The position numbers and the translations under genes were made by a program. The notes beneath the pieces are model-generated. The model was not told the DNA's origin and did no database searches. It worked only from the letters and a program-made list of their open reading frames with translations. A stretch of 64,000 bases of DNA from Nevskiaceae bacterium. GTDB taxonomy: Bacteria > Pseudomonadota > Gammaproteobacteria > Steroidobacterales > Steroidobacteraceae. Position 1 is the stretch's first letter. Every line of letters begins with the position of its first letter. Of this stretch, positions 1 through 64,000 are shown piece after piece. The DNA lies in contig VEQP01000002.1 in assembly GCA_018883185.1 (NCBI GenBank), positions 1 to 64,000 of the forward strand. The letters run 5' to 3'.

Positions 1-1542
1 ATTGCGGTGTTACTGCTCGCAGATTATTCGCTGCAGGGCTTCATGGGGCGGGGCAGCGAGGTGATTTACGATCGGCTCGTCAAGCTGCGCATCTCTAGCC
101 CTGCGCCTGATCCGCGCATCGTCATCATCGATATCGACGAGCGCTCGCTGCAGGAAGTGGGTCGTGACCACGGTCGCTGGCCGTGGAGTAACAGCGTGGT
201 GGCCGAAGCGCTTGCCAGCATTGCCGAGGAGTCACCGCGGGCGATACTGCTTAACCAGCTGGTGTCGGAACCCTCGAAGAACGACCCTGAGGGCGACGCT
301 AGCCTCAATGAAATCGCAGGCGCCTATCCCAACATCGTCTTCCCGTTCGTGCGGCTGCCAGCAGCCAATGACGGCGTGAGCCAACTCGACGCCGCCCGTT
401 TGCCGGGTGCGCGCGCCACAGTGGCCTCGCCACCCGCGGACCCGGTGGCGGCCATACTGCCGCTGTTCGAGAATCTGCAGCAGCGCATGGGGGCCTCGAA
501 CCTGTATGCCGACCGGGACGGTATCATCCGCCGCTACCAGTATTGGGTGCCGACCCAGTCGCACGCGTTACCCTCGACCGCCACGGTGATCGTACAGCTT
601 GCAGGCGGCATGACGGACATGAGCGTTGAGCCTCATGCCAAGCTCAACTGGCGCAATAAGCGCGGGGATTACAAACGCATTTCCTTCGCCGAGCTCTACG
701 CTGCCGCACAGGGTCGCGGCAACTTCGATTGGTCGGTTTTCGCGGGCAAGATCGTGATCGTCGGCGCTACGGCGCCGGGCATCTCGGTGATCAAGCCGAC
801 CTCTGCTTCGGTCACCACCGACGACAGCACCATTATCGCCACGGCCATCGATGACGCGCTGAACGGCACGGCACTGCGCATGATGCCTTCGTGGGTGGCG
901 CTGCTGCTGGCACTTGGCATCCTTGTGGCCATGTCGCGCGCCTTCATGGCCGGCACCGATCAGTCGACCATCAATCGCGTGTTCGTGATTGGGCAACTGG
1001 CGCTGATCGTAATCACCTTTTTCAGTATCAGCTTTTCCAACTTTGTCGTCGACATGACCTTGCCGTTCAACGTCGGGTTTGTCTATTTCACCATCGCCAA
1101 GACCTACTTCAGCGCCCAGCACGCCACCGAACTCGGCGTGGAGTACTTCTGGGACGGCTCCCGAGTTGGCAAAGCGCAGCACGCGGTGATTATTGCGCTG
1201 CACATCGATCGGCCTGGCATGCGCAGCGTGGGTTTGCGCATCCGCCGCCTGCTAGAGCGGGAGGTGTCACACGATGCGGTGCTGCATTTGACCGATTTCG
1301 TGGACGTGAAAACCTTCCTCGGCAAGGAGTTCGGGAACATCGAACTGCTGGTCGCTTTTCTGCCGGATGGCACTGCACCTGAGTCACTGCAGTCGGTCGT
1401 GCAGGCGAGACAAAACGGCCACGAGGTGCTGTTGGTCGACATCGCCGGTCTGAACGAGAACGACACCCGCGCCAAACTGTGGCGCGAGGTCGTTCGAGTG
1501 GTGTTTCCGATGTATCTGACCGAGCCGGCGCGCGCCGGCTGA
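1..1542 (+). CDS. CHASE2-domain membrane sensor protein, 5' end cut by window
   Basis: The frame is open from base 1. The first start codon inside the window is GTG at 7, but CHASE2 proteins normally begin with a membrane helix just before the sensor domain, and the first visible residues look like the end of such a helix, so the real start is probably upstream of the window. Residues about 25-270 fit a CHASE2 extracytoplasmic sensor (early VIIDIDERSL block, later GKIVIVGATA block). Three hydrophobic helices follow at about 290-370. The last 140 residues match no output domain I recognise: no GGDEF, cyclase, kinase or phosphatase motif is visible. The gene ends in a perfect 18-base palindrome at 1523-1540. 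CHASE2 assignment fairly sure; ligand and output unknown. Confidence 0.75.
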   Translation: MAVLLLADYSLQGFMGRGSEVIYDRLVKLRISSPAPDPRIVIIDIDERSLQEVGRDHGRWPWSNSVVAEALASIAEESPRAILLNQLVSEPSKNDPEGDASLNEIAGAYPNIVFPFVRLPAANDGVSQLDAARLPGARATVASPPADPVAAILPLFENLQQRMGASNLYADRDGIIRRYQYWVPTQSHALPSTATVIVQLAGGMTDMSVEPHAKLNWRNKRGDYKRISFAELYAAAQGRGNFDWSVFAGKIVIVGATAPGISVIKPTSASVTTDDSTIIATAIDDALNGTALRMMPSWVALLLALGILVAMSRAFMAGTDQSTINRVFVIGQLALIVITFFSISFSNFVVDMTLPFNVGFVYFTIAKTYFSAQHATELGVEYFWDGSRVGKAQHAVIIALHIDRPGMRSVGLRIRRLLEREVSHDAVLHLTDFVDVKTFLGKEFGNIELLVAFLPDGTAPESLQSVVQARQNGHEVLLVDIAGLNENDTRAKLWREVVRVVFPMYLTEPARAG

Positions 1543-1583
1543 GATCACGCGCAGACTAGGGTAGGCTCAGCGGACCGAGGGTT

Positions 1584-2264
1584 TCAGCGCACGCCCCGCA
1601 CCACACGCGGCACCCACGGTTCGCGCACGGCGACCACCTTGCCGCTATCACGAATACTCTGCCACTCCTCGAGTCGCCGTGGCTCGAGGCGCGAGTTCGG
1701 CGTTACGTGGCGCAGAACGACATCTCCGAACTCCGGGATGTCGCCGGACACGAGGCTGTGCGGCAAGGCGAACTGTGCGCTGCCGTGCTGCGACCAGAGT
1801 GGCCAGCGATTTTTTGGTGCGCGCCGGTCGTAGCCGACTTCGCCCAGCAACGCCTGCACCACCTCGAGCATCACCCCGATCAGGCTAGGACCGCGACCCG
1901 CGAGGCTGCGCGTATAACGCTCGAAGAACTGCGGGGTGGCGAGCAGCGGGAAGGCCTGCATGCTGGTGGCAACCTCATCGCCAACCCGGATCATGGTCTC
2001 GCCAAACATCTGGTACAGGCCGTCGCGGTTGAGTTCGTAATACGCCCACATGGCGAGCCGTCGCGACTCTTCGACCTTCATGACCTGACCCGGACCCAGA
2101 GTCCGCAGCAGCAGCTCGTGGGTCAGACGAACCCGGCGTCGAAAGCGCGCGGGCCGGGGTGCGGCCTTGGTCTGCTCCAGTTGCTGGCGGACCAGACGCT
2201 CGATGTCCCGCTGCGATACGCGGCTGTGGCCGTGACTAGGCACTGACGGCGGCAACTCGAGCAT
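1584..2264 (-). CDS. Conserved hypothetical protein, family not recognised
   Basis: A 226-residue soluble protein with no signal peptide or membrane segment. I place the start at the ATG at 2264 because a strong Shine-Dalgarno (AAGGAGG) lies about 8 bases upstream; a longer form from 2300 is possible but would put that site inside the gene. The N-terminal 60 residues are Arg- and Gln-rich, and the middle has a helical segment with several aromatic residues. I recognise no domain. It converges on the CHASE2 gene with about 40 bases between, and lies upstream of the peroxiredoxin on the same strand. Codon use resembles its neighbours, so it looks like a resident gene. No function proposed. Confidence 0.6.
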   Translation of the reverse strand: MLELPPSVPSHGHSRVSQRDIERLVRQQLEQTKAAPRPARFRRRVRLTHELLLRTLGPGQVMKVEESRRLAMWAYYELNRDGLYQMFGETMIRVGDEVATSMQAFPLLATPQFFERYTRSLAGRGPSLIGVMLEVVQALLGEVGYDRRAPKNRWPLWSQHGSAQFALPHSLVSGDIPEFGDVVLRHVTPNSRLEPRRLEEWQSIRDSGKVVAVREPWVPRVVRGVR

Positions 2265-2413
2265 GACGACACCCTCCTTCCCCGGGACCTTGGGAGGCAA
2301 CAGCGCCTCCGCAAAGCCTGTATCGGTCGGATGGGAGTCGATGTGATTCGGATCGGGTGACGGGTATCCGGTATTTCGTCGCAGATTTCAGTGCCGTGAC
2401 ACCCTCAAGGACC

Positions 2414-2956
2414 TCAGCCCTGCTTTTGCAGCTTGGCGAGCTCCGCCAGCACCATCTCCGAGTGTCCCTTGGGGTTCACGTTGTCGAAGCGTCGGGCGAT
2501 GCGACCCTGCGGATCGATGATGAACGTGTCGCGCCGAGCGATATCGAACAGCTTGAACTGCGGGTAGCTGGTCAGCGAGCCGTAGGCCTTGGTGACTTCG
2601 GTATTCGCATCCGAGAGTACCGGGAAGGGCAGGCTGTGCTCTTTGGCAAACGCTTCCTTGGAGTCGACCTTGTCAACGCTGACACCGAGGATCACGGCGT
2701 TGGCGCGGCGAAAAGCGAAGATATTGTCGCGAAACTCGCAGGCCTGGGTGGTGCAGCCCGGGGTGTTGTCCTTGGGGTAGAAGTAGAGCACGACCCACTT
2801 GCCGCGATAGTCGGCGAGCGAACGCCACTCGCCAGTCTGGTCTTGCAACTTGAAGGCCGGAGCGGGTTTGCCGATTTCGGGAGCATTCGCCAGTGTCAGT
2901 ACGGAGGTGAAGGCGAGCAAGGTCACGAAGAGGGCTTTGAGCGGCGCGGTGGACAT
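2414..2956 (-). CDS. Peroxiredoxin of the BCP/PrxQ type, exported
   Basis: A 180-residue thiol peroxidase. The core motif [13 protein letters not shown] gives a peroxidatic Cys at about 68 and a second Cys five residues later (about 73), the spacing seen in BCP/PrxQ enzymes with an intramolecular disulfide. The thioredoxin-like fold starts near residue 28 ([11 protein letters not shown]). Unlike cytosolic BCP, it has a hydrophobic N-terminal segment (residues about 8-24) ending in a plausible signal peptidase site, so it probably reduces hydrogen peroxide or organic peroxides in the periplasm. It is transcribed away from the tRNA-Arg gene just upstream in the same orientation. Family assignment is firm; location is inference. 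Confidence 0.85.
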
Positions 2957-3000
2957 GGCGACTCCTCAAGAATTTGGATTGAAGAATTTGGCTCGAGAAA

Positions 3001-3077
3001 TGGCGCGCCCGGCGAGATTCGAACTCACGACCCCTGCCTTCGGAGGGCAGTACTCTATCCAGCTGAGCTACGGGCGC
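3001..3077 (-). tRNA. tRNA-Arg (anticodon CCG)
   Basis: Read on the minus strand, the sequence begins GCGCCCG and ends CGGGCGCGCCA. That gives a complete 7-bp acceptor stem, a D-arm with AGCTCAGCTGGA, an anticodon stem CTGCC/GGCAG around a loop with anticodon CCG, a T-arm with GTTCGAATC, and an encoded CCA tail (3001-3003). It reads the arginine codon CGG. The overall sequence resembles the bacterial tRNA-Arg(CCG) family closely. It is a single gene lying just upstream of the peroxiredoxin gene. Confidence 0.97.
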
Positions 3078-3232
3078 ACGTGACCAGTATACCCCGCGCG
3101 AGGGTGCTGACGCCCCGGCTCCGCAGCCACGGAACGAGGCTTGCGCAGTCAAGGCAAAAGTATTTGAATGCGGCATCTTGACGCTCCTTGACACAGCGTC
3201 GAGTACAACAAACGCTCGGGGAGACACCGTCA

Positions 3233-6214
3233 ATGAACCCAATCGCCAAAGCCGTGGCCGCCGCCCTCGTGGCCGGGTCACTCATGTCCGTACCCTCCCT
3301 CGCCCAGGAAGCCGGTGGCATCCGTGGCAAGGTGACAGCCGAGGCCGCCGGCTCGACCGTCGGCGGCATCACCGTGACCGCCACCAGTGACGTGATGCCG
3401 AAGCCGCGCACGGCGACCGTGCGTCCGGATGGAAGCTACAACCTGCCGCTGCTGCTGCCGGGCAAGTACACCCTGACCTTCAGTAACGCCGCCGGCGTGC
3501 TGCAGCGCGTCGATGTCGAGGTGTTGCTCGACCAGACGTCCATCGCCGATGTCGCCCTCTCCGCCACCCGGGCCGAGGATCTGCAGGTGGTGACGATTGT
3601 CTCGAGCGGTCTGTCCCGCCAGGGCAATGCCTCGCTCGGCAATTCCCTCAGCGCCAAGAACGTCGAAAGTTTGCCAGTGGGCCAAAGCTATCGCGACCTT
3701 CTGAAGCTCGTGCCGGGCGTCCAGTACTCCGAGAACGCTGTGCTCGGCCCCTCCGCGGGTGGTTCGGGCGTCGACAACAAGTACGGGTTCGATGGTGTGG
3801 ATGTCTCGCTGCCCCTGTTCGGCAACCTCGCAGCCGACCCGTCCACCCACGACGTAGCCAACGTGTCGATGGAGCGTGGTGGCGTCAAAGCCATCGGTTT
3901 CAACCGTGCGGGCGGTTTCTCGATCAACACCACCTCGAAGTCGGGTACCAACGAATTCAAGGGCACGGTTGAGTACAAGGTGCAGCCCAAGAGCATGGTC
4001 TCCAAGGTGCGCGGCGTCTCGAAGTATTTGCTCGACCAGAGTTGGGTCAACGCCGGTTTTGGCGGTCCGATCGTCGAGGACTCGTTGTTCTTCTACGCGT
4101 CTTACTATCGTCCGGAGGTCACCCGCGACAACCCGACTACGGCTTATGGCGCAGTCAAGAATTACGAAAGTATCCGCAACGAATACTTCGGCAAGCTCAC
4201 CTGGGCGCCGACCGAGGATTTGCTGTTCAACGTCAGCCTGCGCACTTCCAAGCGCGAGGGCAACGGTGCCGGCATCGGCTCGCTCGACGCCGATTCGGTC
4301 TCCACCGGCGAGCGTTCCGAGCAGAGCATCCTGACGCTCGATGGTTCGTGGATCGCGAGCGAGAACACCTCGGTGAGTTTCAAGTTCGGCAAGTTCGACC
4401 TCGAGACGGCGGGTACACCCGACAAAGCGCTGTCGTTCGTCGGCAAGCCGGGCGACAAACTCAACATCGCCGATTTGACCAACGCGGGCCGCTTCACGGT
4501 GCCGACGCTGCTCGCCACGGCCACGACCCCGGCGCAAATTCTCTTCAACCAGCAAGCACAGCTGCTCATCAACCAGTACGGCTACATCAACTCGGCTGGC
4601 GTGAAGGCGGGTGGCGGTCGTATCGGCGCGTGGCCAGAGATCAATGATCAGGACTTCTACCGCGACACCTTCGAGGTGGCCATCGATCACAAGCTCGAGA
4701 TCGGCAGCACGAGTCACCAGTTGCATGCGGGCGTGAAGTTCTCGGAGATCTCCGAAGAGCTGATGCGAACCACGCAGGGTTGGGGCGTGATCAGCTACGC
4801 CGGCGGCACCGTGAACACCACGACGACCACGCCGCGTGTGCCCTATTTCTACCAGGCCACGATCACCGAGTCGGGTGCCAAGGATGTGAATGGCAATCCG
4901 CTGAAGCCGCTGATCGTCTCGTCGTCGAAGTCGTACAACATTGAACTCAACGACACGATCACCTGGGAGAACTTCGACTTCAACCTCGGCGTGCTCATCA
5001 GCAAGGATGAGCTTTACGGCCAAGGTCTGCGCCCCAAGGCGGGCACGGTATCGGGCTTCGAGCTGGCCCCAGGCAACAAGTACAAGATGTACACCATCGA
5101 CTGGAAGGACATGATCCAGCCGCGGCTCGGCATCACTTGGCGGTATGACGGGTCGAACACGGTGTTCGCCAATTTCGCCTCCTACAACCCCGAGGCGAGT
5201 TCGTTATCCCGTGCCGCGTCCTGGGACCGCAACCTGTTCAGCCGAGTGCTCGATGTCCGCTTCGACCAGAACGGCAATTTCCTAGAGTCGGCATATCGCG
5301 GCTCCTCGAGCGGCAAAGTGTTCGTGCCTGACATGAAGCCGCGTCGCGTCGATGAGTTCACGCTCGGCACAACACGTCAGTTGTCCGAGGGCTGGGCGCT
5401 GCGCGGCCACGTGCGCTACCGAGAGGGATCGCACTTCTGGGAGGACATCTGGAATTTCGCTCGTTCTCAAGAGGGGACCTACGGTCCGAACGGCGGCGTA
5501 CCGCAGGCGCTGCGCGCTCTCGGTGACTACGTGCCGAACCTCGCTGCGATCCGCGCCGAGATAGGTGGTTCGACGTACGTCATCGCCGAGGTCGATGGCG
5601 GATACACGAAGTATTGGGAAGCGAGCGTCGAAGCAGAGTGGACGGGTGAGCGCACTTACCTCAACGCGTCGTACGTGCGCAGCCGTTATCGTGGCAACTT
5701 CGACCAAGACAACACCACCACGGTGAACGACGCCAACACCTTTGTCGGTTCGTCGTTCTACAACGATGCGCGTGGTCAGTATGTGTGGGACAACAAGGAC
5801 GGCACGCTGTCGGGCGATCGGCCGCACATCCTGAAGATCTATGGTCACTACACCACCGATTGGAAGGCCAACATCGGCGCCTACCTCGTGTACCAGTCGG
5901 GTCAGCCCTGGGAAACCTGGTCGAGCAACTACTACGGCAACGGCCTCGTCAACGCCTCCGCAGCCATCAGCTCCTTCGCCGAGCCGGCGGGCAGTCGTCG
6001 TGCCGCGAGTCACTACCAGCTCGATCTGAACTACACGCAGAGCTTCAAGGTCGGCTCCTTGCCGATGCTGAAGTTCCGCGCTGACGTGTTCAACGTGCTG
6101 GATCGGCAGACCGGCTACAACATCCAGCAGGTCGAGTTTGCGTCCAACTACGGCCAGCCCCGCAGCTATTTCCTGCCGCGTCGCGTGCAGTTGTCGGTGC
6201 GGGTGGACTTCTGA
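3233..6214 (+). CDS. TonB-dependent receptor with N-terminal carboxypeptidase-regulatory-like domain
   Basis: A 993-residue outer-membrane receptor. I chose the ATG at 3233 because GGGGAG lies 8-9 bases upstream and the protein then begins directly with a signal peptide (residues about 1-24, ending SLAQ). Residues about 28-108 form a small beta-sandwich like the carboxypeptidase regulatory domain found on Oar/SusC-like receptors. A plug domain follows at about 125-230, with its usual repeat of LPVGQSYRDLLKLVPGV type, then a beta-barrel with many Tyr/Trp/Asn-rich strands. It ends in the outer-membrane signature VRVDF. The substrate cannot be read from sequence. It is followed with a 4-base overlap by a serine hydrolase of the beta-lactamase fold, which suggests uptake or processing of a peptide or lactam-like compound (inference). 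Confidence 0.9.
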   Translation: MNPIAKAVAAALVAGSLMSVPSLAQEAGGIRGKVTAEAAGSTVGGITVTATSDVMPKPRTATVRPDGSYNLPLLLPGKYTLTFSNAAGVLQRVDVEVLLDQTSIADVALSATRAEDLQVVTIVSSGLSRQGNASLGNSLSAKNVESLPVGQSYRDLLKLVPGVQYSENAVLGPSAGGSGVDNKYGFDGVDVSLPLFGNLAADPSTHDVANVSMERGGVKAIGFNRAGGFSINTTSKSGTNEFKGTVEYKVQPKSMVSKVRGVSKYLLDQSWVNAGFGGPIVEDSLFFYASYYRPEVTRDNPTTAYGAVKNYESIRNEYFGKLTWAPTEDLLFNVSLRTSKREGNGAGIGSLDADSVSTGERSEQSILTLDGSWIASENTSVSFKFGKFDLETAGTPDKALSFVGKPGDKLNIADLTNAGRFTVPTLLATATTPAQILFNQQAQLLINQYGYINSAGVKAGGGRIGAWPEINDQDFYRDTFEVAIDHKLEIGSTSHQLHAGVKFSEISEELMRTTQGWGVISYAGGTVNTTTTTPRVPYFYQATITESGAKDVNGNPLKPLIVSSSKSYNIELNDTITWENFDFNLGVLISKDELYGQGLRPKAGTVSGFELAPGNKYKMYTIDWKDMIQPRLGITWRYDGSNTVFANFASYNPEASSLSRAASWDRNLFSRVLDVRFDQNGNFLESAYRGSSSGKVFVPDMKPRRVDEFTLGTTRQLSEGWALRGHVRYREGSHFWEDIWNFARSQEGTYGPNGGVPQALRALGDYVPNLAAIRAEIGGSTYVIAEVDGGYTKYWEASVEAEWTGERTYLNASYVRSRYRGNFDQDNTTTVNDANTFVGSSFYNDARGQYVWDNKDGTLSGDRPHILKIYGHYTTDWKANIGAYLVYQSGQPWETWSSNYYGNGLVNASAAISSFAEPAGSRRAASHYQLDLNYTQSFKVGSLPMLKFRADVFNVLDRQTGYNIQQVEFASNYGQPRSYFLPRRVQLSVRVDF

Positions 6215-7128
6215 GGCGAGTCGGTCGGTTCGTCATTGCAGTCGTTGCGCTGCTGCCGCCGTGGGCGGCAGCAGCGCAGCGCGACGTCCCATCGTCCCCG
6301 CTGGCGGCGCGCGTCGCTGCGCTCACAGAGGGTTTTCGCGGCAGCGTGTCGCTGTACGCGCGCAATCTCGATACCGGCAGTGAGTTCGGCGTGCGGGCCG
6401 ATGTTCCGGTGCGTACGGCGAGCACCATCAAACTGCCGATCGCCTGCACCGTCGCAATGATGGTGAAGCGGGGCAAAGCGTCGTGGGACGAATCTTTGCT
6501 GCTTCGCGAGCAGGATAAGGTGTCGGGTTCTGGTGTCGCTGCCGATCTCTCGGCGGGCAAGACGCTGTCGCTGCGTGATGCGACCATGCTGATGATCACC
6601 GTCAGCGACAACACGACGACCAACCTGATCCTTGATCGAATCTCTGCGGACGCCGTCAACGACTATATGGACGAGTTGCGTTTGCCGGTCACGCGCTCTA
6701 TGCGCAAGGTTCGCGGTGACGGTACCCAATTGAAGCCGGCGGAGGGCTGGAGCCGCGCCGGATCGCTCGAAGCCAACAAGCGATTTGGTATCGGCTCATC
6801 TACGTCACGAGAGATGGTGACCCTGTTGACGCTGCTCGAGCAGGGCAAGGTGGTGGATGCGGAATCCTCTCGTATTGTGCTCGACATGCTCGAGCGACAA
6901 AAAAACAAGGATGGCATCGGCCGTCGCATGGGTGAGGCCCGCGTGCTTAGTAAGTCCGGTGGGCTCGATGCGCTGCGCAGCGACGTGGGAATCGTCTATA
7001 CGCCGCACGGGCGTGTGGCCCTTGCCATCACGGTGGACGATCTACCCGAGATCGATTACTCGCCCGACAATCCCGGGCTGCGGCTCATTGCCGATCTGGC
7101 CGAAGTGTTGGTCGACTCGCTGCGCTGA
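6211..7128 (+). CDS. Class A beta-lactamase-related serine hydrolase, apparent CTG start
   Basis: The family motifs are clear: STIK (Ser about 71, Lys about 74), SDN (132-134) and KSG (248-250) in place of KTG. The catalytic domain needs sequence upstream of the first GTG (6346). The reading frame is open back to 6085 but contains no ATG, GTG or TTG before 6346. A CTG at 6211 overlaps the receptor stop as CTGA and gives a typical signal peptide (RRVGRFVIAVVALL then AAAAQ), so I propose that start, giving 305 residues exported to the periplasm. Aligning on the VTR anchor after SDN, the position of the deacylating Glu166 seems to be Val, so a true beta-lactamase is doubtful. It converges on the YhhN gene with a 44-base overlap. 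Confidence 0.75.
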   Translation: MRRVGRFVIAVVALLPPWAAAAQRDVPSSPLAARVAALTEGFRGSVSLYARNLDTGSEFGVRADVPVRTASTIKLPIACTVAMMVKRGKASWDESLLLREQDKVSGSGVAADLSAGKTLSLRDATMLMITVSDNTTTNLILDRISADAVNDYMDELRLPVTRSMRKVRGDGTQLKPAEGWSRAGSLEANKRFGIGSSTSREMVTLLTLLEQGKVVDAESSRIVLDMLERQKNKDGIGRRMGEARVLSKSGGLDALRSDVGIVYTPHGRVALAITVDDLPEIDYSPDNPGLRLIADLAEVLVDSLR

Positions 7129-7732
7129 CTGATGCGGCGAGCATCCACTGGGCACTCCAGTAGAGGATCATGAGCGCGACCTGCGTCGTCATCGATGCCG
7201 CGACGAAACGATTGCGCGCGACGAGCACGTCGCTGATCGCAAAAATCACCGCACCGAGTGCACTCCATCGCGCCGCAAGCGCTGCGACTTCCTCGCGACC
7301 CAATTGCGCGAGCGCACGCCACATCATGCTGCAAATCACGATGACATAGGCGAGGACGGCGCCGCGTAGCTCGCCGAGATAAGGCTGCAGGGTGACAAAC
7401 ACCACTGTCCCGAACGTAGCCACGGCCGCGGCCCAACCAAGAGCGGGCGCACGAGTGCGTCGGACGAATGCACATAGATACAGCAAGTGTGCAACCAGAA
7501 AAGCCAGTAGCCCGAATAGGAATGCATTGAGCGGCAGTGACAACAACAGATCGCCCAGAGCCGAAAACCCGAGGCCTGCCGCTATCCATTTCCTGTCCGA
7601 CCCCGCTTGCGAACCCACCCAGAGGGCAAGCGCAAGCACGGGTATCGGTTTCGTCAGCCATTGCAGCACCGGAACCTCGAGCAGCATCGCGGCGAAATAC
7701 ACCGCGACCGCCGCCAGGCCGACGATCGTCAA
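7085..7732 (-). CDS. YhhN family membrane protein (lysoplasmalogenase-like)
   Basis: A polytopic membrane protein of about 215 residues with roughly eight hydrophobic helices, matching the length and pattern of YhhN/TMEM86 proteins, some of which hydrolyse the vinyl-ether bond of lysoplasmalogens. Polar residues conserved in this family appear in helices near FSALGDLLL and FAISDVLVA (paired Asp). The longer frame starting at 7906 runs through the upstream protease gene and is not protein-like there. I place the start at TTG 7732, five bases after that gene's stop; a GTG a few codons upstream is an alternative. It is last in the CHAT/caspase/S41 operon and overlaps the serine hydrolase tail to tail. 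Confidence 0.75.
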   Translation of the reverse strand: MTIVGLAAVAVYFAAMLLEVPVLQWLTKPIPVLALALWVGSQAGSDRKWIAAGLGFSALGDLLLSLPLNAFLFGLLAFLVAHLLYLCAFVRRTRAPALGWAAAVATFGTVVFVTLQPYLGELRGAVLAYVIVICSMMWRALAQLGREEVAALAARWSALGAVIFAISDVLVARNRFVAASMTTQVALMILYWSAQWMLAASVSAASRPTLRPDRQ

Positions 7733-7736
7733 CGGC

Positions 7737-9473
7737 CTAGAAGAGACCCGGCATCTCACGTTGTGCCACCGTCGGGTGGTCGGGCATGAGCGGTTCGAGT
7801 TCGAGCGTGTCGGTCTCCGGCAAGGCGGCGGCAGCGGCTTGCTTGCGCCCGGTGAGTGCTGCGATACCGGCACTGACGGGAATGGCGGTGCAGGACTTGC
7901 CGGCAAGATAGTCGATCGCTTGGCGAGTCGACGCTTCGTTCGCGTTGCCGAGCGGTTGCGTTACATCGTCTGCGGCGCGGCAGCTGGCTTTGACGGTCTC
8001 TGCCAACCCGTTGAAGTAGGCATCTGAGTTGGCCGAATTGCGCGTCGTGAAGGCCAGCACCCTCAAGCGATCGTCGCAGGCCGAGCGGTCGACGGCGATT
8101 TGTCCGACGGGTTTGCCAAAGGTATTGTCGCCGATCAATGCCAGATTGGCATTGAAGTACGGGATGAAACCGTTGATGACAAGTTCGCTCGCCGAGGCGG
8201 TGGAGCGCGTGCCGATGAAGGCGATCTTGGTCGGTGAGACGGCTTCAGCTTGGGCCGCGAAATATTTGATCGAGTTATTGGACGACTTCTCGGGCCGAAA
8301 CGTAAGCTGCGAGAAGATCTGCCCCGATGATCGATTGCCGCCGAGCAGATCACCCATCAGCTCGCCGGTGGAGACCAGACCTCCGCCGTTGTAGCGAAAG
8401 TCGACGATGACCTCGGTGATACCAGCGTTGCGGAACTTTAGGAATTCCTCGCGCAGCCGGGTATTGGCCGAGGAAATGAAAGTTCGCAGGTTGATGTAGC
8501 CGATTTTCTTGCTGCCATCTTGCAGGATCACGCCGCCATATCGCGGCGAGACGGGCTCGATACTGTAGTCGGCCTTGGCGACCGTCAGATCGCGTGTGCC
8601 CGAGGGGCCTGAAACGCGCAGCACTCTTGTCGTGCCCGCGGTGTTTGGGCCGAGTGCGTTGGTGACGCCGCTCGCGCCCTCGGCGGCAATGATGTCTGCC
8701 ACCGAGCGAATGTTAGCGGTAGTCGTGCCGACCCCGAGCAGTTCGTCGCGTCGGTCGATGCCGGCGGCGAGTGCGGGGGCGTTTTCGAACGCTTCAGTGA
8801 TGAAGACGCGTCGGGCTGCGGTGTCGCTGAAGAGTCGTATGCCGAAGCCTGCGGTGGCGCCCGAGTTGAAGAAGGCGTTTTCTTCAACGATGGAGGTAAC
8901 GTAAGTGAAATTGCGATCCTTGCCCTGGGCGCGTGCCGTGGCCGTCATGAAGCTGATCAAAGCGTCGACGGTGGCGTAGTCGTCCACATTTACGGTGCTG
9001 GGCAGCGTTTCCGGATATAGATACCACTCGCGCAGTTGCTGCACGACCCAGTTCTTCCGATCGGTCGCCGAGCACGAGGTGACGGGCGCGGTCGGCGTCA
9101 CGCTGGCACCGGCGGAGGCCTCGCTGTTGCCTACCGCGTTGCGCGCTGTGACCGTGCAGTTGTAGCTCGTGCCGTTGGTTAGACCGGTCACCGTGAGCGG
9201 ACTACCCGCACCCGTAGCCGTGCGGCTCGAGCCGCTTGCTGCGCAGGTCGCCGTGTAATCGAGAATGGCCGAGGAGCCGTTGTTGAGCGGTGCGGTGAAG
9301 CTCACCGTAGCCGTGGCATTGCCTGCCGCTACTACGAGGTTGGTGGGGGCGCCAGGTACGGAGCTCGTGGAGCCACCACCAGAGCTTCCGCCACCACCAC
9401 CTCCGCCACCGCAGGCCACGAGCAGCAGGGCAGACGCCAAGGCGGTCAGCGGACCACGTGCGTGAGTCAGCAT
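7737..9473 (-). CDS. Lipoprotein S41-family (C-terminal-processing type) protease with FN3 domain
   Basis: A 578-residue exported protease. The ATG at 9473 has AAGGA 6 bases upstream and begins a lipoprotein signal peptide with lipobox LVAC (Cys about 21), followed by a poly-Gly/Ser linker. Residues about 37-125 form a fibronectin type III-like domain. The rest is an S41 peptidase: a PDZ-like segment (about 220-300, with YGGVILQDG after it), a core with VIVDFRYNGGG, and the catalytic serine block STASASELV. Enzymes of this family cleave near C-termini or unfolded proteins in the periplasm. It is fifth in an operon with a CHAT protease, a caspase-like protease, an OmpA protein and a small secreted protein, so a joint envelope proteolysis role is plausible. 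Confidence 0.85.
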   Translation of the reverse strand: MLTHARGPLTALASALLLVACGGGGGGGGSSGGGSTSSVPGAPTNLVVAAGNATATVSFTAPLNNGSSAILDYTATCAASGSSRTATGAGSPLTVTGLTNGTSYNCTVTARNAVGNSEASAGASVTPTAPVTSCSATDRKNWVVQQLREWYLYPETLPSTVNVDDYATVDALISFMTATARAQGKDRNFTYVTSIVEENAFFNSGATAGFGIRLFSDTAARRVFITEAFENAPALAAGIDRRDELLGVGTTTANIRSVADIIAAEGASGVTNALGPNTAGTTRVLRVSGPSGTRDLTVAKADYSIEPVSPRYGGVILQDGSKKIGYINLRTFISSANTRLREEFLKFRNAGITEVIVDFRYNGGGLVSTGELMGDLLGGNRSSGQIFSQLTFRPEKSSNNSIKYFAAQAEAVSPTKIAFIGTRSTASASELVINGFIPYFNANLALIGDNTFGKPVGQIAVDRSACDDRLRVLAFTTRNSANSDAYFNGLAETVKASCRAADDVTQPLGNANEASTRQAIDYLAGKSCTAIPVSAGIAALTGRKQAAAAALPETDTLELEPLMPDHPTVAQREMPGLF

Positions 9474-9486
9474 GATCAGTCCTTGG

Positions 9487-9966
9487 TCAAAGAATTTCGA
9501 ATTGCAGTTGTCGTTCCGACAAACGGCCGACACCATCTTCGATGGCGATGACCAGGGTATGTCGACCTTTGGGTAGAGCCGCCTTGTCGACGGCAAAACC
9601 CTGCTCGGTCACAGCGGTCGAGCCCGTGATACGGGCTGTGATGTCGATGCGCAGCGAGCCATATTTGACCTTGAAGGTCTCTGGCCGAATGGTGGTGCCG
9701 CTCTCCGGTTCGAAGCGCAGCTTAAGTGTGGTCGGTGAGGTCACCGAGGTATTGACCTTGGGGGCATCAACCAGGATGCGCGGCGCCCCGGGTTCCGGCG
9801 TGAAGCGTGGAAAAAGCGGCTCGGGTGCTGCGAGCGAGGCCTGCATTTCCGCTTCCGTCACGAGAAGCAGGGGTTCCTGCGCGAAACTCGCGGTGGTGGC
9901 CGTGACGAGCCAGAGCGCGGTGAGCTTCCAGGCAAGCTTCGGGAGCGGACGGATCTGCGCGGTCAT
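9487..9966 (-). CDS. Small secreted protein, probable all-beta (Ig-like) fold
   Basis: 159 residues with a signal peptide ending near SFAQ (about residue 29). The mature part is short and beta-rich. It has a segment of TSPTTLKLRFEPESG type followed by KVKYGSLRIDIT and ends in a strand (RQLQFEIL), which resembles the Ig-like modules found in bacterial envelope proteins. No catalytic motif is visible. It sits between the OmpA-like gene (12 bases) and the S41 protease gene (13 bases) and is presumably co-transcribed. It could be a substrate, inhibitor or scaffold for the neighbouring proteases; nothing in the sequence decides this. Confidence 0.6.
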   Translation of the reverse strand: MTAQIRPLPKLAWKLTALWLVTATTASFAQEPLLLVTEAEMQASLAAPEPLFPRFTPEPGAPRILVDAPKVNTSVTSPTTLKLRFEPESGTTIRPETFKVKYGSLRIDITARITGSTAVTEQGFAVDKAALPKGRHTLVIAIEDGVGRLSERQLQFEIL

Positions 9967-9977
9967 ATCGAGAGTCC

Positions 9978-10517
9978 TCAGGGCATGGCCTTGATACGCA
10001 CGCGACGGTTCTCGGCCGCGAGCGGGTCGGTGTTATTGAGCAGTTCCGTGAACCCTTTGCCCACCGATTCGAGCCGAACGGGTTCGACTCCCTTCGATTG
10101 CAGATAGGTCAAGACGGATTGGGCGCGTCGCGCCGATAGCTCGAGATTGTAGCGTGCGCTGCCTTTAGCGTCCGTATGCCCCTCGATCATGAAACGGGTT
10201 TGGGCCAGTTGGTTGGCCTTCATGGCGATGCTCAGTTGTTCGAGCACGGGCAGGCTGTCTGGCGTGATCTTCGCTGAGTTGAACTCAAAGTTGATGCTCA
10301 TGTCGATGCTGCGCGCGACCGGCTTTAGGTTGCGCAGCGATCGGGTGCGACCCTCCGTCCCCGAAGCGGGCGCGGGTGCGGCGGCCGGATCCGGCGGCGC
10401 GAGTTGCTTGATGATCTCCTCGGCCGACATCGTTGGGCTGGGTGCGTTCTGCACCCATGTCAGCGGACTGTAGAGGGCACCGACAACGAGTAAGGACAAC
10501 AGGCTTGCGATTCTCAC
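9978..10517 (-). CDS. OmpA-family peptidoglycan-binding protein
   Basis: 179 residues with an N-terminal hydrophobic export signal (about 1-20), a short Pro/Ala-rich linker, and a C-terminal OmpA-like domain (about 70-179). The domain motifs are present: FEFNSAKIT, then IEGHTDAKG, then the helix LSARRAQSV and the final ENRRVRI block. These domains bind the diaminopimelate of peptidoglycan. There is no barrel, so this is a small anchor protein like Pal, though no lipobox is clear. The GTG start at 10517 overlaps the caspase-gene stop as GTGA, indicating translational coupling. It probably tethers the complex encoded by its operon to the cell wall (inference). Confidence 0.85.
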   Translation of the reverse strand: MRIASLLSLLVVGALYSPLTWVQNAPSPTMSAEEIIKQLAPPDPAAAPAPASGTEGRTRSLRNLKPVARSIDMSINFEFNSAKITPDSLPVLEQLSIAMKANQLAQTRFMIEGHTDAKGSARYNLELSARRAQSVLTYLQSKGVEPVRLESVGKGFTELLNNTDPLAAENRRVRIKAMP

Positions 10518-12460
10518 TGGACTTCCTCCACTTTGAGCCAGGCCGCGGCGAATCGCGGCGATCCCCGCACGCCCTCGCCGATGACGAAATTGATCAGTTC
10601 GCGCCGACCGCCGGCATCGGCTGCCTTGAACGTATAAGGTGCTTCGGGGTTCGCGGTGTTGCTGCTCAGCACCGACAAATCCCGTGGGTTGTCGGTCACG
10701 AGCACGAGCACGTGATCAGTTCCCGGCGGACCGCCCGCCACCACGCCCCAGTTGGGTCGTGGCAGACGCATGGGTGCGTTCGCTTTGATTTTATTGCTGC
10801 CATCCAAGCCATTCGGGAACAGCAGATAGAAACTGGTCTGATCGCTGCCGAGCAGCACGATGTAGACATATCCGTCGTGCTTCGAGGTGATCGTCAATTC
10901 GAAGGGGTCTTGGCCGATACGCAAAGATTTACGCGGTACGGTGACCGCCAGCGTGCGACGCGAATCGCGCTGGTCGTAGAGGTTCTGCACCGAGGCTACG
11001 GCCGTCACTGGCGCTGCCTCCTCCGGCGCGACGGTAGCGGGTGCCGCCTGCGTGGCTTGCGCTGCTGCGAGGCGCTTTTTCTCTTCCTCGGCGGCTTGTG
11101 CAAGCTGGGTCAGCCGCTCTTGCTCCGCGCGTAATTCCGCCTCCTCACGTTGCCGCCGCTCAAGCGCCACTTGAGCGAGACGCTCCGATTCGCGGCGCGC
11201 GGTTTCGGCCGCCGCCGCTTCGGCTACGAGGCGCGTGCGCTCTGCCTCGGCCACGCGTGCGAGTTCGGCTTCGCGAGCGAGGCGCTGCTTCTCGACCTGG
11301 GCGAGACGTGCCTGCTCCGCCTCGCGGGCCAAGCGCTCCTGCTCGAGTTTGGCGAGTCGTTCGGCTTCAGCGCGCTCTGCAGCGAGGCGCTGTTGTTCCT
11401 GACGAATTTTCTCTGCGCGCTGTTCGGCGGCGCGCCGCTCTTCGGCGCGGCGTTGCTCATCGAGTGCCGCTTGCTCGCGCTGCAGTCGCTCGCGCTCGAG
11501 TCGCGCGGCTTCGGCCGAAGGCGCTGCCGACTCTGTAGGCTTGCCCGCTGCTGCGACCGGGATCAGGTTGCGCAAGCCCGTAACGGTGACGTGATGCGGC
11601 AGCAGATCAGGGAAGCGAGCCACCTTGGTGCTGATGAAATCCTGGGCACATTGCTCCACTTCGGCGAGTGTCACCGCGCCGCTGCCATCGAGATCCTTCG
11701 CACCGCCGAGCAAGCAGCTCTTCATCGCCTGCGTGGCGAGTCCGCCGCGACTCGGTTCGTCGAAGCTGACTTCGTCCGCGCGCGCCGAGGTGATGTGCAC
11801 CACGTTCTCGGGTAGCGCATCGACGCCGTCGGAGTTCTGACCGAGAAGGCTGCGCGTGCGTACGTTGGAGGGGCGATTGCAAGCCGTACCGGTTTCATCA
11901 GCCTTCATGAAGAACTTCGGTCGCAGACCGCCGTTCTCCTCGCCCAGCGAGCGCGTGTTGCGCCGGATTCCCGCGATGCCGCCTGAGTGGCAGGCATCGA
12001 ACATGATGATCAGCTTGTCGGCCTTGCTGCCGAGCGGCTTGGCGTATTGGGCGAATTCGCGATTGACGATGACTTTGCGATCCCAAGTCAGCAATCCTTC
12101 GACACAGCCGCCGGCGTTGGGGTCACGCCAGCGCGTACCGTGGCCGGAGAAATAGACGAGGATGCGACCGCCGTCCGAGGCCTGTGCTGCGAGCTTGCCG
12201 AGCTCGGCGATGATGCGATCCTTGGTGGCCTGTTCGTTGAAGAGCTCGGTGACGTTACCCTCTGGTATGCCCATTGCAACGGCGATTTCTTTAGCGCTGT
12301 CGAGATCGTTCGGCACACCGAACAGCGGCGGGACCTCTTCGTCGCGGTAGATCGACACGCCAATGATGAGTGCGTGCTTGAACGGCTCCTGTGTAGCCGC
12401 GGAGGCGGCGGGAGGCAGGATGCTCGCCATGAGCAGCAGTATCGCAATCCATCGTGACAT
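10514..12460 (-). CDS. Exported caspase-like (C14) protease with EF-hand loop, coiled coil and DUF4384 domain
   Basis: 648 residues from the ATG at 12460. A signal peptide (about 1-22, ending ASAA) is followed by a C14 caspase-like domain with catalytic His107 in YFSGHG and Cys157 in FDACHSGG. At 256-267, DLDGSGAVTLAE is a canonical 12-residue EF-hand calcium loop. Residues about 315-515 are a long Glu/Arg/Ala-rich coiled coil. The C-terminal region from about 530 matches DUF4384 (VYIVLLGSDQ, then FPNGLDGSNKI), a module common on exported caspase-like and OmpA-linked proteins. It is coupled to the OmpA gene downstream and follows the CHAT gene by one base. Metacaspase-like cleavage after basic residues is possible but is not shown by the sequence. 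Confidence 0.88.
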   Translation of the reverse strand: MSRWIAILLLMASILPPAASAATQEPFKHALIIGVSIYRDEEVPPLFGVPNDLDSAKEIAVAMGIPEGNVTELFNEQATKDRIIAELGKLAAQASDGGRILVYFSGHGTRWRDPNAGGCVEGLLTWDRKVIVNREFAQYAKPLGSKADKLIIMFDACHSGGIAGIRRNTRSLGEENGGLRPKFFMKADETGTACNRPSNVRTRSLLGQNSDGVDALPENVVHITSARADEVSFDEPSRGGLATQAMKSCLLGGAKDLDGSGAVTLAEVEQCAQDFISTKVARFPDLLPHHVTVTGLRNLIPVAAAGKPTESAAPSAEAARLERERLQREQAALDEQRRAEERRAAEQRAEKIRQEQQRLAAERAEAERLAKLEQERLAREAEQARLAQVEKQRLAREAELARVAEAERTRLVAEAAAAETARRESERLAQVALERRQREEAELRAEQERLTQLAQAAEEEKKRLAAAQATQAAPATVAPEEAAPVTAVASVQNLYDQRDSRRTLAVTVPRKSLRIGQDPFELTITSKHDGYVYIVLLGSDQTSFYLLFPNGLDGSNKIKANAPMRLPRPNWGVVAGGPPGTDHVLVLVTDNPRDLSVLSSNTANPEAPYTFKAADAGGRRELINFVIGEGVRGSPRFAAAWLKVEEVQ

Positions 12461-12461
12461 C

Positions 12462-14756
12462 TCAGACTCCGAGACCAGTGAGATAGAACGCAGCCCAGTA
12501 GAACGGATGGGCAAAGGCCTTGCGCGTTTCGCGCTGCGCGTCTCGCAGGGCCTCACGCTTGGGCTTGCCCGCACTGAGGTTCGCATAAAAATGCTGCATC
12601 AGCACGCCAGTGGCCTGATCGTCGACCTTCCATTGACTCGCCACGATGTTGCTGCTGCCGGCAAACAGGAAGCCACGTGTCAGGCCGAGCACGTCATCGC
12701 CGGTCTGAACCTTTCCAAGCCCGGTCTCACAGGCCGAGAGGGTGACGAGATCGGCGTCGAGGCGCATGTTGTACAGATCGCCCACGGTCAGCGAGCCGTC
12801 CTCTGTGCCTGACTTGGCGAGCAGCAGCCTCGATTGCAGGGCGTTGGCACCGTTGAACTCGCCGTGCGAGGCAACATGCAGCATGCGGAACATGGGCGCG
12901 CGGGCCTTGAAGATTTCCTCAGAGGCCTGTGCGCGCGCGAAGATCTCGCTGGATGGGATGCTTTGTGCGATGTATTTGCCCTCGGTCTCGGCAAATGGCA
13001 GATCGAGCGAAGGATCCTTCAGGTCCGGATTGGCGAGTACGAGCACCGGGTCTTTCTGAGTGCCGGACGGTGCTCGCAGGAAGCGGATGGTGCTGGCGCT
13101 CGGCAGGAAGCGGATCAGCGTGTTTTGCATCAGGTAATCACTGCCGTCGTACAGCGCTGCGAACGGTAGATAGTGCAGCACGCCATGCGGAACGACGAGC
13201 AGACTCTTGCCCGCTGCCAATGGACGCACCGGCCCGAGCAGGATGTCGTGCAGTTCCTTGGCGTATTCCCGCGTGCGATTCTCATCCTCGTCTTCCTGGA
13301 TGGTGACGCGCAGTCGCCGCACTTTGGCCGCCAGATCTCCCGCTACCACCCGTTGCATGCTTACGGCATCTTTGGTGACCGCGCCGATGAACAATTGCTC
13401 ACCACTCAGGTAGTACTGGAGCACCACCTCATCGGCGAGCAATCGGCTTTGGATGTCAGCGATGGGCACGGCGGTGACGGTGACCAGCGAGGCGAGTTCC
13501 GGGTCGTTGCGGCGCAACTCTGCAGTCAGGCGCGCGGCTTCCGCCTCGCGTTGCGCGCTATTGGCCAAGGCATCCATGTCCGCCGGGGCTTGCTCGATAG
13601 CCAGCCGATCGGCCTCGGTGAGCGCCGCGAGTGAGGCACCCTTGAGCTCGTTTTTGGTGGCGAGCAGGTCCACGAGCGCGCGCGCCTTCGAGCGCTCGAT
13701 GTACTCGAAGGTCTGTTCAATACGGCCTGCGCGATACAGCGCATCGACCAGCCGGCCATACACGGCCTGCTTGTCGCCGACGAAGCCGATCTTGTTGGTT
13801 TCGGTGTTGATGCTCAGCCGCTGGCGTTCGATCACCTCGACAGCTTCCCGGTAGCGTTCGAGGGCTTTGTCGATCTCGCCATCGAGCTCGTGGATGCGCG
13901 CGCGATCACTCAGCAATTGCCAGTAGATCTCGCCGTTGGCACGCACCTGCGGAATGCCGAGCAGTTCGTCGTACCCTCTGCGTGCTTCGTCGATCCGGCC
14001 CGTTTCGAAGTAGGCCTTGGTGATCATGAAGTTGCGTGGCAGCTCTGCCCACAGCCAGTTGTTCACGCCGCGCAGTGTTGCGCCGCTCACAAGATTATCG
14101 AGGAAGCTGCGTAGCCCAAACGTGGTATCACTTTCGATGGCCTTGACCGCTTTGTCGAACTCGCCGAGGGCCATGTACACCCGGCCGAGCGCCATGGCCT
14201 TGGTGCCGAGGTAGTCGCGACCGAGCAGGCCGAGCTGGAAGTCCTCGAGCTCGCGAGCATAGTTGCTGCCGGCCTCACGATCGCCATCCAGCGTTGCGGC
14301 CAGCGACACGGCCGCCATCAGGTTCACGATCATGTCCAGATCGTCGCTGTCCGCCTCCCGCAGCCACTTGAGACCTTTCTGAGCTTCATCGATCGCATCG
14401 GAATATTGACCGAGTTCGATCAGCGCGTCAGCGCGCATGACATGCACCGTGGGCGTGCCGTCGTCGAGCCCGAGCAAGCGGGTGCGCAGATCTCCGCCGC
14501 GGATCCGCTCCTCGAGACGATCGAGACAGGGCAGCAACTTGTCGTAGCGCTTGATCTTCGAATACGCGAAACACAATGCGTGGCGGTCCGCCGTACGCAG
14601 CGGCTTGCTCGAGGCTTGCTCGTCCACCTCGATCAGGCGCGCGAGTTCATCGAAACGCCCGGTGGCCGCGAGCGCAAAGTGCTGGTTGTTGGCGTGCGCC
14701 ACCAGCGGTGCGAGCAGCAGGCTGCCGAGGCAGATTGAGCGGCGCCAGGTTTTCAT
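12462..14756 (-). CDS. Exported TPR-CHAT clan CD protease
   Basis: 764 residues. A signal peptide (1-22, ending VAHA) precedes a helical-repeat region (about 30-400) in which several TPR units can be seen (for example ADALIELGQYSDAIDEAQKG and the A/Y-spaced repeats after it). The C-terminal 300 residues are a CHAT domain: His631 in HVASHGEF and Cys676 in TLSACETG form the dyad, followed by GLTRGFLFAG and the conserved ending of HPFYWAAF type. CHAT proteases are caspase relatives usually switched on by a partner bound to the TPR array. A good Shine-Dalgarno (AGGAG) precedes the ATG. It is the first gene of the exported-protease operon, 60 bases after the CorA gene. The substrate is unknown. 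Confidence 0.9.
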   Translation of the reverse strand: MKTWRRSICLGSLLLAPLVAHANNQHFALAATGRFDELARLIEVDEQASSKPLRTADRHALCFAYSKIKRYDKLLPCLDRLEERIRGGDLRTRLLGLDDGTPTVHVMRADALIELGQYSDAIDEAQKGLKWLREADSDDLDMIVNLMAAVSLAATLDGDREAGSNYARELEDFQLGLLGRDYLGTKAMALGRVYMALGEFDKAVKAIESDTTFGLRSFLDNLVSGATLRGVNNWLWAELPRNFMITKAYFETGRIDEARRGYDELLGIPQVRANGEIYWQLLSDRARIHELDGEIDKALERYREAVEVIERQRLSINTETNKIGFVGDKQAVYGRLVDALYRAGRIEQTFEYIERSKARALVDLLATKNELKGASLAALTEADRLAIEQAPADMDALANSAQREAEAARLTAELRRNDPELASLVTVTAVPIADIQSRLLADEVVLQYYLSGEQLFIGAVTKDAVSMQRVVAGDLAAKVRRLRVTIQEDEDENRTREYAKELHDILLGPVRPLAAGKSLLVVPHGVLHYLPFAALYDGSDYLMQNTLIRFLPSASTIRFLRAPSGTQKDPVLVLANPDLKDPSLDLPFAETEGKYIAQSIPSSEIFARAQASEEIFKARAPMFRMLHVASHGEFNGANALQSRLLLAKSGTEDGSLTVGDLYNMRLDADLVTLSACETGLGKVQTGDDVLGLTRGFLFAGSSNIVASQWKVDDQATGVLMQHFYANLSAGKPKREALRDAQRETRKAFAHPFYWAAFYLTGLGV

Positions 14757-14816
14757 TGACTCCTATCCTAACCCTCGACAGGGAGGGCGGGTAAAGGCCT
14801 CCATGAAGCGATAACT

Positions 14817-15797
14817 TCAGAGCCAGCCGCGGCGTTTGAAGAGCCAGTAGGGGAGGGCGGCGCTCGCCACCATAACTACAAGGGCGGCCGGAAATCCCCA
14901 GGGTTGCTCAGAGGTCGGGATCCATTCGAAGTTCATGCCAAAGATGGCGCCGATCACCGAGGGTGGCAGCAGCACCACGGTCGCCACGGAAAAAATCTTC
15001 AGGATGTTGTTCTGGTCGATGTTGATCATGCCGAGGGTGGCCTCGAGCATGAATTGCACTTTGTTGCCGAGGAAGGTGGCGTGATCGCTCATTTGCGTCA
15101 CATCGCGCACCAGGCTCTTCAGACGGCTACGCACTTCCGGTGTGAGCAGCGGGTGATTCGACTGTTGCAGGAAGGCGAGCAAGCGGGTCAGGCTCGCCAG
15201 CGTCTCGCGTGCCTTGGAGGTCAGATCACCGTTGCGACCGACGCGCTCGAGAATCAGGCGATAATCGCGCGGATGCCGTCGTCGCTGCCCGGGCGGTGGC
15301 GGTGTGAACACTTCGGCCGACACCGCATCGATGTCGCCACCGATGCGCTCGAGCACGTCTGCGATCCGGTTGACCATCGCTTCGAGCAGGCCGGCCAATA
15401 CGGCCGCAGCGGAGGTGCAGGTGCTGCGGTGCCGCTCGGCGTAGGCGATGTAGCGACGAAACGGCAGCAGATCGACGTAGCGGTTGGTGATCAGCCGGTT
15501 CGGCGTGAGGATGAAGGTGATCTGACTGCTCTCAGGCCGCTCGGTATCGAGTTTCGTGACCACGGTTGCGGTCATGTAGAGCGAGCCGTTCTCCTCGTAA
15601 AGACGATTCGAGGATTCGATTTCGCGCATTTCTTCACGCGTCGGTACATCGACGGCAAGAAAGCGCTCGACTTGTGCTTCTTCGTCGGGTGCGGGCTCGA
15701 GAAGATCGATCCAGAGCGCTGCCTCGGGCAGGGCGTCTTGGGCAGTGACGACCCGGCGCTGCAGCCCCTGATCGTCGAGCAGGAAACAGCCGATCAT
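14817..15797 (-). CDS. CorA-family divalent cation transporter
   Basis: 326 residues with a soluble alpha/beta N-terminal domain and a long helix leading to two C-terminal transmembrane helices. The signature GMN sits in IFGMNFE at the end of the first membrane helix, with a short periplasmic loop and a second helix ending in basic residues (FKRRGWL). CorA homopentamers carry magnesium, or cobalt and nickel, across the inner membrane; the subgroup cannot be settled by eye. A Pro-rich loop (PPPPGQRRR) in the cytoplasmic domain is a small insertion. The gene lies upstream of the CHAT operon on the same strand and may be transcribed with it, though no shared function is obvious. Confidence 0.88.
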   Translation of the reverse strand: MIGCFLLDDQGLQRRVVTAQDALPEAALWIDLLEPAPDEEAQVERFLAVDVPTREEMREIESSNRLYEENGSLYMTATVVTKLDTERPESSQITFILTPNRLITNRYVDLLPFRRYIAYAERHRSTCTSAAAVLAGLLEAMVNRIADVLERIGGDIDAVSAEVFTPPPPGQRRRHPRDYRLILERVGRNGDLTSKARETLASLTRLLAFLQQSNHPLLTPEVRSRLKSLVRDVTQMSDHATFLGNKVQFMLEATLGMINIDQNNILKIFSVATVVLLPPSVIGAIFGMNFEWIPTSEQPWGFPAALVVMVASAALPYWLFKRRGWL

Positions 15798-15828
15798 GCG
15801 CGCCGATAAAGCCGTGCGCGCCGCGAGA

Positions 15829-16524
15829 TCAGCGTGGCTGCTCGGCGCGGGCGAGGGCGTTGATCAGTTCGATCATCTGCGGCACACCGCCCGCCGAGTT
15901 GATGTCGGTCGACCAGCGACCGTTGACCGCCATGAACGGCGTGCCTTCAGCGCGGTAGCGACGCACGATCTCGTCGGCCTGGCGCAGCTTCGTGTTCACC
16001 CACATGGAATTCCAGGCGTCGGTGAACGCTTTCGGATCTATGCCGTTGGCCTTCGCCCAATCTCGCACCACCGGCAAGGTCGACTCTTCGTTTTGACCCA
16101 ACAGACGATTACCGCCGCGGTGGATGGTATCGAATACTTTGGTGTGCAGCCGCTCGTCCTGCTTCAGTGCCTGCAGGGTGTAGAAGAGGCGCGCGTGCAG
16201 CTTGGCGCCTTCGTTCCAGGTCACGGGCACGCGCACGAACTCGACGTTGGCGGGCTTGTCTTTCTTTTTCCAGCTCTCGAGGTACGGGTCGAGCATGTAG
16301 CAGGCGCCGCAGCCGTACCAGAAGATCTCGACCACTTCGACCTTGCCCGGTGCGACCGAGGTCGGCATTTGTGGCACAACACTGCGGTAGTGCCGTCCTT
16401 GTTGCCACTTGCTCGGCACGGCTGCGCCTTGGGCGTGCGATGCCGGGGCAGCGGCCGTGAACAGCAGCGCTACGGCGACAGCAAGGAGAGGCAAACCGGA
16501 CAAGGCTCGAGTGATCGTCTTCAT
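15829..16524 (-). CDS. dsbA: Thiol:disulfide interchange protein DsbA family
   Basis: About 231 residues. A signal peptide (to about ASHA) is followed by a thioredoxin fold with an inserted helical domain. The redox site is CGAC within FWYGCGACY, and the cis-Pro loop is GTPFMAVNG. The protein introduces disulfides into exported proteins. Three closely spaced starts (GTG 16533, ATG 16530, ATG 16524) are possible and none has a strong ribosome site; I list the last. It lies 25 bases downstream of the cytochrome c4 gene on the same strand, and dsbA-cc4 next to engB and polA is the order I recall from Pseudomonas, which supports the DsbA name. Confidence 0.88.
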   Translation of the reverse strand: MKTITRALSGLPLLAVAVALLFTAAAPASHAQGAAVPSKWQQGRHYRSVVPQMPTSVAPGKVEVVEIFWYGCGACYMLDPYLESWKKKDKPANVEFVRVPVTWNEGAKLHARLFYTLQALKQDERLHTKVFDTIHRGGNRLLGQNEESTLPVVRDWAKANGIDPKAFTDAWNSMWVNTKLRQADEIVRRYRAEGTPFMAVNGRWSTDINSAGGVPQMIELINALARAEQPR

Positions 16525-16549
16525 AAGCATCACCGTGAACTATGGGTAA

Positions 16550-17200
16550 TCAGCGCAGGCCCTGGATGTAGCTGGCGAGGGCGCGCTTGTCGTCTTCGCT
16601 CAGGCGCTTGGCAATGGTTGCCATCATGTGACCATTCATCGACTTCGTCGGATTGCCCGTGGCGATGTCGAGGTAGCGCTGGCCACTCGCGTAGTCGGCG
16701 AGTTGCTTGAGTGTGTAGGTCGAGTGCTGTGCTCGCAGTGCCGGATATCCCGCCCCCGAATTGCCGAGGCCGACCGGGCCGTGGCACGAAGTGCAGGAGG
16801 GGATGTTGCGTGCGCGATCGCCGCCACGATACAGCGCTTCGCCGGCTTTGTACGTGGCCGCGTCGGCTTCCTGGCCAGTCGGCGTCAGCGTGGCGAAATA
16901 GGCGGAAAGATCAGCGATATCTTCGTCCGTCAGCGCCATGGCGAGCGGATACATCACCGCGTTGTTGCGGTGACCGGCACGGAACAACTTGAGTTGCTCG
17001 GCGATGTAGCGCGAGTTTTGACCGGCGAGATTCGGCCATTCCGGGTTGACGCTGTTGCCGTTGGCCCCGTGACAGGCTGCGCAGACGGCGGCTTTGGCAG
17101 CGCCCGCTTCGGCATTGCCTCGGGCGAGTGCAGCAGGCGCGAGCACGACCGACAGCAACAATATGGCTATGACCCTCGCGGAGGGCGGAAAGATGAACAT
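16550..17200 (-). CDS. Dihaem cytochrome c4
   Basis: 216 residues with an export signal (to about ALAR) and two c-type haem sites, CAACH and CTSCH, in two similar halves: the cytochrome c4 arrangement. Each half has a downstream Met that can serve as sixth ligand (near MYPLAMAL and in MNGHMMATI). It carries electrons in the periplasm to terminal oxidases. The ATG at 17200 is preferred because GGAG lies 9 bases upstream; six extra residues from 17218 are possible. It is divergent from engB with about 50 bases between and upstream of dsbA. Confidence 0.9.
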   Translation of the reverse strand: MFIFPPSARVIAILLLSVVLAPAALARGNAEAGAAKAAVCAACHGANGNSVNPEWPNLAGQNSRYIAEQLKLFRAGHRNNAVMYPLAMALTDEDIADLSAYFATLTPTGQEADAATYKAGEALYRGGDRARNIPSCTSCHGPVGLGNSGAGYPALRAQHSTYTLKQLADYASGQRYLDIATGNPTKSMNGHMMATIAKRLSEDDKRALASYIQGLR

Positions 17201-17250
17201 TTCGCAGGCTCCAGACATCGAATTCGACCGCAGCAGTTTACACTAAAGGG

Positions 17251-17865
17251 GTGTCACGCTTCCCACAGGCCAATTTCCTTCTAAGCGTGGCAGCCAAAGC
17301 GCAGTTCCCCGCCGACGTGGGCGCGGAAGTGGCCTTTGCCGGACGGTCCAATTCGGGCAAGTCCAGTGCGATCAACGCGGTGACCGAGCGCAAGGCGCTG
17401 GCCCGTACCAGCAAGACCCCCGGGCAGACCCGACTATTGAACTACTTCGAGCTGGAACCTGGGCACCGGATCGTCGATTTGCCCGGGTATGGCTACGCCT
17501 CGGTGCGCCCCGAGGAGCGGAAAAAGTGGCTGCCGCTACTAGACGCCTTGCGCGAGCGTGACAGTTTGCGGGGTCTGCTGCTGATCGTGGATGCCCGGCG
17601 CGGCCTGCGGGAAGAGGATTTTGCGCTGATCGACTGGGCGCAGCCTGCGCGCCGCGGAGTTCACGTGCTGCTCTCCAAAGTCGACAAGTTGAATCAGGCC
17701 GAGCGCGCGGCCGGTCTGCGAGAGGCGAGTGCGGCGCTCGGCAGCCTCGCCAGCGTGCAGTTGTTTTCGGCCCACGCCGGTCTCGGGGTTCGCGAGGCGC
17801 AGAATCGGATGGCGGAACTCTGGGGCGCCGCGACGCAGGGCGCCAAACAGCAGGGCGCTAAATAA
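17251..17865 (+). CDS. engB: Ribosome-biogenesis GTPase EngB (YihA/YsxC)
   Basis: 204 residues, the usual EngB length. G1 is GRSNSGKSS, switch I holds the conserved TPGQT, G3 is DLPGYG, and G4 reads SKVD instead of the common TKxD (a conservative change). EngB acts in assembly of the large ribosomal subunit. It starts at GTG 17251. The gene converges with polA across a 255-base region containing a strong minus-strand terminator and other hairpins, the same place that carries Spot 42 RNA in enterobacteria. Confidence 0.93.
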   Translation: MSRFPQANFLLSVAAKAQFPADVGAEVAFAGRSNSGKSSAINAVTERKALARTSKTPGQTRLLNYFELEPGHRIVDLPGYGYASVRPEERKKWLPLLDALRERDSLRGLLLIVDARRGLREEDFALIDWAQPARRGVHVLLSKVDKLNQAERAAGLREASAALGSLASVQLFSAHAGLGVREAQNRMAELWGAATQGAKQQGAK

Positions 17866-17904
17866 AAGAACCCCCGGGCGCTTCACGGGGAAACGACCGG
17901 GGGT
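17860..17904 (-). terminator. Rho-independent terminator
   Basis: Minus-strand reading: an 8-bp GC-rich stem (ACCCCCGG with CCGGGGGT), a 19-base loop, then TCTTTTATTT at 17869-17860. It would end either polA transcription or a small RNA from this region. The plus-strand flank after the stem has no T run, so it is not an engB terminator. Confidence 0.65.
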
Positions 17905-18020
17905 AGACAAACCCGACACAGGTCTGGAGGTCGGGTGCCCGCTCAGGGAGGGAGAAAAGCGGGGAACGCAGAGCGTTCGGGAAATCAGACTGGGTGCTGC
18001 GGCAAAGGTTCCGAGAAAAA
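17860..18020 (-). ncRNA. Candidate small RNA in the Spot 42/ErsA position between polA and engB
   Basis: On the minus strand this interval folds into three successive hairpins visible by eye: GAACGC/GCGTTC around TCT (17964-17978), ACCCGAC/GTCGGGT (17911-17936), and ACCCCCGG/CCGGGGGT (17870-17904) followed by TCTTTTATTT. A pyrimidine-rich single-stranded stretch (CTTTTCTCCCTCCCTG) lies between the first two. An A/T-rich block at 18025-18045 offers a minus-strand -10 (TATATT, 18025-18030), but I see no convincing -35. The direction, downstream of polA and toward engB, equals that of spf in E. coli. It could instead be a long polA 3' UTR. Confidence 0.45.
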
Positions 18021-18063
18021 CCGGAATATAATTTCTTTAATAATCATGGGGTTAAATGGCAAC

Positions 18064-18083
18064 ATGTTGCGCTGTCGCAACAT
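18064..18083. repeat. 20-base perfect inverted repeat, possible operator
   Basis: ATGTTGCG and CGCAACAT flank CTGT, giving 8-bp perfect arms. No T run follows on either strand, so it is a poor terminator. It lies just downstream of polA and upstream of the A/T-rich promoter-like block of the candidate small RNA, where a regulator-binding site would fit. Confidence 0.35.
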
Positions 18084-18120
18084 ACAGGCGGTTGCCGTAT
18101 TCCCCTGATCACGAGGCGTG

Positions 18121-20898
18121 TCAGTGTGCCTCGTCCCAGTTCGCGCCCGTCCCGATATCGACCCGCAGGGGGACCGACAAAGCGCTTTCGCCAGCGGCCA
18201 CCATGCGCTTGCGGATCGCGGCACTGACGTGCTGCACGACTGAGGCATCGGCAGACACTTCGAGCACGAGTTCGTCGTGCACCTGCATGAGCAGCGCCGC
18301 TTGCCCGCGACCCTCGCCCTCGCACCAGGCATCGACCGCGATCATGGCTTTCTTGATGAGATCGGCGGCTGTGCCTTGCATGGGCGCATTGATCGCGCTG
18401 CGCTCGGCATATTGCTGCATCGCGCGGTTGCGCGAGCGGATGTCGGGTAGATACAGCCGGCGCCCGAATACGGTTTCAACGAAGCCGTGCTCGCGCGCCT
18501 GCTCACGGGTGCGGTCCATATAGGCCTTCACGCCAGGGTAGCGAGCGAAGTACAGCTCGACGTAGTTCTGCGCTGCGCCGCGTTCGATGCCGAGTTGGCG
18601 AGCGAGGCCGAAGGCCGACATGCCGTAGATCAGCCCAAAGTTGATCGCCTTGGCCGAGCGGCGCTGCTCCGCTGTGACTTCTTCGAGAGGTACGCCGAAG
18701 ACTTCGGCAGCTGTCGCTTGGTGCACGTCACGGTCGGCGGCGAACGCGGCCTGCAGACCGGCATCTCCCGACAAGTGCGCCATGATCCGTAGCTCGATCT
18801 GCGAGTAGTCCGCCGCGAGCAGTACTTTGCCTGCCGGAGCGACGAAGGCTTGTCGGATCCGCCGACCTTCGGGGGTGCGGATCGGGATGTTCTGCAGGTT
18901 CGGGTCCGTGGACGAGAGCCGGCCCGTTTGCGCCACAGCTTGGTGATACGAGGTGTGCACCCGGCCCGTCTCCGGGTTGATCTGCGTCGGTAGCTTGTCG
19001 GCGTAAGTGCTGCGCAACTTGGCGATGCCGCGGTACTCCAGAATCAGCCGTGGCAGCGCGTATTGCTCCGCGAGTTCCTCAAGCACGTCCTCGGCTGTAG
19101 AGGGTTGCCCCGTCGGTGTCTTGCGCAACACCGGGATCTGCATCGTCTCGAAGAGGATCTGCTGCAACTGCTTGGGCGAATCGAGATTGAAAGCACTACC
19201 GGCGAGGGCGTGTGCCTCGGCCTGAAGTTCGGCTGCGCGCTGCTCGAGTTCGCGGCTCTGCACGCGCAAGCGCTCGCGATCGATGAGCACACCGCGGCGC
19301 TCCATTCGTTGCAGCACCGGCACCAGCGGCTGCTCGAATTCCTCGTAGAGACGTTTCAGCAACGGCTCGTGCTCGATCGCCGGCCATAGCGTGCGATGCA
19401 ACCGCAAGGTGATATCGGCATCTTCCGCCGCGTATTCGCCAGCCCGCGCGATTTCCACCTGGCTGAAGGGGATTTGTTTGGCGCCCTTGCCGGCCACATC
19501 CTCGTAATGAATGGTCGTGATGCCGAGATACCGTTCGGCGGCCGAGTCCATGTCGTGGCGGATGGCCACGCTGTTCCACACGTAGGATTCGAGCATGGTG
19601 TCGTAGCGCAGGCCGGCGAGCGTGATGCCGTGGTTGGCGAGTACGTGCGCGTCGTATTTCAGATGGTGGCCAAGTTTGGCCTTACGCGGATCCTCGAGCA
19701 GCGGCTGCAAGCGCCGTAGCACGCGCTCGCGATCCAGTTGCGACGGCGCACCCACATAATCGTGGGCGAGCGGTACGTATGCCGCGATGCCGGGCTCGAT
19801 GCAGAACGACACGCCGACGATGCGCGCCTGCATGTAGTCGAGACTGGTCGTTTCGGTATCGAACGCGATGAGCTCTGCAGCCTCGAGTCGTGCGAGCCAC
19901 TGCGAGAGTTGCTCCTCGTCGCTGACAATTTCATAGGCGCGCGGTGCCGCGACGATCTCCGGGCGGCGAAGCGATGAGGCATCGTTCGCGGGCTCGTTCG
20001 GCGTCCCCGGGTTCGTCACTGCGGTTTCGGTCGTGGTTTCGGTCGTAGCTTCGCCGAGGGAGCGCAGCAATTGCCGGAAGCCGAGGCGCGTGTAGAGCAC
20101 CTTGAGCGCCGCGTCGTCCTGCGGCCGACGACTGAGATCCTGGGCATCGGCCGGTAACTCGAGGTCGCAGCGGATCGTCGCCAATTGTCGCGACAGCTGC
20201 AGGGTGTCGAGGCCGGCGCGAAGATTCTCGCCCACCTTGCCCGGCACCTCGGCTGCGTGGGCGATCAAGTTATCGAGCGTGGCGTACTGCCCGAGCCACT
20301 TCGCCGCGGTTTTAGGGCCGACCTTGTCGATGCCGGGAATGTTGTCCGAGCTGTCACCGACGAGCGCGAGGTAGTCGATGATCTGTTCGGGCCATACATC
20401 GAACTTGGTCTTGACGCCGTCGCGGTCGTAGCGGCTGTCGCTCATGGTGTTGATGAGCGTGATCTGCGGCCCGACCAGCTGACACATGTCCTTGTCGCCC
20501 GTCGAGATCAGCACCTGCTGGCCTGCGGCGGCGGCGCGCGTGGCGAGTGTGCCGATCACATCGTCCGCCTCGACACCCGGTATTCGCAGCAGCGGCAGCC
20601 CGAGGGCGCGCACGGTGTCGAGCAGCGGGTCTACCTGCGCGCGCAGATCGTCCGGCATCGGCGGGCGGTGCGCCTTGTACTCGGCAAACAACTCATCGCG
20701 GAAGGTTTTCCCCGGTGCGTCGAATACCACCACCATCGTGGCGGGTTCGTGCTCGCGGAGAAACTTCAGCAGCATGTTGACTACGCCGAGCACCGCACCG
20801 GTCGGTTCGCCCGCGGCGTTGGTGAACGGTGGTAACGCGTGGAAGGCGCGGTAGAGATAGGAGGAGCCGTCGACCAGCACCAGATCGGGCTTGCTCAT
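18121..20898 (-). CDS. polA: DNA polymerase I
   Basis: 925 residues, full length. The 5'-nuclease domain begins at once (VLVDGSSYLYRAFHALPPF). A Thr/Glu-rich linker near 285-310 leads to a 3'-5' exonuclease domain with an intact DTET motif (FDTETTSLD), then the polymerase domain: motif A ADYSQIELR, the O-helix RRSAKAINFGLIYG, and motif C QVHDELV. All catalytic acidic residues I can check are present, so proofreading looks active. It repairs gaps and removes RNA primers. It starts at ATG 20898, ten bases after the SCO1-like gene, and converges with engB. Confidence 0.97.
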   Translation of the reverse strand: MSKPDLVLVDGSSYLYRAFHALPPFTNAAGEPTGAVLGVVNMLLKFLREHEPATMVVVFDAPGKTFRDELFAEYKAHRPPMPDDLRAQVDPLLDTVRALGLPLLRIPGVEADDVIGTLATRAAAAGQQVLISTGDKDMCQLVGPQITLINTMSDSRYDRDGVKTKFDVWPEQIIDYLALVGDSSDNIPGIDKVGPKTAAKWLGQYATLDNLIAHAAEVPGKVGENLRAGLDTLQLSRQLATIRCDLELPADAQDLSRRPQDDAALKVLYTRLGFRQLLRSLGEATTETTTETAVTNPGTPNEPANDASSLRRPEIVAAPRAYEIVSDEEQLSQWLARLEAAELIAFDTETTSLDYMQARIVGVSFCIEPGIAAYVPLAHDYVGAPSQLDRERVLRRLQPLLEDPRKAKLGHHLKYDAHVLANHGITLAGLRYDTMLESYVWNSVAIRHDMDSAAERYLGITTIHYEDVAGKGAKQIPFSQVEIARAGEYAAEDADITLRLHRTLWPAIEHEPLLKRLYEEFEQPLVPVLQRMERRGVLIDRERLRVQSRELEQRAAELQAEAHALAGSAFNLDSPKQLQQILFETMQIPVLRKTPTGQPSTAEDVLEELAEQYALPRLILEYRGIAKLRSTYADKLPTQINPETGRVHTSYHQAVAQTGRLSSTDPNLQNIPIRTPEGRRIRQAFVAPAGKVLLAADYSQIELRIMAHLSGDAGLQAAFAADRDVHQATAAEVFGVPLEEVTAEQRRSAKAINFGLIYGMSAFGLARQLGIERGAAQNYVELYFARYPGVKAYMDRTREQAREHGFVETVFGRRLYLPDIRSRNRAMQQYAERSAINAPMQGTAADLIKKAMIAVDAWCEGEGRGQAALLMQVHDELVLEVSADASVVQHVSAAIRKRMVAAGESALSVPLRVDIGTGANWDEAH

Positions 20899-20908
20899 GA
20901 GCGCCGCT

Positions 20909-21532
20909 TCATTCCTTGGCGACGAGTCGGCGCAGGTCGGCGACGAAGGCGTCCATGGCGAAATCGGGCTGTGCGATCAGCCGCAATCGATTGTGTCGAT
21001 CGTAAACATAGAGCGTGCTCGAATGATCCACCGTATACGTCGAGCCGTCCTTCGAAGGCACCTGTACGGCGATCGCATGGAAGGCTTTCACCACGGCGGG
21101 CAATTGCTCGGGAGTGGGGCGCAGGCCTACGAAGGAGGGGTCGAAGTTGTCGAGGTAAGCGCGCAGCCGTTCGGGCGTATCGCGTTGCGGGTCGACGCTG
21201 ACGAGCAATACCGTCACGTGCCGCGCGTCGGTGCCCAACGCCGCGCGCGCCTGCTTCAGGCGTAGTAGCGTGCTCGGGCAGACATCGGGGCAACTGGTGA
21301 AACCGAAGAACACCAGCGTGACGGAATCGGCGAAGTCCTCGAGGCTGCGGGCTTCCCCGTTGGTATCTGCGATACGCAGGCCGCGGCCGTAATCGATGCC
21401 GCTGACTTCTGTGGAGTTGAAGGGTGCGGGAGGCGCACAGGCCACCAGCAACAGGGCGAGAGACAACAGCGCCCAAAGAAAAGGGCGAACGCCGGGCAGC
21501 GCGTGATCCGCTTCTGCCCGGCGTTCACGCAT
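20909..21532 (-). CDS. SCO1/SenC family copper-binding assembly protein
   Basis: 207 residues. A hydrophobic N-terminal segment with a lipobox-like LLVAC (Cys about 32) is followed by a thioredoxin-fold SCO domain with the copper ligands CPDVCP (CxxxC) and the later His in TVDHSSTLY. SCO proteins deliver copper to the CuA site of cytochrome c oxidase or act as thiol reductants. It starts four bases after the HiPIP gene and ends ten bases before polA. The pairing with an electron-carrier gene fits a respiratory role. Confidence 0.88.
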   Translation of the reverse strand: MRERRAEADHALPGVRPFLWALLSLALLLVACAPPAPFNSTEVSGIDYGRGLRIADTNGEARSLEDFADSVTLVFFGFTSCPDVCPSTLLRLKQARAALGTDARHVTVLLVSVDPQRDTPERLRAYLDNFDPSFVGLRPTPEQLPAVVKAFHAIAVQVPSKDGSTYTVDHSSTLYVYDRHNRLRLIAQPDFAMDAFVADLRRLVAKE

Positions 21533-21536
21533 GGCT

Positions 21537-21893
21537 TCAGGCGACGCCCGGCGCCTTCACCCAGACTTTGCACCAGCCCGGGTTCTTCACGAGCTTGCCC
21601 GGGAAGAGGTTGCACTTGGCGAGCGGGGCCTTACGGTCCTTGTCAGCCCACTGCAGGCAGTTGCCGCAGTGCTGCTCTTTCTTGTGGTTGGGATTCGTCT
21701 TAGCGTCGACCTTCGCGGAGTCTTCGGAATAGCCGAGGGCTTTCGCGGCCGGCTCGGTGGGGCTGAGCACGGGCAGGGCGCCGGCGGCGGGCTTCGCCTG
21801 CGCGAACGCCGTTTCGACGACGACCGGGATGGCCGGCAGACCGAGCACCGTGGCGCCGAGTACCTGACGGCGAGTGAGCTTGTCAGACTTCAT
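21537..21893 (-). CDS. High-potential iron-sulfur protein (HiPIP)
   Basis: 118 residues. A twin-arginine signal (TRRQVLGA) leads into a small domain with four Cys spaced as in HiPIP: CGNC, then C in PLAKCNLF, then C in PGWCKVW. The protein holds one [4Fe-4S] cluster and carries electrons at high potential in the periplasm. The ATG at 21893 has AGGAAG about 5 bases upstream; the two-codon-longer GTG form is less likely. It is first in a possible operon with the SCO gene and polA. Confidence 0.92.
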   Translation of the reverse strand: MKSDKLTRRQVLGATVLGLPAIPVVVETAFAQAKPAAGALPVLSPTEPAAKALGYSEDSAKVDAKTNPNHKKEQHCGNCLQWADKDRKAPLAKCNLFPGKLVKNPGWCKVWVKAPGVA

Positions 21894-21951
21894 GGTCACT
21901 TCCTGTTTGTGATGGAGGCAATGAATGACGGGGGGATGTCATACGAACCGT

Positions 21952-21957
21952 ATTATA
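21952..21957 (-). promoter_or_regulatory. Candidate -10 box for the HiPIP gene
   Basis: Minus-strand TATAAT, a perfect consensus -10, about 60 bases upstream of the HiPIP start. The -35 at the proper distance is weak. The rest of the 190-base gap up to the acyl-CoA dehydrogenase shows nothing else I can support. Confidence 0.4.
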
Positions 21958-22090
21958 ACGACAAAGCCATCCAGAGCAGACCGCGTGCCGGCGTTGGGCT
22001 CATAGGCGACGAAGCAGTAAAACGGTGCAGAGGGCGGGGTCCAGTGACCCCTTGGGCGGCTTTGCATGCCAACTTTAGGGGAAATGTTCC

Positions 22091-23272
22091 ATGTCGGATC
22101 GCGCACACCAGATCGCCACCCGGGTCGAGAACTTTGTTCGCACGGTTGTAACGCCGTATGAGCAGGATCCCCGGATCGATGTTCGAGGGCACGGCCCCTC
22201 AGAGGAGTTGGTCAGTGAGATGCGTGCCAAGGCCCGCGCGACGGGGCTGCTCACGCCGCACATCCTGGCTGACGGGTCCCACCTCACTCAACGCGAGACG
22301 GCGATCGTGCTGCGTGCCTCGGGGCTGTCTCCGCTTGGACCGGTGGCTCTCAACACCATGGCCCCGGACGAGGGCAACATGTACTTGCTGGGTAAGGTGG
22401 CTAATCCGGCGCAGAAGGAGCGCTTTCTCAAACCCCTCGTAGCAGGCACGGCACGCTCGGCCTTTTTCATGACCGAACCTGCAGTCGACGGTGGCGCGGG
22501 TTCGGATCCCTCAATGATGAAAACCACCTGCCGCCTCGAGGGCGGGCATTGGGTGGTAAACGGGCGTAAGACCTTCATTACGGGTGCTATGGGCGCCAAG
22601 ATCGGCATTCTCATCGCCAAGGCGGACGACGGCGCGTGCATGTTCCTGGTTGAACTGCCCGACCCTGCCATCCGCATCGATCGTGTTCTCAACACTCTCA
22701 GCAGTGCGATGCCGGGCGGGCATGCCGTCGTGACAATCGACAATCTGCGCGTACCGGCCGAGCACATGCTCGGCAAGCCCGGCGAAGGCTTGAACTACGC
22801 TCAAGTTCGCCTGAGTCCCGCTCGCTTGTCACACTGCATGCGCTGGTGGGGTGCTGCCCAGCGCGCACACGAGATCGCCAGCGACTACGCCTGCCATAGA
22901 GAGTCCTTCGGCAAGTTGCTGGTAGACCACGAAGGGGTCGGCTTCATGCTGGCGGAGAATGTGATCGATCTCAAACAGTCTGAGTTGATGATCGACTGGT
23001 GCGCGGGCGTGCTGGATTCAGGGGATCTCGGCACGACGGAAAGTTCCATGGCCAAGGTTGCGGTCAGCGAAGCCTTGATGCGGGTCGCCGATCGTTGTGT
23101 CCAAGTCATGGGGGGCAGCGGACTTACCGGCGATACGATCGTCGAGCAGGTGTTTCGCGAGATCCGCGCGTTCCGAATCTATGACGGCCCAACCGAAGTC
23201 CACAAGTGGTCGCTGGCCAAAAAAATAAAGCGTCAAACGCTACATCGGTCAGGGCGTCTGCGTCGCGTCTGA
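22091..23272 (+). CDS. Acyl-CoA dehydrogenase family protein
   Basis: 393 residues with the family order: helical N-terminal domain, a FAD-binding middle domain (MTEPAVDGGAGSDPS, then VVNGRKTFITGA), and a C-terminal helical domain with the YDGPTEVHKW block carrying the likely catalytic Glu. It oxidises acyl-CoA esters, passing electrons to ETF. The helical N-terminus and the block VQVMGGSGLTGD resemble the ACAD10/11-type branch more than classical fatty-acid enzymes (tentative). It stands alone: divergent from HiPIP and converging on the lptM-like gene with a 24-base tail overlap. Confidence 0.88.
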   Translation: MSDRAHQIATRVENFVRTVVTPYEQDPRIDVRGHGPSEELVSEMRAKARATGLLTPHILADGSHLTQRETAIVLRASGLSPLGPVALNTMAPDEGNMYLLGKVANPAQKERFLKPLVAGTARSAFFMTEPAVDGGAGSDPSMMKTTCRLEGGHWVVNGRKTFITGAMGAKIGILIAKADDGACMFLVELPDPAIRIDRVLNTLSSAMPGGHAVVTIDNLRVPAEHMLGKPGEGLNYAQVRLSPARLSHCMRWWGAAQRAHEIASDYACHRESFGKLLVDHEGVGFMLAENVIDLKQSELMIDWCAGVLDSGDLGTTESSMAKVAVSEALMRVADRCVQVMGGSGLTGDTIVEQVFREIRAFRIYDGPTEVHKWSLAKKIKRQTLHRSGRLRRV

Positions 23273-23491
23273 GTTTATGGCCTGAGTTCCGGGCGGTGAG
23301 GCCGGTGTGGCTGTCGACGCATCCGCTGCGGGTCGGGTGACGACTTCAGTCGAAGGCGAGGGCAGATACAGCGGGCCGAGTTGGCCGCAACCTGCGAGTG
23401 TCGCGGCCAGGCTGATGGTTGTTGCAAGCCCGGCGGCCACGACAACTCGCCGCCGCAGGGTGGAGTTTGTCGTGTGCTCACCGACCGTCAT
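23249..23491 (-). CDS. Small LptM-like lipoprotein
   Basis: 80 residues from the ATG at 23491, which overlaps the upstream stop as ATGA. A twin-Arg-like basic start and hydrophobic stretch end in lipobox LAGC, followed immediately by GQLGPLYLP, the short signature of the LptM/YifL family. LptM binds the LptD-LptE complex and helps its disulfide maturation in the outer membrane. The C-terminal half is low-complexity Thr/Ala/Pro. A place at the end of an operon containing argH fits what I recall of lptM near argH/lysA in many proteobacteria. It is easily missed because of its size. Confidence 0.75.
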   Translation of the reverse strand: MTVGEHTTNSTLRRRVVVAAGLATTISLAATLAGCGQLGPLYLPSPSTEVVTRPAADASTATPASPPGTQAINSDATQTP

Positions 23492-23910
23492 GGGCGCACT
23501 GTGCCATCGGTCGGCAGGGTGCGAACGTCGCGCAGCGCGAGCCAGCCACGCAGCACCCGATACAGCACCCAGAGACCCACGACCGCCAGGCCGAAGACAG
23601 CGGTAACGAACCCCACGATGATCAGCATCAGCGGTGCCGAAGCGATGAGCACCACGATGCTCCAAAGCAATGCCCACCAGAAGGTACGAATCTGCCAGTT
23701 GAAGTGCGACTCGAGCCATGTCCCAGCGGCGTCTTTGCGCCGCAGGTAATTCATGATGACGGCAATGATCGACGGTAGACCAAAGATAAAACTGCCGACG
23801 ATGGTCGCCGCGCCCGTCACGCCGATCAGCACTGACAAGGCATGCAGTCCGTAGATGACGTGCGTATAGGTGACGAGTGAAGGATCGGGTGTGCGAGCGA
23901 AGTCGGGCAT
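23488..23910 (-). CDS. DUF4870-like small membrane protein
   Basis: About 140 residues with four hydrophobic helices. A short loop with ESHFNWQIRTFWW between helices two and three recalls the HxxxxxN-type segment of DUF4870/TM2-like proteins. I chose ATG 23910 (GGAG 7 bases upstream) over TTG 23937. It sits between a thioesterase and the LptM-like gene at the end of the arginine operon. Function unknown. Confidence 0.65.
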   Translation of the reverse strand: MPDFARTPDPSLVTYTHVIYGLHALSVLIGVTGAATIVGSFIFGLPSIIAVIMNYLRRKDAAGTWLESHFNWQIRTFWWALLWSIVVLIASAPLMLIIVGFVTAVFGLAVVGLWVLYRVLRGWLALRDVRTLPTDGTVRP

Positions 23911-23933
23911 GATCGGCTCCGTGCGATGCAGGT

Positions 23934-24389
23934 TCAATTCGCCGTGTGTGCGCGCCGTCTGATGACGGCCATGGTCAGGCGGGACACACAGGTTAATTGA
24001 CCGGTTGAGTCGAACAACTCGATATTCCAGACCTGGCTGCGAGCCCCAGCGTGTAACAAGCGACCGACTCCTGTGACGACATCGCCTTCCTTGACTGGGC
24101 GCAGGTGGTTGGCGTTGATCTCCTGACCGACGGCGGCGTGGTCGTCATCGAGACAGGCGTTGGCGCCGACGCTGCCGATGGTCTCGGCGAGCGCGACCGA
24201 GGCTCCGCCGTGCAGGATGCGCCGCGGTTGTACCGTTCTGGCCGTGACCGGCATGCGTGCCTGCAGGTGATCTGCCGCGAGTTCGGTGAAGACGATGTCG
24301 AGGGTCTCGACCATCGTATCTTTGGCGAGTGCATTGAGGCGCTCGAGGGTGATGCCCGTGCGCCAGGGGATATCCCGGTACGTCGTCAT
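23934..24389 (-). CDS. Hotdog-fold thioesterase (PaaI/MenI type)
   Basis: 151 residues covering a single hotdog domain. The block RRILHGGASVALAETIGS holds the His-Gly-Gly and Glu of the PaaI/EntH/MenI thioesterases. These hydrolyse acyl-CoA or acyl-carrier thioesters, often as housekeeping enzymes that clear misprimed carriers. Its ATG overlaps the argH stop as ATGA, so it is translationally coupled to the arginine genes. No specific link to arginine is evident, although an acyl-CoA-dependent acylation pathway would give a thioesterase something to do (speculative). Confidence 0.82.
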   Translation of the reverse strand: MTTYRDIPWRTGITLERLNALAKDTMVETLDIVFTELAADHLQARMPVTARTVQPRRILHGGASVALAETIGSVGANACLDDDHAAVGQEINANHLRPVKEGDVVTGVGRLLHAGARSQVWNIELFDSTGQLTCVSRLTMAVIRRRAHTAN

Positions 24390-25612
24390 GGCTGCGGGGG
24401 AGCGTCGTCGCCTGTGCTGTCGTCGGTGGCACCCCGCAATTGCGCACCCACGCGGCGATACGCCTCGCGGAACGGAATGCCCTCGCGCACAACGAGCTCG
24501 TTGGCTCTCTCGGCAGCATGGATGGCCGGATCGAGGCGGATGTTGTCGGCACGAAAGCCCATCGCATCGATGGCGGGTACCAGTATCGCCGTGCTAGCCA
24601 GCGCCAGGTCGATGCCCCGAAACAAAGGCGCCTTGAGCAACTGTAGATCGCGTTGATAGCCCGAGGGCAGCTTGGCGACGATGCCGAGTGCCTCGAGCAG
24701 GCAGGCCTGAGCCGTAGCACTGCGCCCGCGCAGCAGCTCGAACACGTCGGGGTTGCGCTTCTGCGGCATGATCGATGAGCCCGTCGTGAATTCATCGGGC
24801 AAGTGCAGGAAGGCGAACTCCTGCGTGTAGAACAGGCACACGTCCGCCGCAAAGCGCCCGAGATCCTGCATCAGCAGTGTGATTTCAAACAGCAGTTGCG
24901 ATTCGGCCTTGCCGCGCGAGAGCTGCACGGCTGTTACCGGTTCGTGCACCACTTCGAAATCGAGTGCCTGACGCGTGGCTTCGCGATCGAGTGGCAGACC
25001 GGGAGTGCCATAGCCTGCTGCGGAGCCGAGTGGATTCTTGCCAATGCGTCGCTGCACGCTGCGCAGGCCCGCGGCATCGTCACGCAGCTCGGCGGCAAAG
25101 CCACCCGCCCACAACTCCACCGTGCTCGGCATTGCCTGTTGCATGTGCGTATAGCCCGGCAGTGCCAGATCACCCTCGCGCGCGGCGAGACGTGTCAGGG
25201 CGGCCGCGACGCTGTCGGCCGCATCGGCCAGTTGCAGTGTGGCATCGCGCAGATAGAGGCGTAGCGCAGTGAGTACCTGATCGTTGCGTGAGCGGCCAAG
25301 GTGCACACGCCCGCCTGCGGCACCAATCAGCGCGGTGAGACGCTTTTCGAGGGCGGTTTGTCCGTCTTCATCGGCAAGTTCGATGCGCCACTCGCCCTGC
25401 GCATGGGAAGCCGCCAGCGCTTCAAGGCCTTGCTCGATCGCTTCGCAATCGCCTGACGAAAGCAGGCCTTGATCGTGCAGCATCTGCGCATGCGCGATCG
25501 ACGCCCGTGCATCGTAGGCGACGAGTCGTTCGTCGAGGGTGTGATCTTCCCCTGCGGTGTAGTGCAGCACCCGCTCATCGAGCGGTGCGCCTTTGTCCCA
25601 CAGCCGACTCAT
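24386..25612 (-). CDS. argH: Argininosuccinate lyase
   Basis: 408 residues, about 50 shorter than typical ArgH; the C-terminus looks trimmed and ends in an acidic tail. Family blocks are all present: LGRSRNDQVLTALR, then LPGYTHMQQAMPST, then the signature GSSIMPQKRNPD with the flexible catalytic Ser. It splits argininosuccinate into arginine and fumarate, the last step of the pathway. The start overlaps the argB stop by 4 bases, and the next gene overlaps its own stop by 4 bases. Identification is firm; the short C-terminus is a mild oddity. Confidence 0.93.
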   Translation of the reverse strand: MSRLWDKGAPLDERVLHYTAGEDHTLDERLVAYDARASIAHAQMLHDQGLLSSGDCEAIEQGLEALAASHAQGEWRIELADEDGQTALEKRLTALIGAAGGRVHLGRSRNDQVLTALRLYLRDATLQLADAADSVAAALTRLAAREGDLALPGYTHMQQAMPSTVELWAGGFAAELRDDAAGLRSVQRRIGKNPLGSAAGYGTPGLPLDREATRQALDFEVVHEPVTAVQLSRGKAESQLLFEITLLMQDLGRFAADVCLFYTQEFAFLHLPDEFTTGSSIMPQKRNPDVFELLRGRSATAQACLLEALGIVAKLPSGYQRDLQLLKAPLFRGIDLALASTAILVPAIDAMGFRADNIRLDPAIHAAERANELVVREGIPFREAYRRVGAQLRGATDDSTGDDAPPQP

Positions 25613-26556
25613 GCGCTTGCGGGACCACCGGCGGCGAGTTCCGCCGGAGCGAGTTTCTGCACGTCGGCGACGACGAGCGTACCGGTGCCCTCGTTGGTGA
25701 ACACCTCAGCGAGGATCGCATCGGGCGATTTGTAGGAGATCACGTGCACGCGCTTGACTCCACCGGTGATGGCATTTTCGATGGCTTTGGCCTTCGGCAG
25801 CATGCCATCAATGATGCGCTTTTCCTGGCGCAGGCGTTGCAGCCCGGCGAGGTCGGTATAGGAAATCACGGAAGTGGGATCTTCGACATTCTGCAGGATA
25901 CCCGGGGCGCCGGTGCACAGCAGCAGCTTCTCGGCGCCGAGTGCAGCGCCGATGGCGGAGGCGACCGTATCGGCGTTGATATTGAGCAGGGTCCCGGCGT
26001 CGTCGCTCGAGAGCGGAGAGATCACAGGCATTAAACCGTTGTCGAGCAACTTACGGATCACGTCGGTGTCGATGTAGTCGATGTCACCGACCAGACCGTA
26101 GTCGACCATGCCATCGCCGGTCTGCAATTTCACCGGCGCACGCTTGCGTGCCTGCACGAGGCCGGCGTCCACGCCGCTGATGCCGATCGCGGGGATCTCG
26201 AGCTCGCGGCAGGCGGCGAGAATGCGCGTGTTGATGAGTCCGCTTAAGACCATGGCGGTGGCGTCGATGGAGCGCGCATCGGTGACGCGTCGCCCCTCGA
26301 TCATCTGCGTCGGCACGCCGAGTTTCTCGGTGACTTCGGTGAGCTGTGGGCCGCCGCCGTGCACGAACACTACACGGATGCCTAGCGAGTGCAGGATCGC
26401 AATCTGTTCGACGAGTCCTCGCGTTGCTTCGGGGTCGCCGAACACGCCGCCGCCCGCCTTCACAACGAAGGTCTTGCCCTTGTAGAGGCGGATGTACGGT
26501 GCAGCGCCGCGCAGTGCGCGAATGACGGCGGAAGGGTCAGCTCGGTGCATGATCAT
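25609..26556 (-). CDS. argB: N-acetylglutamate kinase (N-acylglutamate kinase)
   Basis: 315 residues from ATG 26556; a longer frame to 26667 has no kinase homology in its extra part. Amino-acid-kinase motifs: KTFVVKAGGG (phosphate Lys), FVHGGGPQ, and the acylglutamate-binding region MVLSGLINTRI. It phosphorylates N-acyl-glutamate. It is a free-standing kinase, unlike xanthomonad enzymes that carry a fused acetyltransferase (synthase) domain at the C-terminus; here the frame ends shortly after the kinase fold, so it cannot supply the first step. Upstream neighbour argF' is 28 bases away. Confidence 0.92.
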   Translation of the reverse strand: MIMHRADPSAVIRALRGAAPYIRLYKGKTFVVKAGGGVFGDPEATRGLVEQIAILHSLGIRVVFVHGGGPQLTEVTEKLGVPTQMIEGRRVTDARSIDATAMVLSGLINTRILAACRELEIPAIGISGVDAGLVQARKRAPVKLQTGDGMVDYGLVGDIDYIDTDVIRKLLDNGLMPVISPLSSDDAGTLLNINADTVASAIGAALGAEKLLLCTGAPGILQNVEDPTSVISYTDLAGLQRLRQEKRIIDGMLPKAKAIENAITGGVKRVHVISYKSPDAILAEVFTNEGTGTLVVADVQKLAPAELAAGGPASA

Positions 26557-26584
26557 CGGTAGGACACTCCAGACAGGGGCGAGT

Positions 26585-27580
26585 TCAAGCGAGCAGGCGG
26601 TGCAACACCGCCATCTGCGCCGTGAGGCGGTTGTGCGCTTCGCGCAGCACGATGCTGCGCGGACCATCGAGCACTTCGTCGGCTACGGCCACATTGCGGC
26701 GTACCGGCAAGCAGTGCATGAACTTGCAATCCGGCGCCGCAGGGCCGAACCAGTCTTCGCGCACGCACCAGTCGGTGAGGTTCGCGCGCAGCGCGGCATC
26801 GCCTGCCGAGTCGCCGTAGTGGGTGGTCGAGCCCCATTCTTTGGCGTAGAGCACGTGAGCACCGGTGAGTGCGTCGGCGCGATCTTGCGTCTCGCGCACC
26901 GAACCGCCTGAGGCGGCAGCGGCGGCACGAGCCTTGTCCATGATCTCCGGGGGTAGCGCGTAGCCCTCGGGTCGCAGCACCACCACCTCCATGCCGCGTT
27001 GCGCTGCCATGTGCACGGTAGCCGCCGGCACCGCGATCGGGGTGACGCGCGGATGGTTGGCCCAGGAGAGGACGAACTTGGCGCGCTGTGGCATGCCGAT
27101 GTCATCCAAGGTCTTCCAGTCGGCGAGCGCCTGACAGGGATGATTGACCGCGGATTCGAGATTGATGAGCGGCTTGTCGACCACGCTCGCCATCGCCTTG
27201 AAATTAGTTTCCGCCAGATCGTGGCGCAGATCTTTGCCTTCGGCGAAGGCGCGTATGCCCAGTGCGTCGGCATAGGAGGCGAGCACCGGCAGCCCTTCGC
27301 GGACGTGCTCGGCCGCAGCACCATTCATGATGGCGCCGACTCGTGATTCGAGTTGCCAGGTGCCCTGCCCAGGCGTGATCACGAACGACGAGCCACCGAG
27401 TTTGGTCATGCCGACCTGAAACGATGCGAGTGTGCGCAGCGAGGGGTTGAAGAATACGAGGCCGAGTATTTTCCCCGCGAGTGCGCGCGGCTCCGGATGC
27501 TGCTCAAGACGCCGCGCAAGCGCGAGCAGATCGATGATTTCCTCGCGCGAGAAGTCGGCCAGATCGAGAAAGCGTTTCAT
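26585..27580 (-). CDS. N-acylornithine carbamoyltransferase (ArgF' type)
   Basis: 331 residues. It is not the ordinary ornithine enzyme: the carbamoyl-phosphate block is FFNPSLRTLASF, then IMNG...EH, then HCLPVRRNV, the pattern of acetyl- and succinyl-ornithine carbamoyltransferases. The residue that, as I recall, separates the two (Glu92 in the Xanthomonas acetyl enzyme, Pro90 in the Bacteroides succinyl enzyme) corresponds to Ala90 here (sequence AAEH). It would make N-acyl-citrulline, which needs a later deacylase; none is encoded nearby. The start overlaps the argD stop as ATGA. Confidence 0.88.
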   Translation of the reverse strand: MKRFLDLADFSREEIIDLLALARRLEQHPEPRALAGKILGLVFFNPSLRTLASFQVGMTKLGGSSFVITPGQGTWQLESRVGAIMNGAAAEHVREGLPVLASYADALGIRAFAEGKDLRHDLAETNFKAMASVVDKPLINLESAVNHPCQALADWKTLDDIGMPQRAKFVLSWANHPRVTPIAVPAATVHMAAQRGMEVVVLRPEGYALPPEIMDKARAAAAASGGSVRETQDRADALTGAHVLYAKEWGSTTHYGDSAGDAALRANLTDWCVREDWFGPAAPDCKFMHCLPVRRNVAVADEVLDGPRSIVLREAHNRLTAQMAVLHRLLA

Positions 27581-28725
27581 ATTTCCTTCAGTGCATCGCG
27601 CAGGATGTCGACGTGTTCTTCTTTGAGGATGTACGGCGGCAGCAAGCGCAGTACGAAGGGGTCGGCGCTGGTGCCGACCAGGATGTCGCGCTTCAGCAGT
27701 TCCTGTTGGATGTCCTTGGCAGGCCGCACCATGCGCAAGCCATGCAGAAAACCCCGACCCTGATGTCCACCGACCGGCCCGACCGTGCAGGTTTCGCGTA
27801 GGTACTCGGATACCCGGCGAACGTTGTCCATGAGGTTTTCGGTTTCGATCGCCGCAATCGTGGCTTCGATGGCGGCGCAGGCCATGGGACCGCCACCAAA
27901 GGTCGTGCCCAGCCCCTCCATCTTGAGCGCGTTGGTCACATGCGGACTCATCAACAAGGCGCCGCAGGGGAAGCCGTTGCCGAGCGCCTTGGCGGTGGTG
28001 AGCATGTCTGGCATCAAGGTGTAGAGGTTCGCGGCAAAGGGCCAGCCGCTGCGTCCCATACCGATCTGCACTTCATCGAAGATCAGCATCGCGCCGACTT
28101 CGTTGCAGCGTTTGCGCAAAGCCTCGAGGAACTTGGCGCCCATGTCGTAAGCCCCACCGACGCCCTGCACGGGCTCGACGATGACTGCTGCCGTGTTGCG
28201 ATCGATCTTGATTGGGATCGCGTCGATCTTGCCGCGCGGGATGAACGAGGCAGCGAAGGGCATGCGCGGGAACTCATACCATTTCTGCGCAGCGCCCCAG
28301 GTCACGGCGCCGGCCGCTGCCGTGCGGCCGTGAAAGGAGCCTTCGACTGCAACGACGCCTGTGCGGCGCGTCACGCGGAACGCCATGCGCAAGGCGTTTT
28401 CGTTGGCCTCAGCGCCCGAGTTGACGAAGAACACGCTATCGAAATAATCGCCGGCGAAGCGCACGAGATTGGCGGCCGCGCGGACGCGCACGGCCATCGG
28501 TACCGCGTTGCTCTGGAAATTGCATTCCATCGCCTGCTTGGTGATGGCACGAGTCCAGCCCGGATGCTTGTAGCCGAGCGCAGCCACCGCGTGCCCGCCA
28601 TAGAGATCGAGGATCTTGCGACCGTCCGAGGTGTGCAGCCAGACGCCTTCGGCGTCGACCACGTCCATGGGGTATTGCGCGAAGACCGGTGCAAGCCGGT
28701 TCGGATATTCTTCTTCGGAGCTCAT
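27577..28725 (-). CDS. argD: N-acylornithine aminotransferase
   Basis: 382 residues from ATG 28725, which overlaps the argC stop as ATGA. This is a fold-type I PLP enzyme of class III: the N-terminal LDLYGGHAVAALGYKHPG block, the VNSGAEANENALRMA helix, the phosphate-loop SFHGRTAAA, IFDEVQIGMGRSG, and the PLP Lys in TTAKALGNGFPCG. It interconverts N-acylglutamate semialdehyde and N-acylornithine. Acyl preference cannot be read from sequence. It is coupled to argC upstream and argF' downstream. Confidence 0.92.
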   Translation of the reverse strand: MSSEEEYPNRLAPVFAQYPMDVVDAEGVWLHTSDGRKILDLYGGHAVAALGYKHPGWTRAITKQAMECNFQSNAVPMAVRVRAAANLVRFAGDYFDSVFFVNSGAEANENALRMAFRVTRRTGVVAVEGSFHGRTAAAGAVTWGAAQKWYEFPRMPFAASFIPRGKIDAIPIKIDRNTAAVIVEPVQGVGGAYDMGAKFLEALRKRCNEVGAMLIFDEVQIGMGRSGWPFAANLYTLMPDMLTTAKALGNGFPCGALLMSPHVTNALKMEGLGTTFGGGPMACAAIEATIAAIETENLMDNVRRVSEYLRETCTVGPVGGHQGRGFLHGLRMVRPAKDIQQELLKRDILVGTSADPFVLRLLPPYILKEEHVDILRDALKEI

Positions 28726-29804
28726 GTCCATCCCGCTGCGGGAGCCGTCAAGCCCGCGGTTTCCGGCAGATCGAACAGGCGATTCATCCATTGTACGGCG
28801 CCGCCTGCAGCGCCTTTGTTCAAGTTGTCGATGACGCAGGTCACGGCCACCGTGCGCCCATTGCCGATGACCGACAAGTGCGCGTAATTGCTGGCGACGA
28901 TATCTTTGAGTCGCGGTGCCGTATCGAGTACGCGTACGAACGGCGAGTGCGCATAGAACTCACGCAAGCGGGCCAACAGACTCGCCGTATCGAGCGGTGC
29001 GCCGTGCGTCGGAGTCTTCAGGCTCGCCTGCACCGTTGCGTGAATGCCGCGCGCGAACGGGCCCGAGTGAGGCACGAAGGCGAAATCGGCAGTGACGCCG
29101 CTCGCGGCGGCTGCACAGGCCGTGATTTCGGGGATGTGTCGGTGGACGAGTGCATTGTACGAGTAGAGGTCGCTGTGACGAGTCGGATGGTGTGTGCCAT
29201 CGACAGGCTTGCGCCCGGACCCGGTGCTGCCGGTGATGCCGCTGACGAATAGCGTCGGCGTGACGAGATCGAGTGCCAGCAGCGGCACCGAGGCGAGGAG
29301 GATCGCCGTAGCGAAGCAGCCGGGGTGCGCCACGTGCTGCGTCGGGGCCTTGGGCAGATGCTCCGGCACCGCGCAGGTGAAGTCCTGGATGCGCGCCGGC
29401 GCGCCATGCGCATGCTTATAGACCGATGCGTAGGCGTCGGCCGTGCTGTAACGATAGTCGGCGGAGATGTCGACCACTCGCGGCCGTGTGCCTGCAGCCT
29501 CTGCGGCAGAGAGCAGGCGATCGATGAGCGCGGCGCTGACGCCGTGCGGTGCCGCCGAGAACACGGCGCTCCGCGGATGCTGCGCGAGCTGGTCGCGGAT
29601 CTGCTCTTCGCTCGAGAAGCGAAGATCGCCGAGCACGGCGGCCAAGTGGGGAAACGCCTTGCCGACCGGTTCGCCGGGTTGCGAGTCCGACATCACCCCC
29701 GCGAGCTCGAAGTGCGGGTGCGCGAGCACGAGCCGCAGCACTTCGCCGGCTACGTAGCCGGTGCCACCGAGGATCAGGGTTGGAATGCGCGCGCTCATGT
29801 CCAT
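28722..29804 (-). CDS. argC: N-acyl-gamma-glutamyl-phosphate reductase
   Basis: 360 residues. An NAD(P)-binding start (ILGGTGYVAGEV) leads to the catalytic Cys163 in AHPGCFATAILL and later SGITGSTGSGR. The usual motif in enterobacterial ArgC is PGCYPT; the PGCFAT form here recalls enzymes from N-acyl-citrulline pathways (from memory). It reduces N-acylglutamyl-5-phosphate to the semialdehyde. It lies 41 bases after the DUF1611 gene, the largest gap within the argG-argH block. Confidence 0.92.
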   Translation of the reverse strand: MDMSARIPTLILGGTGYVAGEVLRLVLAHPHFELAGVMSDSQPGEPVGKAFPHLAAVLGDLRFSSEEQIRDQLAQHPRSAVFSAAPHGVSAALIDRLLSAAEAAGTRPRVVDISADYRYSTADAYASVYKHAHGAPARIQDFTCAVPEHLPKAPTQHVAHPGCFATAILLASVPLLALDLVTPTLFVSGITGSTGSGRKPVDGTHHPTRHSDLYSYNALVHRHIPEITACAAAASGVTADFAFVPHSGPFARGIHATVQASLKTPTHGAPLDTASLLARLREFYAHSPFVRVLDTAPRLKDIVASNYAHLSVIGNGRTVAVTCVIDNLNKGAAGGAVQWMNRLFDLPETAGLTAPAAGWT

Positions 29805-29845
29805 GCTGCCGTCATTGATCTTTGGTTGTCGGTGATCTTTGGCGG

Positions 29846-30925
29846 TCAGTGCGCCGCGACCACCGGGAATTTCCCGGCGAGGCCGATCGCCTCGATCACG
29901 CAGTCGCCGAGCGCCGCGCCATCGCTCAAGGCATTGAAGGCGGGCACATTCATCTGCTGACGGATGATGTCGACGCCAACCGCATTGTCAGTGGAGGGGC
30001 CGGTGACCGCGCAAGGCTCTACCTTGAAGCGCTCGCGCAGCAGTTTTACGCCGCCCCAGGCAGCGACTGGATCGTTGGCCGACAGCACGACACCTGTTAA
30101 TGCACTGCGGATGTCGGCGCAATCGAGGATGGCATCGACGCCATAGGTACCGAGGATGCCATCGCCGAGTTCGAACACGATGACGTCGGGTTTCTTGGCG
30201 GCAAGTTCCGTGATCATGGTCCGCGTAAGGGCGGGGCCCACGGCCCGTGTGGTGGTGATCACGCCGAGATCGGTGAAGATCATCGAGTGGCGCGCACCCG
30301 CATCTTCCATGGCGAGGATGTCGCGACGCAGCGAAACACCGGTGGCTTTGAAGCAATCGACCACGAGGCCCCGGTGACGCATGCGGCTGACCATGGCGCA
30401 GGCGGCGGCAGTTTTGCCGGCCTCCATGCAGGTGCCTGCGAGGGCGACGACCGGTACGCCCTGTGAGTCGAGCGGCGCTTCGAAGTCGAGTTTGCGAAAG
30501 CCTGCCCGTGCGGGTACGCCGATGCGCTCGCCGAGATACGGGAAGGTGAGCACGACGCCGAGCACGCGACACTCGAAGGGCTTGCCGTGCTGCGGGTTGG
30601 CCGAATCGCAGATGCCGAGCACGCCGCCAATATTGAGCATGTTGATGATATCGCCCGCTGCGAGGGTCGGCGGCACGTGACCCGAGTAGCCGAACAGTGC
30701 TTTGCGGTGCCCGAGCGCACCGACGACGATGTCGCCTTTGTTGACCTTGGCCATACGGCCGCTCGTCAGTTCAAGCGTGTTGTAGCTCGACTTGCTGGTC
30801 AGCACCTCGACCACCACGACCACGCCCTCCTCGGAAGGCAGGTTCTCCGTGGCAATGCGCACCTCATGCCCGAGACCGCAGGCCTGCGTGATGGATGCGA
30901 TCTTGTCGACGACGATGGTTCTCAT
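29846..30925 (-). CDS. DUF1611 (DgcN-like) protein within the arginine operon; candidate N-acylglutamate synthase
   Basis: 359 residues from ATG 30925, overlapping the argG stop as ATGA and with GGAGAAGG upstream. The N-terminal domain (about 1-145) precedes a P-loop-like domain with GTCMEAGKT at 164-172 and later blocks FKATGVSLR, DVIVFELGDG and VLSANDPVAAWGG, the DUF1611 (PF07755) pattern. I recall that a DUF1611 member, DgcN, was reported as a D-glutamate N-acetyltransferase. Every other enzyme step from N-acylglutamate to arginine except the deacylase is encoded here, but no ArgA/ArgJ is, so this protein may perform the missing acylation of glutamate. Family membership is likely; function is inference. 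Confidence 0.75.
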   Translation of the reverse strand: MRTIVVDKIASITQACGLGHEVRIATENLPSEEGVVVVVEVLTSKSSYNTLELTSGRMAKVNKGDIVVGALGHRKALFGYSGHVPPTLAAGDIINMLNIGGVLGICDSANPQHGKPFECRVLGVVLTFPYLGERIGVPARAGFRKLDFEAPLDSQGVPVVALAGTCMEAGKTAAACAMVSRMRHRGLVVDCFKATGVSLRRDILAMEDAGARHSMIFTDLGVITTTRAVGPALTRTMITELAAKKPDVIVFELGDGILGTYGVDAILDCADIRSALTGVVLSANDPVAAWGGVKLLRERFKVEPCAVTGPSTDNAVGVDIIRQQMNVPAFNALSDGAALGDCVIEAIGLAGKFPVVAAH

Positions 30926-32142
30926 TGTTTTGCCTTCTCCGCTGCACGTTCGCCGGCACGGCGATGAAACACTCCGGTCAAACCGACGATGCGCGAAAAG
31001 CCGAGCGCATCGGCCGCCGTCCACTCGCCTGTCGCCTCGCCGTAGACACCCTTGGAGGCCGCCATCAGCGAGTAGGGGGAATCGACGCCCTCGATGAATG
31101 CTGAGCCAGGGCGCAACAGCACGTTGACCGTGCCGGTGACGCGCTGCTGCGATTGCAGCAACAGCGCTTCGATGTCGCGACAAACCGGATCCAGCAACTG
31201 GCCTTCGTGCACCCAGTCGCCATAGGGTCCCGCGAGCATTTCTTTGATGCGCTGCTGCCGGCCGGTCAGCACGAGTTTTTCGAGTTCGCGATGGGCATTG
31301 AGCAGGATCTCTGCCGCCGGTGCCTCGAACGCCACCCGACCCTTGGTGCCGATGATGGTGTCGCCCAGGTGAATCCCTCGGCCGATGCCATAGGGTCCGG
31401 CGATCGCCTCGAGTGCCTCGATGACTTCGACGGGCGAGCGGTCGACGCCGTCGAGCCCGGTGGGCACGCCCTGCGTGAAGTGCAGGACGTGACGCTCCGG
31501 TGCACGCGGCTGGCTGAAAGCATCGCGCGAGAGCACCCAGGCTTCATCCGGAATGCTGCCCTGCGAGGTCAGCGTTTCTTTGCCGCCTATGCTCACGCCC
31601 CAGAGGCCACGATTGATCGAGTACGCCGCGCCGAACGGCGGCACCGGCAGTTGCCGCGCCTGCAGGAAATCGAGTTCTTCCTGGCGCTTGAAGTTCCGAT
31701 CGCGCACCGGCGCGATGATTTCGAGTTCGGGGGCCAACGTGCGCAGCGCGACTTCGAAGCGCACTTGATCGTTGCCTGCGGCCGTGCAGCCATGGGCGAT
31801 GCTGCCGGTACCGAGCTTTCTCGCCATCAGCGCAATGGTTTGCGCCTGCATGACGCGCTCAGCACCGACGCAGAGCGGGTACAGCTGACCGCGACGCACG
31901 TTACCCATGATGAGGAAACGCAGCACCTGCTCGAAGTAGTCCGCGCGTGCATCGATCTGGTGGTGCTCGCTCGCACCGAGGGCGAGGGCCCGCTCGTGCA
32001 GGGTGCGGGCCGTGGCCGCATCGATGCCACCCGTATCCACCGTGACGGTGATGATCGGGCGCTGATACTGCTCCTTGAGCCAGGGAACGAGAAATGAGGT
32101 GTCGAGACCGCCTGAGTAGGCGAGGACGATAGGCTGGGACAT
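30922..32142 (-). CDS. argG: Argininosuccinate synthase
   Basis: 406 residues, normal length. The PP-loop LAYSGGLDTSF is at the N-terminus (ATG 32142, AAGGA 8 bases upstream; the longer frame to 32307 runs through argR and is not real). Other family blocks: GCTAAGNDQVRFE and YSINRGLWGVSIGG. It joins citrulline and aspartate using ATP. It starts ten bases after the argR stop and is translationally coupled to the DUF1611 gene. Confidence 0.95.
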   Translation of the reverse strand: MSQPIVLAYSGGLDTSFLVPWLKEQYQRPIITVTVDTGGIDAATARTLHERALALGASEHHQIDARADYFEQVLRFLIMGNVRRGQLYPLCVGAERVMQAQTIALMARKLGTGSIAHGCTAAGNDQVRFEVALRTLAPELEIIAPVRDRNFKRQEELDFLQARQLPVPPFGAAYSINRGLWGVSIGGKETLTSQGSIPDEAWVLSRDAFSQPRAPERHVLHFTQGVPTGLDGVDRSPVEVIEALEAIAGPYGIGRGIHLGDTIIGTKGRVAFEAPAAEILLNAHRELEKLVLTGRQQRIKEMLAGPYGDWVHEGQLLDPVCRDIEALLLQSQQRVTGTVNVLLRPGSAFIEGVDSPYSLMAASKGVYGEATGEWTAADALGFSRIVGLTGVFHRRAGERAAEKAKQ

Positions 32143-32152
32143 GCGGGGATCC

Positions 32153-32602
32153 TTAGAGGCGAAACAGCTCGCGCAAGCGCGCGACGAGGGCCGTTTGCGC
32201 AGCCCCGGTATCGGTGGCGATGAAGATGGTGTCATCGCCGGAAATAGTGCCGACCACCTCGGGCCAGGCGGCTTTGTCGATGGCCGCGGCGACGCTTTGA
32301 GCGGCACCGATCGTAGTGCGCAGCACTGTCAGGGCGCTGCCCGCGGTGGCTACGCCACGTACAAACTGGCGCAGGGTACCGAAGTCATCGAGGCTGCGAT
32401 TGGCGTCATCGGGCGGCAGGTAGCGCCCGCCGGCCTTGAGCACCCCGAGATCGCGCAAATCGCGGCTGATCGATGACTGGGTGGCCTCGTGACCCTCGTC
32501 TCGCAAGCGACGCACGAGCTCATCCTGCTTGCGCACGGGCGCCGCGCGCAGGATGCGCAAGATGGCCGAGCGGCGGGTGTTGCTGTGGAGGTCGGCGTGC
32601 AT
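32153..32602 (-). CDS. argR: Arginine repressor
   Basis: 149 residues from ATG 32602 (seven more if ATG 32623 is used). The N-terminal winged helix contains TQSSISRDLRDLGV, close to the SQ/TVSRxL recognition helix of ArgR, and the C-terminal oligomerisation domain has SGDDTIFIATDT, the GDDT arginine-binding region. Neither start has a clear Shine-Dalgarno. Two operator-like sites lie over the start, so autoregulation of the whole operon is likely. It is the first gene of the arginine operon and almost touches the M48 protease gene upstream. Confidence 0.9.
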   Translation of the reverse strand: MHADLHSNTRRSAILRILRAAPVRKQDELVRRLRDEGHEATQSSISRDLRDLGVLKAGGRYLPPDDANRSLDDFGTLRQFVRGVATAGSALTVLRTTIGAAQSVAAAIDKAAWPEVVGTISGDDTIFIATDTGAAQTALVARLRELFRL

Positions 32603-32632
32603 AAAGTTGCACGCATTATGCATATTAATGCA
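32598..32632. promoter_or_regulatory. Two ARG-box-like operators, 21 bases apart
   Basis: TGCATAAAGTTGCA (32598-32611) and TGCATATTAATGCA (32619-32632) are 14-base imperfect palindromes with TGCA ends. Their start-to-start distance of 21 bases equals the usual phasing of paired ARG boxes bound by an ArgR hexamer. They cover the argR start and the stop codon of the upstream protease gene, so the operon promoter must lie inside the end of that gene. Confidence 0.6.
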
Positions 32633-33899
32633 TGGGCGTCAAGCGTAGCGCGGCGAGCCGCTCTGCCATCGGCGGGTGGGAGTAATAAAAGCGTACGTAG
32701 AGCGGTTCAGGGGTCAGCGTGGAGGCGTTGTCCTCGGTCAGCTTGAGCAGCGCGGAGCGCAACTCGGCCCCATTGGCCTTATCGCAGGCGTAGGCATCGG
32801 CCTCGAACTCGTGCCGACGTGAGGCGAGGCTCATGAGCGGTGCGAGGAAGAAACCCGCCAAGGGCGCGGAAAGCGAGAACAACAGCAGCGCGAGCGCATC
32901 GTTCGGCGCCGTGGCGTTCGGTTGCACGCCGAGGCCCACGAAGAACGCCTCCTGCTGGGCGAGCCAGCCGAGCGCCGCGAGCGCCAGCAGGCTCACGATG
33001 AACATCTGCGCGATCAATTTGACGATGTGCTTGTGATGGAAGTGGCCGAGCTCGTGGGCAAGGACGGCCTCGAGCTCGCCATGGGTCAGTCGCGCGAGCA
33101 GCGTGTCATAAAAGACCACGCGCTTGCTGCGGCCGATGCCCGTGAAGTAGGCGTTCGATTGCGCCGAGCGCTTGCTGCCATCCATCACGAACAAACCCTG
33201 TGCCGAAAAGCCGCAACGTTGCATCAAGCTGCTAACACGCTTGCTGAGATCTTCGTCCTGCAGCGGCTCGAATTTATTGAACATCGGCGCGATAAACATC
33301 GGATACAGCACGAGCAACAGCAGGTTGAAGCCCATCCAGAAGATCCAGGCCCACAGCCACCACAGACTTCCCGCAACGCCCATCAGCCACAGCACCACCG
33401 CGATCATGGGCAGTCCGATCAGCGTGCTGACGATCAGGTTCTTGACGAGATCACCGAGCCACAAGCCGATGCTCATCCGGTTAAAGCCGAAGCGCTGCTC
33501 GATGCGGAAGTTGTTGTACCAGTCGAAGGGCAGATCGAGCGCACCGCCGATCAGCGAGAACGCAAATACCAGAGCGACCTGATAGCCGAGTGCACCGAGT
33601 GGCTCGAGTGTGCGCGGCAGTATCCAGGCGTTGAGTGCCTCAAGGCCACCGAGCAGAGTCCAGCCGAGCAGGACCAGGGTCCCGACTGCGAGCTTGATGA
33701 GACCGAAGCGTTCGTTGGTACAGGTGTAATCGGCGGCTTTGGCGTGACCGTCGCTGCTGACTTGCCCCGCGAAGTCCGCCGGGACGGCCTCACGCCGCGC
33801 GCCAACGTAACGGATTTGACGCCGGGCGAGCCACGTCTGCAGCACGCCGCTGCCGACCAGCAGGGCCAGAAAAACCATCGTCACCGTGGGCGCGCTCAT
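32625..33899 (-). CDS. M48 (Ste24-type) membrane metalloprotease
   Basis: 424 residues with several transmembrane helices and a cytoplasmic-facing zinc site: HELGHFHHKH (HExxH) and the third ligand in EFEADAYA. The N-terminal region (AVPADFAGQV, then YTCTNERFGL) matches the Ste24/CAAX-protease-like branch common in gammaproteobacteria, in contrast to the shorter HtpX. It probably degrades damaged membrane or lipoprotein substrates. It ends M-H-stop inside the ARG-box region of argR. Confidence 0.9.
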   Translation of the reverse strand: MSAPTVTMVFLALLVGSGVLQTWLARRQIRYVGARREAVPADFAGQVSSDGHAKAADYTCTNERFGLIKLAVGTLVLLGWTLLGGLEALNAWILPRTLEPLGALGYQVALVFAFSLIGGALDLPFDWYNNFRIEQRFGFNRMSIGLWLGDLVKNLIVSTLIGLPMIAVVLWLMGVAGSLWWLWAWIFWMGFNLLLLVLYPMFIAPMFNKFEPLQDEDLSKRVSSLMQRCGFSAQGLFVMDGSKRSAQSNAYFTGIGRSKRVVFYDTLLARLTHGELEAVLAHELGHFHHKHIVKLIAQMFIVSLLALAALGWLAQQEAFFVGLGVQPNATAPNDALALLLFSLSAPLAGFFLAPLMSLASRRHEFEADAYACDKANGAELRSALLKLTEDNASTLTPEPLYVRFYYSHPPMAERLAALRLTPMH

Positions 33900-33968
33900 G
33901 ATGCACTCTCGCCGATTCGAACAAACAATCGACGGAAGAATATACGCTGGCGGCTTACGCTGCAGGCT

Positions 33969-35807
33969 CTACCGCAGGCCGCCGATCCGCCCATGCCGAC
34001 GACGGAAGCGCCGCAAGGTTTCCTCGTTCATGTATTTACCGAGCACTGCATCCGGTGTGCGTCGCAGATCGACCACGGTCAGGCAATCGATGCAATCGCC
34101 GAACTGCGCATCCACGTTGAACCCGATCACGCGGCCGCCCAGCTTGAGGTATTGACGCAAGAGCACCGGCACTTCCCTCGCCGTGTCGTCATCGACGGGT
34201 AGCAGCGGCGACAGACCGCCGATGTCGCTCACTTGCCGCAGGTCGCGTCGCAGCCCCGCCATGGTCGTGGACGGCTTGAATGGCGAACGAGGTTTGACGA
34301 ACGCACCGAGCACCGGGTCGAAGTGATGCCAGCGGAGGTAGCGAACGATCAGTTCCCTTGCGGCGTGCCCGTAGTCCGCGCTGACACTCACCGGCCCGAT
34401 CAGGCGGGAATGCTCAGGGTGCCGTCCGACGTATGCGCCGATTCCTCGCCACAGCGCTAGCAGCGGGGCGAAGCTTCGTTGCGCCTCGATACGAACGAAC
34501 GAGCGTCCGAGTTCGATGCTCGGCCCGAGCAAAGCGAACAGCGGATCGGAGAGTTCGAACAGCGTACCGAGATAAAGTGCGTTACGACCATGATGCCTAC
34601 GCAACTCCGGGATGCGAGCCGCGCGGTAGCCACCGACGATACGGCGTTGTGCTGCGTCCCACGCGATCAACTGATCGTAGTGCCGATCGAAGCGGTCGAG
34701 ATCGCGGCTGTTGCCAGTGCCCTCGCCAACTGCTCTGAAACTCAACTCGCGCAGCCGGCCTATTTCCTCGAGCGTGAGCGGAATGCGTGCGCCGGCAGCA
34801 CAGTAGATCCGCAGACTTCCCACCCGGGTCAGTTCAGCATCGGGACCCAGGTTGCCGATCTCGCATTCGATGAGATCGGCCGGGACTTCCTCCGCCGTCG
34901 GCGCCGCGCGGGTTGCGGCCGCCGTCGCAGCACGGTCCGCAGGACGCGGCACTGTCCGCGGCGCCGCCAAGGAGTACATGCGGATTCGCAACATGCGCTC
35001 GATCGCCTCGACTTCGCCAATCGCGGCGATACGTTCCGCGGCAATCGGTCGACCGAGTCGCAAGTCCAGAACCGTCCCTCGTTTGTTGGTGATCTCGCGC
35101 GGCAGCATCGCAGTGCGCAGCGTGGGATGCAGCAATCCTGCCAGCTGAAATCCGGCACCATTGCTGCCATCGACGTACAACGGCGCCACCGGCGCGCCGG
35201 TGGCACTGATCAATCTCACGGCTGCGCGCTTCCATGGCGGATCGACGACGCTGGCGCTCCCGAGGTCGAGGTGAGACACGGCGCCTGCGGGAAACAGCAG
35301 CAAGCAACCACCGGCATGCACGTGACGCAGCGCCGCACGCACCATGATCACGTTGCTCGAAAGTGCATCTCTCCTGCCGAAGTTGTCGACGGGTAGCAGA
35401 ATGCTGCGCAGCGGCGCGAGTGCGGAAAGAGCCGTGGTAGCAACGACACGCAAGTCGTTTCGGCGACGAAGCAGCGCTGAAATCGCTGCGAGGCCGTCGA
35501 TACCGCCGTAAGGATGATTTGCCACGACCAGCAAAGGGCCCGAACTGGGAAGCCGGTGCCAGTCCAGCTCGTCGGTCACGTAGGAGACCTCGAGTGCCTG
35601 CAGCGCCGCGTCAACGAATTCCAGCGGCACCAAACCATCCGGCAAGCGGCGGTACATGCGCTCGAGCCTCTCCAAGCCGGTCGCGCGTGCAACTTGTCGC
35701 CACATCCATGCTGGAAGCGGAACGGGCGGGTTTGACCAGAGCCCCGCATTGACTTGCGGCGACTTGTTGAGCGGCGTGCCGTGAGCGTGCGGATGGGGTG
35801 ATTGCAT
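33969..35807 (-). CDS. OlsF-like bifunctional ornithine-lipid acyltransferase (PlsC + GNAT)
   Basis: 612 residues. The N-terminal half is a PlsC/LPLAT acyltransferase with NHPYGGID (HxxxxD) and later LFPAGAVSH. The C-terminal half is a GNAT-like N-acyltransferase of the OlsB/haemolysin type: FDRHYDQLIAWD, IVGGYRA, LGRSFVRIEAQRSFAPLL. This domain order and length are those of OlsF, in which the C-terminal domain acylates ornithine and the N-terminal domain adds the second chain. Ornithine lipids replace phospholipids when phosphate is scarce, and this gene is divergent from phoX across PHO-box-like repeats. A lyso-phospholipid role is the alternative. Confidence 0.8.
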   Translation of the reverse strand: MQSPHPHAHGTPLNKSPQVNAGLWSNPPVPLPAWMWRQVARATGLERLERMYRRLPDGLVPLEFVDAALQALEVSYVTDELDWHRLPSSGPLLVVANHPYGGIDGLAAISALLRRRNDLRVVATTALSALAPLRSILLPVDNFGRRDALSSNVIMVRAALRHVHAGGCLLLFPAGAVSHLDLGSASVVDPPWKRAAVRLISATGAPVAPLYVDGSNGAGFQLAGLLHPTLRTAMLPREITNKRGTVLDLRLGRPIAAERIAAIGEVEAIERMLRIRMYSLAAPRTVPRPADRAATAAATRAAPTAEEVPADLIECEIGNLGPDAELTRVGSLRIYCAAGARIPLTLEEIGRLRELSFRAVGEGTGNSRDLDRFDRHYDQLIAWDAAQRRIVGGYRAARIPELRRHHGRNALYLGTLFELSDPLFALLGPSIELGRSFVRIEAQRSFAPLLALWRGIGAYVGRHPEHSRLIGPVSVSADYGHAARELIVRYLRWHHFDPVLGAFVKPRSPFKPSTTMAGLRRDLRQVSDIGGLSPLLPVDDDTAREVPVLLRQYLKLGGRVIGFNVDAQFGDCIDCLTVVDLRRTPDAVLGKYMNEETLRRFRRRHGRIGGLR

Positions 35808-35874
35808 TCGCGATTAGTGCCGCTGCGGGATCACAACTTGATGAACGATCGTTTGCGATTTCATGAAACGCCAC

Positions 35875-35914
35875 CGGTCACGAAGTTGCAAGCGTGCAGT
35901 CATGAGTGCGTCAC
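35875..35914. promoter_or_regulatory. PHO-box-like array between the OlsF-like gene and phoX
   Basis: Four 7-base units start every 11 bases: CGGTCAC (35875), TTGCAAG (35886), CAGTCAT (35897), GCGTCAC (35908). PHO boxes are CTGTCAT repeats at 11-base spacing; the third unit differs at one position and three of the four end in TCAC or TCAT. The array lies 56 bases before the phoX start and 68 bases before the divergent start at 35807. Confidence 0.55.
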
Positions 35915-35969
35915 GAACTGTTTGGATCCTTGGCGCCTAACCCGTGAATGCAGCCAAGAGGTCCGCCCA

Positions 35970-38159
35970 ATGAGTGAATCGAACGACGATCTCGTCACCA
36001 ATGTTTCGCCGAACCCCGAGATGCGGACCATCATCGCGCGTCGCATGGTCTTGAAAGGCAGCGCAGGGCTCGCGGCGCTCGGCCTGTTCGGGGGCCTGAC
36101 GGGGTGCGGAGAGTCCGACGAGAGCATCATCGGCACGCCAGTGTCAAACAACCCTGCCGCTGGGGCGCCTAGCCGAGCCACTGCACTTGGCTTCAACGCG
36201 GTCTCGAAGTCGATCACGGATGCGGTCAACCTTCCGAGCGGGTACTACGCGACCGTGTTATTGCGTCTTGGCGATCCGCTGGCGGCGGGCGTGAGTCCGT
36301 ATCGAAACGACGGTTCTGATGCGGCGGCGAGTTACGCGCAGCGGGCCGGTGATCATCACGACGGCATCGAATACTTTGGTCTCGGCGCGGACGGGAAGTA
36401 CTCGGCAGGCAGCAGCTCGCGCGCTCTGCTCGTGATGAACCACGAGGCGATCACTCCGATTTTCCTCCATCCAACCGGACCGACTATCGTCAACGGAGCG
36501 CGCACGGCGGCCGACGAGGTGCTCAAGGAGTTCTACGTGCATGGCGTCTCGATCGTCGAGGTGGCCAAGCAGGACGCCGGCGGCGGTTGGCTCTATACAC
36601 AAGGATCGTCGTTCAACCGCCGCATCCATACGCTGACCGAGATGGAGATCGCGGGTCCGGCACGTGGCACGCGCTACATGATCACGAAATACTCCAAGGA
36701 CGGCACCAAGGTACGGGGCACCGTCAACAACTGCGCGCACGGCTACACACCGTGGGGCACCTATCTCGCTTGCGAGGAAAACTGGGCGGGCTACTTCCGC
36801 CGCACCACGGCCACGGACAATGCGAAGCGCACGGCCAAGGAACTCGCCTCGTTGGCGCGTTACGGCGTTTCGGGGACCGGTCGCGAGTTGTGGGCCACCG
36901 TGACGCCCGATACCGCCGATGATCTGTACGGCCGCTGGAACGCAGAGGTGCGCGGCACGTCGACCGATGGTTCCGACGACTACCGCCACGGGCCGAATAC
37001 CTTCGGCTGGAACGTCGAAATCGATCCGTTTTCGCCGGCTTCGACCCCCAAGAAGCGTACGGCCATGGGACGCTTTGCCCACGAAGGTGCCTGGCCTGCG
37101 AAGGCGGAAGCCGGTAAGCCCATCGTCTATTACATGGGCTGCGACTCGCGCAACGAGTACATCTACAAGTACGTATCGAACAAGGTGTGGGATCCCGCTG
37201 ACGCCACGCGAGGCTTGGCCGCCGGCGACAAATATCTCGATGACGGCAAGCTGTACGTGGCGATCTTCAACGCGGACGGCACGGGAAACTGGGTTGAGCT
37301 TGCATTCAACACCGGGCGCATCCTCCCGAGTTATCCGGGCTACGCGTTTGCCGACCAGGCTGATGTTCTGGTCAATGCGCGTCACGCTGCAGATGCCGTG
37401 GGCGCGACCAAGATGGATCGTCCTGAGTGGGGTGCGGTCGATCCGAACACGGGCGCCGTTTACATGACGCTCACCAACAACAATTCGACGTTGCGTACCC
37501 TCGCCGCCACCGATGCCGCCAACCCGCGGCACTACAACGACGCGCGAACGAACGGCACGGCACAGCGCGGTAATCCTAACGGGCACATCATCCGCTGGCT
37601 CGAGAGCACCCCGGCTGCACTCGGCTTTCGCTGGGATGTGTACCTGTTCGGCGCTCGTGCGGGTGCCAGTGCCGCCAACGTCAACTTGTCTGGCTTGACG
37701 GCCGACAACGATTTCTCGAGTCCGGATGGTCTCTGGTTTGCCCGTAACGGCATCTGCTGGGTCCAGACCGACGATGGCGCCTACACCGACGTGACCAATT
37801 GCATGCTGCTCGCTGGTATTCCAGGCACTGTGGGCGATGGTGGGCCGCTCACGATCACCAACACGGATGCCAGTGGCGCAACGAAGAATGTCACGACCTT
37901 CGTCGGCGCCCAACCGGGAACGGCGAAGTTGCGTCGCTTCCTGGTCGGCCCGAAGGAATGCGAGATCACTGGCATCACGGAGTCACCCGACGGCCGTGCG
38001 CTGTTCGTCAACATCCAGCACCCGGGTGAAGAGACACCGGCAGCCAACATCGGCAATCCGGCTTTGTTCAGTTCCCACTGGCCCGATGGCGGTAACGCGC
38101 GACCGCGCTCCGCGACGATCGTCATCCAACGCGAAGACGGCGGCGTGATCGGCGTCTGA
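35970..38159 (+). CDS. PhoX-type (DUF839) alkaline phosphatase, Tat-exported
   Basis: 729 residues from ATG 35970 (AGAGG about 8 bases upstream). A twin-arginine signal (ARRMVLKG) and a Cys in LTGCGES lead to a large beta-propeller of the PhoX family: VMNHEAITP, then NCAHGYTPWGTYLACEENW with the Glu and Cys that bind the iron-calcium cofactor, then RFAHEGAWP, and RPEWGAVDP near the end. PhoX removes phosphate from monoesters outside the cytoplasm, using iron and calcium. Followed 31 bases later by a TonB-dependent receptor and a PhoD-like gene, it forms a phosphate-scavenging unit. Confidence 0.9.
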   Translation: MSESNDDLVTNVSPNPEMRTIIARRMVLKGSAGLAALGLFGGLTGCGESDESIIGTPVSNNPAAGAPSRATALGFNAVSKSITDAVNLPSGYYATVLLRLGDPLAAGVSPYRNDGSDAAASYAQRAGDHHDGIEYFGLGADGKYSAGSSSRALLVMNHEAITPIFLHPTGPTIVNGARTAADEVLKEFYVHGVSIVEVAKQDAGGGWLYTQGSSFNRRIHTLTEMEIAGPARGTRYMITKYSKDGTKVRGTVNNCAHGYTPWGTYLACEENWAGYFRRTTATDNAKRTAKELASLARYGVSGTGRELWATVTPDTADDLYGRWNAEVRGTSTDGSDDYRHGPNTFGWNVEIDPFSPASTPKKRTAMGRFAHEGAWPAKAEAGKPIVYYMGCDSRNEYIYKYVSNKVWDPADATRGLAAGDKYLDDGKLYVAIFNADGTGNWVELAFNTGRILPSYPGYAFADQADVLVNARHAADAVGATKMDRPEWGAVDPNTGAVYMTLTNNNSTLRTLAATDAANPRHYNDARTNGTAQRGNPNGHIIRWLESTPAALGFRWDVYLFGARAGASAANVNLSGLTADNDFSSPDGLWFARNGICWVQTDDGAYTDVTNCMLLAGIPGTVGDGGPLTITNTDASGATKNVTTFVGAQPGTAKLRRFLVGPKECEITGITESPDGRALFVNIQHPGEETPAANIGNPALFSSHWPDGGNARPRSATIVIQREDGGVIGV

Positions 38160-38190
38160 CGCCAAGTCCATATATTTCGAGGTTATATTC

Positions 38191-40452
38191 ATGAAGCACC
38201 AGTCAACCACCGTGACTACTCTTGTCGGCGCGACGCTGTTCGCCGCCGCTGCTGTCGCGCAGTCGCCCGTGCCCGCTGTGGCACAGGGTGCCGCGTCGGC
38301 TGCCGACGAATTGCAGGAGATCGTGATTTTCTCGCGCGGTGTGGCGCGCCAGCAGCAGAGCGTCTCGGCGGAGCAGATTGATTACCTGCCCGCCGGCACG
38401 AGCCCTTTGAAAGCCATCGAGAAAATGCCTGGCGTGAACTTCCAGTCGGCCGATCCGTTTGGTGCCTACGAGTGGTCGACGCGCATCGTGGTTCGAGGTT
38501 TCAACCAGAACCAGATGGGTTTCACGCTCGATGGCATTCCGCTCGGTGACATGTCCTACGGCAACCACAACGGTTTGCACATCAGCCGTGCGGTGCCGAG
38601 CGAGAATGTCGCTCGGGTGGTTCTGTCGCAGGGCTCGGGTGCTCTGGGCACCGCGTCCACCAGCAATCTGGGTGGCACGATCGAGTTCTACTCCGCCGAT
38701 CCGCGTCAGGACATGGCGGCGCGAATCGACCTTACCGGGGGCAGCAATGCGACGCAGCGCGGCTTCGTGCGAGTCGACTCGGGCGAGCTCAGTGAGGGTG
38801 GGCCGCGCATCAGCCTGTCTGTGGCCGACGCCAATGCCGAAAAGTGGAAGGGCGCGGGCGATCAGGACCAGCGGATGTACAACCTCAAGATCGTGCAACC
38901 GATTGGGGAGAAAGGTTCGCTGACGGCCTACTACAACCAGTCGGAGCGTGCCGAAAACGACTACCAGGACCTCTCCTTCGACATCATCAGGCGTCGCGGC
39001 TGGGAGTGGGATAATTTCGCTCCCGACTGGAACGCGGCTCTGCGGGCCGCGGTGTCTTGCGCGGCCTCCGGTTACAGCAACGCTGTCGTTTGTGACGATG
39101 CGTACTGGAATGCCGCGGGCATTCGTGAGGACAAACTCGGCTACCTCGCACTGACGCTGCCGGCGGGAGACAGGTTGAGCTTCGATCTGAAGGCGTATCT
39201 GCATCGGAACGAAGGCCAGGGCCTCTGGGGAACACCGTACGTGCCCACCCCAGGCGGCGCGCCGCTGTCGGTGCGGACGACGGAGTACGACATCGATCGC
39301 AAGGGTGCGATTGCCACGGCGCGTTGGTCGCTCGGCAACCATCAACTCGAGGCCGGCTTATGGATCGAGGCGAACGATTTCACCCAAGCTCGCCGGTTCT
39401 ATCCCGAGTCCAGTCTCACCGGTCCGACTCAGCAGTTCACCGATTTTCTGTCGGGTCCGCTGCTGACACAGTGGGAATACACCTTCGATACGAAAACGCA
39501 GCAGTACCATGTGCAGGACTCGATCAATGTTTCCGATGCCCTGCGGGTCAACATCGGTGTCAAGGGCATGAAGGTAGAGAACACCATCAACACCGTCACC
39601 GGCACCGCCAAAGCCGGCACCATCGATGTCAGTGAAGCCTTCCTTCCCCAAGCCGGCTTTGCCTACAGCATCGTTGATGGCGCAGAGATCTTCGGTCAGT
39701 ACGCGCGCAACGCCCGAGCCTTCGTCAGCGCAAACACCGCGGGACCGTTCAGCACGACTGCGGCGGGTTTTCAAGCCATCAAGGACAGCTTGCAACCCGA
39801 GACCTCTGACACACTCGAGCTCGGCTTGCGATTTCGTGCGCAGACCCTTGAGGGCGTGATCACGGCTTACCGCGTTGCGTTTGACGATCGACTGCTCGCC
39901 ATCCAACAGGGCCCAGGCATTGTGGGCAACCCGTCGGTGCTGGCCAACGTCGGTAGCGTACTGACGAACGGGGTGGAGGCAGCAATCAACTGGCGTCCTA
40001 TCGAGCACTTATCGTGGTTCAATTCATTCGCTTGGAACGATTCCGTCTTTGACAACGACTACACCACCAACGGCGTTGTCGTTCCCGTCAAGGGCAAGAC
40101 CGTACCCGATGCCCCCGAATTTCTGTTCAAGTCTGAGTTGGCCTATGACAACGGCCAGTTCTTCGTTCGGGCTGACGCGAACTACGTGGACTCGCGTTAC
40201 TACACGTTCCTCAACCAAGGAAAAGTGCCCGACTACACGGTGCTCAACGGTTCGATCGGATACCGGTTTGCTAAACTGGCCTTCGTCGAGGAGTTGACCT
40301 TGCAGGGTTCAGTTACCAATGCGACCGATGAGTTGTACATTTCCACTGTCGGCTCGAACGGGTTCGTCAATGCAGATCCAAACGGCACATCGCAGACCTT
40401 GCTGCGCGGCGCGCCTCGTCAGTACTTCATCTCGCTCAAAGCGAAGTTCTGA
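38191..40452 (+). CDS. TonB-dependent receptor in the phosphatase cluster
   Basis: 753 residues. A signal peptide is followed by a TonB-box-like EIVIFSR (about 43-49), a plug domain (LKAIEKMPGVNFQ, then RGFNQNQMGFTLDGIPLG) and a 22-strand-type barrel ending in ISLKAKF. There is no regulatory-like domain, unlike the receptor at 3233. Its position between phoX and a phoD-like gene suggests uptake of an organic phosphate compound or of a metal needed by the phosphatases (inference). Spacing to the next gene is about 10 bases, so an operon is likely. Confidence 0.88.
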   Translation: MKHQSTTVTTLVGATLFAAAAVAQSPVPAVAQGAASAADELQEIVIFSRGVARQQQSVSAEQIDYLPAGTSPLKAIEKMPGVNFQSADPFGAYEWSTRIVVRGFNQNQMGFTLDGIPLGDMSYGNHNGLHISRAVPSENVARVVLSQGSGALGTASTSNLGGTIEFYSADPRQDMAARIDLTGGSNATQRGFVRVDSGELSEGGPRISLSVADANAEKWKGAGDQDQRMYNLKIVQPIGEKGSLTAYYNQSERAENDYQDLSFDIIRRRGWEWDNFAPDWNAALRAAVSCAASGYSNAVVCDDAYWNAAGIREDKLGYLALTLPAGDRLSFDLKAYLHRNEGQGLWGTPYVPTPGGAPLSVRTTEYDIDRKGAIATARWSLGNHQLEAGLWIEANDFTQARRFYPESSLTGPTQQFTDFLSGPLLTQWEYTFDTKTQQYHVQDSINVSDALRVNIGVKGMKVENTINTVTGTAKAGTIDVSEAFLPQAGFAYSIVDGAEIFGQYARNARAFVSANTAGPFSTTAAGFQAIKDSLQPETSDTLELGLRFRAQTLEGVITAYRVAFDDRLLAIQQGPGIVGNPSVLANVGSVLTNGVEAAINWRPIEHLSWFNSFAWNDSVFDNDYTTNGVVVPVKGKTVPDAPEFLFKSELAYDNGQFFVRADANYVDSRYYTFLNQGKVPDYTVLNGSIGYRFAKLAFVEELTLQGSVTNATDELYISTVGSNGFVNADPNGTSQTLLRGAPRQYFISLKAKF

Positions 40453-40464
40453 AGCTACGGCGTG

Positions 40465-41595
40465 ATGAATCGCCGCGAATTGCTGGCCATGACAGGGGCC
40501 GTCGCCGTCACAGGTGCCGGCCCCTCGAGCAGCGCAGCACCGGCTCCGCGTGAATCCCGGGACGGGGCACTTCCTCGCCGCATCGCATTCGGCTCCTGCG
40601 CGAATCAAGACAAGCCGCAGCCGATCTGGGACGCAGTGCTGGCGAGCGAGCCGGATCTGTTTATTTTTCTCGGCGACAACATCTATGGCGATACCCGCGA
40701 TCCGCAAGTGCTGCAGGCTAAGTACGCGCAGCTGGCGGGCAAGCCCGGATTCAAGCGTCTGCGTGATCGTGTGCCCGTGCTGGCTACATGGGACGATCAC
40801 GACTTCGGTGAGAACGACGCCGGCGCGGACTATCCGCTCAAAGAAGAATCACGCCGTATCTTTTGCGACTTTTGGGGCGAGCCCGCCGATTCCCCGCGCC
40901 GTCAGCGCGATGGCATCTATCACTCCGTCGAGTACGGCTCATCGGCGGCACGATTGCAGATACTCCTGCCCGACCTTCGTTTCAATCGAACACCGATCCG
41001 CAAGCGCGACTTCGATCGATCGACGTATCGTGACTGGTCGAAGCGCCTCGAGCGCGAGGGCCGCGAGGTGCCCGGGCCCTATGAACGCGAGCCTGACGCG
41101 GGCGCCAGCATGCTCGGTGAGCGTCAGTGGCAGTGGTTGGAAGGCGAACTCGGCAAGCCCGCCAACCTGCGTATCCTCGCCTCGAGTTTGCAGGTGGTGG
41201 CCGACTTTCCCGGATGGGAAGCGTGGATCAATTACGCGCAGGATCACCAGCGGCTGATCGAAACCCTGCGTCGCCAGCGTGCATCAGGTCTCCTGTGTGT
41301 CAGTGGCGATACGCACTATGCCGAGTTTTCACGCCTCGATGTGAACGTGCCGTATCCGCTCTGGGATTTCACCTCAAGCGGCTTGACTGAAACTTGGCCG
41401 GTGACACCGCCCAACGCGCGACGTCAAAGTGTCGTGCTGCGTGAGGCGAACTTTGGTCTGCTGCAGATCGATTGGCAGGGGCCTCGCACGACGCTTGCAG
41501 TCGAAGTGCGCGATGTCAGCGGCAAGACTAGACTGGCGCAACAGCTGACGCTTGCCGACCTGCAGCCTTCGAACGCAGGCTCAGATTTCCCGTAG
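40465..41595 (+). CDS. PhoD-like metallophosphoesterase, short form
   Basis: 376 residues. A signal sequence (RRELLAMTGAVAVTGAG, Tat-like) precedes a calcineurin-like core of PhoD type: IAFGSCANQDKPQPIW, FLGDNIYGD (metal Asp and Asn), LATWDDHDFGEND, and CVSGDTHYAEF near the end. It lacks the N-terminal PhoD beta-domain that the next gene has, so it may be a phosphodiesterase or phospholipase-D-like enzyme. It is third in the phoX-receptor-phoD unit and overlaps the convergent long PhoD gene by 15 bases. GTG 40462 is an equally placed alternative start. Confidence 0.85.
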   Translation: MNRRELLAMTGAVAVTGAGPSSSAAPAPRESRDGALPRRIAFGSCANQDKPQPIWDAVLASEPDLFIFLGDNIYGDTRDPQVLQAKYAQLAGKPGFKRLRDRVPVLATWDDHDFGENDAGADYPLKEESRRIFCDFWGEPADSPRRQRDGIYHSVEYGSSAARLQILLPDLRFNRTPIRKRDFDRSTYRDWSKRLEREGREVPGPYEREPDAGASMLGERQWQWLEGELGKPANLRILASSLQVVADFPGWEAWINYAQDHQRLIETLRRQRASGLLCVSGDTHYAEFSRLDVNVPYPLWDFTSSGLTETWPVTPPNARRQSVVLREANFGLLQIDWQGPRTTLAVEVRDVSGKTRLAQQLTLADLQPSNAGSDFP

Positions 41596-43209
41596 CAGTT
41601 GCTCACCGCGCATGGCGCGCAGACGCTGCTCACCGACCATCGCCGTGTTGCGCTCGCGAACGGTCCGCAGAAAGTGGAAAGTTCCCGTGACGGCTTCGGG
41701 CGTGAACTGGATGCTGGTGTAACCGCGTTGGCTGGTGTCGCTAAAGACGAGTCCGGGGTTCGCCTTGCGCAACGCCGCTGCGAGCTCGCTAGGCGCGATA
41801 CCGGTCAGCAAGGATTCGAAGCCGGGCGAGGTGACCGCGTGCGTGGCGAACTCGACGCCCGCTGTCTTGCCGTCGATCGACAGATTGTTGCCCCAGGCGT
41901 TGTGGCTGTCGCCCGCGAGCACGACGAGGTTGGATGACGCTACCTGTGCTGCGCGCAGCACACGCGCTCGCGCTGCGGGATATCCGTCCCAGCTGTCGAG
42001 GTTGTACGGCAACTGCAGCTTCGCCGAAATCTCCGCAACCTGAGCGCGCCGGCGCACCAATTCTGCGGCATCTGCCGGGACCCAGCGTGAGACGCCCGGT
42101 GGTACGCGCACTTCACCCATGATGATCTGCTGCGCGAGCACCTGCCAGCGCGTGCCCCTGCGCGTCGAGGCACGAAGGCCCGCTTCCAACCAACTCTCTT
42201 GCTCGGCACCGAGCAGCGATCGTGCGGGATCTGCCAAAGGCCCATCGCGAAATTCGGCGAGCGCGCGTTCGACATCGCGACGGCCGCCGAGAAACCGCGC
42301 TATATCGAGCGGTTGATCGCGACCCGTGATGCGCGTTTCCAACTTGAACAGGGTCAATAGATCACCGATTTGATAAGACTTCCACAGATCGTCGCTGACC
42401 GGCATCCAGTCTCGATAGGCACGAAGTGCCGCGGCCTTGCGCTGTTCCCAGTCGCCCTCGCGGTCGGGCTGATGATTCTCTGCGCCCCCGCGCCAGGCAT
42501 CGTTGGCGAACTCGTGATCGTCCCATTGCGAAACGATGGGATAGAACTGGTGCAGTCGCTGCAGATCCGGGTCGGCGCGGTAACACGCATAGCGAAGGTG
42601 GTAGTCGCCGAGGCTCAGCAACTCGCCGGCGGGGTCGAGTACTCGGCCCGGAACCGCCGCGTTGGCGTCTGGATAAGAGCCCTGCGGATATTCGTAGAGG
42701 TAATCACCGACGTGGACGATCAGATCGAGATCGCTGCGCTCGCAAGCATGGGCGTAGGCGTTGAACCAGCCGAAGCCGAGATTCGAACACGACATCAGAC
42801 CGAGCCCGAACCTTGCGGTCGCACCCACCGGCAAAGTACGCGTCCGACCGACTGGGCTCATGCTGCCGTCCGGGGCGATGAAGCGATAAAAATACCAGCG
42901 ACCCGGGGACAGGTTGCTCATCACCGTACGCGCCGTGAAGTCGCGCTCGACGCTAGCCAGCGCCTCGCCGGTGCTGACGATCCGCGTGAACATCGTATCA
43001 GTGGCCACCTCGACACGCAGGCGAGTGTCGCCATTGGCCACAAATCGGCTCCAAAGCAGTACGCTGCCGATATCGGGCTCACCGCTTGCCACGCCGTGGG
43101 TGAAACCGCGGGCTTGCAACGCCGCAGTCAGTGCAGGCAGGGCCATGAGCCCCGCGCCGTATACGCCAGCCTTGAGAAGGGTTCTACGTCGCAGCGATCG
43201 GGTATTCAT
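41581..43209 (-). CDS. PhoD-family alkaline phosphatase, full-length
   Basis: 542 residues. The twin-arginine signal LRRRTLLKAG precedes an N-terminal Ig-like PhoD domain (FTHGVASGEPDIGSVLLWSR) and a metallophosphoesterase core: LMSCSNLGFGWFNAY, VHVGDYLYEY, SQWDDHEFANDAW, and VVLAGDSHNAWG. PhoD enzymes use calcium and iron and hydrolyse phosphate mono- and diesters in the periplasm. It is the second PhoD-type gene in the locus and is on the opposite strand, facing the short form tail to tail. Confidence 0.92.
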   Translation of the reverse strand: MNTRSLRRRTLLKAGVYGAGLMALPALTAALQARGFTHGVASGEPDIGSVLLWSRFVANGDTRLRVEVATDTMFTRIVSTGEALASVERDFTARTVMSNLSPGRWYFYRFIAPDGSMSPVGRTRTLPVGATARFGLGLMSCSNLGFGWFNAYAHACERSDLDLIVHVGDYLYEYPQGSYPDANAAVPGRVLDPAGELLSLGDYHLRYACYRADPDLQRLHQFYPIVSQWDDHEFANDAWRGGAENHQPDREGDWEQRKAAALRAYRDWMPVSDDLWKSYQIGDLLTLFKLETRITGRDQPLDIARFLGGRRDVERALAEFRDGPLADPARSLLGAEQESWLEAGLRASTRRGTRWQVLAQQIIMGEVRVPPGVSRWVPADAAELVRRRAQVAEISAKLQLPYNLDSWDGYPAARARVLRAAQVASSNLVVLAGDSHNAWGNNLSIDGKTAGVEFATHAVTSPGFESLLTGIAPSELAAALRKANPGLVFSDTSQRGYTSIQFTPEAVTGTFHFLRTVRERNTAMVGEQRLRAMRGEQLLREI

Positions 43210-43259
43210 GATCCCGAAGAATACCGAAGTTTCTGCGACTACAATGTGACGGAGTGTCC

Positions 43260-43556
43260 ATGAGTCCCGAAATGTTCGTGTTGATCATCGCCGCGTCGGT
43301 GCTCGTCGTGGGGTACGTGCTGGTGTATCCGCGTTTCGCGGGCGCCGATCTGACCAAGCTCGCGCTCAATGGCGTACTCGCGTATGGCTGCGCCTTGCTC
43401 GTCGTCGGCAGTCACTACTATGGCACCGACCAGCGCTTCGGCGAGCCGGTGCTGGATCTCGGTTGGTTCGGCTTTACCCTGCTGACGCTGCTGCTGGTCG
43501 AGTTGCCGCTGTTCTACTGGTACGCGCGCCGCTATCGCGTTTTCACGCAGGAGTGA
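43260..43556 (+). CDS. Small membrane protein, unknown function
   Basis: 98 residues from ATG 43260 (GGAG 5 bases upstream). Three hydrophobic helices (about 5-22, 35-50 and 70-90) with short loops; the last residues are basic and aromatic (YARRYRVF). No family recognised. It is divergent from the PhoD gene, with a possible -10 (TACAAT) just before it, and ends two bases before the convergent amidohydrolase. Confidence 0.6.
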   Translation: MSPEMFVLIIAASVLVVGYVLVYPRFAGADLTKLALNGVLAYGCALLVVGSHYYGTDQRFGEPVLDLGWFGFTLLTLLLVELPLFYWYARRYRVFTQE

Positions 43557-43557
43557 C

Positions 43558-44931
43558 TCAGGGCCGCCTGTCGTTGATCGGCAGTTGCAACGCCGTGCGG
43601 TCGATGGGCGTACCCGCCTTCCACACCCCGGCGATGTCGCGCACGTTGCGGATGTCGCGGGTAGGATCGGCGTTGAGCAACACCATGTCGGCGAGCTTGC
43701 CGGGTTCTATCGAGCCGAGCTCCGCCTCGCGACCGAGGAAGATCGCACCGTTGAGTGTGGCGATGCGCAGGGCATCGAGTGGCGAGATGCCGGCCGCCAC
43801 CACGAGTTCGAGTTCACGCTGTGCGGCGGGCGCAAATGTACGATCGGTGCCTAGCACCAACAGTCCACCGGCAGCGTGGATGCGTTGCAGATTGCGAGCT
43901 GCGTACGGGTAGATGGCGGCAAACCAGTCCGACCAGCCCAGTTTGAGATAGCGCTGGCGCGCTTGTTCGCGAACCTCAGGTTCACGAGGATCCACAACCG
44001 CGCGGTACTCCGGAGTGCGCAGAAACTCCACGCCTTCGCGCATGGCGATGATTTCGTCGAACACGGCCAGCGAGGTCTGGATCGGCAGTCGTTTGGCGGC
44101 GACGAGTTCGACGAACTCGCGTGTGAGTACGCCGGTCGCAGGTACATGTGCGAGGCTGTCGATGCCGGCTGCAATAGCGTCACGGGCCATTTGCTCGTTG
44201 GACACGTGTGCGGTGGTACGCACGCCCCGGGCGTGCAGATACTCGATCATCTGCCGCATCAGTTCTTTGGGCAGCGACTTGACCAGCGGATTAGGCCCGA
44301 CACCCATGGCTTCATAGGTAATTTTTTGGACGTCAGGTTGCAGCGCGATTTGCGCATCGAGATCGACGATGGTGTCCGGCCAGTCGCGCACGCCGATGCC
44401 GGCGTAGCCAACGCTCCAACTGCCGGGATAGCTCAACAAGCGGCCGGTAGTGAAGAGCCGCGGCGAGACGATCTCACCGCGGCGTTCCCGGTCACGCAAG
44501 GCGGTGATGAACTGCGGATTGTTGCCGGCGTCATACACGGTCGTGAATCCGTAGTAGAGAAATCCGTGCAGCGTACGCAGACCAACGTCGTAGTCGACAG
44601 GAAGCTCCGACTGAGCGCTCGAGTCACGCCACGCGCCGCCACCAAGAAGATGGATATGCACGTCCATCATTCCCGGAATGAGAAACTTGCCACGACCGTC
44701 CACCCGCGTGATCCGTCGATCTGCCCGCAGCGGCTTATCGCTGATTCGTGCGAAGCGACCCGTTTCGATCAGGACCCACATGTTGGGTTGTGGTGGACGA
44801 CCGGTGCCGTCAATCAGAGTGACGCCCTCGATGAGCACCGAGTCGCTGCTGCGGGTTGCGGCAAAAGTGGCTGTCGCCGCCACCGCAAGCAGCGCGCAGA
44901 ACAGTGCCTGAAATTTAAGCCTGTAGTTCAT
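43558..44931 (-). CDS. Exported amidohydrolase (imidazolonepropionase-like)
   Basis: 457 residues with a signal peptide (to about TFAA). Amidohydrolase superfamily features: the small beta-sandwich start (EGVTLIDGTG), the metal HxH in MDVHIHLLGGG, later His in RTTAHVSNEQ and LAHVPATG, and the Asp in LVLGTDRTF, ending in a Pro/Asp composite domain (GSIEPGKLADMVLLNADP). Such exported enzymes often cleave dipeptides or act on cyclic amides such as prolidase-type substrates; the substrate is not readable here. It overlaps the aroE end by 17 bases and is probably co-transcribed with it. Confidence 0.82.
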   Translation of the reverse strand: MNYRLKFQALFCALLAVAATATFAATRSSDSVLIEGVTLIDGTGRPPQPNMWVLIETGRFARISDKPLRADRRITRVDGRGKFLIPGMMDVHIHLLGGGAWRDSSAQSELPVDYDVGLRTLHGFLYYGFTTVYDAGNNPQFITALRDRERRGEIVSPRLFTTGRLLSYPGSWSVGYAGIGVRDWPDTIVDLDAQIALQPDVQKITYEAMGVGPNPLVKSLPKELMRQMIEYLHARGVRTTAHVSNEQMARDAIAAGIDSLAHVPATGVLTREFVELVAAKRLPIQTSLAVFDEIIAMREGVEFLRTPEYRAVVDPREPEVREQARQRYLKLGWSDWFAAIYPYAARNLQRIHAAGGLLVLGTDRTFAPAAQRELELVVAAGISPLDALRIATLNGAIFLGREAELGSIEPGKLADMVLLNADPTRDIRNVRDIAGVWKAGTPIDRTALQLPINDRRP

Positions 44932-45769
44932 GTCGTATGCTCGTGGTGTCAGGGCGAATGCCGCGCCAGATCCAAAATGCTTCCGCGGCCTGTTCGATCA
45001 GCATGCCAAGGCCCTGCGCCACACGCCCCGCGCCCTGCGCGCGGGCCGCGAGGGTGAATGGCGTGTCGGTGATGCCATAACCGAGATCGTAGGCGAGCGT
45101 CGCGGAACCAAACAGGTTACTCGGCACGGCGGGCACCTTGCCCTCGAGCCCGAGTGAGGTGGCATGCAGCACGAGATCGGCCGGGCCAGCTGGGATCTGC
45201 TCAAAGCCACCCCCGCGCAGCCTGCAATGCACAGGCGCCTCGGCCGCAAAGTCTTGAACCAGTTGCAGTGCACGCTGCGCCGAGCGGTTGGCGATGTAGA
45301 CCGAGGCCGGGTGCTGCTGCAGCAAGGGTGCGAGTATGCCGCGCGTTGCACCGCCCGCGCCGAGTATCACGACGGATGCACCCGTGAGTTGGACCTGCAG
45401 ACGCTGCAAATCCGCGAGCAGACCGGCACCGTCCGTGTTGTCGCCTTCGATGGCACCGTCGCTACAGCGGCGCAGCGTGTTGACGGCGCCGGCGAGGCGT
45501 GCCCGCGGCGTCAGCCGATCGGCAAAGCGAGCGGCGGCTTCCTTGTGCGGTAGCGTCACATTGAGTCCGCAGCCGCCTTGATCAAAGAATTCACGCAGCC
45601 TAAGCACGAAGTCTTCCGGGGCTATGTCGTAGCGCTCGTAGACCATGTGTTGCCCCGTGGCGGCGGCAAACTGGGCGTGGATGAACGGTGACTTGCTATG
45701 CGCGATCGGGTGGCCCACCACGCCGTAGCGGTCGGGCGGCGACAGACGGGGCGAGTCCGCGGCGTTCAT
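44915..45769 (-). CDS. aroE: Shikimate dehydrogenase
   Basis: 284 residues. Shikimate site: YGVVGHPIAHSKSP and the catalytic Lys in NVTLPHKEAA, with the partner Asp in EGDNTDGAG. NADP site: VILGAGGATRG followed by ANRSAQRA. It reduces 3-dehydroshikimate in the aromatic amino acid pathway. It starts 5 bases after the rlmJ stop, so rlmJ-aroE-amidohydrolase are likely one transcript. Confidence 0.94.
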   Translation of the reverse strand: MNAADSPRLSPPDRYGVVGHPIAHSKSPFIHAQFAAATGQHMVYERYDIAPEDFVLRLREFFDQGGCGLNVTLPHKEAAARFADRLTPRARLAGAVNTLRRCSDGAIEGDNTDGAGLLADLQRLQVQLTGASVVILGAGGATRGILAPLLQQHPASVYIANRSAQRALQLVQDFAAEAPVHCRLRGGGFEQIPAGPADLVLHATSLGLEGKVPAVPSNLFGSATLAYDLGYGITDTPFTLAARAQGAGRVAQGLGMLIEQAAEAFWIWRGIRPDTTSIRHELQA

Positions 45770-45774
45770 GGCAT

Positions 45775-46653
45775 CTAGGGTACCGCAAGACTCTCACGCA
45801 CGAGCCAACCACCCGCGTGGGTAGGGTCTAGTACGCGGTGCAGCTGCGGCAGCCAGGCTCGCATCTGCTCGGCAATCAGGTAGGGCGGATTGGCAATCAG
45901 TAGCCCCGAGCCGTTGAGCCCCGCGCGATTGTCTCGCGGATGGATCCATAACTCGTTGACAAGGCAGGGTGTGGCGGCGCCGCCCGCGGCTTTGGGCCAG
46001 CGCAACGCGAGGCGATTCAGCCACTGGTCAGTGTCTCGCCCATGCTTGATCGGATACCAGATCATGATCACGGCGTTGGCGAGACGGCGCAGCGTTTCGA
46101 TGAGCGCGCGTTCGACGGCCCTAAAGTCAGCCGCAGTCGTCTCGTAAGGCGGATCGATGAGAACGAGCGCGCGGCGCTCGCGTGGCGGCAGCCAATTTTC
46201 GAGTCGCAGGAATCCATCGGCGCATTCCACTGTGGCGCGCTTGCCCACCGCGGCGCGCAGCGCGGCGTGCTCGCTGGGCTGTGTCTCAATGAACACGGCA
46301 CGATCCTGCGCACGCAAGGCATGCAGGCCGAGCAGCGGCGAGCCCGGATAACTACGGCGCTCGCGGCGTTCGCTGCGGATCTGCTGCACGCTGGCGAGAT
46401 AGTCGGCGAGCTCCGCTGCGACGGGTGGGGTCGCGCCCGATTGCGCGGCTTCGAGGCGGGCGATGCCACCGGCAGCCTCGTTACCCTTGCGGGCATCCGC
46501 ATCGCCAAGGTCGTACAGACCACGTCCGGCATGGGTATCGAGCAGCAGGAATCCCGTGTCTTTACGCGTCAGCGCTCGCAGTAGCGCGAGCAGCGCCACG
46601 TGCTTGTGCACGTCCGCAAAGTTGCCCGCGTGGAAGGCGTGGCGGTATTTCAC
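45775..46653 (-). CDS. rlmJ: 23S rRNA (adenine(2030)-N6)-methyltransferase RlmJ
   Basis: 292 residues. The start MKYRHAFHAGNFADVHKH is diagnostic of RlmJ (YhiR), followed by the SAM motif LLLDTHAGRGLYDL and the N6-adenine catalytic DPPYE in VLIDPPYE. It methylates A2030 in 23S rRNA. It lies nine bases downstream of topA on the same strand. Confidence 0.94.
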   Translation of the reverse strand: MKYRHAFHAGNFADVHKHVALLALLRALTRKDTGFLLLDTHAGRGLYDLGDADARKGNEAAGGIARLEAAQSGATPPVAAELADYLASVQQIRSERRERRSYPGSPLLGLHALRAQDRAVFIETQPSEHAALRAAVGKRATVECADGFLRLENWLPPRERRALVLIDPPYETTAADFRAVERALIETLRRLANAVIMIWYPIKHGRDTDQWLNRLALRWPKAAGGAATPCLVNELWIHPRDNRAGLNGSGLLIANPPYLIAEQMRAWLPQLHRVLDPTHAGGWLVRESLAVP

Positions 46654-46662
46654 CGGCCCGGG

Positions 46663-49239
46663 TCAGGAGGCGTCGGCGCCGTCTGCAGCGGTGGTCTTCC
46701 GCTTGGCGGCGGTCTTCGCTTTGCCTTTGCTCTGGGTCTTTTTCTTTGCCTTGGCTTTGGCTTTTGCTCTTGCCTTGGGCTTCGCCGGTGCGGTCGGTGC
46801 CTCTGTGGTAGCCGTCGCAGCGGCAGGTTTGGTTGCCGCTTTCCGCGCCGTTTTGGCCGGCGTTTTCTTGCCGAATCTACCTCGCCCCGGGCGCTGCGGC
46901 GCGGCGGCGAGCAGTGCGCGGCACTCCTCGAGCGTCAAGGTTTTCGGGTCACGATCCTTCGGGATCCGCGCGTTACGCTGCTTGTCGGTGATGTAGGGCC
47001 CGTAGCGGCCATTGAGCACCTGGATGTCGTCGATGCCGAAGTCTTGGATGATGCGGTTGGCATCGGCGAGCTTCTTCGCCGCAACCACTTCGCAGGCGCG
47101 CTCGAGCGTGATCGTGTAAGGGTCGTCTTCGACCTTCAGCGAGGCGTACTTGCTGCCGTATTTGATGTAGGGGCCAAAGCGGCCGATGTTCGCCTCTAGC
47201 GGTTCGCCCTCGGGTGTGCTGCCGAGCTTGCGCGGCAACTGGAACAACTGCAGCGCTGCATCGAGGGCGATGGTGTCCATCTTCTGCCCCGGCCGCAGTC
47301 CGGCGAATTTCGGCTTGTCGGCATCGTCGCGCGTGCCGATTTGCACGAACGGCCCGAAGCGCCCCATGCGTACGGAGACAGGCTTGCCACTCAGAGGGTC
47401 GGTGCCGAGCTCGCGCGATTGCGCAGCCTCATCACGTGAGACGTTCTTTTCGGTGTGTTCGACGAGATCGATGAACGGTTGCCAGAATTTCTGCAGCGGT
47501 TCCGTCCAGGCTTCCTCGCCGCGAGAGACCGCATCGAGCTCGTCTTCCATCGCGGCGGTGAAGCCGTAGTCGACGTACTTGCCGAAATTGGCGCTGAGGA
47601 AATTGTTGACGATCTTGCCGATATCGGTGGGGATGAAGCGTCGACCGTCCATATCGACGTACTCGCGATCCTTCAGCGTGCTGATGATCGACGCATAGGT
47701 CGACGGACGACCGATGCCGTGCTCTTCGAGTGCCTTGACCAGCGAGGCTTCCGAGTAGCGCGGCGGCGGCTCGGTGAAGTGCTGCACGCCGCGCAGACTG
47801 ACGAGCGCCACACGATCGCCCGCTTCCATCGCCGGGAGAATCCGCTCGTCTTCGTCGTCTGCCGAGTCGTCGCGGCCCTCGATGTACACGGCCATGAACC
47901 CCGGCTTGACGAGCGTGGAGCCGTTCGCGCGCAGCAGGTTGCGCAGCGGCCCGTTGGCCCCGGCGAGCAGGTTCACCGCCACCGTATCTTTGACCGCATG
48001 CACCATCTGGCAGGCGACCGCGCGTTTCCAGATCAGTGAGTAGAGCTTTTGCAGATCGGCATCGATGCGCCCTTCGAGCATTTGTGGCAACACGGCCGCC
48101 GAGGTGGGGCGTATCGCTTCGTGCGCTTCCTGGGCGTTGCGCGACTTGTTCTTGTAGGTGCGCGGCGAATCTGGCACCGACTCCGCGCCGTAGAGTTTGG
48201 CGATGACTTGGCGGATCTCGCTGATCGCTTCGCCGGCGAGATTGACCGCATCGGTACGCATGTAGGTGATAAGGCCGACGGCGCCCTCGCCGTAGTCCAC
48301 ACCCTCGTACAACTGTTGCGCGAGCCGCATGGTTCGCTGCGCCGAGTAGCCGAGCTTGCGCGCCGCTTCCTGCTGCAACGTGGAGGTGGTGAAGGGCGGC
48401 GACGGATAACTATTGCGCTGCTTGCGCTCGACATCGAGCACGGTCAGCGTGCCGGGCGGCGAGAGTCGCGCAGGACCCTCGCCCTCGGCTGCCGGCACCG
48501 GTGCGCCGGCACCGCTTGCCGCGCGCAGCGCGCTCTCCACGGTGGCCGCGCGTTCGGCATCGGTGAAGCTGAACTGCTCGACCTTGCGACCCTCGAATTC
48601 GACGAGCTTGAGCGGGAACGTCTGCGTGCTGCGCTCGCCTTGCGAATCGAGCGTCCAGTACTCGCGCGGCACGAACGCCTGGATCTCCGCTTCGCGCTCG
48701 CAGATCATGCGCAGCGCCGGGCTCTGCACTCGTCCCGCCGACAGGCCACGCCGTACTTTCTTCCATAGCAGCGGCGAGAGATTGAAGCCCACCAGGTAAT
48801 CGAGCGCACGGCGCGCTTGCTGCGCGTTGACGAGATCGAGCGACAGATCGCGCGGGTTGTCGATGGCTTGGCGGACGGCGTTGCGTGTGATCTCGAAGAA
48901 TTCGACGCGGTGGACGTCCTTGCCCTCGAGATCACCGCGATCCTTGAGCAGCTCACGCAAGTGCCAGGAGATCGCCTCGCCCTCGCGATCGGGGTCGGTG
49001 GCGAGGTAGAGTGCTTTGGCCTTTTTCAGTGCGCGCGAGATCGCATCGACATGTCGTTCGTTGCGTTCGATGATGTCGTACTTCATCGCGAAACGACGGG
49101 TTGGGTCTACCGCACCTTCCTTCGGCACCAAATCGCGCACGTGGCCATAGGACGCAAGTACCTCGAACTTGTTGCCGAGGTATTTCTTGATGGTCTTGGC
49201 CTTCGCCGGCGATTCGACGATGACGAGGTTTTCAGCCAT
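46663..49239 (-). CDS. topA: DNA topoisomerase I
   Basis: 858 residues. A TOPRIM domain opens the protein (VIVESPAKAKTIKKYLG, then YLATDPDREGEAI), followed by the type IA core with the active-site Tyr in GLITYMRTD. The C-terminal part has topoisomerase repeat domains (GRFGPFVQIG, GRFGPYIKYG, GRYGPYITD) instead of zinc-ribbon Cys clusters, then a Lys/Ala-rich tail of about 75 residues (repeats of AKAKAKKK type) typical of high-GC bacteria. It relaxes negative supercoils. Located between smg and rlmJ, as in many gammaproteobacteria. Confidence 0.95.
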   Translation of the reverse strand: MAENLVIVESPAKAKTIKKYLGNKFEVLASYGHVRDLVPKEGAVDPTRRFAMKYDIIERNERHVDAISRALKKAKALYLATDPDREGEAISWHLRELLKDRGDLEGKDVHRVEFFEITRNAVRQAIDNPRDLSLDLVNAQQARRALDYLVGFNLSPLLWKKVRRGLSAGRVQSPALRMICEREAEIQAFVPREYWTLDSQGERSTQTFPLKLVEFEGRKVEQFSFTDAERAATVESALRAASGAGAPVPAAEGEGPARLSPPGTLTVLDVERKQRNSYPSPPFTTSTLQQEAARKLGYSAQRTMRLAQQLYEGVDYGEGAVGLITYMRTDAVNLAGEAISEIRQVIAKLYGAESVPDSPRTYKNKSRNAQEAHEAIRPTSAAVLPQMLEGRIDADLQKLYSLIWKRAVACQMVHAVKDTVAVNLLAGANGPLRNLLRANGSTLVKPGFMAVYIEGRDDSADDEDERILPAMEAGDRVALVSLRGVQHFTEPPPRYSEASLVKALEEHGIGRPSTYASIISTLKDREYVDMDGRRFIPTDIGKIVNNFLSANFGKYVDYGFTAAMEDELDAVSRGEEAWTEPLQKFWQPFIDLVEHTEKNVSRDEAAQSRELGTDPLSGKPVSVRMGRFGPFVQIGTRDDADKPKFAGLRPGQKMDTIALDAALQLFQLPRKLGSTPEGEPLEANIGRFGPYIKYGSKYASLKVEDDPYTITLERACEVVAAKKLADANRIIQDFGIDDIQVLNGRYGPYITDKQRNARIPKDRDPKTLTLEECRALLAAAPQRPGRGRFGKKTPAKTARKAATKPAAATATTEAPTAPAKPKARAKAKAKAKKKTQSKGKAKTAAKRKTTAADGADAS

Positions 49240-49264
49240 GAGGTAGCCGTTCCGTGGCGTTCGA

Positions 49265-49756
49265 TCAGTGAGGCCGCTCGGGCGGCAGGTCGAACACCAG
49301 ATCTTCCATGCGGGCGCAGGCGAGTTCTTCGCCTGGCTGGCTGGAGAGCACCATCAGCACCACCCACTTGAGCTGATCGACGTCGAGCTCGCTGGCATCG
49401 AGCGCCAGCAGGCGTTCGATGACGATCTCGCGCTGCTGCGGCGAGAGGATGCCGCTGCGCTCCAGAGCAAGCAGGTAACCGCGACAGTCCGCCGGCAAGT
49501 GGGTGCGCTCCTCGTCGGTGTACACGCGCATGGCCCGCGGGCCGGCGGCATCGAGGTTGGGGCGGTCACGCTCGCCCGCGAGGTCGGCGAGCCAGTCGAG
49601 GGCGCGTTCGACGCTCTCGCCGGGGAAGCCCGCCTGCTCCAGATCCTGCGCCAACTCATCGCGCTCAGGCACCTCCGGCGCGTCGGCCAGCATGTACCGG
49701 TCGAAGACGTAGATGAGGATGTCGAGGACGCTGCCGTTGTCTGTCATGTCACGCAT
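49265..49756 (-). CDS. smg: Smg family protein (DUF494)
   Basis: About 163 residues. Smg/DUF494 pattern: SVLDILIYVFDRYM at the start, an acidic middle, RVYTDEERTHLPADCRGYLLALE, and the closing helix of QLKWVVLMVLSSQPG type. The function of Smg is unknown; it almost always sits between dprA and topA, as here. ATG 49756 overlaps the dprA stop (TAATG), and ATG 49747 is the alternative and would begin closer to the usual first residue. Confidence 0.9.
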   Translation of the reverse strand: MRDMTDNGSVLDILIYVFDRYMLADAPEVPERDELAQDLEQAGFPGESVERALDWLADLAGERDRPNLDAAGPRAMRVYTDEERTHLPADCRGYLLALERSGILSPQQREIVIERLLALDASELDVDQLKWVVLMVLSSQPGEELACARMEDLVFDLPPERPH

Positions 49757-50928
49757 TAGAAGAGTGCCCGGGCACACCTGAAGTATCGGCCGGAGAGGTC
49801 TGATGCAACACGGCCCTCGAGTTCGAGAGACAGGAGCAGGGACGCCACAGATGTGCTGGAGAGGCCGGTGCTCGCGATGAGCGCATCGACGCTCGTCGGC
49901 TCAAAGCCGAGCGCATCTAACAGGATTTCGGCGGGGTTGTCCAACCGGGAGTGCTCCAAAGAGTCCTCGGCGAGGTCCATTGGAGGCGATTCAAGCAATT
50001 GATTAATAACGTTTTTTGGTAATTCGGACAGGATGTCTTCGGCATTCTCGACGAGCGTGGCGCCTTGGCGCAGCAATTGGTGGCAACCTTGCGACTGGCT
50101 GCTGTGTATCGAGCCCGGTATCGCGAAGACCTCACGACCCTGCTCGCCCGCACAGCGGGCGGTGGCCAGCGAGCCGCTGCGCCGGGCCGCCTCGACCACA
50201 AGTACCCCGAGCGACAGACCGCTGATCAGCCGGTTGCGCTGGGGGAAGTTGCCGGGGTAGGGCGGGGTACCGGGCGGAAACTCGCTCACCAAGGCCCCCT
50301 GCAGGGCGATGCGCTCAGCGAGTTCCGCGTTGCGCTCTGGGTAGCGCTGATCGAGACCTGTGCCGCAGACGGCGATCGTGCGGCCCCCGGCATCGAGGGC
50401 TCCAGCGTGGCTGGCCGTGTCGATGCCTAGGGCGAGGCCGCTCGTGATGGTCAAGCCGAGCGCTGCAAAGTGAGCGGCGAAATCCCGCGCGGTCTGCGCG
50501 CCATTGGCGGTGGGATGGCGTGAGCCGACGATGGCGAGTTGGGGGGTGAGCAAACACTCGGGTTGCCCGCGGACGAACAGCACGGCGGGCGGATCGGCGA
50601 TGGCGAGCAGTTGCGCTGGGTAGCCCGGACGATGTGCGGCTAGCAGTGTGATGGCATGGCGCTGCAGCGCCTCGAGATCGGCGGCGAGTGGCCCCGGTTC
50701 GGCGCGGCCGAGTACGAGTCGGCGAGTCGCAGCGGCAGGCAGACCGAGCGCGCGCAGGCCGCGCTCATCGCGCTGCAGCAGCTCGCTGAGGCTGCCCGTG
50801 CGCGAGAGCGCCTCGCGGAGTCGATGTGCATCGAGACCGGCGCGGGCGATTTGGCAGAGCTCTGCCATCTCGGCCGTGGTGATGGGGGTGGCGATGTGGT
50901 TGGCGATGTGGGCGATCGTGGAGGACAT
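49756..50928 (-). CDS. dprA: DNA processing protein DprA (Smf)
   Basis: 390 residues from ATG 50928; the open frame continues to 51708 but only because it is antisense to def. A short SAM-like N-terminal domain (helix-hairpin-helix remnants, ERGLRALGLP) is followed by the Rossmann core: LAIVGSRHPTANG, TSGLALGIDTASHAGAL, and PQRNRLISGLS. A C-terminal winged helix (DALGFEPTSVDALIASTGLSS) closes the protein. DprA loads RecA on incoming single strands during transformation. Divergent from def. Confidence 0.94.
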   Translation of the reverse strand: MSSTIAHIANHIATPITTAEMAELCQIARAGLDAHRLREALSRTGSLSELLQRDERGLRALGLPAAATRRLVLGRAEPGPLAADLEALQRHAITLLAAHRPGYPAQLLAIADPPAVLFVRGQPECLLTPQLAIVGSRHPTANGAQTARDFAAHFAALGLTITSGLALGIDTASHAGALDAGGRTIAVCGTGLDQRYPERNAELAERIALQGALVSEFPPGTPPYPGNFPQRNRLISGLSLGVLVVEAARRSGSLATARCAGEQGREVFAIPGSIHSSQSQGCHQLLRQGATLVENAEDILSELPKNVINQLLESPPMDLAEDSLEHSRLDNPAEILLDALGFEPTSVDALIASTGLSSTSVASLLLSLELEGRVASDLSGRYFRCARALF

Positions 50929-51039
50929 CCGCGCGAGGGTACTCGTGGGCGCCCTTGCGGCTGCGGCGCAAATCGGGTGGAACTCGACTGATATACTGGC
51001 GGTCCATACGAAGCACCTTAATCCGAAGGACCTTGCCCC

Positions 51040-51591
51040 ATGGCGTTGTTGACCATCCTCGAGTTTCCCGATCCGCGGTTGCGCACCCGCGCCGAGCCCG
51101 TCACGGTGTTCGATGCCGCCCTGCGGCGACTTGTGGACGACATGTTCGAGACCATGTACGCCGCACCCGGTATCGGGCTTGCCGCCTCGCAGGTCGACGT
51201 GCATCGGCAGCTCATCGTCATGGACGTGAGCAACGATCGCAGCGAGCCGCTGGTGTTCATCAATCCGCAGATCCTCGGGCGCAGCGAGGTCGGCACCATG
51301 GAAGAGGGCTGTCTTTCGGTGCCAGGCATCTTCGATACCGTTGAGCGTGCGCAGCAGGTTCGGGTTCGGGCGCAGGATCGCCACGGCGTGTTTTTCGAGT
51401 GTGATCTCGAGGGTATCGGCGCCGTGTGTCTGCAGCACGAGATGGATCATCTCGACGGCAAACTGTTCGTCGATTATCTCTCCTCGCTCAAGCGTGACCG
51501 GATCCGCCGCAAGCTCGAGAAAGAGCGACGCGAACGCGGTCCGCAGTCGGCGGCGGCCAAGTCTCCCGCGGGCGCCGCGCTCGCGCCGTAA
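51040..51591 (+). CDS. def: Peptide deformylase
   Basis: 183 residues. The three motifs are intact: [16 protein letters not shown] (metal Cys) and QHEMDHLDG (metal His pair and catalytic Glu). It removes the formyl group from new proteins. A C-terminal basic tail of about 20 residues is added. First of the def-fmt-rsmB group; a TATACT -10-like sequence at 50992-50997 precedes it, without a clear -35. Confidence 0.95.
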
Positions 51592-51636
51592 GCGCAGCCC
51601 ACGCGACCGCAGCGCCACCCCTAAGGCTCGCCCTTC

Positions 51637-52578
51637 ATGCGCATCGTCTTCGCCGGCACTCCGGAGTTCGCCGTGCCCCCGCTCGCGGCGCTGTGCGCAT
51701 CGCGGCACAGTGTGGTTGGTGTGCTAACCCAGCCGGATCGGCCGGCGGGCCGTGGTCGAAAGCTCGCGACGAGCGCTGTCAAAGATTTCGCACTGCAACA
51801 TTCGCTGCCGATCGCGCAACCACAGACCTTGCGCACCGCCGAGGGGCGCGAGTCGCTCGTGCTCTGGCAACCCGAGGTGCTGGTGGTGGTCGCCTACGGC
51901 TTGATCCTGCCGCTCGAGGTGCTCTCGATGCCGAGATTCGGCTGTCTCAACATTCACGCTTCGCTGCTGCCCCGCTGGCGCGGCGCGGCACCGATCCAGC
52001 GCGCCATTTTGGCGGGTGACGAATCCACCGGCGTCACCTTGATGCAGATGGATGCGGGACTCGACACCGGACCCATGCTGTTGCAGCGGCGGGTGCCGAT
52101 CGGTGCGGACATCGATTCTTTGAGCTTGCATGCCACGCTTGCGCAAGTGGGTGCTGAAGCGCTGCTCGAGACCCTGACGGGCCTCGAGGCGGGCACGCTC
52201 GTGCCACAGCCGCAGCCCGTGGACGGCGTGACTTATGCGTCAAAAATCGACAAGGCCGAAGCGCGCATCGACTGGCAGCACGAGGCCATCGACATCGCGC
52301 GTCGCGTACGGGCGTTTCGTCCCTGGCCGGTTGCCGAGACCACCCAGCGTGGTGAGCAGGTGCGGATCCACGAGGCCGTCGTGCTCGGCGATGTCGAGGT
52401 GGGTCGGCCTGCAGGCACGGTGCCGGGCACGCTGCTCGGGATGCATGCCGATCGACTGGTCGTCGCCTGCGGGCGCGACTGTCTCGGCGTCGGTGTGCTG
52501 CAGCGAGCGGGTCGCCGCAGCGTGACGGCGCGGGAATTCGCCAATACGGCCGCAGCGCTGACGGAGCCTTTTCAATGA
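51637..52578 (+). CDS. fmt: Methionyl-tRNA formyltransferase
   Basis: 313 residues. Begins RIVFAGTPEFAVPPL; the folate site and catalytic region are in NIHASLLPRWRGAAPIQ and GVTLMQMDAGLDTGP; the C-terminal OB-like domain binds tRNA. It formylates initiator Met-tRNA. It lies 45 bases after def, and its stop overlaps the rsmB start by 4 bases. Confidence 0.95.
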   Translation: MRIVFAGTPEFAVPPLAALCASRHSVVGVLTQPDRPAGRGRKLATSAVKDFALQHSLPIAQPQTLRTAEGRESLVLWQPEVLVVVAYGLILPLEVLSMPRFGCLNIHASLLPRWRGAAPIQRAILAGDESTGVTLMQMDAGLDTGPMLLQRRVPIGADIDSLSLHATLAQVGAEALLETLTGLEAGTLVPQPQPVDGVTYASKIDKAEARIDWQHEAIDIARRVRAFRPWPVAETTQRGEQVRIHEAVVLGDVEVGRPAGTVPGTLLGMHADRLVVACGRDCLGVGVLQRAGRRSVTAREFANTAAALTEPFQ

Positions 52579-53924
52579 ATCACGAATCACAGACCAGCCT
52601 CGCGCCCGGTGCGGCCACCCTTGCCGCTGCCGTCACCGCCGTATCGCGCGTGGCGCACGAGGGTCGCTCAGCTGATGTGGCGCTGCAGGAGGCTGAATCC
52701 CGCCCCGACCGTGCGGCCGTGCGGGCGATCGCGCTCGGTACGATGCGTTGGTATCTACGTCTTGCCCCGGCGTTGGGTTCTCTGGTGACGCGACCGGCCG
52801 CCGAGATGGAGCCGGTGCTGCGCGCGCTGCTGATCACGGCGGCGCATCAAATCGAGTATTCGCGCGGCGCACCGGAAGTCAGCGTGCATTTGGCCGTCGA
52901 TGCGGCGCGGGCGCTTGGGCTCGCGAGGGCGACGGGCTTCGTCAACGCGGTGCTGCGCCGCTTCGTGCGTGAGCGTGCTGTGCTTCTCGCTGCGACCGAT
53001 GCGGATCTGGCAACGCGCACCGCGCATCCGCAGTGGCTGGTGCAGCGCCTCGCCGAGGCGTGGCCAACGCAGTGTGAAGCGCTGCTCGAGGCCAACAATC
53101 AGCATCCACCGATGGTGTTGCGCGTTGCGGATTCGACCGGTAGCGCGCGGGACGATTATCTTCGCGAGCTCGCCGCGGCGGGGCGTACCGCACGGCCCAT
53201 CGAGTGGTTGCCGCAGGCGATCGAGCTCGAGCATTCGATGGCGGTCAACGCATTGCCAGGCTTTCGCGAGGGGCGCGTATCGGTGCAGGATTCGGCCGCC
53301 CAGCTGGCTGCCACGTTGCTCGCGGCGCAGCCCGGCCAGCGCGTACTCGATGCTTGCGCAGCGCCGGGTGGCAAGACTGCACACATTCTGCAGCGCGAAC
53401 CCCGCGTGTCGTTGCTGGCGGTCGATGCCGACGCCGAGCGCCTCGCGATGGTGACGAGCACGTTCGCTCGCATTGGCTTACGCGCCGATTGCCGCGTAGC
53501 CGATCTGACCGCGCCCGAGGCACTCGCCGACCTGCCGCCATTCGAGCGCATCCTGCTCGATGCACCCTGCTCGGCGACGGGCGTGATCCGCCGCCATCCC
53601 GATATCAAGCTGCTGCGTCGTGACGCCGACATTGCCGGCTTCGTCCGCGTGCAGCGGCAGATCCTGCGCAACGTCTTTGCGCGACTCGCGCCTGGCGGTC
53701 GGTTGGTTTATGCCACCTGCTCGGTGCTGCCAGAGGAAAACGAGGCCGTGGTCCTCGATTTTCTGGCCGCTGAGCCCGCCGCCCGCACCCTGCCCTGGCC
53801 CGCTGAGGTGGCGTTGCCCCCGGGGGCGCTGCGCCTCGAGGCGGGGGTCCAGTTGCTGCCGGGCGCGCAGGCGGGCAGCGATGGGTTCTATTATGCTTGT
53901 CTCGGTCGGGGGAGCGGGGCATGA
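52575..53924 (+). CDS. rsmB: 16S rRNA (cytosine(967)-C5)-methyltransferase RsmB
   Basis: 449 residues. An N-terminal NusB-like helical domain (about 10-145) precedes the SAM-dependent domain: VLDACAAPGGKTAHIL, LLAVDADAERL, the catalytic loop DAPCSATGVIRRHPDI, and the second Cys in YATCSVLPEEN. It methylates C967 of 16S rRNA. The start overlaps fmt by 4 bases and the stop overlaps the next gene as ATGA. Confidence 0.95.
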   Translation: MNHESQTSLAPGAATLAAAVTAVSRVAHEGRSADVALQEAESRPDRAAVRAIALGTMRWYLRLAPALGSLVTRPAAEMEPVLRALLITAAHQIEYSRGAPEVSVHLAVDAARALGLARATGFVNAVLRRFVRERAVLLAATDADLATRTAHPQWLVQRLAEAWPTQCEALLEANNQHPPMVLRVADSTGSARDDYLRELAAAGRTARPIEWLPQAIELEHSMAVNALPGFREGRVSVQDSAAQLAATLLAAQPGQRVLDACAAPGGKTAHILQREPRVSLLAVDADAERLAMVTSTFARIGLRADCRVADLTAPEALADLPPFERILLDAPCSATGVIRRHPDIKLLRRDADIAGFVRVQRQILRNVFARLAPGGRLVYATCSVLPEENEAVVLDFLAAEPAARTLPWPAEVALPPGALRLEAGVQLLPGAQAGSDGFYYACLGRGSGA

Positions 53925-54529
53925 CGGTCATCAAGCGGGTGCAGCGTTGCGTTGCCGCCGCGCGGGTCACTTTGCTGGCCGGCGTGCTCGCTCTGTTCGC
54001 GTTTGCGGCGCCGATGACCCGCGCCGACCCCCTCGCCGGTGCGCTCGAAATCCAATCGGCCTTCGTCAACGTCAGCTCCGGTGTCTACCAGCTGCATGTC
54101 CGCATCCGCTACCCGCTCAATGACGAACTGGTGGCCGCCCTGCGTGACGGGGTCACCCTCTCCTACAAACTCGATGTCGAAGTGTTGCGTAGCCGCAGGT
54201 TTTGGACTGATGCGGGTGTCGCTGCGGTGACCTTGCAGCGTCAGTTGAGTTACCACTCGGTCAGCGAACGCTACGTGGTGCGAGACCCGCTCGGTGGTAG
54301 CGAGCAGAAGACCTATTCGACCCTCGAAGAGGCCCTGAGTGATCTCGGCAACGTCGAGGGCTGGCCCATCCTCGTGGCCTCGCAGGTCGCCGAGGAAGGT
54401 GAGTACACGGTGCGCGTGCGCGCGGGCGTCAGTCAGGGACGTTTGACCGATGCGCTGCGAGTGTTGATGTTCTGGTCCGACGACTGGCAACGGCAGAGCG
54501 AGTGGTACGCGTGGTCGCTGCCTCGCTGA
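53921..54529 (+). CDS. DUF4390 exported protein
   Basis: 202 residues from ATG 53921 (ATGA overlap with rsmB). A signal peptide (to about TRAD) is followed by one domain with repeating strands: FVNVSSGVYQLHVRIRYPLN, YKLDVEVLRSRRFW, YVVRDPLGG, and a C-terminal WSDDWQRQSEWYAWSL. This matches DUF4390, which regularly lies between rsmB and ntrY in beta- and gammaproteobacteria. Its job is unknown; the context suggests a periplasmic partner of the sensor kinase. Confidence 0.85.
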   Translation: MTVIKRVQRCVAAARVTLLAGVLALFAFAAPMTRADPLAGALEIQSAFVNVSSGVYQLHVRIRYPLNDELVAALRDGVTLSYKLDVEVLRSRRFWTDAGVAAVTLQRQLSYHSVSERYVVRDPLGGSEQKTYSTLEEALSDLGNVEGWPILVASQVAEEGEYTVRVRAGVSQGRLTDALRVLMFWSDDWQRQSEWYAWSLPR

Positions 54530-56748
54530 AACCCACCCGCACCTTTTTTTACATCGCGACCCTGGTCGCGTTCGTCATCGGCGCGTTGCTTGCGCTGTAT
54601 CTCACCGCGCAGAACTCGGCGCAGTTCGGCCTCTACCAGCCGTGGATCCTGCTGGCGAGTGCCATAGCGGTCGCTATCTTGAGCGTGCTCCTCGCGCGCA
54701 AGGTCATCCAGCTGGTATCAGCTTATCGTAATGGCACACCCGGTTCGCGTCTGACCGCGCGTACCGTGCTGGTGTTCGGTGCGCTGGTGGCCTTGCCGCT
54801 GCTGACGGTGTACGTATTCTCGCTGACGTTTCTCAATAGCGGCATCGACAGCTGGTTCCGAGTCGAGATCAGGCAGGGCCTCAACGATGCGGTCGGCTTG
54901 TCGCGCTCGGCACTCGATTTACGCATGCGCGAGCATGGCAAGCGCACCGAAGAATTCGCGCAATCTTTGACGACGATCCCGCCGAGCAGCGTTTTGTTGG
55001 CGCTCGATGAGGAGTTGCGCGCTTCGGACGCGATGGAGATCGTGTTGTACGGCGAACACGAACGCATCATCGGCGCCAGCAGCCGATCGGTAGCCGATGC
55101 CCTGCCGCCGCGACCGCCCGCGGATCTCGTCCGCCAGATCAACGACGGTCGTACGTACATCAGTCTCGAACCCGTCTCGGAGTCCGTGTACGTCATTCGC
55201 ACGGCAGCTCCGGTTCCTGGTGGCCCACTCGCCGCGAGCGACATCCGCTTCGTCGTCGCGGTGTACGAACTGCCGCGGCAACTGTCCGAGCTCACCGATG
55301 CCGTGCAGCGCTCGTATTCGCAATATGGCGATCTGGCTGCACTGCGCGAGCCACTCAAATACAGTTTCCGTCTCACGCTGACCATGGTGCTGCTGGTCAC
55401 GCTGATCGGCGCGATTTACGGCGCGATCTACTCGGCCGAAGTGTTGTTCAAGCCGGTGCAGGATCTGATGGCGGGTACGCGCGCGGTCGCGAAGGGCGAC
55501 TTCGCCACTCGCGTGCCGCTGTCGTCGCGCGACGAGATGGGCTTTCTCGTGCAGTCGTTCAACGACATGACCAAACGGCTGCGGCGCGCACGCGAGGACA
55601 CTGAGCGCAGTCGAGCGGCAGTGGAGCGCGAGCGTGAGCGGTTGGCAGTGATCCTGGCGCGCTTGTCTACGGGCGTCATCGCGGTTGATCGTGAGCTCGT
55701 GTTGCAGCGCGCGAATGCGGCGGCGGGCAGTATTCTCGGTGTGGAGCTGGCTGCGGGGGTCGGTCGACCGCTCGCCGAGCTCGCGGCGGGCGATGGACTG
55801 CTGCGCCAGTTCATCGACGAACTGCGCGCCCGATTCGCGGCAGGTCGCGAGGAGTGGCGCGAGCAGATCGAGTTGCGCACCGACGGTATCGCCAATGGCA
55901 ACCGTGTTCTAGTTTGCGCCTGCGTGTCGTTGCCACCGGCCGAACACGAGGCGCTGAGTTACGTCATCGTTTTCGACGATGTGACGCATCTGCTGCAGGC
56001 GCAGCGCGACGCCGCCTGGGGCGAGGTGGCGCGTCGACTTGCCCATGAAATCAAGAACCCGCTGACGCCGATTCAGCTATCTGCCGAGCGGATGCGCCGC
56101 AAGCTGCTGCCGGGGCTCTCGGCGCAGGATGCCGAGATGGTCGATCGCTCCACGCACACCATCGTGCAGCAGGTCGAGTCGATGAAGCGCATGGTCAACG
56201 ATTTCAGCGAGTACGCACGCGCACCGGCCATGCAACTGAGTGCTTTCGATCTGAATCAACTGGTGGCCGAGGTTGCCGATCTCTACCGCTCGCAGGAGGC
56301 GGGGGTGGAGTTGTCGACCGAGCTCGCGCCCCAGGCGCCACCGCTCGAAGCCGACCGTTCGCGCGTCCGCCAGATTCTCAACAACCTGTTGACCAATGCC
56401 TTCGAGGCTTTGGAGGGAGTGCGCCCGGCGGCAATCATCCTGCGTACCGAGTTGGGCGAGCTCGATGGACGAGCCTGCCTGGTGCTCGCCGTGTCCGACA
56501 ATGGGCCGGGGTTCCAGCGCGAGATGCTGGGTCGCATCTTCGATCCTTACGTGACCAGCAAGCCGCGCGGTACCGGGCTCGGGCTCGCCATCGTCAAGAA
56601 AATCGTTGAAGATCATGGCGGTATGATCGAAGCCGAAAACCGGCCCGAGGGGGGCGCGCGTGTACGTGTTATGTTGCCGCTGCGGAACGAGTCGAAAGCG
56701 TCTTCGGGGCGCGAGCGGCGGCCGGAGTTGAGGAGGGAGCGGGCATGA
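54502..56748 (+). CDS. ntrY: NtrY-like sensor histidine kinase
   Basis: 748 residues. Two or three N-terminal membrane helices (about 15-35, 48-66 and 88-110), a periplasmic sensor region (about 112-285), another helix (about 292-315), HAMP (KPVQDLMAGTRAVAKGDF), a PAS-like domain (about 375-500), and an intact kinase core: LAHEIKNPLTPIQLS (His), NNLLTNAFEAL (N box), VSDNGPGF and GTGLGLAIVKKI. NtrY kinases respond to redox or nitrogen signals. The GTG start overlaps DUF4390 by 28 bases and the stop overlaps ntrX by 4. Confidence 0.9.
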   Translation: MVRVVAASLKPTRTFFYIATLVAFVIGALLALYLTAQNSAQFGLYQPWILLASAIAVAILSVLLARKVIQLVSAYRNGTPGSRLTARTVLVFGALVALPLLTVYVFSLTFLNSGIDSWFRVEIRQGLNDAVGLSRSALDLRMREHGKRTEEFAQSLTTIPPSSVLLALDEELRASDAMEIVLYGEHERIIGASSRSVADALPPRPPADLVRQINDGRTYISLEPVSESVYVIRTAAPVPGGPLAASDIRFVVAVYELPRQLSELTDAVQRSYSQYGDLAALREPLKYSFRLTLTMVLLVTLIGAIYGAIYSAEVLFKPVQDLMAGTRAVAKGDFATRVPLSSRDEMGFLVQSFNDMTKRLRRAREDTERSRAAVERERERLAVILARLSTGVIAVDRELVLQRANAAAGSILGVELAAGVGRPLAELAAGDGLLRQFIDELRARFAAGREEWREQIELRTDGIANGNRVLVCACVSLPPAEHEALSYVIVFDDVTHLLQAQRDAAWGEVARRLAHEIKNPLTPIQLSAERMRRKLLPGLSAQDAEMVDRSTHTIVQQVESMKRMVNDFSEYARAPAMQLSAFDLNQLVAEVADLYRSQEAGVELSTELAPQAPPLEADRSRVRQILNNLLTNAFEALEGVRPAAIILRTELGELDGRACLVLAVSDNGPGFQREMLGRIFDPYVTSKPRGTGLGLAIVKKIVEDHGGMIEAENRPEGGARVRVMLPLRNESKASSGRERRPELRRERA

Positions 56749-58142
56749 GTGCAGCACGCATTTTGGTGGTAGACGACGAAGCGGATATCCGCGAATTGGT
56801 CAAAGAAATCTTGACCGACGAGGGCTACGAAGTCGAGGTTGCTGCGGATGCCGTGCAGGCACGGGCGCTACGCGCCAAGCAGCAGCCCGATTTGATCCTG
56901 CTCGACATCTGGATGCCGGATGTCGATGGCATCACCCTGCTGCGCGAGTGGTCGGCGACGCAAAGCACGCTGTGCCCCGTCATCATGATGTCCGGTCATG
57001 GCACGGTCGAAACCGCCGTTGAAGCCACCCGCCTCGGCGCACTCGATTTCGTGGAGAAGCCCCTGTCGCTCGCCAAGTTGCTGCGCACGGTGGAGCGGGG
57101 TCTCGAGGCCGCTCGCAAGCGCCGTATGGCCAGTCGTTTGCTCGCCGCGTCGGTGACACAGCCGGTGGGCAAGAGCCGGCAGATGCAGCAGCTGCGCAGC
57201 GAACTGGCTCAAGTGGCAGCCACCGACTCGAGCGTGTTGCTGCTCGGCGAGCACGGCTCGGGTCGTGAGGCATTCGCGCGCTATCTGCATGAACACAGTC
57301 CGCGGGCTGCCAAGCCCTTCGTGGTTTTGGTGGCAAGCTCGCTGCGCGAGGGCGATGCGGAGGCCATGTTATTTGGTCGCAGCTCGTCGCTCGTCGGCAA
57401 CGGCACGGGCGATTCCGGTGTGCTTGAGCAGGTGGGCGAGGGCACCTTGTTCATCAACGAACTCGGTGATTTGCCGGCTGCCGCGCAGCGCGCGCTGCTG
57501 GGCGTGCTCGAGAGCGGCGCTTATACGCGACTCGGCGAAGCCGAATCGCGCAGTTTCGGCGGACGAGTGGTGTCTTCGGCGTTGCCCGATATCGAACTCG
57601 CCTCGGCCGCCACGTTGCAGGGCGGTGGCATACGCCGCGATCTGCTCGCCCATCTCAATGCGATGGTGGTGCGGGTGCCGGCGCTACGCGATTACGCCGA
57701 GGATGTACCGGAGTTGCTGCGACATTATGTCGATCGCTTGGTCGATGCCGAGGGGCTGACCTTCCGGCGCTTCGGCGTCGCCGCACAAAATCGACTCCGC
57801 AATTACCCCTGGCCGGGCAACGTGCAGGAACTGCGCAATATGGTGCGGCGTCTGCTCATGCGAGGCGGCGCGGAGGAAATCACGCTCGAAGATATCGAGA
57901 GTGAACTGACGCAGGTCACGCCTTCGGCCGAGACGCTCGTCAAGCAGGATCTACTCGCGCTCAGTCTGCGCGAGGCCCGCGAACACTTCGAGCGGGCGTA
58001 TCTGCAACAGCAGTTGATGTTGTGTCACGGCAAAGTGGGCCAACTCGCCAAGCGCGTCGGCATGGAGCGCACGCACCTGTACCGCAAGTTACGCTCGCTA
58101 GGCGTGGATTTTCGTAGCGTACCGGAGGATGGCGACGCTTGA
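56745..58142 (+). CDS. ntrX: NtrX-like response regulator with degenerate AAA+ domain
   Basis: 465 residues. The receiver is normal: acidic pocket VVDDEAD, phospho-acceptor Asp54 in LLDIWMPD, Lys105 in FVEKPLS. The central sigma54-activator domain is damaged: Walker A reads GEHGSGRE (168-175), with Arg174 for the essential Lys; Walker B reads LFINE, with Asn238 for Asp; the GAFTGA loop is replaced by Ser/Gly-rich sequence (211-222). The C-terminal Fis-type helix-turn-helix looks intact (GKVGQLAKRVGMERTHLYRKL). So it probably binds DNA and responds to NtrY but does not activate sigma54 by ATP hydrolysis. Confidence 0.9.
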   Translation: MSAARILVVDDEADIRELVKEILTDEGYEVEVAADAVQARALRAKQQPDLILLDIWMPDVDGITLLREWSATQSTLCPVIMMSGHGTVETAVEATRLGALDFVEKPLSLAKLLRTVERGLEAARKRRMASRLLAASVTQPVGKSRQMQQLRSELAQVAATDSSVLLLGEHGSGREAFARYLHEHSPRAAKPFVVLVASSLREGDAEAMLFGRSSSLVGNGTGDSGVLEQVGEGTLFINELGDLPAAAQRALLGVLESGAYTRLGEAESRSFGGRVVSSALPDIELASAATLQGGGIRRDLLAHLNAMVVRVPALRDYAEDVPELLRHYVDRLVDAEGLTFRRFGVAAQNRLRNYPWPGNVQELRNMVRRLLMRGGAEEITLEDIESELTQVTPSAETLVKQDLLALSLREAREHFERAYLQQQLMLCHGKVGQLAKRVGMERTHLYRKLRSLGVDFRSVPEDGDA

Positions 58143-58173
58143 GTGCGACGCCTGGTGTGCGCGGTTACGTACC

Positions 58174-58758
58174 CTAGTCGCCGACGCGGATCACCACGGC
58201 ATTGATATCTGCGGCGCGCAGCCGAGCGCGCGTGCGGTTCAGCGCTTCCAGATCGCTGATCGGTCCGATACGTACCCGATGGAAGACGTCGGCATCGATT
58301 GCGATGCGCTGCACCACGGCCTCGACGCCCAGCCTTGCGAGTTTGGCGCGCAACACTTCCGCCTCGGCTTGATCGCGGTAGGCGCCGGGCTGCAATACGT
58401 AGACCCCCGGGCGGTCGATCAACGAGGTCGGCGGGGCTTCGGGCTTGGGCTTCTTGTCACGCTCCGGGACCACCACTTCGACTTTCGGCAGCATGTCGTA
58501 GAAGTCGTATTGCACCGGCGATTCTTCGCTGCCGGTTTCAGGTACGCCAGCATCACGACGCGCAGCCGGCCGTGGTTGCGGTCGAGGCGTTTCGCTGGCG
58601 GCGGCGATCTCGCGCAGCGCACGCTGCTGCCAGCCGTAGACACCAGCCGCTACGCACAAGCCGATACCGAGCCCCACGAAAAAATCCCGTGACAGGCTTA
58701 AGCCCCCGCCGTTGCGGCGGGCGGAACGCTTGAAGTCCCGACCGATCGGCGTATTCAT
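58174..58758 (-). CDS. SPOR-domain cell-division-type protein
   Basis: 194 residues. Basic cytoplasmic start, one membrane helix (about 24-42), a Pro-rich periplasmic linker, and a C-terminal SPOR domain (about 115-192): GVYVLQPGAYRDQAEAEVLRAKL, then VFHRVRIGPISD. SPOR domains bind denuded septal peptidoglycan; the layout is that of a short FtsN-like protein, and the place just after argS is where FtsN-like genes often lie. It lies 12 bases downstream of argS. Confidence 0.85.
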   Translation of the reverse strand: MNTPIGRDFKRSARRNGGGLSLSRDFFVGLGIGLCVAAGVYGWQQRALREIAAASETPRPQPRPAARRDAGVPETGSEESPVQYDFYDMLPKVEVVVPERDKKPKPEAPPTSLIDRPGVYVLQPGAYRDQAEAEVLRAKLARLGVEAVVQRIAIDADVFHRVRIGPISDLEALNRTRARLRAADINAVVIRVGD

Positions 58759-58770
58759 GGACCAGGGTTC

Positions 58771-60543
58771 CTACATCGACTCGGGTGCCGAAACGCCGAG
58801 GATCGCGAGGCCGTTGCGCAGTACGCATTGCACGGCACGCAGCGCGTGGATGCGCGCCTGACGCAGTTCGTCGTCGCTGACGAGCACGCGCTCGGCGTTG
58901 TAGAAGGCGTGGAGGCTTGTCGCGAGATCGCGCAAGTAGTGGACCAGGGCGTGCGGTGCTCGCTGCGCTGCGGCTTGTTCGATTACTTCCGGGTAGCGCG
59001 ACAGGCTGGCCAGCATCGCTTCGGCATGGGGTCCGGCGAGCAACTCTGCGCCCCGTCGGGCGATGATCTCGCCGGCTGCTTGCGGCTCGTAACCGAGACT
59101 GCGCGCGCCGAGTTCCTTCATCACGCTGGCCACGCGGGCATGCGCGTACTGGATGTAGAACACCGGATTTTCGTTCGACTTCGACTTGGCGAGCTCGAGA
59201 TCGAAATCGAGCGACTGATCGTTGCTGCGCATCAGATAGAAAATCCGGCAGGCGTCGTTGCCCACTTCCTCACGCAGCTGGCGCAGCGTGACGAAGTTGG
59301 CTTCGCGCTTACCCATCGAGAGTTTCTCGCCGTTTCGATACAAGGCTACGAGCTGGATCAACGGCGCTTCGAGGCACTCGCCGGGATGACCGAACGCCTG
59401 CAAACCGCCGCGCACGCGCGTGACGTAGCCGTGGTGGTCGGCACCGAGCACGTCGATCAGCACGTCGTAGCCGCGCTCGCGCTTGTCGAGATGGTAGGCG
59501 ATGTCCGAAGCGAAGTAGGTCTTGATGCCATTGTCGCGGATGACAACACGATCTTCGTCGTCACCGAATTGGCTTGCCCGGAACCAGGTGGCGCCATCTT
59601 TGACGTAGAGCAGATCGAGTTTGCGCAATCGCTCCAGGGCCCGATCGATCGCGCCGCTCTGCGTGAAGGCGCGCTCGGAGACCCAGTGATCGAAGCGCAC
59701 GCGATACCCCTCGAGGTCGTCGCGGATCTCGGCCAGCATCTCCGCGATGCTGTCTTCCAGAATGCTTTGCCAGCCTGCGGCGCCGAGTAGCTGCTGACAG
59801 CGGGCGATCAGCGCGTCGATGTATTTTTCCTTGTCGCCTTCGGGCGCATCGGCCGGGAGCGATTCGAGCACCGCGGCGGCTGGCTGCATGAAGCGCGTGC
59901 CGTAGCGCTCGTGCAGGTGCAGGGCGACGGGCCTGATGTAATCGCCACGATAGCCGTTTTGCGGGAAGGGCAGACTCTCGCCACCCGCCTCGAGATAGCG
60001 CACCCACACCGACACGGCGAGAATTTCCGTTTGTCGCCCGGCATCATTGATGTAGTACTCGCGAACCACCTCATCGCCAGCGGCGGCCAGCAAAGAGCCG
60101 AGCGCATCGCCGAACGCGGCCTGCCGCCCATGGCCGACATGCAAGGGACCGGTGGGGTTCGCCGAAACGAACTCAAGCAGCACCTTGCGTCGATGCGGCG
60201 GTTCGTTGCGACCATAGCGATCGCCGAGTTCGTGCACGCGCAACAGCTCGCGGGTGTAACGATCCTTCGCCAAGTGCAGATTGATGAACCCCGCACCGGC
60301 CACTTCAGCTCGGTCGATCAGAGTGTTGGCAGGCAGCGCCGCAATGATGGCGGCCGCCAATTCGCGCGGGTTGCGCCCCGCCGACTTGGCGAGCCGCATC
60401 GCCACGTTGCAGGCGAAATCGCCGTGCTGGACATCGCGGGCACGCTCCACGGTCACCGCGGATGCATCGATGGGACCGGGCAGCAGGGACCCCTCGAGGG
60501 AGCGCACGGCCGCTTGCAAAAGTTCACGCAACTCGTTTTTCAC
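58771..60543 (-). CDS. argS: Arginyl-tRNA synthetase
   Basis: 590 residues. An N-terminal tRNA-recognition domain (about 1-115) precedes the class I core: HIGH form HVGHG in SANPTGPLHVGHGRQ, and a KMSK-region KLSMGKR that lacks the second Lys, as is common in bacterial ArgRS. The helical anticodon-binding domain ends in a conserved pattern of LRNGLAILGVSAPE type. It charges tRNA-Arg. Located between priA (33 bases upstream) and the SPOR gene. Confidence 0.95.
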   Translation of the reverse strand: MKNELRELLQAAVRSLEGSLLPGPIDASAVTVERARDVQHGDFACNVAMRLAKSAGRNPRELAAAIIAALPANTLIDRAEVAGAGFINLHLAKDRYTRELLRVHELGDRYGRNEPPHRRKVLLEFVSANPTGPLHVGHGRQAAFGDALGSLLAAAGDEVVREYYINDAGRQTEILAVSVWVRYLEAGGESLPFPQNGYRGDYIRPVALHLHERYGTRFMQPAAAVLESLPADAPEGDKEKYIDALIARCQQLLGAAGWQSILEDSIAEMLAEIRDDLEGYRVRFDHWVSERAFTQSGAIDRALERLRKLDLLYVKDGATWFRASQFGDDEDRVVIRDNGIKTYFASDIAYHLDKRERGYDVLIDVLGADHHGYVTRVRGGLQAFGHPGECLEAPLIQLVALYRNGEKLSMGKREANFVTLRQLREEVGNDACRIFYLMRSNDQSLDFDLELAKSKSNENPVFYIQYAHARVASVMKELGARSLGYEPQAAGEIIARRGAELLAGPHAEAMLASLSRYPEVIEQAAAQRAPHALVHYLRDLATSLHAFYNAERVLVSDDELRQARIHALRAVQCVLRNGLAILGVSAPESM

Positions 60544-60575
60544 GGGCGCGATTCTACCGTGGCGGCAGCGCGCCG

Positions 60576-62885
60576 CTAAAAGAGTTCGAGCGGGTCCACA
60601 TCAAGTGCCCAGCGCACCCGCCGCGCGGTGGGCAGGGCCTCGATCACGGGCACCCAGTCCTGCAGGAAACGATGCAGCGCGGTGCGGTCCGCGCTTTCGA
60701 GCAGCAATTGCGCGTGGTGCCGATCGGCGCGGCGCGCCATCGCCGCGGGTGCCGGGCCGAGCAGGCGGACGCGCCCGATCTGAAGACTTTCGCCTGCCGT
60801 GCGCGCGGCCTGCAGGAACTCCAGCGTCGTTTGCGCCTGGGGTGCCGAGGCACGCAGTGCGGCCAGACGGGAGAACGGCGGCCAAGCCGCGGTGCGTCTT
60901 TCCTCGAGAGCGGCGGCCGCAAAGGCGTCATATCCCCCCTCGAGCAGATTGCGCAGCAGCGGATGCTCCGGAAATTCGGTCTGGATCAGTACTTCGCCCG
61001 CACGTTCGGCACGTCCGGCGCGCCCCGCAACCTGCACGATGGTCTGCGCCAGGCGCTCCGCGGCACGAAAGTCCGTGCTGAACAGTCCGTGGTCGGCGTT
61101 GAGCACGATGGCTAGCGTGAGCGCCGGAAAGTCGTGGCCCTTGGCCACCATCTGCGTGCCGACCAGTATGCGTGCGGCGCCGCTCGCTACGCTGGCGACG
61201 ACGGCGTGCAAATCCTCGTTGCGTCGGATGACATCGCGGTCGAGCCGCGCAATGCCGACACCCGGAAAGGTTTCGGCCAGCACCTCTTCGATCCGCTCCG
61301 TGCCCTGTCCCACGGTTTTCACGGCGTAGCCGCATTGCGGGCATTGCCGGGGCAGACTGCGATCGGCCCCGCAATGGTGGCAGCGCAGACGGTCGGCCTG
61401 ACGATAGACCGTCATGCGTGCATCGCAGGCGAGACACGGCGCCAGCCAGCCGCAGGCGGTGCAGGCGAGGGTGGGCGCGTAGCCGCGCCGGTTGATGTAC
61501 ACCAACACTTGACCGTCGGCAGCCAGGTGTCGCTCGATGCTGCGCACGGCGGTGGTCGAGAGGCCCGCGTGCATCGACTCGCCGCGCACATCGAGCAGGC
61601 GCAGCGTCGGCGGTTGCGCCGAGGCCGTGCGCTGCGGCAGCGATAGGCGGGTCAGCCGCCCCGTGGCGGCGTTATGCAGCGACTCGAGCGATGGCGTCGC
61701 CGAGCCGAGCACAATGGGCAACCCTTCCCGTTGCGCCCGCACCAGCGCCAGATCCCGGGCTGAGTAGCGAAAGCCGCCCTCCTGCTGCTTGAAGGACGCA
61801 TCGTGCTCCTCATCGACGATCACCAGTCCCAACTGCGGCAGGGGCGCAAACACTGCCGAACGGGTGCCGATCACGATATCGGCTGATCCGGAGTGCGTGC
61901 TGCGCCACGCAGCGAGGCGCTCGGTGTCGGTGAGCCCGGAGTGCAACACGGCGAGCCTCGCCTGCGGGAAGCGTGCGGCGAAGCGTCCGACGAGTTGTGG
62001 GGTCAGACCGATTTCGGGCACCAGCACGAGCACCCGCCGTTGTCGTGCCAACTGCCGCGCCGTGAGGCGCAGATACACCTCAGTCTTGCCGCTGCCCGTG
62101 ATGCCATGGAGTAGCCAAGCGTGGAAACCGTCCTCATCGCTAGCTGTGATTGCCTGCAGTGCGGCCTGCTGGCCCTCGGTGGGGTGGGGTTCGGTCACGG
62201 CCGGTTCGCGAGCGGGTGCTGCTTCGGGCGTGCTCACCGGGCGTTCGCCGCGCAGCACCCAACCACGTTCTCGTAGGGCTTTGGCCGCCTCCCGCCAACC
62301 CGGGCTCTTCAAATCGAGCGCCGCCGCACTCCAGCCGTCCCCGCGCCCCTCGGGAGCGGCCTCGGCGAGCTGCTCGAGCAGGGCGCGTTGCCTGGGTGCG
62401 CGACGGGGTTCACCCTTGGCGAGTGCTTCGTGCCCGACGGCGGTGATACACCAACATTCCTCGATCGCCTGCAATGAGGCGCCGTCGCGCAGCAGCTTCG
62501 GCAGGGCTGTCGCGATGACCTCTCCAAGCGGATGGTGGTAGTAGTCGGCGGCCCATTGCAGGGTCTGCAGCAGAGCGGGGCCAAAGCTCGGCTGATGGTC
62601 GATTACCGATGAAATCCGTTTCAGTTTCGAAGTTTCAACACTTGATTGATCAACCAGTGAAACAACTACCCCCACGATTATCCGATTTCCGAAGGGGACC
62701 CAGACCCGCATCCCGACCTCGATGGTGGCAGCCGCGGCGCGCGATTCAGGGTCGGCCGGCTCGGTCATCGTGGCCGGAGGCAAGTAATCGAAGCTGCGCC
62801 GCAGCGGCGAATCAAGGACCACGCGGATGATCGAACCCGGCGGGTTCGCAGCCGCCAACGGCTCTGCCGTAGGGGTGGCGGTCAT
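60576..62885 (-). CDS. priA: Primosomal protein N' (PriA helicase)
   Basis: 769 residues from ATG 62885; the open frame to 63008 is intergenic. The DNA-binding N-terminal domain (SPLRRSFDYLPP) is followed by helicase motifs: GITGSGKTEVYL (Walker A), VDEEHDASFKQQEG (DEEH), GSATPSLES, VYINRRGYAP, and a zinc-binding Cys cluster (CTACGWLAPCLACD, CHHCG, CPQCG), then GTERIEE and VGTQMVAKGHDFP. PriA restarts stalled replication forks. DnaA-box-like sites lie immediately upstream. Confidence 0.96.
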   Translation of the reverse strand: MTATPTAEPLAAANPPGSIIRVVLDSPLRRSFDYLPPATMTEPADPESRAAAATIEVGMRVWVPFGNRIIVGVVVSLVDQSSVETSKLKRISSVIDHQPSFGPALLQTLQWAADYYHHPLGEVIATALPKLLRDGASLQAIEECWCITAVGHEALAKGEPRRAPRQRALLEQLAEAAPEGRGDGWSAAALDLKSPGWREAAKALRERGWVLRGERPVSTPEAAPAREPAVTEPHPTEGQQAALQAITASDEDGFHAWLLHGITGSGKTEVYLRLTARQLARQRRVLVLVPEIGLTPQLVGRFAARFPQARLAVLHSGLTDTERLAAWRSTHSGSADIVIGTRSAVFAPLPQLGLVIVDEEHDASFKQQEGGFRYSARDLALVRAQREGLPIVLGSATPSLESLHNAATGRLTRLSLPQRTASAQPPTLRLLDVRGESMHAGLSTTAVRSIERHLAADGQVLVYINRRGYAPTLACTACGWLAPCLACDARMTVYRQADRLRCHHCGADRSLPRQCPQCGYAVKTVGQGTERIEEVLAETFPGVGIARLDRDVIRRNEDLHAVVASVASGAARILVGTQMVAKGHDFPALTLAIVLNADHGLFSTDFRAAERLAQTIVQVAGRAGRAERAGEVLIQTEFPEHPLLRNLLEGGYDAFAAAALEERRTAAWPPFSRLAALRASAPQAQTTLEFLQAARTAGESLQIGRVRLLGPAPAAMARRADRHHAQLLLESADRTALHRFLQDWVPVIEALPTARRVRWALDVDPLELF

Positions 62886-62894
62886 GGCGTGAAG

Positions 62895-62929
62895 TTGTCC
62901 ACAGAGCGTGTGGATAACGTTGTGGATAG
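62895..62929. promoter_or_regulatory. Cluster of three DnaA boxes upstream of priA
   Basis: TTGTCCACA (62895-62903, one mismatch to TTATCCACA), TGTGGATAA (62909-62917, perfect on the minus strand), and TGTGGATAG (62921-62929, minus, one mismatch). All three lie within 35 bases and begin 10 bases upstream of the priA start. The first two also form the inverted repeat TCCACA-5-TGTGGA. Confidence 0.65.
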
Positions 62930-62980
62930 TCGGGTTTTCAAGCGAAATTCCCAGCGATTTTCCGCAGATTCGTGTGGACC

Positions 62981-62997
62981 TGGTCAAGAATTGACCA
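62981..62997. repeat. 17-base perfect inverted repeat, possible operator
   Basis: TGGTCAA, GAA, TTGACCA: 7-base perfect arms in the priA/EamA intergenic region, about 100 bases upstream of priA and 115 bases downstream of the EamA stop. Size and symmetry fit a dimeric regulator site. No T run follows, so it is unlikely to be a terminator. Confidence 0.4.
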
Positions 62998-63111
62998 CTG
63001 CCAGACAAATCCTTTTAAATCAATGTCTTGGCGCGCGGCTTGGTCGCTGAGCACCCGTTTTACGACAGTTTTGTTACTTGGTTTCTGCAGCACTGTGCGT
63101 AAGTGCCTGAT

Positions 63112-64000
63112 TTATCGTTGATCCGCCTCGGCAGGCTTGGTCTGCTCTGCCGGCGCAGCCTCGCTGCGGTTCTCCCGCCAGGCCACGTACACGCCCGCCG
63201 AGATGACAAGCCCTGCGCCCCACAGCATGGTGCCGTTCGGCAGCACCGTCCAGACCGCCCAGTCGATCAGAATGCCCCACAGGATGGCCGTGTACTCGAT
63301 GGGCGCCACCACGGCAGCGGGCGAGTGCCTGAAGGCCTCGGTGATGTAGTGCTGACCCACCCAACCGAGACCGCCTGCGACCACCAGCAGACCCCAGTCG
63401 CTGCGGCGAATGGCGACCCAGCCGGCGGCGGCGAGCGCACCCGCGATGAGCAGTACCACGACTAGATAAGTGCACACCATGCTGCTCGAGGTCTCGGTTC
63501 GGGCGAGTACCCGAGCTGTCAGTACGACGAAGGCGTAACACAGGGCCGAGACGGCGGCGGCGATGCCTGTCCACAGCGACATCCCGTCAGGCCGAGGCTG
63601 CAGGATGATCAGCACACCGATGAAACCGAAGACGATGGCCAGCCACCGACCGGCATCGACTTTCTCCGCCAGCCACCAAGCCGCAAGGGCGGCTACCAGC
63701 AGCGGGGCGGCCATATACACCGAGTAGACCGAGGCCAAAGACGCGTGGCGCAGGGCGTAGACGAAGGTGATCAGCATTACCACGCCGAGCACGGCCCGCA
63801 GCAGGTGCAAGCCGAGGCGCGTGGGCTTGAGGTCACTCAGCCTGCCAGACCAGATCAGCGGCAGGAACACGAACGGCAATGAGGCCGCGGCGCGCATCGC
63901 CGTAACCTGCATCGGTGGGTAATACGCCGCAAACACCTTCAGCAGCGCATCCATGAGTGAGAACGCGGCCACGGCGACGAACATCGCCAGCACGCCGCGA
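63112..64000 (-). CDS. EamA/DMT-family transporter, 5' end cut by window
   Basis: At least 293 residues with ten hydrophobic helices in two EamA repeats (first near LLRAVLGVVMLITFVYALRH, second near HYITEAFRHSPAAVVAPIEY). The first helix (LAMFVAVAAFSLMDALLKV) normally follows a few residues, so the true start is probably just beyond base 64000; GTG 63993 is the first start inside the window. The family exports amino acids or metabolites; S-adenosylmethionine or riboflavin-type carriers are relatives. The C-terminal tail is Glu/Ala-rich. Confidence 0.85.
   Translation of the reverse strand, partial: RGVLAMFVAVAAFSLMDALLKVFAAYYPPMQVTAMRAAASLPFVFLPLIWSGRLSDLKPTRLGLHLLRAVLGVVMLITFVYALRHASLASVYSVYMAAPLLVAALAAWWLAEKVDAGRWLAIVFGFIGVLIILQPRPDGMSLWTGIAAAVSALCYAFVVLTARVLARTETSSSMVCTYLVVVLLIAGALAAAGWVAIRRSDWGLLVVAGGLGWVGQHYITEAFRHSPAAVVAPIEYTAILWGILIDWAVWTVLPNGTMLWGAGLVISAGVYVAWRENRSEAAPAEQTKPAEADQR

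Follow-up and report, generated by a model that had tools for sequence, protein, structure and literature searches.

A conserved P-loop protein encoded between argG and argC as a candidate N-acylglutamate synthase in Steroidobacteraceae and related genomes

The Xanthomonas-type acetylated pathway of arginine synthesis comprises an N-acetylornithine transcarbamylase (AOTCase), the deacylase ArgE and a fused NAGS-kinase. Acylation of glutamate is also the reaction of DgcN, a member of the DUF1611 family, reported to be a D-glutamate N-acetyltransferase. For the succinylated pathway of the Bacteroidetes, ArgA2 (BT3761) is described as an annotated GNAT with genetic support in Bacteroides (PMC9026213) and BT3549, the proposed desuccinylase, as less than 30% identical to DapE (PMC7311316). 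ArgA3, another proposed replacement, is described as a homologue of an N-acetylcysteine deacetylase (PMC9026213, PMC7311316). Here we present the sequence features, the conservation and the genomic context of a gene, designated X, that lies within an arginine operon and whose product is a candidate for the first step of the pathway. Among the matches listed in the open-access literature, no paper describing X was recognised.

Gene X was found in a stretch of 64,000 nucleotides (the window), which belongs to a genome assembly of 2.8 Mb in 71 contigs with a completeness of 89.6%. The operon has the order argR-argG-X-argC-argD-argF'-argB-argH, followed by a gene for a hotdog thioesterase, and lies on a single strand throughout (Table 1). 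All genes other than X were identified with Pfam and NCBIfam, argD and argR scoring below the NCBIfam cut-offs and above the Pfam cut-offs. As read from the window sequence, the stop codon of argG and the start codon of X share a 4-base ATGA overlap; according to Pfam, ArgB consists of the kinase domain only. The original prediction had placed X within a tight arg operon, overlapping argG, with argC next downstream and with a stand-alone argB, and this placement was confirmed.

Table 1. Features of the arginine operon in the window
Feature	Position	Strand	Basis and remarks
gene X, candidate N-acyl(succinyl)glutamate synthase	29846..30925	-	359-aa ORF from the ATG at 30925 to a stop codon that ends at 29846; P-loop GTCMEAGKT; predicted dethiobiotin-synthetase-like C-terminal domain from about residue 155
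argG, argininosuccinate synthase	30922..32142	-	Pfam, NCBIfam; ATGA with X; start codon picked by eye
argR, arginine repressor	32153..32623	-	Pfam, NCBIfam
argC, N-acyl-gamma-glutamyl-phosphate reductase	28722..29804	-	Pfam, NCBIfam
argD, acylornithine aminotransferase	27577..28731	-	Pfam, NCBIfam; start codon picked by eye
argF', N-acylornithine transcarbamylase	26585..27580	-	Ala/Pro/Ala at X. campestris Glu92/Asn185/Lys302; Ala and Pro at 92 and 185 are of the succinylornithine type
argB, stand-alone N-acylglutamate kinase without GNAT/NAT domain	25609..26550	-	start codon picked by eye
argH, argininosuccinate lyase	24386..25612	-	Pfam, NCBIfam
hotdog-fold thioesterase, overlaps argH	23934..24389	-	Pfam, NCBIfam

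The locus resembles the succinylated pathway of the Bacteroidetes (ArgA2, SOTCase) in that neither ArgA nor ArgJ was found, ArgF' carries succinyl-type residues, a candidate synthase is encoded within the operon and the candidate desuccinylase is related to DapE. It differs in that ArgA2 is annotated as a GNAT, whereas X belongs to the P-loop proteins and gave no GNAT hits, and in that BT3549 was proposed as the desuccinylase there, whereas DapE itself is proposed for the genomes that carry X (X genomes). Judged by its domain hits, which set it apart from both, X is neither ArgA2 nor ArgA3. The second system for comparison is the operon of G012, a genome of the same class that lacks X; we take this operon to represent the Xanthomonas-type acetylated pathway. 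Like the X operons, it clusters ArgF', ArgG, ArgB, ArgC and ArgH, but its ArgB carries a fused NAT domain, an M20 deacylase is encoded within it and its ArgF' is of the acetyl type, and the X operons are without these.

Matches to X at E ≤ 0.001 were obtained in 19 of 274 genomes of the class. Six of these (from families f1, f2, f41 and f119) carry a member of the close X clade (E of 1e-75 or better), in all six within the arrangement argG-X-argC; the other 13 yielded distant side-clade matches only. A scan of a larger collection returned at least 378 relatives of X, the 80 closest of which were kept as named loci and therefore over-represent near kin. Among these best 80 of at least 378, argG-X-argC is present in 78, the remaining two (L101 and L058) being cut by contig ends; argG lies upstream in 79 and argC downstream in 79, and an overlap of 4 bases between argG and X is more frequent than any other spacing, being present at 21 of 79 loci. 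By their titles, the same 80 loci stem from metagenome-assembled genomes (MAGs) assigned to Gammaproteobacteria, Proteobacteria, Pseudomonadota, Steroidobacteraceae or Steroidobacter and from one isolate, Peristeroidobacter agariperforans; three MAGs titled otherwise (two Klebsiella pneumoniae, one Janthinobacterium lividum) are presumably misnamed. In a sample of 398 genomes of the phylum, three matched X at E ≤ 1e-30, i.e., the window genome, G554 and G578. The gene order in G578, which lies outside the class, is argR-X-argC-argB, so the linkage to arginine genes has outlived a rearrangement; the match in G554 is a side-clade relative adjoining an M20 hydrolase gene. Seven plasmid records contain relatives of X with identities of at most 31.1%, and 42 pattern matches in viral contigs included no relative of X.

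The arrangement argG-X-argC exceeds chance, and X almost certainly has a role in arginine synthesis. The linkage is not confined to the window genome, a point for which a survey had originally been proposed. That X is a local insertion was ruled out by the occurrence of the arrangement across the six class genomes and the 78 named loci. A homologue of the hotdog thioesterase that overlaps argH is present at 25 of the 80 named loci, many of these loci being truncated; the thioesterase might act on a substrate related to the acyl-CoA that the first step would use.

In the 89.6% complete assembly of the window genome, no ArgJ match (PF01960) was found, and the ArgA profile matched only the kinase ArgB, below the cut-off; a normal argA or argJ elsewhere in that genome, for which the original prediction had suggested a search, was thus not found. 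Because this assembly is incomplete to that extent, 56 X genomes were searched, comprising the genomes of 50 of the 80 named loci, chosen mainly for longer contigs, and the six class genomes, to which the available completeness figures are confined. ArgA was above the cut-off in none of the 56 and ArgJ in one (G298), where the match is a 98-aa fragment at a contig end. Since the ArgA cut-off misses fused NAGS-kinases (the fused kinase-NAT protein of G012 reaches 78 bits on the ArgA profile versus a cut-off of 203), the C-terminal tails of ArgB were measured as well. In none of the 65 X loci whose ArgB end is complete does a NAT-sized tail follow the kinase: fewer than 40 residues lie beyond the matched kinase in 64 of them, compared with 154 in the fused control G012, and in the 65th, L035, the stop codon directly follows the kinase. 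An apparent 303-residue tail of the L035 protein was dismissed as an alignment-end artefact. X itself matched neither a GNAT or NAT domain (Pfam, NCBIfam) nor PF01960. Apart from the ArgJ fragment, the genomes and ArgB tails searched agree with the lack of ArgA, ArgJ and a fused synthase that had been noted for the operon. On both genomic counts, a normal argA or argJ elsewhere and a linkage limited to this genome, the outcome favoured the original prediction.

An unrecognised GNAT encoded elsewhere in the genome might be the synthase, in which case X would be an accessory protein acting in regulation, complex assembly, substrate channelling or nucleotide-dependent control. We regard this as fairly unlikely. 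The window genome has 12 PF00583 GNAT loci, ten of which were scanned (L134 and L138 were left out, and the scan covered PF00583 alone). None of the ten reached an ArgA-type cut-off; the best similarity was that of a protein identified as RimI (28 bits with the CG3035 synthase model, whose cut-off is 280), followed by L132 (25 bits, cut-off 180). When 59 genomes were searched with the ArgA profile, hits to its acetyltransferase part were weak and occurred in some X genomes only, the window genome not being among them. Unusual synthases do exist, as exemplified by the Bacteroidetes GNAT ArgA2, which was proposed from genome context and has genetic support (PMC9026213, PMC7311316), but the gene of that synthase is itself reported to lie inside the arg operon (PMC9026213). 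Since X is conserved in arg operons of genomes in which ArgA and ArgJ were not found (one fragment excepted), the most parsimonious interpretation is a non-homologous replacement of ArgA/ArgJ at the first step. This part of the original prediction is supported by operon conservation; the family membership from which it had been derived is unsupported.

That membership was expressed in the label DUF1611-type, and from the activity of DgcN it had been argued that the fold can acylate glutamate. The label reflects a sub-threshold P-loop similarity: on PF07755, X scores 15.7 bits versus a gathering cut-off of 25, within residues 157-196 only, and it is absent from the matches of a PF07755 search in its own genome. 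The N-terminal domain DUF1611_N (PF17396) gave no hit in X at E ≤ 10. With hhalign, X matched DgcN at a probability of 29% over 43 columns around the P-loop and of 13% over 97 columns, the last of which lie in the P-loop. An ordinary DUF1611 protein was ruled out by the sub-threshold PF07755 score, the lack of PF17396 and the P-loop-centred profile match, and the argument from the fold, which depends on DUF1611/DgcN membership, is unsupported by the Pfam cut-off. A remote relation of X to DUF1611 is possible because one of three side-clade relatives, L009, passes the PF07755 cut-off (29.5 bits; the others score 21.0 and 20.2 bits, below it). The side clades alone matched DgcN at a probability of 15% over 172 columns, and among the plasmid relatives two are named 'DUF1611 domain-containing' and one 'dethiobiotin synthase' by NCBI. 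X and DgcN have in common a dethiobiotin-synthetase-like P-loop domain and, if the proposal for X is correct, action on the amino group of glutamate; X is unlike DgcN in its Pfam and profile scores and in the end of the P-loop, which is an invariant GKT in the X family versus GKK in the DgcN consensus.

A true DUF1611 protein (PF07755, 225 bits, plus PF17396) is encoded elsewhere in the window genome, and a profile of 16 proteins led by it matched DgcN (PDB 7xrj) at 1.6e-140. Its DgcN-type gene and an adjacent gene of the enolase superfamily, presumably dgcA, are located on contig C27 (L001:1090-3107). The same genome has one more PF07755 match, a weak one (L002 on contig C53), which scores 24.3 bits, or 31.8 bits with its frame neighbours, and the X genome G299 has ten PF07755 matches. 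A DgcN-DgcA pair is described as able to yield N-acetyl-L-glutamate (PMC11747546); this pair could accordingly supply N-acetyl-L-glutamate from D-glutamate in the window genome, with X doing something else. Strong PF07755 matches (E < 1e-50) are present in only 20 of the 56 X genomes, however, and in none of G040, G118 and G234, by which such a pair was ruled out as the general N-acetylglutamate supplier, and we hold this explanation to be highly improbable.

The wider X-family profile, compared with PDB, matched dethiobiotin synthetase (BioD) best (E 7.6e-4) and also MobB, in both cases around the P-loop; a full-length PDB relative of X was not found. A structure prediction for X had a mean pLDDT of 70.5, with residues 1-61 below 50 and only the C-terminal domain modelled well. 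The predicted fold of that domain is equally close to CTP synthase, DUF1611 proteins, dethiobiotin synthetase and DgcN (tied at Z of about 15 to 17). X has a P-loop of the form G-x5-GKT together with the predicted DTBS-like C-terminal fold. In 21 diverse members of the family, the P-loop residues G164, M167, G170, K171 and T172 are invariant, and G34, D65, R74, G101, G123, K193, G196, D202, G210, A211, F217, D219, G221, T225, E252 and G309 are common to all. X thus resembles dethiobiotin synthetase, CTP synthase and MobB in its P-loop and predicted C-terminal fold, but it differs from them in a poorly modelled N-terminal region of about 150 residues, additional to the P-loop domain, and in that no full-length sequence match was obtained. 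The likeness to dethiobiotin-synthetase-like P-loop proteins is a superfamily resemblance, not membership in one family. An acyltransferase relation of X is not established by sequence, the nearest PDB matches being P-loops.

The neighbourhoods of the side clades are of other kinds. One side clade (L036:5399-7603, L038 and L143) directly adjoins an M20 hydrolase gene of the PRK07338 / glutamate carboxypeptidase group and may have another role in N-acyl amino acid metabolism. Another (L199, L200, L201, L202, L203 and L037) has, directly downstream, a gene that is ABC exporter-like by sequence and comprises about 566-578 codons. Given these different neighbours, the X family is one without a single known chemistry.

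The nature of the acyl group was approached through ArgF'. AOTCases and SOTCases differ at three positions, with Glu92, Asn185 and Lys302 in the former versus A/S/P/V/Q, P and V/I/E in the latter, as given in a review (PMC4581275). The diagnostic columns were fixed by alignment with the AOTCase of X. campestris and its mutants in PDB. ArgF' of the window has A/P/A at positions 92/185/302; among the other class X genomes, G017 has A/P/A, G167 A/P/V, G040 P/P/E and both G234 and G118 V/P/E. Positions 92 and 185 are thus of the succinyl type in all six, and position 302 is V or E in four and Ala in the window genome and G017. An ArgF' match was obtained for 67 of the 80 named loci (13 were without), one of which is unreadable at the diagnostic columns; the 66 readable loci all have Ala at position 92 and Pro at position 185, and position 302, readable in 65, is Ala in 64 and Val in one. 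At E ≤ 1e-40, an N-acylornithine transcarbamylase is present in nine of the 274 class genomes, i.e., the six with X and G012, G165 and G153; G012 and G165, both without X, have E/N/K. Counter-evidence comes from G153, where X is lacking, ArgF' is of the succinyl type (A/P/A) and a full ArgA is present (574 bits). The ArgF' gene of G153 (L145:2-910) is not part of an arg operon and adjoins a gene for an MBOAT-like membrane O-acyltransferase, named by reading its translation.

An alternative is an acetylated pathway with X as an N-acetylglutamate synthase, i.e., the same replacement of the first enzyme with a different acyl group. ArgF' of the window exceeds the cut-off of the NCBIfam N-acetylornithine carbamoyltransferase model (346 bits, cut-off 288), and its Ala302 is outside both published sets (Lys in AOTCase; V/I/E in SOTCase) and hence not the typical succinyl-type residue. 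Set against the succinyl-type residues at positions 92 and 185 in six of six class X genomes and in 66 of 66 readable named loci, an acetyl group appears quite unlikely. Because of its succinyl-type residues, ArgF' points to succinyl as the most likely acyl group, which the original prediction had left open.

The deacylation step is the second vacancy, as ArgE, too, is missing from the operon: it was not recognised in the eight X genomes examined, and none is encoded in the X operons. In G012, the kinase-NAT fusion (PF04768, 161 bits) and the M20 deacylase of the operon fill both vacant steps. The sole M20 protein of the ArgE/DapE subfamily in the window genome is DapE (572 bits, cut-off 284); two more M20 proteins resemble amidohydrolases and carry apparent signal peptides, and the remaining ones look exported or belong to other types, all as read from the translations. 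Each of seven further X genomes also has a homologue of DapE (identity 42-81%), so that DapE occurs in eight of eight in total. When the 33 M20 matches of these seven genomes were clustered, with three weak ones left out, DapE formed the sole group represented in all eight X genomes; a mixed amidohydrolase group was present in at least seven of the eight, and G040, G118 and G234 have an amidohydrolase-type M20 without an obvious signal peptide. Within the M20 family, to which the search was directed, DapE is therefore not the sole possible deacylase. It is nevertheless a candidate that may double as N-succinylcitrulline desuccinylase, and a succinyl-specific deacylase in common with lysine synthesis would agree with a succinylated pathway.

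With two steps vacant, X could fill the deacylation step instead, either by deacylating N-acylcitrulline or by an ArgJ-like transfer of the acyl group from N-acylcitrulline to glutamate, which would close the cycle. For the former speak the failure to recognise ArgE, the window genome having DapE as its only ArgE/DapE-subfamily M20 protein, and the M20 deacylase of the Xanthomonas-like G012 operon, which has no counterpart in X operons; a P-loop domain would be odd for a deacylase, however, and DapE, a desuccinylase by family, is available. The latter would account for both vacancies with one gene, but a pure recycling enzyme still requires a primary synthase. Taken together, a function of X at this step is judged unlikely.

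We consider it moderately probable that arginine synthesis in these genomes is succinylated and that X serves as its N-succinylglutamate synthase in place of ArgA/ArgJ. In the proposed sequence of reactions, X would convert L-glutamate to N-succinylglutamate, from which ArgB, ArgC and ArgD would form N-succinylornithine; ArgF' would carbamoylate this to N-succinylcitrulline, and desuccinylation, possibly by the DapE of lysine synthesis, would release citrulline for ArgG and ArgH. The reaction of X could be a succinyl-CoA-dependent transfer or, as in enzymes of the dethiobiotin synthetase type, an ATP-dependent activation of succinate; the latter is plausible because of the invariant GKT, as opposed to the GKK of the DgcN consensus. 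As a more specific and tentative possibility, X may represent a new N-acylating class, i.e., an N-succinyl-L-glutamate synthase of the dethiobiotin-synthetase-like P-loop type, which might be an ATP-dependent ligase acting on free succinate instead of a CoA transferase, in a pathway that has DapE (perhaps also ArgD/DapC) in common with lysine synthesis and occurs in Steroidobacteraceae and some other proteobacterial families.

Replacement of the first enzyme is an established theme of arginine synthesis (ArgA, ArgJ and the proposals of ArgA2 and ArgA3), to which X would add an unrelated fold. If the proposed function is true, it would fill a gap that would make dozens of genomes resemble arginine auxotrophs in annotation; a succinylated route to arginine would then exist in the Gammaproteobacteria, and one branch of an uncharacterised P-loop family would gain a function.
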